Made by a program: the position numbers and the translations under genes. Shown here in pieces: positions 1 to 21,742 of a DNA stretch of 21,742 nucleotides. The notes beneath the pieces were generated by a model. The model was not told the origin of the DNA. It worked only from the letters and a program-made list of their open reading frames with translations, and made no database searches. How positions within the stretch are numbered: the first letter of the stretch is position 1; each line of letters starts with the position of its first letter. This DNA comes from a virus: positions 1-21,742 of the IMG/VR virus record IMGVR_UViG_3300035698_001633; one strand, given 5' to 3'.

Positions 1-342
1 GTCTTGTTCTTTGAGTCGTACATTCTTATCTGAGAAAGGATCAGCAGTTTCTTGTGCTGCTTGTACCTTTGACTCAATTGCCGTTACTTTCTTTGGTGCT
101 ACAAATTCATCAACGTCTAAATCGTATGATGGTTTTACATTAGTTGCAGGTAAAGGCTGGTTAGGGTTGTATGCTGTGCTTACAGGTTCAATAGGCGAAC
201 TAGCCACCCTGACTTGTGTAGTTTGTCTACCCCTTGAATCTGTGCCAGAAGTCTTGCTGACTTGTTGGCCAGCTTTGTTTTTGTTGAGCTTGATTGTATC
301 AACAACGAAGCCGTCATCTCTTACTGTTTTTTTTCTAACCAT
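1..342 (-). CDS. Virion-associated hypothetical protein, N-terminal part (cut by window edge)
   Basis: This reading frame starts at the ATG at 342, ten bases after the stop of the upstream fibre gene, and stays open for 114 codons to the window edge. The N-terminus is basic (MVRKKTVRDDGFVVDTIKLN), followed by a Gln/Thr/Pro-rich, probably disordered stretch and then a more acidic segment with KVTAIESKVQ. No domain is recognised. Its place at the end of the tail-gene series, behind the nozzle and fibre genes, suggests a virion, tail or ejection protein, but that is inference from position only. The leader is A/T-rich (ataacaaataatt) without a Shine-Dalgarno sequence, like its neighbours. An opposite-strand frame over the same bases is a shadow. 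Confidence 0.75.
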   Translation of the reverse strand, partial: MVRKKTVRDDGFVVDTIKLNKNKAGQQVSKTSGTDSRGRQTTQVRVASSPIEPVSTAYNPNQPLPATNVKPSYDLDVDEFVAPKKVTAIESKVQAAQETADPFSDKNVRLKEQD

Positions 343-351
343 AATTATTTG

Positions 352-2361
352 TTATCTTATTACTGCTACATTGATTGCTGTCACTTGAGCCGAAGCCGTA
401 CCTCCATTATCCGTAAGTCCGAATCCATACTTTAATTCGTCCCCACCACTTGTTCCTACTGGAAGAGTAGTTGAGATTGTTGCTTCTAAAGTTCCATTTA
501 CATAGAATCTTGCCTCAGAGGCTTTGTCGTATTCAATTCTATAAGTGTTGTAATCTGCCAAGGTAACACCTGTTATAGATGTATCAGTGCCAGTTACTCC
601 GTCAGATGTATGAGCAAATAAAGCTCCTGCTGCTGTGATACCAAAAGTAACACATTGCTCTGTCGCATCATCGTAATCAACTAGCGAACTAACATTAGCA
701 ACTAGACCAGCCGCGAAGCCGTTAGCTCCGAAGGCTACGTCGTTACCTATATTAGCACTCCATTCTGCAATAACTTTCGTATATGTAGCACTACCAAATC
801 GTAAAGGGTCACTATTAAATGTAGTTCCTTGCCCGAAGATAGAATCATCTGTGATCCATGCTCCGTTCGTTGTTGTCTCTAAGTACGCCCATCTGTGTTT
901 ATAATCTGAACTACCACCTGCTCCCGAAGCTGTCCACATACCGCTCGCTACATCAAACCAATTTATTTGATAGTTTTCTATTCCTGCTTGAGCCGAACTA
1001 CCTACTCCAAGAAATACAGGAGTCGCAGCACCTATACCAGCTGGCTGGCTGCTATCGTACTGAACTAAGTCGCCGTCCGCTCCTGCCGCTACTAGAACTG
1101 GTGTATCTGCTGCACTTGCTGCTAAGATTTCTCCTTTAGTTGTGTAACCTCCTGTTGGAATCACTTCTTGTAGTAAATCGGTGTCAACATTTCCGTTAGC
1201 GTTTAATAGAGGAACTTTCCCAACGTCTGCACTCGGGTTTATTACCGCTGCTGTTGCTGTACCTCTTCCTGTCTCTGAATCCATGTAAACCGTACCAACA
1301 CCTGAAATATCTGTTCCGACCGTTCCTGTCGATGTTGTAAGGACTGAGATTGCCGAACTAGATGTCGTATCAGCACTTGTTATAATGAAATGATCCGTAG
1401 ACCATACAACCGTCTCTGTAGAACTAGTCACAACTCTTAAAGCTGCTTGGATTGTACTAGCTACTGCGTCCATGTCTACTACTGGGAGTGTGAAGTCTAT
1501 TCCGTCTACGTTAATAGCCGCTCCATCTACTGTTACTCCGAATGAACCGTCTGAAACTGAATCCCATATAGCGATATTAGTTTCTGCTGCGTTTCCACCA
1601 GTCATAAATCCTGGAGTATAGGTATCGTGAGTCGTTACTCCTTCTCTTTGTGAAGCTGCCACAATTTCTAATTGCTCATTAGCTCCTGTATTTAATTTGT
1701 TAATCGTTACGTTCGTTCCTGCTACTATCTTGTCTTCTCCGTAGCCTGGAGTTGTGTCTGCTGCTGATACTTTGAACAATACACTTGCAACCGTATCATC
1801 AATAGCTACCCATATAGCACCATCGTTTGAGAATTGAACCTTTCCACTAGTTACGAACCATCTCAATACACCCAATCTTACACCTGCTGTTGTTGTTCGG
1901 TAAAAAGTCATAGTTTCAGCTCCACCCTCTGTACCTACTACAAAGTCAGCACCTCCAGTAGCTATCAACCCTTGAACCGTGTTGATTAGGATTTGTTGCT
2001 CAACTGGTGAAAGTACTCTGATTACATTAGATCCAAATGGAACGTCTACATCATAAGTTAAATTTGCTGTGTTTAGGTCTGTTCCTGATCTGCCTTGCAA
2101 GATAACTCCTGTAGCGCTTAATCCGTCAGCCTCTACACTCCCAACTGGGATTGTGAAGTTGGATGTATCACCAGACAAAGGGTCAACCAATCCAACCGAA
2201 AATCCACCGTTTACTATAACTCCATCCTCATCAAGAGGTGGTGCGCTCCAAAACAGGCTCGTGTCTCCTGCAGTGTAACCCACTGTAAGAGTCACTGGTG
2301 CCGTAGATGGTCTGCTCCATTCAAAGTATTTGAAATTCTCTAGCTTTGTATTGTCTGCCAT
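352..2361 (-). CDS. Tail fibre protein with DUF3383-like module and C-terminal jelly-roll domain
   Basis: A 669-residue mosaic fibre, rich in Thr, Ser, Gly, Ala and Val and poor in Cys, as expected for an extended beta-structured virion protein. The N-terminal third is a likely attachment region. Around residues 255-370 is a module resembling the repeat seen in DUF3383-type phage proteins (DGSFGVTVDGAAINVDGIDF, then STETVVWSTDHFIITS). Next comes a common fibre linker (GGYTTKGEILAASAADTPVL). The last ~190 residues look like a LamG/concanavalin-type jelly roll (TYRIEYDKASEARFYVNGTL). It follows the nozzle gene by nine bases. The role, binding the host surface, is inferred from architecture and position. 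The receptor is unknown. Confidence 0.8.
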   Translation of the reverse strand: MADNTKLENFKYFEWSRPSTAPVTLTVGYTAGDTSLFWSAPPLDEDGVIVNGGFSVGLVDPLSGDTSNFTIPVGSVEADGLSATGVILQGRSGTDLNTANLTYDVDVPFGSNVIRVLSPVEQQILINTVQGLIATGGADFVVGTEGGAETMTFYRTTTAGVRLGVLRWFVTSGKVQFSNDGAIWVAIDDTVASVLFKVSAADTTPGYGEDKIVAGTNVTINKLNTGANEQLEIVAASQREGVTTHDTYTPGFMTGGNAAETNIAIWDSVSDGSFGVTVDGAAINVDGIDFTLPVVDMDAVASTIQAALRVVTSSTETVVWSTDHFIITSADTTSSSAISVLTTSTGTVGTDISGVGTVYMDSETGRGTATAAVINPSADVGKVPLLNANGNVDTDLLQEVIPTGGYTTKGEILAASAADTPVLVAAGADGDLVQYDSSQPAGIGAATPVFLGVGSSAQAGIENYQINWFDVASGMWTASGAGGSSDYKHRWAYLETTTNGAWITDDSIFGQGTTFNSDPLRFGSATYTKVIAEWSANIGNDVAFGANGFAAGLVANVSSLVDYDDATEQCVTFGITAAGALFAHTSDGVTGTDTSITGVTLADYNTYRIEYDKASEARFYVNGTLEATISTTLPVGTSGGDELKYGFGLTDNGGTASAQVTAINVAVIR

Positions 2362-2370
2362 TGTTTATGA

Positions 2371-3933
2371 TTAAATTTTAGCCATTGTTCTCACACGTAT
2401 TTTAGCTTTTGTTCTAAAGTGCGGTTGAAAGAAGTTAATAGTATGAGGTACTAAATCGTTGCTTGTTATAGATATTATAACACGTTCTAGGTTTCTTATC
2501 AGGGGTTTACATCCGTTTAAACAGTTTCTTGATCCTGTTAATGCGTAACCTCCTCCCCATGCTGCAGAACCTACCGCTGCTGATCCATGTTCCGAAGCTG
2601 TCGTTACTGCGTTGTTAGATGTCCATGTATAAGCTGCTCTGTTTGCGTTGTATGCTCCAGTTTTATCGTATGTTTGGAATGTGACTTGCAAGTTAGAAGC
2701 AGACCACATCTGGCAATTACCATAGAACTCATGTAAATCAGTCCTAGCCGTCAGAGGAATCTTGATCTCTTGTCTAAATGCTGTACTTATTCTAGCTCCG
2801 TCATCATCGTAACCTGTGAATAACTGGTATAGTTTACCGTTAACGTCTGATCCTCCGTAATAAACGCCTCCAACAGTATCGAATCTTGATATGTTCCATC
2901 CTATGATCTCTGTGAATGCTTGATTGTCCAGGTTGTAAGCTATAACTAGATTGTTAGAAGCTGAACCTCTTGCACATGTTATGAACAATGTGTCTGATAA
3001 AGCGTCATATACCATGCTTGAGTCTGTGAAATCTATATTTTCAAAGTATTCCACACCTAATATCTGTGAATGCTTCGTTTCTTGGTCTGAGAAAGGCACG
3101 TTAGGCTGGCCAACACTAATTAAAGCGAATAAACCCCCTTCGTTTACGTAGAACAAGCCTTTGATTGTACTCAAAGCTGCTCGACTACCTCCCATATCTA
3201 CTCTGTCCATAAAGACATTATCTACCTTAACCAACGTTCCACCGCTATCTATCGTTGATTGAGAGTAAGCAGTTTTACCATTTTCATAGAAAATAATAAT
3301 AAACTCTCCCAATGAAGTCACTGTTTGCACGTTCCCTTTATTGTTGTTGTACACAAATCCACCGTCAGTAGCATCTGTACCACTTCCCCAAGTTTGGAAA
3401 GGTGGGCTAGTTCCATCGTCTACATCTGAGTATTGTACAGTTGCTCCAGTCCAGATATACATCCTAGTATCAATAATAGTCATACCTTCAATGTCTGTAT
3501 TCGGTACTGTTGTCGCATTAGCTGTGAAAGTAGCATAATCAATCCTAAACGTAGCGTCTAAAGTACTCGTAATGAAGAAATTGTCCCCGTAAGGCTCACC
3601 ATAGTATTCTGTTCCTACTGAGAAGTTTGTTTTAATATTAGTGATAACTTTCGTAGCAATATCGTATCTCGCTACCGTTGTTCCATAGGCTATAATCACT
3701 TGATCTTTCCATACCCTAACAACTCTCAAGCTTGTTCCACCCGTTTCAGCTAAACTCTTTTCCCCTTTTCTCTTAACCAAAGAACCATCAGCGTCTATAA
3801 AGTAGTTCTGAATTAAGATCGCTCTATCCTTGTCTGAGAAGGGCGGGAATATCTCTTGATCCATACCTTTTCTTGCCATAGTAGACATAGAACTTTGCAC
3901 TGATCCGTATTTTGCCTCTAAAGGTCTAAACAT
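2371..3933 (-). CDS. Tail tube terminator/nozzle protein, beta-propeller type (P22 gp10 / T7 gp12-like role)
   Basis: A 520-residue protein directly downstream of the adaptor gene, with its ATG sharing one base with the adaptor stop (TAATG). The N-terminus has the typical start of podovirus stabilisation/nozzle proteins: a request for a list of sites followed by YFIDADGSLVKRKGEKSLAE. It continues in repeated hydrophobic beta-strand blades (VVRVWKDQVIIAYGTTVARY, GLFYVNEGGLFALISVG). This pattern is typical of the beta-propeller that closes short tails and keeps packaged DNA in place. The C-terminus is basic (FRTKAKIRVRTMAKI). The call rests on length, blade pattern and the adaptor-nozzle gene order. 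No strict signature motif exists, so the exact homologue is uncertain. Confidence 0.7.
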   Translation of the reverse strand: MFRPLEAKYGSVQSSMSTMARKGMDQEIFPPFSDKDRAILIQNYFIDADGSLVKRKGEKSLAETGGTSLRVVRVWKDQVIIAYGTTVARYDIATKVITNIKTNFSVGTEYYGEPYGDNFFITSTLDATFRIDYATFTANATTVPNTDIEGMTIIDTRMYIWTGATVQYSDVDDGTSPPFQTWGSGTDATDGGFVYNNNKGNVQTVTSLGEFIIIFYENGKTAYSQSTIDSGGTLVKVDNVFMDRVDMGGSRAALSTIKGLFYVNEGGLFALISVGQPNVPFSDQETKHSQILGVEYFENIDFTDSSMVYDALSDTLFITCARGSASNNLVIAYNLDNQAFTEIIGWNISRFDTVGGVYYGGSDVNGKLYQLFTGYDDDGARISTAFRQEIKIPLTARTDLHEFYGNCQMWSASNLQVTFQTYDKTGAYNANRAAYTWTSNNAVTTASEHGSAAVGSAAWGGGYALTGSRNCLNGCKPLIRNLERVIISITSNDLVPHTINFFQPHFRTKAKIRVRTMAKI

Positions 3934-4583
3934 TAGTAAGCTGAGTTAAAAAATGGAATTGATTTAGCTCGTGGTGCTCTTGATATAAACTGTTGCATTG
4001 CTGACCATGTATTGGCGAATCTAAATCCGCTGATACTTTCCATACCTGGATCTTCATCCCATTGTGAATACAAAATAGCTAGGTCATCCCTTAATGCTTC
4101 TTCGTAAAGGTCGGGTATGATTTGAACGCCTGTTTCTGTACCATCTAAAGTGAAGTATTGAGTTTCTAACGTTAGAGTTGTTGGCTTAGGCAAATACCTT
4201 AGAATGTACGTCTGAGGGTTCGCTACTCCTGTGAAAACTACATTGCCTCTGTCTAAGTAGTAACCTGTTCTTCTTGATCCATAAGTCGAGGGGCTTAATC
4301 TTTGCCCTGTTACCTCGTTGTCATTTCCTACTAAAAAGAACCCTAAATCTAAGCCTCTCATAGTGATAAAATCCGCTGGAAGCGTTTGTGCTCCACTTGT
4401 AATGTTTGTGTATGTTTGTGACGTAACAAATCTGCCTAAATCAATTCCTAAAAGGTTGTTATAGATCTGTCTGTTTGCGAAGTTACACCATTCTATGAAT
4501 GTACCTGGCACGTCATCGATGTCTGATATGTCGTGTTTCAGCCGTTGTAGCGACGTCTTAGCATCGCTTAATTGAATACTCAT
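3933..4583 (-). CDS. Head-tail/tail tube adaptor protein (gp4/gp11-like)
   Basis: A 216-residue protein with an alpha-helical N-terminus (SLQRLKHDISDIDDVPGTFI, then FANRQIYNNLL), a central beta-rich part (TLPADFITMRGL, YYLDRGNVVFTG, TYILRYLPKPTTLTL) and a helical C-terminus (YEEALRDDLAILYSQWDED). Helix-strand-helix adaptors of about 200 residues ahead of the propeller gene are the rule in short-tailed phages, where they form a ring under the portal. I recognise the architecture and position, not a specific family. Its start lies 23 bases downstream of a good -10 box (4606-4611). The stop overlaps the next start, so the two proteins are probably translationally coupled. Confidence 0.65.
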   Translation of the reverse strand: MSIQLSDAKTSLQRLKHDISDIDDVPGTFIEWCNFANRQIYNNLLGIDLGRFVTSQTYTNITSGAQTLPADFITMRGLDLGFFLVGNDNEVTGQRLSPSTYGSRRTGYYLDRGNVVFTGVANPQTYILRYLPKPTTLTLETQYFTLDGTETGVQIIPDLYEEALRDDLAILYSQWDEDPGMESISGFRFANTWSAMQQFISRAPRAKSIPFFNSAY

Positions 4584-4605
4584 ACCGTTATGTTAACTTG
4601 TATAT

Positions 4606-4611
4606 ATTATA
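4606..4611 (-). promoter_or_regulatory. Possible -10 box of an internal late promoter
   Basis: Read leftward this is TATAAT within GGTATAATATATAC. The portal promoter has nearly the same string (GGTATAATATACG) and the small-terminase promoter also has GGTATAAT. A -35 box is not convincing (three matches to TTGACA at best). It sits just before the adaptor and nozzle genes, where an extra promoter would raise tail-protein expression. Confidence 0.35.
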
Positions 4612-4626
4612 CCTGAATCCTGCGTC

Positions 4627-4737
4627 TTAGGCTACCCTTCGTGAATCTTTGACTGGTTTATACGATCTCTTTGCTTTCTTTCTTACTATCACCTTCTTTT
4701 TAGGCTTCTTTCTTACTATGACTTTTTTCTTAGGCAT
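4627..4737 (-). CDS. Very basic 36-residue peptide with a tandem repeat
   Basis: Starts at the ATG at 4737, four bases after the stop of the preceding small membrane gene, and ends at TAA. Residues 2-11 and 12-21 are an exact-frame tandem duplication: PKKKVIVRKK then the same ten residues up to the last two positions (the first copy reads PKKKVIVRKK, the second PKKKVIVRKK followed by AKRS). About half of the residues are Lys or Arg. The function is unknown. Such peptides can bind nucleic acid (virion DNA condensation, like adenovirus core or histone-tail-like peptides), but this is inference. Evidence for being real: tight spacing in the operon, an A/T leader (ccaataattaa) like neighbouring genes, and codon changes between repeats (AAA/AAG swaps) that preserve the peptide. 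Confidence 0.6.
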   Translation of the reverse strand: MPKKKVIVRKKPKKKVIVRKKAKRSYKPVKDSRRVA

Positions 4738-4741
4738 TTAA

Positions 4742-4915
4742 TTATTGGTTTAATTTTATATATTGTTCTTCGGGGATCATCTCTATGTTACGTAGAGATT
4801 CGACTATTGTTTCCGTTCCGTTCTGGATATTCTCTATCCCAGTTGCAATTACTAGGAATAATAAGATTATGATTAGTGAAGCTATGTATAAAAAGAAAAC
4901 GTGAACGTATTTCAT
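4742..4915 (-). CDS. Small single-span membrane protein (57 aa)
   Basis: Starts at the ATG at 4915, four bases after the stop of the preceding gene. Residues 5-25 form a strongly hydrophobic helix (HVFFLYIASLIIILLFLVIA). It is followed by a polar, acidic tail (ENIQNGTETIVESLRNIEMI) that could form an amphipathic helix. The leader is short and A/T-rich. Together with the next gene upstream, which also has one membrane span, it forms a pair of small membrane proteins among the tail genes. A lysis function (holin or antiholin, spanin) or a tail/ejection membrane role is possible. The sequence alone does not decide, and no endolysin is adjacent in the window. Confidence 0.6.
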   Translation of the reverse strand: MKYVHVFFLYIASLIIILLFLVIATGIENIQNGTETIVESLRNIEMIPEEQYIKLNQ

Positions 4916-4919
4916 ATGA

Positions 4920-5198
4920 TTAGATTATGTCGATTTTTTTAATAACTCTATCCAGTGTCTCCTTGATATGTTCGATGTTAGTTTGCATCTTATCTAAGGT
5001 GTTTAATTGGTTGTTCATTGCGTCTAACTGCGTTTGGATTGCGTCCATACGCTTAGTATGTTCATCATGTAGAGCCTCTCCATAGGTTATTCTACTATCA
5101 AGACGTGAATACCCCATCCCAACTCCCATCGCCGTAGCAAGTACTCCTGCTGCTGCAACTATTAGTCCCCACCAGTTGTTGATTGTGTCGAAATCCAT
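4920..5198 (-). CDS. Membrane-anchored coiled-coil protein (92 aa), holin-like candidate
   Basis: A longer frame runs to 5267, but the ATG at 5198 is preferred. It is preceded by the typical leader (ccaataatataaat) and follows the stop of the upstream gene (5206) without overlap. The protein begins MDFDTINNWWGLIVAAAGVL, with one membrane span at about residues 9-29. A long heptad-like helix follows (RMDAIQTQLDAMNNQLNTL, then MQTNIEHIKETLDRVIKK). The layout, short N-terminus, one span and cytoplasmic or periplasmic coiled coil, resembles small phage holin-associated or XhlA-like proteins in reverse order. The function is inferred only, and it could also be a structural or ejection protein. Confidence 0.6.
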   Translation of the reverse strand: MDFDTINNWWGLIVAAAGVLATAMGVGMGYSRLDSRITYGEALHDEHTKRMDAIQTQLDAMNNQLNTLDKMQTNIEHIKETLDRVIKKIDII

Positions 5199-5205
5199 AT
5201 TTATA

Positions 5206-5496
5206 TTATTGGTTATTTTTAGGTGTATATGCTTCAAGCCAGTCATCGCCAGGAAAGTCTTTAGCATCCTTAATTCCTGCTTTCACTAGGATAGTCTTCT
5301 CTTCATCTGTTGTGGCTGTAACTGATTGCTTCTTAGCTTCGACAAGCAGAGTCGTATTGAGGTCTTCCAAGGCTGCTATCTTTGCTTTATATTTAGCTAT
5401 AAGCATACTATTTCGTTCGAGAGTTTCCCCTGCGCTGTAAACATCGCCTATGTCTTGTACTTCTACTATCTTGCCGTCTATTGTTTTGATGCCCAT
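5206..5496 (-). CDS. Hypothetical protein with central coiled coil (96 aa)
   Basis: Starts at the ATG at 5496, behind an A/T-rich leader (tttaacaaaataat). The N-terminal segment (MGIKTIDGKIVEVQDIGDVY) looks like a small beta-hairpin. It is followed by a helix with heptad spacing (NSMLIAKYKAKIAALEDLNT) and an acidic C-terminal part with DDWLEAY. I do not recognise the family. It lies between two genes with virion character, so it may be a fibre chaperone or small virion component. This is a guess from position. Confidence 0.6.
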   Translation of the reverse strand: MGIKTIDGKIVEVQDIGDVYSAGETLERNSMLIAKYKAKIAALEDLNTTLLVEAKKQSVTATTDEEKTILVKAGIKDAKDFPGDDWLEAYTPKNNQ

Positions 5497-5510
5497 ATTA
5501 TTTTGTTAAA

Positions 5511-5753
5511 TTATTCATGTGGATTTATTTCTTCTAGGGTCTGCACGCAAATATATTCAGAGTCCATTATAAATGTTTCGCCAAGTACTGTTAGCTCTTC
5601 TCCTTCTTCTAAAACTGTATCTCCTGCTACTGCCCTCGCTGCGTTTATACCAGTCACTCCTGTAGACGAGCTAGTCCACACGTTAGCATCGCCTGGATCT
5701 GTAGGTTTTTGCGTGGCCACTCCGCCGTTTATACTTGTTCCTGGATAAGACAT
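5511..5753 (-). CDS. Small hypothetical virion-region protein (80 aa)
   Basis: Starts at the ATG at 5753, four bases after the stop of the fibre gene. The first half is rich in Gly, Thr and Ser (SYPGTSINGGVATQKPTDPG), followed by beta-strand-like segments (ELTVLGETFIMDSEYICVQT) and an acidic tail (EEINPHE). No family is recognised. Composition resembles the neighbouring fibre and decoration proteins, so a minor virion protein or fibre-associated factor is the simplest reading. Confidence 0.6.
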   Translation of the reverse strand: MSYPGTSINGGVATQKPTDPGDANVWTSSSTGVTGINAARAVAGDTVLEEGEELTVLGETFIMDSEYICVQTLEEINPHE

Positions 5754-5757
5754 AAAA

Positions 5758-7188
5758 TTATATTATTGACCAAATTTTAGTAGTATTGTCACCAATGATT
5801 GTGACAGATTGACCATTTGAGTTCATGACAAAGCTAGTGGCTCCGTCTATGGTATCTCCTGCCACCGCATTTGGGATTAGAGTAATGTTGTTAGTTGCTG
5901 CATTTTGCCCCCTATCTTTAATGACAAAAATCGTGTCTGTACTATCTCCGTCTAATAAAGGCAAGTTGATTGTAGCTATAGATGTGGTCGTTCTATCCAC
6001 CATTAGTGCGGTGTGACTAGCCGAGTCTAGGTTGGTTGTCTCGTCGTTTATAACCTGTATAGTCCACTTGATAACACTACCTTCTAGTACGTTTGTACCT
6101 ACAATATCATTATCCTCCATTAAAACATCCCCACCAACCATCGTAATGTCACCTGTCATTGTGCCTCCTGCCAAAGGAAGGTAAGTTGTTGCTACTGTTG
6201 CTAAGTCAGCTCCTACTTCTTGCAAGGCTGCCTCTACGTTTGCCCCTGTATAGTAACCGCCTATATCTTCAATACTAGAAGCTTCCGCCGCTATCAGGGT
6301 TAGTGTTGGTGTTGTTGTTGGATAACTTGTTACTTTACTTAGTACTTCAGTTCCTGAGTTACCAGATAAAAGCCATGTCCTAGCACTTGGTAAATCCCAC
6401 GTAACCGAACCTGCTGATCGTAAGGCTAATCCTGTGAAGTTCTTCTGACTACTAGATGATCCGTACTCTTCAATAGTTTGATTGTTAATTTGTGAGTTGT
6501 TTCGAATAGACGAGATATACCTAACCTCTAAAGTCCCTGAATCAGGGAAGGTTGCACGGGTTAATGATATAATCGTGTTTCTACCTTTGAAAGTATCGGT
6601 GGCCATTGTGTACCTACTAAATGAACACGTAGCAAAAGATGTAGTAGGATCTGTCCCACCGTTGGTGCCATCCGCTATTGTGATACCTCCGTTATGAGTC
6701 ATGCCACTCATCGCAAGTTGAAGGATATTTACTGCTGATCCTCCTGATTTGAGTTCAACGAGTATGTCGCCATTTATTCTACCGCCAAAATCAGAATATC
6801 TACCACCGATAGAATAAGTCGGGAATGAAGACGAGCCGAACCTTTCAGCGTTATCAATCTCAATATTTATATCACCTGTTAAGGTTGAGCCCCCCATCTC
6901 TACGTCAATTCGCCGACAAGGGAATGTAGGATCTTCTGTGTAAGTTGCGGAATCTACAATCACAATCAATAAGTCCTTTTCGAATTCTGCTGAGGTAGTA
7001 GCTACCCCGAAAGCGTCTAAGGCTAACTGCCATGTTGCAAAAGGTTTATTTGGGCTACCGTCACGAGTTCCAGAAACTGTAGCCGAACTCGCTACATATT
7101 TTATATCATCGTAGGTTACACCCGCATCACGACTGCCGCCTTTTGGGATTATTCTACCTGTAGCTGGATTTACTTCTATTTTTACCAT
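5758..7188 (-). CDS. Tail fibre/spike protein with beta-helix-like region
   Basis: A 476-residue protein. Residues about 28-75 carry a start typical of parallel beta-helix spikes (KYVASSATVSGTRDGSPNKP, then FATWQLALDAFG). Repetitive beta-strand rungs follow (TLTGDINIEIDN, GDILVELKSGGSAVNILQ). At about 315-350 is the widespread fibre segment YYTGANVEAALQEVGADLAT followed by YLPLAGGTMTGDI, the phage fibre repeat that lies before the C-terminal domain. The C-terminus is a beta-rich head ending QSVTIIGDNTTKIWSII. The ATG overlaps the previous stop by one base (TAATG). The role is adhesion or depolymerisation at the host surface. No catalytic residues can be assigned by eye. Confidence 0.75.
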   Translation of the reverse strand: MVKIEVNPATGRIIPKGGSRDAGVTYDDIKYVASSATVSGTRDGSPNKPFATWQLALDAFGVATTSAEFEKDLLIVIVDSATYTEDPTFPCRRIDVEMGGSTLTGDINIEIDNAERFGSSSFPTYSIGGRYSDFGGRINGDILVELKSGGSAVNILQLAMSGMTHNGGITIADGTNGGTDPTTSFATCSFSRYTMATDTFKGRNTIISLTRATFPDSGTLEVRYISSIRNNSQINNQTIEEYGSSSSQKNFTGLALRSAGSVTWDLPSARTWLLSGNSGTEVLSKVTSYPTTTPTLTLIAAEASSIEDIGGYYTGANVEAALQEVGADLATVATTYLPLAGGTMTGDITMVGGDVLMEDNDIVGTNVLEGSVIKWTIQVINDETTNLDSASHTALMVDRTTTSIATINLPLLDGDSTDTIFVIKDRGQNAATNNITLIPNAVAGDTIDGATSFVMNSNGQSVTIIGDNTTKIWSII

Positions 7189-7433
7189 TAAGCCGAGGTT
7201 ATAGAGCTGATTTCATTGTCGCTGTTATATGCCAAAGTCAAGGTTGCTACCGTAGTTCCACCTGCTCCGCCTGAATTATAGGTTAGAGTTTCAACTTCTC
7301 CCTCACCATTACCTGCTGCGACGTAAGTCAGGGCTACATAGTCCCATTCTGATTGTATAGGGCTGGCAATTGCTTCTAGTAAGTCTTCTATTACTATACT
7401 GTTCGAGCCACCAGCCCTTTGCATTTGGTTCAT
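7188..7433 (-). CDS. Small hypothetical virion-region protein (81 aa)
   Basis: The ATG at 7433 overlaps the preceding stop by four bases (ATGA), and the stop overlaps the fibre start, so it is embedded in a coupled run of three genes. It begins MNQMQRAGGSNSIVIEDLLE and continues with beta-rich, Gly/Thr-rich sequence (VETLTYNSGGAGGTTVATLT, LAYNSDNEISSITS). This resembles the short beta-hairpin segments of fibre-associated proteins. No family is recognised. A fibre adaptor or chaperone is possible. Confidence 0.65.
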   Translation of the reverse strand: MNQMQRAGGSNSIVIEDLLEAIASPIQSEWDYVALTYVAAGNGEGEVETLTYNSGGAGGTTVATLTLAYNSDNEISSITSA

Positions 7434-7909
7434 AAAGTGTTTTTTAGACCAGTTATTACCAATTGTGCAGCTTCTAATTTTTCAATCATGCTGTCTTTGT
7501 TTGCTGTTGCTTGTACTAGATCAGCCTCCGACTGAACTTTCGCCTCTCTTAGCTTAGAAACTTGACTATTCAGAGTCTCTAATTCGCCTTGAGAAGCTTT
7601 TAGTGCAATGGACACTACATCTAGGTCAGCTTTCGCTTTCTTAGCCGCCTTAAGGTTATGCTTAGTCTCTCCTTGAACGTCTTCGAGTTGGATTGTCTTT
7701 GCTAGTGTGTCAGCTTCTAAAGCTTCAAAGTCACTAACTAATCTTTTCTTTTCACGTTCTTGGGTTACTAAATCTTTCTTAAGGGTCGTGAGATAATTAA
7801 GTAATTCTAACCGCTCACCATCTAAGGCTGAAACCCTAATCTGAGCTCGTATCAGCTCGTCCTTTTGGGCTTTTGGCAAGTCTACTTTTTTTGATCCTTG
7901 TGTGTTCAT
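7430..7909 (-). CDS. Coiled-coil protein (159 aa)
   Basis: Almost the whole chain is predicted helix with heptad-like spacing (KDELIRAQIRVSALDGERLE, LVTQEREKKRLVSDFEALEA, LETLNSQVSKLREAKVQSEA). It is rich in Lys, Glu, Ala and Leu and has no Cys or Trp. Coiled-coil proteins among fibre genes may form fibre shafts, act as trimerisation chaperones or lie inside the virion. This one could also be a tail-length or ejection protein. The leader (taatcacacaat) is A/T-rich, and the start at 7909 is the only good ATG. The stop overlaps the next gene by four bases. Confidence 0.7.
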   Translation of the reverse strand: MNTQGSKKVDLPKAQKDELIRAQIRVSALDGERLELLNYLTTLKKDLVTQEREKKRLVSDFEALEADTLAKTIQLEDVQGETKHNLKAAKKAKADLDVVSIALKASQGELETLNSQVSKLREAKVQSEADLVQATANKDSMIEKLEAAQLVITGLKNTL

Positions 7910-7918
7910 ATTGTGTGA

Positions 7919-8239
7919 TTAAGCTTTTTCTATCCATTCAGTAATCATACATCTAGGCGTTGTTCCTGCTACAGAAATCAATCCTGTAGGTATAACACCA
8001 GCGTTAAATGTAAGAGCACCACCCGTTCCGTCGTCCGCTCCTGTACCGCCTGCTAATACGTAATTAAATACTGTAACAGAGGCTGTTCCACCGAAACGCA
8101 CAAACAAAGGGTCCGTGTCTAGGTTTTGGATAGTCAAACCACAACGGTTATTGTTCGCTGCTAGTGCTGTACCAGCGGATGTAACGATCACTGGAACACT
8201 TGTTGTCTGCGATCCTGATATTACGTGTTGTAATGACAT
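7919..8239 (-). CDS. Small beta-rich virion protein, decoration-like (106 aa)
   Basis: The sequence is a run of short beta strands (TTSVPVIVTSAGTALAANNN, RCGLTIQNLDTDPLFVRFGG) with a Gly/Asp loop (AGGTGADDGTGGALTFNAG). Proteins of this type, about 100 residues with an NLDTDPLFVRFGG-like strand pair, are common next to capsid genes in short-tailed environmental phages and are usually found as minor virion components. Exact function is unknown. It lies between the larger decoration-like gene and the coiled-coil gene, separated from the former by a perfect 7-bp hairpin. Confidence 0.65.
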   Translation of the reverse strand: MSLQHVISGSQTTSVPVIVTSAGTALAANNNRCGLTIQNLDTDPLFVRFGGTASVTVFNYVLAGGTGADDGTGGALTFNAGVIPTGLISVAGTTPRCMITEWIEKA

Positions 8240-8258
8240 GTTTTTGAATTAAAGATTT

Positions 8259-8279
8259 GCCCTGATTAAAGCTCAGGGC
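8259..8279 (-). terminator. Intergenic hairpin, possible weak terminator or processing site
   Basis: GCCCTGA and TCAGGGC pair perfectly (7 bp) around a seven-base loop, in the gap between two virion genes. There is no real U-tract after it in the leftward direction (AAATCTTTAATTC), so it is more likely an mRNA-stabilising or attenuating hairpin than a strong terminator. Confidence 0.45.
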
Positions 8280-8286
8280 TAGAAGC

Positions 8287-8847
8287 TTACTGAGATACGA
8301 ATCCCCATACTGAGAATACAATCTTACCAGCGGTTACATCTTCACCTCCTCCGACTGTGATACCAACCGTTCGTGCGGCTGTAGTCTTAATAGCGGCGAT
8401 AGTAGCAGTGCCAGGCGTTAGCTTGACTCCAGCATCAAATGGGTTAGTGCCATCACTGATAGCTTTAGCCGTAACGATTTCGCCGTCTGTTGGAACTGTT
8501 AGCGAGATTGTCGCTGCATCGCTTGCTGATGTGCAGGTAGTAATTACATCGTATAGTACGCATGTAGCTACAAAGTTGTCTGGTAGTGTTACAGAATCAG
8601 CTAGTACTATTGCACCTTCAGTGCCTCCGTCTACTGCGAAATCGTAAACTACTAGATGTTTAACCTGGATAAAGTCACCCGCAACCCCTGCCGAGCTAAC
8701 GACCTTAGCTGCAGTGATTGAGTCGTCAGGCTGAAGAGTAGCTCCTGTCTTGCTAATTACCTCTGTTCCGTCTCCTAGGAAAACACCGCTTCCTTCTGCA
8801 CCACTAATTACGATCTTCTCGGCTAGTAATGGATTTTTATTTGGCAT
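8287..8847 (-). CDS. Head decoration/minor capsid-type protein (186 aa)
   Basis: A longer frame begins at 8892, but the ATG at 8847 is chosen because it has the A/T leader (tttaatttaaaaaca) and the upstream extension would cross the terminator hairpin. It reads MPNKNPLLAEKIVISGAEGS and continues as beta-rich sequence. The segment VTLPDNFVATCVLYDVITTC with TSASDAATISLTVPTDG and ISDGTNPFDAG matches a pattern I know from proteins that follow the capsid gene in many marine and freshwater podovirus genomes, where they are called hypothetical structural proteins. A decoration or head-fibre role is inferred. Confidence 0.65.
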   Translation of the reverse strand: MPNKNPLLAEKIVISGAEGSGVFLGDGTEVISKTGATLQPDDSITAAKVVSSAGVAGDFIQVKHLVVYDFAVDGGTEGAIVLADSVTLPDNFVATCVLYDVITTCTSASDAATISLTVPTDGEIVTAKAISDGTNPFDAGVKLTPGTATIAAIKTTAARTVGITVGGGEDVTAGKIVFSVWGFVSQ

Positions 8848-8853
8848 TGTTTT

Positions 8854-8890
8854 TAAATTAAAGAAATAAAGGGGAGACCGAAGCCTCCCC
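8854..8890 (-). terminator. UUCG-loop terminator/attenuator after the capsid gene
   Basis: Read leftward: GGGGAGGCTTCGGTCTCCCC, an 8-bp stem (six G:C-rich pairs, one G:U, then C:G) closed by a UUCG tetraloop. The U-rich tract TTTATTTCTTTAATTT follows. It lies eight bases beyond the major capsid stop and before the decoration-gene start. The shape is that of an intrinsic terminator. Partial termination here would keep capsid mRNA in excess over downstream tail mRNA, as in T7 and other phages. Confidence 0.75.
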
Positions 8891-8897
8891 AACCGTG

Positions 8898-10070
8898 TTA
8901 TGCGTTAGCTGTGATTGCTACAAGTCTGTTCTTGTCTCTTTCAAATGTTTTTACACCGTATAATTGGTGTGCAGCATAGTTTATAACGATTCCAGCTGTA
9001 TCTGAAGCTGGTGCGTTAAATAACTGTGGTGACATTTGCATTCCACAACATACAGCTCCAACTTTACCTAGTAATAGGCTAGTAGTTTCTGTACCGAATT
9101 CGTTACCTCCAGCTGTGAAGGTTTGTGTAGCGTCAATCTTGTTATTAGCAGAGATTGTTGCAACATTAGCAGCAAAGGCTGTGATAGCGAAACTTTCGTT
9201 TGCTAGTAATGCTCTATCATCAGCTGATACGTCAATGTAAGTAGAAGCACCTGGTGTACCTGTACCGTTGATTGCTAACACAATGTTTGCTTGAGTTGCA
9301 GCAGCAGAAGCCCCAATTGAGATTTCTCCAGCAGCAGTAGCTGTTCCGTTAGTAACAAATGTCCACACTACACCCGCTAGAGTCATAGTATTTGTATTAG
9401 TTATATTCACAGGAGCTGAAAGCGTTACAGAGTTTGGCAAGTTATTAGAAACGTAAGTCATCATTCCATTGAATGAACCTGCGAATCCATTTCTGAAGAT
9501 TGAGTCTGAAACGTTGAATCCGTTAGCAAGACCTGACTGTTCGATTAGAGCAGCTCTTTCAGGATCTACTACTAGGAACTCTTTACCAGCTCCAGCGTTT
9601 TGTCTTCTTAGAACAGCTCTACTGTCTGAAACTACATTGAAGATTGTTCCAGATGTAAGTGTTCCACCAGCAACAGTTCCAAGAGCGTTTGCCACACCGT
9701 CAGATAATACTGCTTGATCTACACCGTTGTTTAATTGGTATACTGATTGTTCAGCATATTGTGCTTCAAAGTCTGAAGCAGATTGTCTTAGCTGAGCTAC
9801 GTCAACTGAGAAAGGTACTACTTCTCTTTGATCCACTACTAGTGAATCTTGTGTAGATACGTTGCTTGGGAATGTAATTGTTCCTCCTGCTGCGTAAGCT
9901 TCACGTTGAAGATCAGATAAGTAAGGGAAATTAATTTGGTCTCCGTCTACTAGTTCTGATTGAAATCTGTTATAAGCGATGCTTATAGCTACAAGTCCTT
10001 TGTTTCGGAAAGCTTGTGCGTATCTCCTGTATTTTTCTGGAATTAGTGGTCCAGCTGTTGAAAATGACAT
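8898..10070 (-). CDS. Major capsid protein, HK97-fold, with inserted beta domain
   Basis: A 390-residue protein in the expected place after the scaffold gene. Signs of an HK97-type coat: N-arm and helix (YRRYAQAFRNKGLVAISIAY), E-loop-like strands (GDQINFPYLSDL, GGTITFPSNVSTQDSLVVDQ, REVVPFSVDVAQ), spine helix (SASDFEAQYAEQSVYQLNNG), and a P-domain strand with EFLVVDPERAALIEQSG. Residues about 216-331 look inserted. This stretch is low-complexity, beta-rich and Thr/Ala-rich (TLAGVVWTFVTNGTATAAGE, then STYIDVSADDRALLANES), after which the capsid fold resumes (GKVGAVCCGMQMSPQLF, AAHQLYGVKTFERDKNRLV). The gene lies between the scaffold and a strong terminator. A P22-like or other coat subfamily cannot be decided by eye. 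Confidence 0.85.
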   Translation of the reverse strand: MSFSTAGPLIPEKYRRYAQAFRNKGLVAISIAYNRFQSELVDGDQINFPYLSDLQREAYAAGGTITFPSNVSTQDSLVVDQREVVPFSVDVAQLRQSASDFEAQYAEQSVYQLNNGVDQAVLSDGVANALGTVAGGTLTSGTIFNVVSDSRAVLRRQNAGAGKEFLVVDPERAALIEQSGLANGFNVSDSIFRNGFAGSFNGMMTYVSNNLPNSVTLSAPVNITNTNTMTLAGVVWTFVTNGTATAAGEISIGASAAATQANIVLAINGTGTPGASTYIDVSADDRALLANESFAITAFAANVATISANNKIDATQTFTAGGNEFGTETTSLLLGKVGAVCCGMQMSPQLFNAPASDTAGIVINYAAHQLYGVKTFERDKNRLVAITANA

Positions 10071-10079
10071 GTTGTAAAA

Positions 10080-10104
10080 GGGTTAAATTTTTATATTTTA
10101 ACCC
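10080..10104 (-). terminator. A/T-rich hairpin between scaffold and capsid genes
   Basis: GGGTTAAA and TTTAACCC pair perfectly (8 bp) around a nine-base A/T loop. Read leftward the stem is followed by TTTTAC, a short U-run. It lies just upstream of the capsid start (10070), so it may attenuate transcription or protect the capsid mRNA 5' end after processing. Confidence 0.4.
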
Positions 10105-10114
10105 CTATAACGGT

Positions 10115-10741
10115 TTAGCGTCCAAATGGTTTATTCTTATTCGCTGCGTCTATTAAGGCATCATCTGACATGTGTTTCCACGCATCAGGACCTTGATTAG
10201 ATGTAGCTTTAGTTCCCATTTTAGGAAGTGCCATTGCAGTTCTCTGTGCAGATGTTAGATCTCTTGCAGCTAGTTGTTCTTGGAACCTCATAGCTGTAGA
10301 TAATGCTTTATGCATAGGAACGCCATCAGCATTCAAGTCTTTTGCTTCTTTGATGATTTCTTTTAAGGCTTCAGCGTTTAGACCGAGTCCTTTAAGTTTG
10401 GCTTTCTGCTCTCCGTAAAGAGTTTCCGCTTTCTCAGCAGCCCGTAGTTTTGCTACTTCTTGCTGGATAACCGATTTAGTATCAACAGTTCTTGTTAAGC
10501 TGTCTTGAATCCACTTATGCGGAATCTCCTCAACTGTAACTTCTCCTGAATCTACCTTAGCTTGCCAAGCATCAATTTGCTTTTGCTTGTTTGCTTCTGC
10601 GACACTGTCGCCTTTGTTTTCTTCACCGTCCAAGGCTTCATCAATTGAAACTTTTTTTTTGGTGGTACTCACTTCTGAGCTTTCTTCAGGCTTTTCAAAT
10701 GGAATTAACTCATCTAAGTCCTGGTACTTGTCTTCAGACAT
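10115..10741 (-). CDS. Capsid scaffolding-like protein (208 aa)
   Basis: Located directly upstream of the major capsid gene. The N-terminal half is acidic and probably disordered (MSEDKYQDLDELIPFEKPEE, SIDEALDGEENKGD). The middle is helical with heptad-like spacing (VIQQEVAKLRAAEKAETLYG, LNAEALKEIIKEAKDLNADG). The C-terminus ends in a short helix with basic residues (DALIDAANKNKPFGR), typical of the coat-binding helix of scaffolds. Length and composition match scaffolding proteins of short-tailed phages. No protease is seen next to it. The sequence is family-diverse, so the call rests on architecture and gene order. Confidence 0.7.
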   Translation of the reverse strand: MSEDKYQDLDELIPFEKPEESSEVSTTKKKVSIDEALDGEENKGDSVAEANKQKQIDAWQAKVDSGEVTVEEIPHKWIQDSLTRTVDTKSVIQQEVAKLRAAEKAETLYGEQKAKLKGLGLNAEALKEIIKEAKDLNADGVPMHKALSTAMRFQEQLAARDLTSAQRTAMALPKMGTKATSNQGPDAWKHMSDDALIDAANKNKPFGR

Positions 10742-10798
10742 TGTATAGGTGTTAATGTTTTTTATAGCCTATTGACTATAGGAAGCACCACAACAAGC

Positions 10799-10845
10799 CA
10801 CGACAACGAGCTGTAATGCTACCTATAATAAATAGGTGTGTCGTG
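10799..10845 (-). ncRNA. Structured leader with 7-bp closing stem and inner hairpin(s)
   Basis: CACGACA and TGTCGTG pair perfectly (7 bp) and enclose a second perfect hairpin ACCTAT-AATAA-ATAGGT (10821-10837) plus a weak AGC/GCT stem, giving a possible three-way junction of 47 bases. It lies in the 131-base gap between the 104-aa gene and the scaffold gene, in the leader expected from a possible promoter at 10872-10880. It may be a 5' leader element, and it is not a recognised riboswitch or tRNA. Confidence 0.4.
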
Positions 10846-10871
10846 TATCTGAATTTAAATGATCTACTGAT

Positions 10872-10880
10872 ATTATAACA
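10872..10880 (-). promoter_or_regulatory. Possible extended -10 promoter for scaffold and capsid genes
   Basis: Read leftward, TGTTATAAT is a perfect extended -10 (TGn then TATAAT) overlapping the stop of the 104-aa gene. A good -35 is not visible, but extended -10 promoters tolerate this. A start around 10865 would give a 120-base leader containing the branched hairpin at 10799-10845. Confidence 0.4.
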
Positions 10881-11187
10881 TATCCTTAACGTCTATGGTA
10901 TTCTTTTTCACTTCTTGTAATTCGTGAGATCTTTCAGCGCATGCTTGTGCAAATATTTTGCTGAACTCTAATACAGCTTTCTTATAAGCCGCCAATTCAT
11001 CAGGCGTGAAACTTTCCTTAGAAACATAGTTATGAATCAATGAAGCCCCTGCTATACCCAACTCATCTTTATACATAAAATAAAGGTCACCAAACGCATT
11101 AACTGCTTTCTGTGTACCTAGTAAACTTCTGGACTTACTGTCTTTGTAGACTCTTTGTCTTAAGAACTTCTGAACGTATTTAAACAT
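10873..11187 (-). CDS. Hypothetical protein between portal and scaffold (104 aa)
   Basis: Begins MFKYVQKFLRQRVYKDSKSR and is mostly helical (FGDLYFMYKDELGIAGASLI, DELAAYKKAVLEFSKIFAQA), with a basic N-terminus and a Lys/Glu-rich C-terminus. No family is recognised. Small genes between portal and scaffold in podoviruses often encode connector-associated or minor head proteins. The start has the leader AATCAACCACGATG, also seen before the 24-codon frame at 14384, and lies nine bases after the portal stop. Confidence 0.6.
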   Translation of the reverse strand: MFKYVQKFLRQRVYKDSKSRSLLGTQKAVNAFGDLYFMYKDELGIAGASLIHNYVSKESFTPDELAAYKKAVLEFSKIFAQACAERSHELQEVKKNTIDVKDML

Positions 11188-11196
11188 CGTGGTTGA

Positions 11197-12963
11197 TTAG
11201 ATTGCTGGTTGTACATCTGCACTTCTTGCATTTACTTTGATTCTATCAGTTTCGCTTACGCCTGCACTTGGTGCTCCTGCTATAGCGGCTTGGCTCACTT
11301 GGCCTTGCCCTTCTGGTACTCCTGGCGGCTGACCTGCTATTCCTAAATCTTCTGGTCTTATGTCTTGTTCGTTATATCCTGCAAGTTTTAACACTTGTTT
11401 CAATTGTGCTGGACTTCCTGGCGGTAACATAGCCAACATCTTTTCTGCTCTTGCTTGCTGTAATACATTTGATGGATAAACTCCGCTTCTTGCGTTGATG
11501 ATAGTGAAGTACGTATATTCTATTAACTCTTCTGCTACGTCCCCTAATGTAATGTTTTCTACCCCGATTTCTTCTAATACTCCTGCTGGTATCTTAACTG
11601 TCGTATGAACTGGAAGCTCACTGTCAATCGGTACAAACTTTTCTATAAAGTCCATAGTGACATCAACTGCAAACTTAAACTCAGAAGCATTATACTCCAT
11701 AACTTGTTTAACGAAAGCATTAGCTCCTTCCTCTTCGGCAATAACTTGCGAAGCTGTGATATTAGAACCTCTATCAATTTCATCTATATTTATTCCTAGT
11801 CTCGCTATCTCTCTTGTAAGCTGATCCCATACCGCTTGCCATTCATTGAACAGGTTTTGCGTCATTAAGCTTGTAGCCTGTACTTGGTTGCTCCCTGTTG
11901 CGTCTTGTTCGACTGTGACGAATCCTCTTTTACCATTAGCCTTGTCTTCTTCTGCTGCCATTAGATCGTCAAAGAATCTATCCGCCTGACTTGCTGGTAA
12001 ATTAACTAGCGTTGTAGGCCAAGTATTCTCTGCTATATGTGCTAACTCTAAGTTTAGTAATTGTCTTTGAACGATTGCCAGTCTGTAAAGCATGTGGCCT
12101 AGCCCATAGTTCCAGAAACCTTCCATCGCTGGTTGCAGGTAAAGGTGAACTGCTGGTATGTAAGGCTTACCTTTTAAAACAAATGGGTACTTATCTCCTT
12201 TCTTCTTATCAACTATTGTACAACTTCTACCTGCGAATACTGTAAAACTCTTATCTGATAGATCGTAAGAGTATGCAATATCGCAAGAGTCGTTCTCGTC
12301 AATCGTTGTTTGCTGTTCATAACTTCTATTAGTTTCGTTCTGTTGGAATTTCTCTCTTGGTATCTCACCTACAATCTTATCTCTTTTAATTCTAGGGTAA
12401 AGATTCCCTGCTACTTCTTTAGGGTAAGAATAAACTATAACCATCTTAGTCACGCTTTGGCCGCTCTTACCTCTCATTTTAGTAGCGTACTGGTCTACGT
12501 AAACATTTGATATTGGTGCGTTTTGGAATCCAATAGGCATGTCAGCCTCTTCTTCTGTTGCTCCTACATGAATAATTGCGTCACCCAGTAAAGTCATATT
12601 GATAAACGCTCCTGCCTTGTCTCGTAAAGCTTCTTTAAATCCTCCTTCATCCATAACAGTCCCGATTCCATCAGCTACAATCTTTTCTACGTCTTCTGGT
12701 CTTTCTACTCCATGTACTGCAAAGTCCAAAGGTTTCATCCTTCCGAGTACTTTCCATAAAGCTTGCATGAACAGTTGAGAACTTAATCTACGTGGACCGC
12801 TTGGTTCTTGAACTTCAATACCTTCTTGGAATAACTTGAATATCTTTTCGTATGCAGAAAAACGACTAGAGTTTAAAGTCCAGTTGTCGTTAATAACCTT
12901 AAGAGCGGATGCTACCTGCTTGTCATTCTTGTCATCTTTAGCCACAACGTTATCGCTTGCCAT
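11197..12963 (-). CDS. Portal (head-tail connector) protein
   Basis: A 588-residue protein (from the ATG at 12963; a GTG nine bases upstream is less likely) following TerL. It shows the podovirus portal pattern: N-terminal helix and wing (RLSSQLFMQALWKVLGRMKP), a central conserved part (FWNYGLGHMLYRLAIVQRQL, LNLELAHIAENTWPT, an ENxWPT signature), the stem/clip (EWQAVWDQLTREIARLGINI, RGSNITASQVIAEEEGANAF) and a disordered Pro/Gly/Gln-rich C-terminal tail (GIAGQPPGVPEGQGQVSQAA). Length is that of connector proteins of short-tailed phages. Its own promoter (12999-13027) lies at the end of the TerL gene. The role is a dodecameric ring at the packaging vertex. Confidence 0.9.
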   Translation of the reverse strand: MASDNVVAKDDKNDKQVASALKVINDNWTLNSSRFSAYEKIFKLFQEGIEVQEPSGPRRLSSQLFMQALWKVLGRMKPLDFAVHGVERPEDVEKIVADGIGTVMDEGGFKEALRDKAGAFINMTLLGDAIIHVGATEEEADMPIGFQNAPISNVYVDQYATKMRGKSGQSVTKMVIVYSYPKEVAGNLYPRIKRDKIVGEIPREKFQQNETNRSYEQQTTIDENDSCDIAYSYDLSDKSFTVFAGRSCTIVDKKKGDKYPFVLKGKPYIPAVHLYLQPAMEGFWNYGLGHMLYRLAIVQRQLLNLELAHIAENTWPTTLVNLPASQADRFFDDLMAAEEDKANGKRGFVTVEQDATGSNQVQATSLMTQNLFNEWQAVWDQLTREIARLGINIDEIDRGSNITASQVIAEEEGANAFVKQVMEYNASEFKFAVDVTMDFIEKFVPIDSELPVHTTVKIPAGVLEEIGVENITLGDVAEELIEYTYFTIINARSGVYPSNVLQQARAEKMLAMLPPGSPAQLKQVLKLAGYNEQDIRPEDLGIAGQPPGVPEGQGQVSQAAIAGAPSAGVSETDRIKVNARSADVQPAI

Positions 12964-12998
12964 AGGCTTCACAATTAAATTTACGTCGTGTTACGTAT

Positions 12999-13027
12999 AT
13001 TATACCCTTACTTTGCAATTCTATCAA
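12999..13027 (-). promoter_or_regulatory. Promoter for the portal gene (sigma-70 type)
   Basis: Leftward reading: -35 TTGATA (13022-13027), 17-bp spacer, -10 TATAAT (12999-13004) in GGGTATAATATACG. The -35 overlaps the TerL stop codon. The start point near 12992 leaves a short leader before the ATG at 12963. The -10 context GGTATAATATA recurs at 4606-4611. Confidence 0.7.
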
Positions 13028-14307
13028 TAAGATTGTTTGCCTGATGTTTTTCTTCGGTCAAGTCTTTTCCTGCTTGTGTGTGATTCCAAGAAAGGATCGC
13101 TGGTACTTATGTCAGACGGAATTCCGTCTGAGTACCTTTGTCTGGCCGCTCTGTACATTGCTGGATCTTTCTTTTTAACGTAACCACCTAGCCCATAACG
13201 GATTGCATCCATTGGATCAGAGAAGTCATGGTGTGGAACGTTTAGAACTTTACCGTCTTTGTCTACTTTCCATAAGTAATTCCTAAAACACTTGATCGTA
13301 TCAATACTTCGCTTAGTAACGCTGATCTTCTGATCTTGAACAAAACTAATCCCTTGATTAACACTGCCTGGCCCTTTCTTCGCTCCGATGATATTCACTC
13401 CGTAACTTCTTATTTCATCAATACTCTTAGGTTCCGCACTATCAGCTATGGTTAAGACTGAATCTTCAAACGTGTTCAAGAAGTCAGCTATTTGTTTGTT
13501 AGTCATTCCTTTTCTGTAGAGTTGTTCGTCAACAATGAAACCTCCATTGTATTCGTAGATGTCCTCAATCACCGTAGGATCGTTTGAATAACCAAAGTCG
13601 AGTCCACGTACCGCCAGTCGTGCTTCGTGTGGTATTTCGTCTAAAATAGCCCATCCTTTATAGATTCTACCTTCGACCTCGCCAAGTAATCCGAGTCCGT
13701 AAACCATCCACCACCCAGGTCTATTCTTTCTTTTCTCAATAGCTTCCACGATTCTTTCATCTAAGGATTCGTTATCTAGGTAAGTTAAGATGATTAGTTC
13801 AACATCGTCTCGCTTAGGGATTACCTCAGTGTACAACCAGAATTCATTTGTAGGATTGAAATCAATATAGACTCCCTTCCTTGTTCTAACCTCTAGCTGT
13901 TCAAAAGCATCAAACGTAATGTTGTTTGCTTCGTTAAGAAAGAGCCAGTCCCTTCTTGCTCCTCTTAGCTTGGCTCCGTTATCAGATGAAAAGAACTCTG
14001 TCTGGTTTCCTGTCTCATGCGTGTAGATCTTATCTGTTGCGTTCCAATTCTGATCTTTCCAATAACCGTGTTCCTGCATGATCTTCTTAAAATCTCTGAT
14101 CGCTCCTCTTTTCAAATGAGGGATTGATTCTGAAACTACCGACGTTAACTCTCTAGACTCTACGTAAGATTGTGCTCTATCAATAATTAGGAGTAGAACC
14201 GAGATAGTCTTACCTGCTGACGTTCCACCTTGAAGTACACGGATACGCTTAGTCATCTTGGAAATCTTCTTTGCAGCCTGTGTAAAAGTAAATCCCATAC
14301 TTGACAT
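13024..14307 (-). CDS. terL: Large terminase subunit (Terminase_3/PBSX type)
   Basis: A 427-residue packaging motor with ATPase and nuclease parts. Walker A is QGGTSAGKT at residues 26-34. Walker B is LFLNEAN (122-128) with E126 as catalytic carboxylate. The coupling region follows (IDFNPTNEFWLYTEV). The RNase-H-like nuclease shows GLDFGYSNDPT (D237), LTIADSAEPK (D289) and HHDFSDPMDAIRYG (D364/D367), the three acidic positions of the family. Length is usual. It cleaves concatemeric DNA and drives packaging through the portal. It lies between small terminase and portal and ends at TGA, showing that TGA is a stop here. The start MSSMGF at 14307 is two bases beyond a possible 24-codon frame. Confidence 0.95.
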   Translation of the reverse strand: MSSMGFTFTQAAKKISKMTKRIRVLQGGTSAGKTISVLLLIIDRAQSYVESRELTSVVSESIPHLKRGAIRDFKKIMQEHGYWKDQNWNATDKIYTHETGNQTEFFSSDNGAKLRGARRDWLFLNEANNITFDAFEQLEVRTRKGVYIDFNPTNEFWLYTEVIPKRDDVELIILTYLDNESLDERIVEAIEKRKNRPGWWMVYGLGLLGEVEGRIYKGWAILDEIPHEARLAVRGLDFGYSNDPTVIEDIYEYNGGFIVDEQLYRKGMTNKQIADFLNTFEDSVLTIADSAEPKSIDEIRSYGVNIIGAKKGPGSVNQGISFVQDQKISVTKRSIDTIKCFRNYLWKVDKDGKVLNVPHHDFSDPMDAIRYGLGGYVKKKDPAMYRAARQRYSDGIPSDISTSDPFLESHTSRKRLDRRKTSGKQSY

Positions 14308-14309
14308 AA

Positions 14310-14384
14310 TTATCTATATTTCTTATCTACCCCGTGACCAAACCTGCCTAACGCGCTAATTCTTTTTTTGAGCTGTTCAATCAT
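14310..14384 (-). CDS. Possible 24-residue peptide between terminase genes
   Basis: ATG at 14384 follows the leader ccaaatcacg, closely like the leader of the 104-aa gene (ATCAACCACG before ATG). It reads MIEQLKKRISALGRFGHGVD followed by KKYR and a TAA only two bases before the TerL ATG, so translation of it could couple to TerL. The peptide is basic and helical. It may be a real leader peptide or chance. Nothing else supports it. Confidence 0.3.
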   Translation of the reverse strand: MIEQLKKRISALGRFGHGVDKKYR

Positions 14385-14394
14385 CGTGATTTGG

Positions 14395-14832
14395 TTAATC
14401 TTGTGCATCTTCCTTAGTCTTCCCTCCTAAAATGGGTGTTGGGAATAGCTTATCTCCATCTTTACCAGTGAGCTCTGTTCTTGATACTGGCCTACCTAAG
14501 ACTCTATCAAATAAGTTCTCGATAGATCTACCGTCAGGCTTCTCAGTAGTGATGTAATAATATTCTCCTTCAGTTTCTTCATTCAAATAAGATAGTATCT
14601 CTTGCTCGCAAGTGACTAACACGTGCTTTTCTTTCTGCTTCTTGTCTGATTGGTCTACACGGTAAAGAAAGCTACAACCCTCTGCTAGGGTGAATTGTGC
14701 ATTTAAAAGTCTATCCGCTTTCTGTAATACTCTTTTATTCATAGCTGCCTCAACTGTCCTCTTCTCAATAGTTTTCTTTCCGATCGCTCCTTTTGGTCTT
14801 CCTGCTCCTTCTCTCTTTCCACCTTTAGCCAT
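14395..14832 (-). CDS. terS: Small terminase subunit-like protein
   Basis: A 145-residue protein before TerL. The N-terminus MAKGGKREGAGRPKGAIGKK has the basic, glycine-rich G-A-G-R-P-K-G motif typical of small terminase and Terminase_2-like DNA-binding N-termini. A helical part follows (TVEAAMNKRVLQKADRLLNA), then a beta-containing core with EGEYYYITTEKPDGRSIENL and a C-terminal tail with the VLGRPVSRTEL segment that is common in phage small terminases and terminase-associated proteins. The role is recognition of the packaging site and stimulation of TerL. The gene has its own strong promoter at 14858-14886, suggesting it opens the packaging operon. Confidence 0.8.
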   Translation of the reverse strand: MAKGGKREGAGRPKGAIGKKTIEKRTVEAAMNKRVLQKADRLLNAQFTLAEGCSFLYRVDQSDKKQKEKHVLVTCEQEILSYLNEETEGEYYYITTEKPDGRSIENLFDRVLGRPVSRTELTGKDGDKLFPTPILGGKTKEDAQD

Positions 14833-14857
14833 ATAGATTCTTAAATCATATAAATCA

Positions 14858-14886
14858 ATTATACCATCTCTATTCAGTTATGTCTA
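14858..14886 (-). promoter_or_regulatory. Strong promoter for the terminase/late operon
   Basis: Leftward reading: -35 TAGACA (14881-14886), 17-bp spacer, -10 TATAAT (14858-14863) preceded by TGG, giving an extended -10. The -35 lies just past the stop of the 38-codon gene. The leader is about 20 bases (TTGATTTATATGATTTAAGA) and has no Shine-Dalgarno sequence. Confidence 0.75.
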
Positions 14887-14887
14887 A

Positions 14888-15004
14888 CTACTTAGTATGT
14901 ACTCGGTTATTAAAGTCTCTAGGGTTCTCTTCCTCTAGTCTGTCTACTAGCCATTGTATCTTATCATCTTTTGGTTCTTCTTGTTTGTCTGTAGGTTCGT
15001 TCAT
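14888..15004 (-). CDS. Small acidic protein (38 aa)
   Basis: Starts at the ATG at 15004, four bases after the preceding stop, leader TAACTAAAAGA. It reads MNEPTDKQEEPKDDKIQWLV and then DRLEEENPRDFNNRVHTK. The N-terminus is disordered and charged. A helix around KIQWLVDRLEEEN could bind a partner. The family is unknown, but operon spacing and absence of another candidate in this stretch make it a likely gene. It ends three bases before the small-terminase promoter begins. Confidence 0.5.
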   Translation of the reverse strand: MNEPTDKQEEPKDDKIQWLVDRLEEENPRDFNNRVHTK

Positions 15005-15008
15005 TCTT

Positions 15009-15236
15009 TTAGTTAACGTCTTTATTATTATTTATCGTGCATCGTTTTAAATGTCCTAGCATCCCTATCCGTTCAAAAGAGTTAGCGTTCCCAGCATCAC
15101 CGCTGCACCAAACTTCCCCATCTAAAAAACAGTAGAACACTCCTACCCTAGTCTTGCCTCCAACTTCTGCCTGTATAGCATCAGCAAACACTTCGGAAGC
15201 GTATTGGACGTTATCTCTTTGTGTTTCTTTAGACAT
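15009..15236 (-). CDS. Hypothetical early/middle protein (75 aa)
   Basis: The start at 15236 has AGAAAG close upstream. The protein has one possible beta-rich core (RVGVFYCFLDGEVWCSGDAG) with three Cys, and ends KDVN. No family is recognised. It lies in the chain of small genes between the replication block and the terminase genes, where phages keep host-takeover or nucleotide-metabolism accessory genes, but nothing specific can be said. Confidence 0.6.
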   Translation of the reverse strand: MSKETQRDNVQYASEVFADAIQAEVGGKTRVGVFYCFLDGEVWCSGDAGNANSFERIGMLGHLKRCTINNNKDVN

Positions 15237-15290
15237 CTTTCTCTTGGTTAAGTATTGAAAACTCTAGGCTTGTATGTGTGTTGTTCATTG

Positions 15291-15539
15291 TTATTGGTTT
15301 AGGTTGTATTTATCTTTAAGGTAAGCCAGTCCTGCCTGTAGTCCAACCGACACTTGATGGTGATCTATATTAGCATTAACTATTGCTTCAAGCTCTCCCA
15401 CAATCTCTTTAGTTGTTTCCTGTTTAGCCTTTTCTATTTCTTTAGCTATGAGGTTCTTTAGCTTCTGTTCCCAGCCAGCCGTGCCGTGCTGAGTCTTAAT
15501 CCATTCATTGAACCGTTCTTCCCATGTTTGTTTACTCAT
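15291..15539 (-). CDS. Helical hypothetical protein (82 aa)
   Basis: Starts MSKQTWEERFNEWIKTQHGT and continues as a Lys/Glu-rich amphipathic helix (NLIAKEIEKAKQETTKEIVG, ELEAIVNANIDHHQ). The leader (taatttaatact) is A/T-rich. A pattern of WEERF..E followed by a coiled K/E-rich helix is common in short phage hypothetical proteins of unknown role. I cannot assign a function. Confidence 0.65.
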   Translation of the reverse strand: MSKQTWEERFNEWIKTQHGTAGWEQKLKNLIAKEIEKAKQETTKEIVGELEAIVNANIDHHQVSVGLQAGLAYLKDKYNLNQ

Positions 15540-15581
15540 AGTATTAAATTAGTTTATTACTGTCTTGTTTGGTTTAAATTA

Positions 15582-16073
15582 TTAATTTTGTTTTATATTA
15601 TATATTAACTCTAAGTCTTGTTTACAGTCTTTTATTAGTTGTTCACACGCTTCTTTAGTTTGGAAGTACAAAAAATCTTGTGAATTACATTTACGGCCCC
15701 AATCTACCGCGAGCTCCATACCCTTCGTATGGTTTTCATAATATGGGGAATACTTTATTTGATCTTTATCCCCCCAATCAACTTGCCCTCCTCCTAACTC
15801 AAGAGCTTTTAGTCTTACTCTGCCTTTAGCTTTTCGTAGTTCAAAGTAAGCTTCTGCTTCTGCTTCTGTTTTAAAGTAGTTGCCTATTAAGTAATTGTAT
15901 TCGTCAACCTCATGCCCGTTGTCTTCATAAGAATTTATATTCCTACCGTCTATATACCAATACTCCCCATCCTTCTCAGCCCTCCAAGGCATAAAGTCTT
16001 TCTTTCCGTACTTCTCAATAAGCCTGTCTGCTTCTTCTTGTGGTACTTCTAATGTGATTTTTACTGTGTTCAT
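15582..16073 (-). CDS. Hypothetical phage protein (163 aa)
   Basis: Starts MNTVKITLEVPQEEADRLIE, with an N-terminal strand-helix unit that resembles a small regulator, then a segment with DGEYWYIDGRNINSYEDNGH and IGNYFKTEAEAEAYFELRKA. The latter, a GNxFKTExEAExA repeat followed by a helix, is a pattern I know from many phage early proteins of unknown function. The second half contains LGGGQVDWGDKDQIKYSPYY and KCNSQDFLYFQTKEACEQLI, a related second copy of the FxTxExA helix unit. So it may hold two copies of one domain. Role unknown. Confidence 0.75.
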   Translation of the reverse strand: MNTVKITLEVPQEEADRLIEKYGKKDFMPWRAEKDGEYWYIDGRNINSYEDNGHEVDEYNYLIGNYFKTEAEAEAYFELRKAKGRVRLKALELGGGQVDWGDKDQIKYSPYYENHTKGMELAVDWGRKCNSQDFLYFQTKEACEQLIKDCKQDLELIYNIKQN

Positions 16074-16097
16074 TTGTTTAGTTGGTTATTTTTAAAA

Positions 16098-16169
16098 TCA
16101 TCTACTATTTAAGATTGTATCGATGTTATATTCACAATTACTTTTCATAGCAGTTGTCTCTTTAAGCAT
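16098..16169 (-). CDS. Possible 23-residue peptide
   Basis: ATG at 16169 to TGA, reading MLKETTAMKSNCEYNIDTIL then NSR. It has no Shine-Dalgarno sequence, no family, and lies in the 159-base gap between the Cys-rich gene and the 163-aa gene. The rest of that gap shows nothing else: an isolated TTGACA (16219-16224) lacks a -10 at a proper distance. Confidence 0.2.
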   Translation of the reverse strand: MLKETTAMKSNCEYNIDTILNSR

Positions 16170-16232
16170 ACCTACTAGTATTTCCCTATAGACGCACACT
16201 CTCAGCTCTGCTCTACACTGTCAATGATAAAG

Positions 16233-16397
16233 TTAACAGCTTAAATCGCAAGGCCTATACCCGCTCTCGCTACAAGAGACCGATGAATACACACAGCTAT
16301 TAATAGCTTGCCCGTCGATAGTATCCTCGCCACATTCTTTACAGTTGCCGTTCGGCTTATCGCCCTCCTCCAACTCTCTTTGCCCAAAACATCCCAT
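16233..16397 (-). CDS. Cysteine-rich small protein, zinc-ribbon-like (54 aa)
   Basis: Starts at the ATG at 16397 behind the leader ttttaatataaaact, which matches the A/T leaders of other genes here, and ends at TAA. It carries seven cysteines (residues 3, 19, 22, 35, 42, 50, 54). The C-terminal half, NCKECGEDTIDGQ, then SCVYSSVSCSESGYRPC, reads as one CxxC knuckle followed by spaced cysteines. A metal-binding or disulfide knot is likely. Role unknown: a small DNA- or RNA-binding regulator would fit the location in the leftward early-middle block. Confidence 0.55.
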   Translation of the reverse strand: MGCFGQRELEEGDKPNGNCKECGEDTIDGQAINSCVYSSVSCSESGYRPCDLSC

Positions 16398-16449
16398 AGT
16401 TTTATATTAAAAGTTTTTAGTATTTCTAAGTTCCTCGACTGGCTTTGAT

Positions 16450-16524
16450 TTAGTTAATATTGAGTGCTCCATTATATAATTCTCTGCTTCTTCTTTCCTG
16501 TGTTGCTTTGATTGGTAATTTCAT
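16450..16524 (-). CDS. Possible 24-residue basic peptide
   Basis: ATG at 16524 lies one base after the ribbon-helix-helix stop, which would favour coupled translation, and reads MKLPIKATQERRSRELYNGA then LNIN before TAA. A second frame (16407-16472, MEHSILTKSKPVEELRNTKN) overlaps it and ends ten bases before the Cys-rich gene. At most one of the two is likely real, and both are weak calls. Confidence 0.25.
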   Translation of the reverse strand: MKLPIKATQERRSRELYNGALNIN

Positions 16525-16525
16525 A

Positions 16526-16699
16526 CTATCTATTTAAATAATCTTTATAACTGTTGTACTCCTCTCGCATATCAGCTGTACCGTGGAAATGTACGTCTAA
16601 GGATGATGTTATTACTTGAGCCATAGAAATATTAAACCACTTAGCCAGCTTTTCTAGTTTTACCCTGTCTTCTTCTGTGTGTTTGAAATGAAATTGCAT
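16526..16699 (-). CDS. Ribbon-helix-helix (Arc/CopG-like) DNA-binding protein, 57 aa
   Basis: Longer frames start at 16729 or 16741, but the ATG at 16699 is preferred because it follows the AAC-rich leader (TTTAACAACAACT) seen at other early genes. The protein begins MQFHFKHTEEDRVKLEKLAK, a beta strand and first helix, then the turn and second helix WFNISMAQVITSSLDVHFHG, as in the ribbon-helix-helix fold. These proteins dimerise and bind short operators with the beta ribbon. A near-palindromic site lies upstream at 16836-16859, inside the promoter that should drive this gene, so autoregulation is a natural inference. No partner toxin is next to it. Confidence 0.65.
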   Translation of the reverse strand: MQFHFKHTEEDRVKLEKLAKWFNISMAQVITSSLDVHFHGTADMREEYNSYKDYLNR

Positions 16700-16798
16700 A
16701 GTTGTTGTTAAATTATTAAGGGGAGGCATCCTTGCTATCAAAGAGCGTGTGTAACTGGACTCCTAATCCACAAGTTGTTATACCCCCCTTAGCACCGT

Positions 16799-16827
16799 CC
16801 TGATTAAGTGTTTTGTTCTTAATCAAG
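16799..16827 (-). promoter_or_regulatory. 5'-terminal hairpin of the early leftward transcript
   Basis: TGATTAAG and CTTAATCA pair perfectly (8 bp), extended in RNA by one G:U and one C:G pair, loop of nine. If transcription from the promoter at 16836-16864 starts near 16829, the stem occupies about +2 to +30. This could shield the mRNA 5' end or be an operator. Confidence 0.5.
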
Positions 16828-16835
16828 TCTATTCT

Positions 16836-16864
16836 ATTGTACACTATCGTGTATACAATGTCAA
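16836..16864 (-). promoter_or_regulatory. Leftward promoter with palindromic operator
   Basis: Leftward reading: -35 TTGACA (16859-16864, perfect), spacer of 17 bp, -10 TACAAT (16836-16841). The 24-bp string 16836-16859 is a near-palindrome (eight of twelve pairs match; ATTGTA...TACAAT arms), lying over the -10 box and the spacer. This is the classic location for a repressor site. The gene just downstream is the ribbon-helix-helix protein. Confidence 0.75.
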
Positions 16865-17020
16865 CTAGCTAAAGTAAACTCCCTCAATAAGTCGCATAAT
16901 GAGGAGAAGTAATGTAATCACTAATGCTAGGAATAATGACAATGATGCCAGCCCTGTGAAAACGTAAAAATATGTAAATCCAATCAATACCATAACTGTT
17001 ACAATAAAAAGGTTAAACAT
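16865..17020 (-). CDS. Small two-span membrane protein (51 aa)
   Basis: ATG at 17020 behind an A/T leader (tttaaataaaacagt), stop at 16865 exactly before the -35 box of the next promoter. The sequence is almost wholly hydrophobic: one span at residues about 3-21 (LFIVTVMVLIGFTYFYVF) and another at about 24-43 (LASLSLFLALVITLLLLIM), ending with RLIEGVYFS. The size and topology resemble small holins, toxin-like membrane peptides or superinfection-exclusion proteins. Its position in the early leftward block, beside the replication gene, suits exclusion or membrane targeting better than lysis. This is an inference. Confidence 0.6.
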   Translation of the reverse strand: MFNLFIVTVMVLIGFTYFYVFTGLASLSLFLALVITLLLLIMRLIEGVYFS

Positions 17021-17030
17021 ACTGTTTTAT

Positions 17031-17429
17031 TTAAAGTGTATTAGTTTCTTCTAACTGTGCCGCTCCTGGGAACGCTTTGCCTTGTGCTAGTTTCTTTAAC
17101 GAATCTCTAACATTACTTGGCAACTCTAAAGGTTCAAAAGCGTTCTGCTCTCTACCTCCGTTACCTGCCCAACATGGACAACCTGAATTCTTTTCCATAG
17201 CCATTAAGCAGAACTTGCATAACCTCTTGCCAAACTGTCCTAACTTCATGTTTTCAGCGTGATACCATTTATCGAACTGTTGTATGGTCGGGATTATCTG
17301 TAAAGAAATCATATCCCCTTGTAATTGGACAAACTTAGCCTTCGTGCTAATAGCCATGTAGACCCCCTCTTTTTCCTTTTCCGATAGTAAGTATCTTGTT
17401 TTTGTATGTGTTTCTAAAATGTAATTCAT
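17031..17429 (-). CDS. Hypothetical protein with Cys cluster (132 aa)
   Basis: Starts MNYILETHTKTRYLLSEKEK at 17429, four bases after the initiator stop. A central part has C-x2-C then C-x-C (LCKFCLMAMEKNSGCPCWAG), which could bind a metal. It is followed by a basic/polar C-terminus (NVRDSLKKLAQGKAFPGAAQ). No family is recognised. An internal Met at residue 25 is an alternative start. Placement next to the replication initiator and the identical leader style suggest a replication or early accessory factor. Confidence 0.6.
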   Translation of the reverse strand: MNYILETHTKTRYLLSEKEKEGVYMAISTKAKFVQLQGDMISLQIIPTIQQFDKWYHAENMKLGQFGKRLCKFCLMAMEKNSGCPCWAGNGGREQNAFEPLELPSNVRDSLKKLAQGKAFPGAAQLEETNTL

Positions 17430-17431
17430 GT

Positions 17432-18196
17432 TTATGAGATTAAGTAACCTTCGGGCTGCTTTTCTACGTAGCCTTTGATCTGTTTATAAATATACTGCAA
17501 GCTTCCCATATTATTTCTATGGAATGGCTCACTTGACAAAGCCTCGAAACGGTGGCGAAATTCATCTCGGGATATTTTAACCATTAGGTTTACTAAATGC
17601 TTTCCATATATCCTCTGCATTTTAACTGTTTCTTTAAAACCTGTTAATCCTAATGATCCCTTAATAACTTCCAACATCTTATTGATGTCTTCATTTCCGT
17701 AACTTGCTTTTTTAATAGGTTCCGCTATTGGGGTATCAGAACTTTTTTCTGTACCTACGTTAGTAGGTATATTTATTTCCTTTATTTCCTTTACTTTATT
17801 TCCTTTACTTTCCTTTATAGCATTGCGGTCGCTTTGCGTTTGCATTGCGTCTGCATTTTTCCACCTTGTCTTAGCCGCTTTACGAGCTATCGAACTTTTC
17901 AATTCCCTTTCTTTAAAGAATTTCAAGAGCCTATTTGACCAGAAAAAAGTATCGTCTAATTCAAACAAATCGTAGTTCCGTATTACGTCCGTAATGCGTT
18001 CGCATTCGGTGTGCATTGCGTATGCAATATCTTCCACATCCACAAGCCGTAAACGAGCCTCTGAAGAGGCCGCTACTAACTCAACTAGGTACCAGTAAAT
18101 ACCGTAACCTTCCAGCCCTAGCGTCCTCCTTAATTTTATAACTTTTTCATCCTCATGAGCATTATAGTCGTGAGGAAAGTAAAAACTTTCTTTCAT
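17432..18196 (-). CDS. Replication initiator / replisome organizer (DUF4373-like)
   Basis: A 254-residue protein. The N-terminal ~90 residues (YFPHDYNAHEDEKVIKLRRT, then LGLEGYGIYWYLVELVAASS) match the Lin1244/Lin1753-type (DUF4373) winged-helix domain found in phage and prophage replisome organisers. The middle (residues about 105-160) is low-complexity and charged (TRWKNADAMQTQSDRNAIKE, KGNKVKEIKEINI). It is encoded by iteron-like DNA (see the origin entry), as in phages whose origin lies in the initiator gene. The C-terminal part is helical (FRHRFEALSSEPFHRNNMGS) and may recruit helicase. No walker motif is present. The leader is AACAACAACATTAACAACAACAAAG, no Shine-Dalgarno. Named by N-terminal domain and origin, so the exact family is uncertain. 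Confidence 0.75.
   Translation of the reverse strand: MKESFYFPHDYNAHEDEKVIKLRRTLGLEGYGIYWYLVELVAASSEARLRLVDVEDIAYAMHTECERITDVIRNYDLFELDDTFFWSNRLLKFFKERELKSSIARKAAKTRWKNADAMQTQSDRNAIKESKGNKVKEIKEINIPTNVGTEKSSDTPIAEPIKKASYGNEDINKMLEVIKGSLGLTGFKETVKMQRIYGKHLVNLMVKISRDEFRHRFEALSSEPFHRNNMGSLQYIYKQIKGYVEKQPEGYLIS
17775..18027 (-). repeat. Candidate replication origin: 11-bp iterons and A/T-rich repeats in the initiator gene
   Basis: Two arrays of tandem 11-bp units, plus-strand consensus TGCGTnTGCAT. Array A: 17984-17994 (degenerate), 17995-18005, 18006-18016, 18017-18027. Array B: 17824-17834, 17835-17845, 17846-17856, preceded by GCAT. Beside array B, 17775-17816 holds four A/T-rich direct repeats (three exact copies of ATTTCCTTT at 17775, 17784, 17798 and an ACTTTCCTTT variant at 17807), a likely unwinding element. 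The reading frame through both arrays is maintained. Eleven is not a multiple of three, so the codons shift phase from copy to copy, which argues that DNA, not peptide, is conserved. Confidence 0.75.
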
Positions 18197-18222
18197 CTTT
18201 GTTGTTGTTAATGTTGTTGTTA

Positions 18223-18375
18223 TTATCGAATGTTGCCCTGCTTTAATAAACCAAATGTAAGCTTATTAACCTTGTCTAAAAACTTAGAGTCTTCACTAAG
18301 TTCTACTGCTAATATAGTTAAGATGTACCTCTTAACCTCTTCCCGCCCTTCCTCTGTCTCTATAACTGTGTCCAT
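18223..18375 (-). CDS. Small helical early protein (50 aa)
   Basis: First leftward gene from the control region. ATG at 18375, leader AACAATAACAACAACAGGAT, one of the few with an AGGA close to the start. It reads MDTVIETEEGREEVKRYILT then ILAVELSEDSKFLDKVNKLT and FGLLKQGNIR. It is acidic at the N-terminus and basic at the C-terminus, all predicted helix. The role is unknown. Its position ahead of the initiator gene suits a small transcription or replication regulator. A possible promoter at 18400-18430 drives it. Confidence 0.55.
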   Translation of the reverse strand: MDTVIETEEGREEVKRYILTILAVELSEDSKFLDKVNKLTFGLLKQGNIR

Positions 18376-18399
18376 ATCCTGTTGTTGTTATTGTTATTC

Positions 18400-18430
18400 A
18401 GTATACATTTTACTCCTACTAAAAAGTCAA
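18400..18430 (-). promoter_or_regulatory. Leftward early promoter, proximal
   Basis: Leftward reading: -35 TTGACT (18425-18430) and -10 TATACT (18400-18405), spacer 19 bp, which is long. The TSS near 18393 gives an AAC-rich leader of about 18 bases for the 50-aa gene. Confidence 0.5.
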
Positions 18431-18508
18431 CACAAGAAAAAAGAGGTAGTCGCCAGTTAAGGCTTTCCCCCTTTGCAGGTAAACGTGTTTATGATTCAAC
18501 CTACCTAG

Positions 18509-18536
18509 AACATAGCATGATGTCTTTTATTGTCAA
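18509..18536 (-). promoter_or_regulatory. Leftward early promoter, distal
   Basis: Leftward reading: -35 TTGACA (18531-18536, perfect), 16-bp spacer, -10 TATGTT (18509-18514) with TGC before it. It lies back to back with the rightward promoter at 18566-18594 in the 250-base control region, which holds no convincing gene. Confidence 0.5.
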
Positions 18537-18565
18537 GCTGTACTATTCAGTCTGTACTAATCTTA

Positions 18566-18609
18566 TTGCTATTATCGTTTTAGCGTGATATTCTCTATTC
18601 GTGTTTATA
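18566..18609 (+). promoter_or_regulatory. Rightward early promoter, first copy of the 34-bp block
   Basis: -35 TTGCTA (18566-18571), 17-bp spacer, -10 TATTCT (18589-18594) with TGA before it, an extended -10. The block CGTTTTAGCGTGATATTCTC (18576 onward to 18609) recurs at 21532-21565 with 28 of 34 identical positions, including the transcribed part ATTCGTGTTTATA. TSS about 18601, leader about 25 bases. Confidence 0.8.
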
Positions 18610-18625
18610 TCTAACCCAAAATAAC

Positions 18626-18991
18626 ATGAATCAGTATTTACCTCCTGGATATGTCGAAGATGACTTATCCCTTATTGAGCAAGAAATGTGGCCAGATAAC
18701 GAAGGAATAGATGTCCAGATGCTAGATATAGCTAGGGAAAGATTAGATTTAGCAATTAAATATAAAGACGTAGACGAAGCTTCGTATTGGCTAGATAATC
18801 TTATGGACTGCCTAGCTGATCTTATGGTTAAGCATGGGGGAAACGACATAGACGTCCTGTACAACTGGGTGATGTATAACGATGATGATTTCATCTCTAT
18901 GCATAAAGAGACATACGAGGACGGATTAGACGACTACATACGAGACAACTTAAAAGCCTTATGGAAGAAATATTTACTTAACCAAGCATAA
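18626..18991 (+). CDS. Acidic early protein (121 aa)
   Basis: First gene behind the rightward early promoter. By my count it has 28 Asp/Glu against 10 Lys/Arg in 121 residues, spread over the whole chain (YVEDDLSLIEQEMWPDNEG, MVKHGGNDIDVLYNWVMYND). Secondary structure looks helical. First-expressed acidic phage proteins include DNA mimics such as Ocr-type anti-restriction proteins, but no homology is visible here, and acidic composition alone does not prove it. The next gene is also acidic. ATG at 18626, A-rich leader (cccaaaataac). Confidence 0.7.
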   Translation: MNQYLPPGYVEDDLSLIEQEMWPDNEGIDVQMLDIARERLDLAIKYKDVDEASYWLDNLMDCLADLMVKHGGNDIDVLYNWVMYNDDDFISMHKETYEDGLDDYIRDNLKALWKKYLLNQA

Positions 18992-18992
18992 G

Positions 18993-19196
18993 ATGAATAA
19001 TTTTGAAAGCTGGCTGTTCGATAATTTTGAAGGCCGAGAGACAACGGACGATTGCGATATTATACAGGAAATGTTTGTTGAATGGTGTTGCGGACTTAGT
19101 CCTGATGAATGGATGAAGTTAGGAGACCAACATGTAGAGTATGTCTTTCATAAGACAGGAGAAATAATTAAAGGTTTAACTAAAAACTATGAATAA
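18993..19196 (+). CDS. Small acidic hypothetical protein (67 aa)
   Basis: ATG one base after the preceding stop. It reads MNNFESWLFDNFEGRETTDD then IIQEMFVEWCCGLSPDEWMK, a helical, acidic protein with two adjacent Cys. The end overlaps the ssDNA-annealing gene by eight bases (ATGAATAA). Early position and acidity are like those of the gene before it. Function unknown. Confidence 0.65.
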   Translation: MNNFESWLFDNFEGRETTDDCDIIQEMFVEWCCGLSPDEWMKLGDQHVEYVFHKTGEIIKGLTKNYE

Positions 19197-19689
19197 AAAG
19201 ACAGCAACGATAGATTTGAAAGGTAAAGAGTATGCAACAGTACCAGCTAGACTTAAAGAGTTTAGAGAAGCTTGCCCAAATGGACTAATTGAAACTACTC
19301 CTACTATTACAGATGGAGAGATAATGTTTAAGGCTAGAATCTTAAGCGATAAGTCCGACCCTTCAAGTGGTGAAGCAACTGGTCATGCAATCGGTAAGAC
19401 TGGTAAAGACAAGGCATTTGAAAAGCTTGAGACTATTGCGGTCGGTAGAGCTTTGGCAATGTTAGGGTACTTAGCTTCTGGCGAGATCGCCTCTAGTGAA
19501 GAGATGGAGAAGTTCCACGAGTATAAAGACGTTAAGCGTGAGGAAGCTTTACTTAGCCTACACGACTGTAGCACCCTCGAAGAACTTAAAACATGTTACA
19601 TGGGACTTGGTTCGCTTATGGGTGATGCGCAGATTATAAAAGCTAAAGATGAAATAAAACTTAACCTACAATCAAATGAAAGTAATTAA
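19189..19689 (+). CDS. Single-strand DNA annealing protein, Rad52/Erf-like
   Basis: 166 residues. The core (residues about 60-95) reads SGEATGHAIGKTGKDKAFEK then LETIAVGRALAMLGY. The AFEKLETxAxGRALAMLGY signature is shared by phage Rad52-like/Erf-type annealing proteins, which carry ExAxxxAxGRALAxLGY. An N-terminal strand pair precedes it and a helical C-terminal tail follows (YKDVKREEALLSLHDCSTLE). It directly precedes a YqaJ-type exonuclease, the usual partner in two-component phage recombination. It likely anneals complementary strands during replication-linked recombination. The exact superfamily (Rad52, Erf, RecT) cannot be settled by eye. Confidence 0.65.
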   Translation: MNKKTATIDLKGKEYATVPARLKEFREACPNGLIETTPTITDGEIMFKARILSDKSDPSSGEATGHAIGKTGKDKAFEKLETIAVGRALAMLGYLASGEIASSEEMEKFHEYKDVKREEALLSLHDCSTLEELKTCYMGLGSLMGDAQIIKAKDEIKLNLQSNESN

Positions 19690-20290
19690 AATCACACAAG
19701 AAGGTGACGAATGGAAAGACTATAGACTTGGCAAGATAACAGGTACTAAGCTGAAAGGGATTATAGTTAAACGTGGCACTAAAAAGAAAATAGGCTTCTA
19801 CCAGTTAATGGCTGACCGTATTGCAGTTGATGACGGTTATGATAGCCCTATGGAACGAGGCAATGCTCTTGAACCAGAAGCTATTGAAAGGTTTGAACAG
19901 GAAACAGGGCGAAAAGTTGAGACAGATCTATTCTGTGTTTCGGATAAGAACCCTAACATAGCTCTATCGCCAGACGGACTAATCAACCTTAAGGGTAAGT
20001 ATAGTGAAGCAGTTGAGGTGAAATGTCTTAGCTCGGCCAATCATCTACAGGCTTACTTTAATAAAGAGATTCCCTCTGAGTATATAGAGCAAGTTATACA
20101 GTACTTCATAGTAAACGAAGACTTAGAGCTTTTGCATTTCGTTATGTACGACCCTCGTATTAGTGCTTTACCTTACTTTGAGATCCCTATACTTCGTGAA
20201 GACTTAGAAGATAAGATTGAAGAGTACTACGAATACCAAGTCAAAACATTAAACGAGATAGACGAACTACTCCTTGACCTAACATTCTAA
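19676..20290 (+). CDS. YqaJ-like recombination exonuclease (PD-(D/E)xK)
   Basis: 204 residues overlapping the annealing-protein gene by 14 bases. YqaJ motifs in order: N-terminal RLGKITGT (17-24), ERGNALEPEAIERF (60-73, G62 and E66), SPDGL (98-102, D100), EVKCL (114-118, E114 and K116), and EQVIQYF (138-144, Q139). Those are the D, E-x-K and Q positions of the fold, giving a Mg2+-dependent 5'-3' exonuclease. With the annealing protein it forms a SynExo-type pair. The stop shares one base with the next start (TAATG). Confidence 0.9.
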   Translation: MKVIKITQEGDEWKDYRLGKITGTKLKGIIVKRGTKKKIGFYQLMADRIAVDDGYDSPMERGNALEPEAIERFEQETGRKVETDLFCVSDKNPNIALSPDGLINLKGKYSEAVEVKCLSSANHLQAYFNKEIPSEYIEQVIQYFIVNEDLELLHFVMYDPRISALPYFEIPILREDLEDKIEEYYEYQVKTLNEIDELLLDLTF

Positions 20291-20463
20291 TGCACACAAA
20301 GAAAACAACCACAACTTATCCAGTCGCTTTACTTGAACAACTTAAGGAAGAGGCTGCGGCTAATCACTCAACCTTTAATGCTTACGTAATAAGTATCCTA
20401 GTAGATAGATACGAAGCTAAGCAGTGGAGGAAGACAATAGACAGTTTAATCAATAAAATTTAA
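20290..20463 (+). CDS. Small ribbon-helix-helix-like protein (57 aa)
   Basis: Starts at the ATG overlapping the exonuclease stop (TAATG) and ends at 20463. It reads MHTKKTTTTYPVALLEQLKE then EAAANHSTFNAYVISILVDR. The strand, helix, turn and helix pattern (TTTTYPVALLEQLKEEAAAN, then TFNAYVISILV) is that of an Arc/CopG-type protein. A tandem link to the recombination genes suggests regulation of this operon. Its counterpart in the leftward block (16526-16699) is a different sequence with the same fold. Confidence 0.6.
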   Translation: MHTKKTTTTYPVALLEQLKEEAAANHSTFNAYVISILVDRYEAKQWRKTIDSLINKI

Positions 20464-20467
20464 TAGC

Positions 20468-20782
20468 ATGAAAATACAACTTCACAACGCAATCATTGAG
20501 AAGGTAGAAACTAGATCTGATAGAAGCTTTAAAGTTATATTAGGGCTTCCAGAACTACCACCTGCCGAAGCAGCCCAATTATTTAGCAGTCTTAGAACTG
20601 AGGCCGTAGAGATAGAAGCTACGGTTGGAGTCACAGGAGGTAAAAGTGCCAGTAAAAGACTAAGAAATAGTTTTTATGTTCTATGGGGTCAAGACTTCAA
20701 AACGCAATACCCAGAGTTCGAGGTATACTATGCAGCTAAAATGGAAAGACTTATAAACCAAGTCAAAGAAAAACTTAACTAA
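20468..20782 (+). CDS. Conserved-looking hypothetical protein (104 aa)
   Basis: Begins MKIQLHNAIIEKVETRSDRS followed by FKVILGLPELPPAEAAQLFS. The C-terminal segment (SKRLRNSFYVLWGQDFKTQY, PEFEVYYAAKMERLINQVKE) resembles a pattern I know from small phage and plasmid proteins of unknown function (RLRxxxxxLW then F..YY..KM). Two segments are visible, an N-terminal beta part and a C-terminal amphipathic helix. The gene sits among recombination genes, so it may be a DNA-binding accessory factor. No function is assigned. A-rich leader (atttaatagc). Confidence 0.6.
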   Translation: MKIQLHNAIIEKVETRSDRSFKVILGLPELPPAEAAQLFSSLRTEAVEIEATVGVTGGKSASKRLRNSFYVLWGQDFKTQYPEFEVYYAAKMERLINQVKEKLN

Positions 20783-20791
20783 CCAATAAAC

Positions 20792-21034
20792 ATGACAAAT
20801 CAAAAACACCCTACTAGACCTACAATGAAAACTAAGATACTTAAACTCCTGCAAGATGGTGAATGGCACGGCTGTTCTGAACTTGTACAGTTTGGGTTGT
20901 CGTATAGGAATCGTTGTGCAGAACTTAAAGAGGAAGGTTACAGTATAGAATCTGCTAAGGACGGTAAACGTCCAACTTACAAATATAAATTAAACCAAAC
21001 AGTATGCGATACTTTAGCACCTTCTCAAAAATAG
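20792..21034 (+). CDS. Winged-helix-like small protein (80 aa)
   Basis: Start at 20792 behind aaccaataaac. The core TKILKLLQDGEWHGCSELVQ, then FGLSYRNRCAELKEEGYSIE, is a typical winged-helix layout: helix, helix with C-S-E-L, recognition helix with RNRCAELKEEGY, and a wing with KRPTYKYKL. It likely binds DNA. Its last 31 bases overlap the start of the methyltransferase relic. Confidence 0.65.
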   Translation: MTNQKHPTRPTMKTKILKLLQDGEWHGCSELVQFGLSYRNRCAELKEEGYSIESAKDGKRPTYKYKLNQTVCDTLAPSQK

Positions 21035-21256
21035 AAAAATTTGAATTAAAAATAACCCAAACTTATAAAACTGGTCACAAAAATTCCAAAATACGAACAA
21101 TTACAAGGATTCCATGACAAATAAACTGAAAAGGGTATCGATATAAACAATAATGAAATATATATTTCAGATACACAGCGTTACAAAGTTTTAGGCAACG
21201 CTGTCACGGTAAATGTAATTGAGGATATAATTAAAAACTTAATCAAATCAGTATGA
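21004..21256 (+). pseudogene. C5 cytosine methyltransferase relic (N- and C-terminal ends only)
   Basis: Frame one starts at ATG 21004 and reads MRYFSTFSKIEKFELKI, aligning with the Dcm N-terminus MKYLSTFSGIGGFELGI, but the SAM-binding glycines are Lys or Glu. It ends at TGA 21115-21117. Frame two (21056-21256) has YEQLQGFHDK, then an in-frame TAA (21122-21124), then TEKGIDINNNEIYISDTQRY and KVLGNAVTVNVIEDIIKNLI, matching motif IX/X of the family (ERLQGFPD, SDTQRYKxLGNAVTVxVI). The catalytic Pro-Cys, ENV and target-recognition parts are absent; the frames join around 21055-21085. So the gene has lost some 250 codons and is inactive. The C-terminal match is strong, the N-terminal match moderate. 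Confidence 0.75.
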
Positions 21257-21537
21257 AAATGAACTCAGTCAAAGGTGCTCGTGGATCACATAACGCATTA
21301 GCTGCGTTTCTACCGTTTATTATATGGTACGAGCAAGAGAACGGGAAAGTTCCCACTATTAAAGTACTAAAGGATAAAGAGAACCATATCGGGGAGGGGT
21401 ATACCTCGGACGCTGCTATAATTCATCACCTTTCTATACTAAAGGATCTAGGTTACATTATCAGGAACGGGCCTCCAAACCCATACACGCTAACAGCTCT
21501 TGCCAAAAGTTATAAAGGTACTTGTGATTCTCGTTAA
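21253..21537 (+). CDS. Winged-helix-like regulator (94 aa)
   Basis: ATG at 21253 overlaps the relic's TGA by ATGA. The protein starts MKMNSVKGARGSHNALAAFL, with a helix, and continues to ENHIGEGYTSDAAIIHHLSI, then LKDLGYIIRNGPPNPYTLTA, the recognition-helix plus wing pattern of winged-helix regulators (LKDLGYI..N). Likely a DNA-binding regulator. A second 34-bp promoter block starts inside its 3' end (21522), so it is not in the same unit as the next gene. Confidence 0.6.
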   Translation: MKMNSVKGARGSHNALAAFLPFIIWYEQENGKVPTIKVLKDKENHIGEGYTSDAAIIHHLSILKDLGYIIRNGPPNPYTLTALAKSYKGTCDSR

Positions 21538-21565
21538 AACGTGATATACTTAATTCGTGTTTATA
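21522..21565 (+). promoter_or_regulatory. Rightward promoter, second copy of the 34-bp block
   Basis: -35 TTGTGA (21522-21527), 17-bp spacer, -10 TATACT (21545-21550) after TGA, an extended -10. The -35 lies in the 3' end of the preceding gene. The block 21532-21565 repeats that at 18576-18609. The leader of the next gene begins about 21557. Confidence 0.8.
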
Positions 21566-21581
21566 ATTTAATCCTATACAA

Positions 21582-21742
21582 ATGGATAAGAAGACAATAG
21601 CGGTAGTAGTAGTTTCAGTTTTATTAGTAGCGTTTGCGGCCAACGGTTTGGCGTCAGCAGATTCCACTAAGGTAGACAGGCAAGTACAAATGTCAAAGGA
21701 AGCAGCAACTAATCATATATTAGAGTTGTGCAACTGGAAGAA
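21582..21742 (+). CDS. Secreted protein, N-terminal part (runs off the window)
   Basis: ATG at 21582, 32 bases after the -10 box. It begins MDKKTIAVVVVSVLLVAFAA with a Sec-type signal peptide: two lysines, a hydrophobic core, and an AxA-like site LASA/DS around residue 26. The mature part seen reads DSTKVDRQVQMSKEAATNHI, followed by a Cys. The mature function is unknown. There is no lipobox. An early gene for an exported protein, with its own promoter, suggests surface modification, superinfection exclusion or lysis control. Confidence 0.75.
   Translation, partial: MDKKTIAVVVVSVLLVAFAANGLASADSTKVDRQVQMSKEAATNHILELCNWK

Follow-up and report, generated by a model that had tools for sequence, protein, structure and literature searches.

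A Probable Iteron Origin of the Lambda Type within the Coding Sequence of a Lin1244_N Initiator

The window analyzed in this study, a stretch of viral DNA of 21,742 nucleotides, very probably carries a replication origin of the lambda type, in which the iterons lie within the gene of the initiator that would bind them. The gene contains two arrays of 11-bp units and, adjoining one of these, a tract of short A/T-rich repeats with low duplex stability. In related phages, the repeats are conserved at the level of DNA and occupy a fixed layout, and the gene of a helicase or a helicase loader is found as a neighbor. Together with the domain layout of the predicted protein, this arrangement suggests binding of the arrays by the initiator, melting of the adjoining tract, helicase loading and origin activity.

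Results

The replication initiator-like gene (17432–18196, minus strand) encodes a protein of 254 residues that belongs to the Lin1244_N family (PF14297; E = 3.6e-13, 50.5 bits against a curated cut-off of 25). Residues 6–89 align to positions 1–94 of the 95-position profile, so that the N-terminal domain is covered. The protein also matches phrog_2562, annotated as 'replication initiation protein' (E = 5.5e-14). PF14297 was the sole family found; there was no sequence match to the RepA_N domain, and phrog_678 (the lambda O family) is absent from the protein's four phrog matches.

In the AlphaFold2 model of the initiator (mean pLDDT 75), two folded parts, a winged helix at the N terminus and a helical part at the C terminus, are joined by a disordered linker, residues 121–161 of which have pLDDT below 50. 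Helices are modeled at residues 51–61 and 65–74. By its position in the model, the latter is predicted to be the recognition helix of a helix-turn-helix, and its codons (17975–18004, minus strand) overlap iteron array A. Searching the PDB with this model in Foldseek returned nothing at E ≤ 0.001, and the family profile had no match among PDB sequences. A structural search with VIA-align matched many winged-helix proteins at middling Z scores, the highest being 6.6. The Rep-DNA complex 5kbj is among these weak matches of the winged helix, at a Z score of 5.6, where values below 8 may reflect a common arrangement only. As the scores peak at 6.6 and are spread over many winged-helix proteins, no specific fold family is claimed.

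A 50-residue ORF (MDTVIETEEGREEVKRYILTILAVEL..., 18223–18375, minus strand, read by eye) lies directly upstream of the initiator gene. A/C-rich leaders (AACAACAACA) precede both the ORF and the initiator gene, and an obvious Shine-Dalgarno sequence is absent. Leaders lacking a Shine-Dalgarno sequence are common in Bacteroidota.

Scored for mismatches against the plus-strand unit TGCGTnTGCAT, the initiator gene contains seven 11-bp units in two groups 127 bp apart, as an earlier, sequence-only reading of this DNA had described. Array B (17824–17856, minus strand; linker codons, residues 114–124) comprises two exact copies of ATGCNNACGCA at 17835 and 17846 (0 mismatches each) and one degenerate unit, TGCGGTCGCTT, at 17824 (three mismatches). 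Array A (17984–18027, minus strand; codons 57–71) is weaker, its four units at 17984 (TACGTCCGTAA), 17995, 18006, and 18017 carrying 4, 1, 2, and 1 mismatches, respectively. The units at 17824 and 17984 are the two that had previously been called degenerate. Array B ends in a terminal half-iteron, GCAATGC (17820–17826, minus strand), and aligned copies place it directly against the melting element in almost every relative. The tandem repeat search proposed as a check (TRF) independently calls array B at 17820–17857, with a period of 11 and 3.5 copies, and also recovers the A/T-rich array.

Allowing at most one mismatch, the motif has eight occurrences in the window where 2.8 would be expected, a count reached in 0 of 100 shuffles, and five of these eight matches fall inside the two arrays. 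A null was also constructed by shuffling synonymous codons, with the protein and codon usage of each gene held fixed. Against this null, the 11-bp periodicity of array B in the window gene is significant (p = 0.0005), as is the gene-wide number of exact iteron sites (p = 0.002), and array A of the window gene alone displays no significant excess (p about 0.15). The window has no match in Rfam. The arrays had both been assigned to the low-complexity middle of the protein. This is correct for array B, which, together with the melting tract, codes for the last part of the first domain and for the linker, but array A is located in the folded winged-helix domain of the AlphaFold2 model.

The putative unwinding element (17772–17818, minus strand) adjoins array B. 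Its coding strand is composed of (ATAAAGG/AAAGT/AAAGG)n, and TRF describes it with units of 9 or 14 bp. Four A/T-rich direct repeats had been proposed here; three are exact copies of ATTTCCTTT on the plus strand, starting at 17775, 17784, and 17798, and the fourth is instead CTTTCCTTT. The periodicity of the window tract yields p = 0.011 at lag 5 and p = 0.004 at lag 14. The gene is at its least stable over the 40 bp that start at 17760, which also rank among the lowest 0.34% for the window. The adjacency of the A/T-rich repeats to one array, also noted previously, is kept in relatives: in 31 of the 47 genes that allow the measurement, the melting repeats start 3–4 nt past the final half-iteron (AATGC). 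In 35 of 56 relatives (about 17% expected), the stability minimum falls between +40 and +160 nt of the anchor. In Lin1244_N genes, the tract takes the form (AAAGG)n, with 62% A and 2% C on the coding strand.

Periodicity was further analyzed in 71 non-redundant initiator genes, picked by protein and not by repeat, with significance set at p ≤ 0.005. The synonymous null is beaten at lag 5 in 40 of these relatives, at lag 10 in 33, at lag 11 in 31, and at lag 22 in 22, and lags such as 7, 8, 13, and 16–18 are significant in only 0 or 1. An identical test of 111 neighboring genes as controls identified lag 5 in one and lag 11 in one. Neither 5 nor 11 is divisible by three, so these periods cannot come from a repeated peptide. 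Across 56 genes, array A contains 33 exact sites where the null gives 4.6 (no more than 11 in any of 200 shuffles), and array B contains 56 where it gives 9.5. Pairs of sites separated by multiples of 11 are present in 12 genes for array A (1.3 expected) and 32 genes for array B (11.7 expected). Comparison of the window gene with that of L001, the closest relative at 71% protein identity, shows identical synonymous codons at 27 of 31 positions in the repeats versus 78 of 140 elsewhere (p = 0.001), and at 14 of 14 in the melting tract. The sequence-only reading had argued that the 11-bp period is not explained by the peptide alone, and had named a comparison with related phages as its refutation test. 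The outcome was the opposite of a peptide kept and a period lost: relatives retain the period beyond what peptide and codon usage account for.

The sites are also fixed in position relative to a conserved RW codon. Those of array A lie at -194, -183, -172, -161, -150, and -139 nt, forming one 11-bp register in which the slots retained differ between phages. Those of array B lie at +10, +21, and +32 nt, shifted by linker indels. A recognizable array is absent from some members (L222, L224, L242). Among distant relatives, Lactobacillus LBR48 has AAGGA-type repeats, EF62phi has A-rich 5-/10-bp repeats plus a weak 11-bp unit, and Vibrio phage 1.042 has a weak 11-bp array only.

The iteron ATGCNNACGCA is found in DUF1376 (PF07120) genes as well. 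The pattern ATGCNNACGCAATGCNNACGCA has at least 120 matches in viral contigs, and nearly all of the matches listed sit directly after a K-S-K-A-S-A-RW segment. The 74 dereplicated ORFs among the matches listed include 46 DUF1376 and 16 Lin1244_N members, numbers that are uninformative on frequency because the set was chosen by DNA pattern. With the repeats removed, the N-terminal domains of the two families still align as homologs (hhalign 97.6%, E = 2.6e-12), and the identical 11-bp unit recurs in proteins of about 30–45% identity and in both families. Prophage genes drawn by family carry other 11-bp units at the equivalent position, namely CAACGGCGTTC (L258), CAACGACCGTG (L257, about 10 copies), AGTTCAACGGA (L276), AACGACCGTTG (L249), and GACGGGGACAG (L268). 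In other clades, therefore, the period and the place persist and the unit changes. Several members drawn in the same way have no 11-bp array.

The stretch past the array was analyzed in 40 DUF1376 genes, 25 of which display a 7-bp period (AACCANN-like) at p ≤ 0.01. Lag 14 is seen in 20 of the same 40 genes and lag 5 in none. The 7-bp AACCANN of DUF1376 genes replaces the 5-bp AAAGG, and neither is a codon multiple. Two sequences with pattern matches are unusual in other respects: L036 (5232–5586) has four iteron-pattern matches in a region where the longest sense ORF is 58 residues, and L095 has three in an apparent N-terminal domain, not in the linker.

The DnaB gene is the next gene after the initiator in three relatives (L003, L006, L229) and one gene further in L005. 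A DnaC-like gene lies beside the initiator in L219, L220, and L239, as ydaV does in the E. coli Rac prophage, and L245 and L246 carry an annotated one. Within the 21.7-kb window, which is a fragment, neither a helicase nor a loader gene was recognized, and the gene directly downstream of the initiator (17031–17429) has no family match. Two DUF1376 relatives, ydaU and L033, have C-terminal parts that match phrog_678, 'replication initiation O-like'.

In the Rac prophage, ydaU (DUF1376; L244:6120–6977, E. coli K-12) adjoins the DnaC-like ydaV and contains TGTTCAAACA dyad repeats at the equivalent place. These have mixed spacing, the first two being 33 bp apart (3 × 11). An active origin, oriJ, has been reported for the Rac prophage (PMC3945230), and the TGTTCAAACA repeats in ydaU are a candidate for its location.

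Discussion

In the proposed mechanism, the N-terminal winged helix would bind the 11-bp iterons, which are spaced by one helical turn, in array B and also in array A further upstream. The initiator assembled on the iterons would wrap or bend the DNA, forming a nucleoprotein complex that would melt the A-rich short-repeat tract adjoining array B, and the C-terminal domain would then recruit the helicase via a DnaC-like loader or phage DnaB. Where array B and the melting tract lie, the protein sequence can drift, since only a flexible linker is encoded there. It is tempting, if rather doubtful, to speculate that the clade-specific repeats (5-bp AAAGG in Lin1244_N, 7-bp AACCANN in DUF1376) are more than easily melted DNA and form a single-strand recognition element, bound by successive initiator subunits or the helicase loader at a clade-specific fixed nucleotide step. 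Such an element would have a role like that of the DnaA-trio. The protein code would then be overlaid by two DNA codes that differ in period, and one array would share codons with the recognition helix by which it is read.

An origin inside an initiator gene is of an established kind, and the candidate origin would operate as the known cases do. The lambda origin, oriλ, lies inside the initiator gene O, as do its Stx-phage versions (PMC7466680). In RepA_N theta plasmids (pSK41), the N-terminal winged helix binds repeats that are central in rep, the ori-coded segment forms the linker, and the C-terminal domain contacts the replication machinery (PMC5703833). The precedent in lambda and other phages cited by the sequence-only reading accords with the first of these reports (PMC7466680).

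The candidate origin resembles oriλ in its mid-gene location, in its tandem iterons with an adjoining A/T-rich unwinding tract, in extra iterons that lengthen the protein linker, in the helicase-loading gene next door in relatives, and in the phrog_678 match of ydaU and L033. Lambda iterons are about 18–19 bp, whereas those of the window are 11-bp, head-to-tail and unrelated in sequence. The window gene further differs in having a second array among the codons of the winged helix and an N-terminal domain of the Lin1244_N/DUF1376 type, and its melting tract consists of 5-bp (AAAGG) repeats, replaced in DUF1376 genes by 7-bp (AACCANN) ones. Features common to RepA_N are the central repeats, a linker coded by the candidate origin, a C-terminal domain that would engage the replication machinery, and the winged helix, for which 5kbj is among the weak structural matches. 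In contrast to RepA_N, the module described here belongs to a phage, lacks a RepA_N sequence match, and has a helicase or loader neighbor in relatives, where contact with DnaG is known for RepA_N. The Rac prophage has the same order of a DUF1376 gene followed by a DnaC-like gene, and linker repeats after a conserved K-rich segment, but its iteron is TGTTCAAACA, in mixed spacing.

No literature linking DUF4373/Lin1244/DUF1376 to an origin was found in a search of open-access papers, and an earlier description may exist. With the same scope, an 11-bp iteron common to Lin1244_N and DUF1376, a second array in winged-helix codons, and clade-specific 5-/7-bp melting repeats were not found described. 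The exact iteron, which the sequence-only reading suggested may be new, is widespread and not unique to the window phage.

The repeats might be the shadow of a needed low-complexity peptide, NANAMQTQSDRNAIKERKGKEIKE, with the DNA itself having no role. This peptide is recurrent, and the repeat is mostly read in one frame, the three frames being used by 60, 9, and 5 of the 74 pattern-selected, dereplicated ORFs among the matches listed. However, the 14 ORFs that use other frames largely refute this explanation, and it is very improbable in view of periods of 5, 7, and 11 bp that are non-codon and exceed synonymous shuffles, the retention of the 11-bp period in clades with other peptides, the predicted disorder of the region, and the conservation of synonymous sites. 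Functionless products of neutral slippage in the disordered linker are hardly credible as a source of the tandem units. Short tandem repeats do arise easily in linkers under low constraint, and copy number varies among relatives, but slippage does not account for an 11-bp unit common to proteins of such low identity and to two Pfam families, nor for array A, which lies inside a folded domain on one register with synonymous conservation, and neighboring genes show nothing comparable.

Other roles for the DNA may also be considered. Direct-repeat arrays occur at the centromeres of plasmid-prophages, and the arrays could by analogy serve in partition or packaging and not in initiation. The chance of this is slight, since the array stays in an initiator-like gene from phage to phage, nearly all matches listed are DUF1376 or Lin1244_N ORFs, the terminase genes of the window are 3–4 kb away, and no ParAB pair is seen beside the array. 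Iteron-binding initiators commonly autoregulate, and the arrays are intragenic, on the coding path, as would suit operators through which the initiator or another phage regulator blocks or limits transcription of the initiator gene, with the origin elsewhere. Operators, however, have no need of a conserved, unstable short-repeat tract at a fixed distance, and the layout matches those of oriλ (PMC7466680) and RepA_N origins (PMC5703833), in which the sites are origins. It is therefore unlikely that the arrays are operators in place of an origin, although the two roles can coexist.

An origin embedded in the initiator gene would probably provide both a candidate origin and a function for two large families, DUF1376 (annotated as 'unknown') and Lin1244_N (barely described), from phages and prophages of Bacteroidota, Pseudomonadota, and Firmicutes. 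The odd recurring peptide (NANAMRTHSEGNA, KERKGKEIKE) would be explained as a by-product of DNA sites, and the origin of very many uncultured phages would become readable from sequence. Iteron sequence and melting-repeat period have changed between clades with the layout constant, which sets up a comparison of these systems, and the Rac prophage offers an E. coli laboratory strain for a test of the embedded origin.

The remainder of the window contains several further features. The GC skew changes sign near 18.4 kb, in line with the inflection that had been proposed as a check, but the coding strand switches at the same point, and the skew was rejected as origin evidence because it is not independent. 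The coding strand and the skew switch together in a divergent intergenic region at 18197–18625. A phrog_11717 gene (unknown) followed by a YqaJ-type exonuclease gene (PF09588) occupies 19189–20290 (plus strand); the two resemble a recombination pair and are transcribed away from the initiator. At 4676–4735, where there is no listed long ORF, two 30-bp tandem copies match at 86%.
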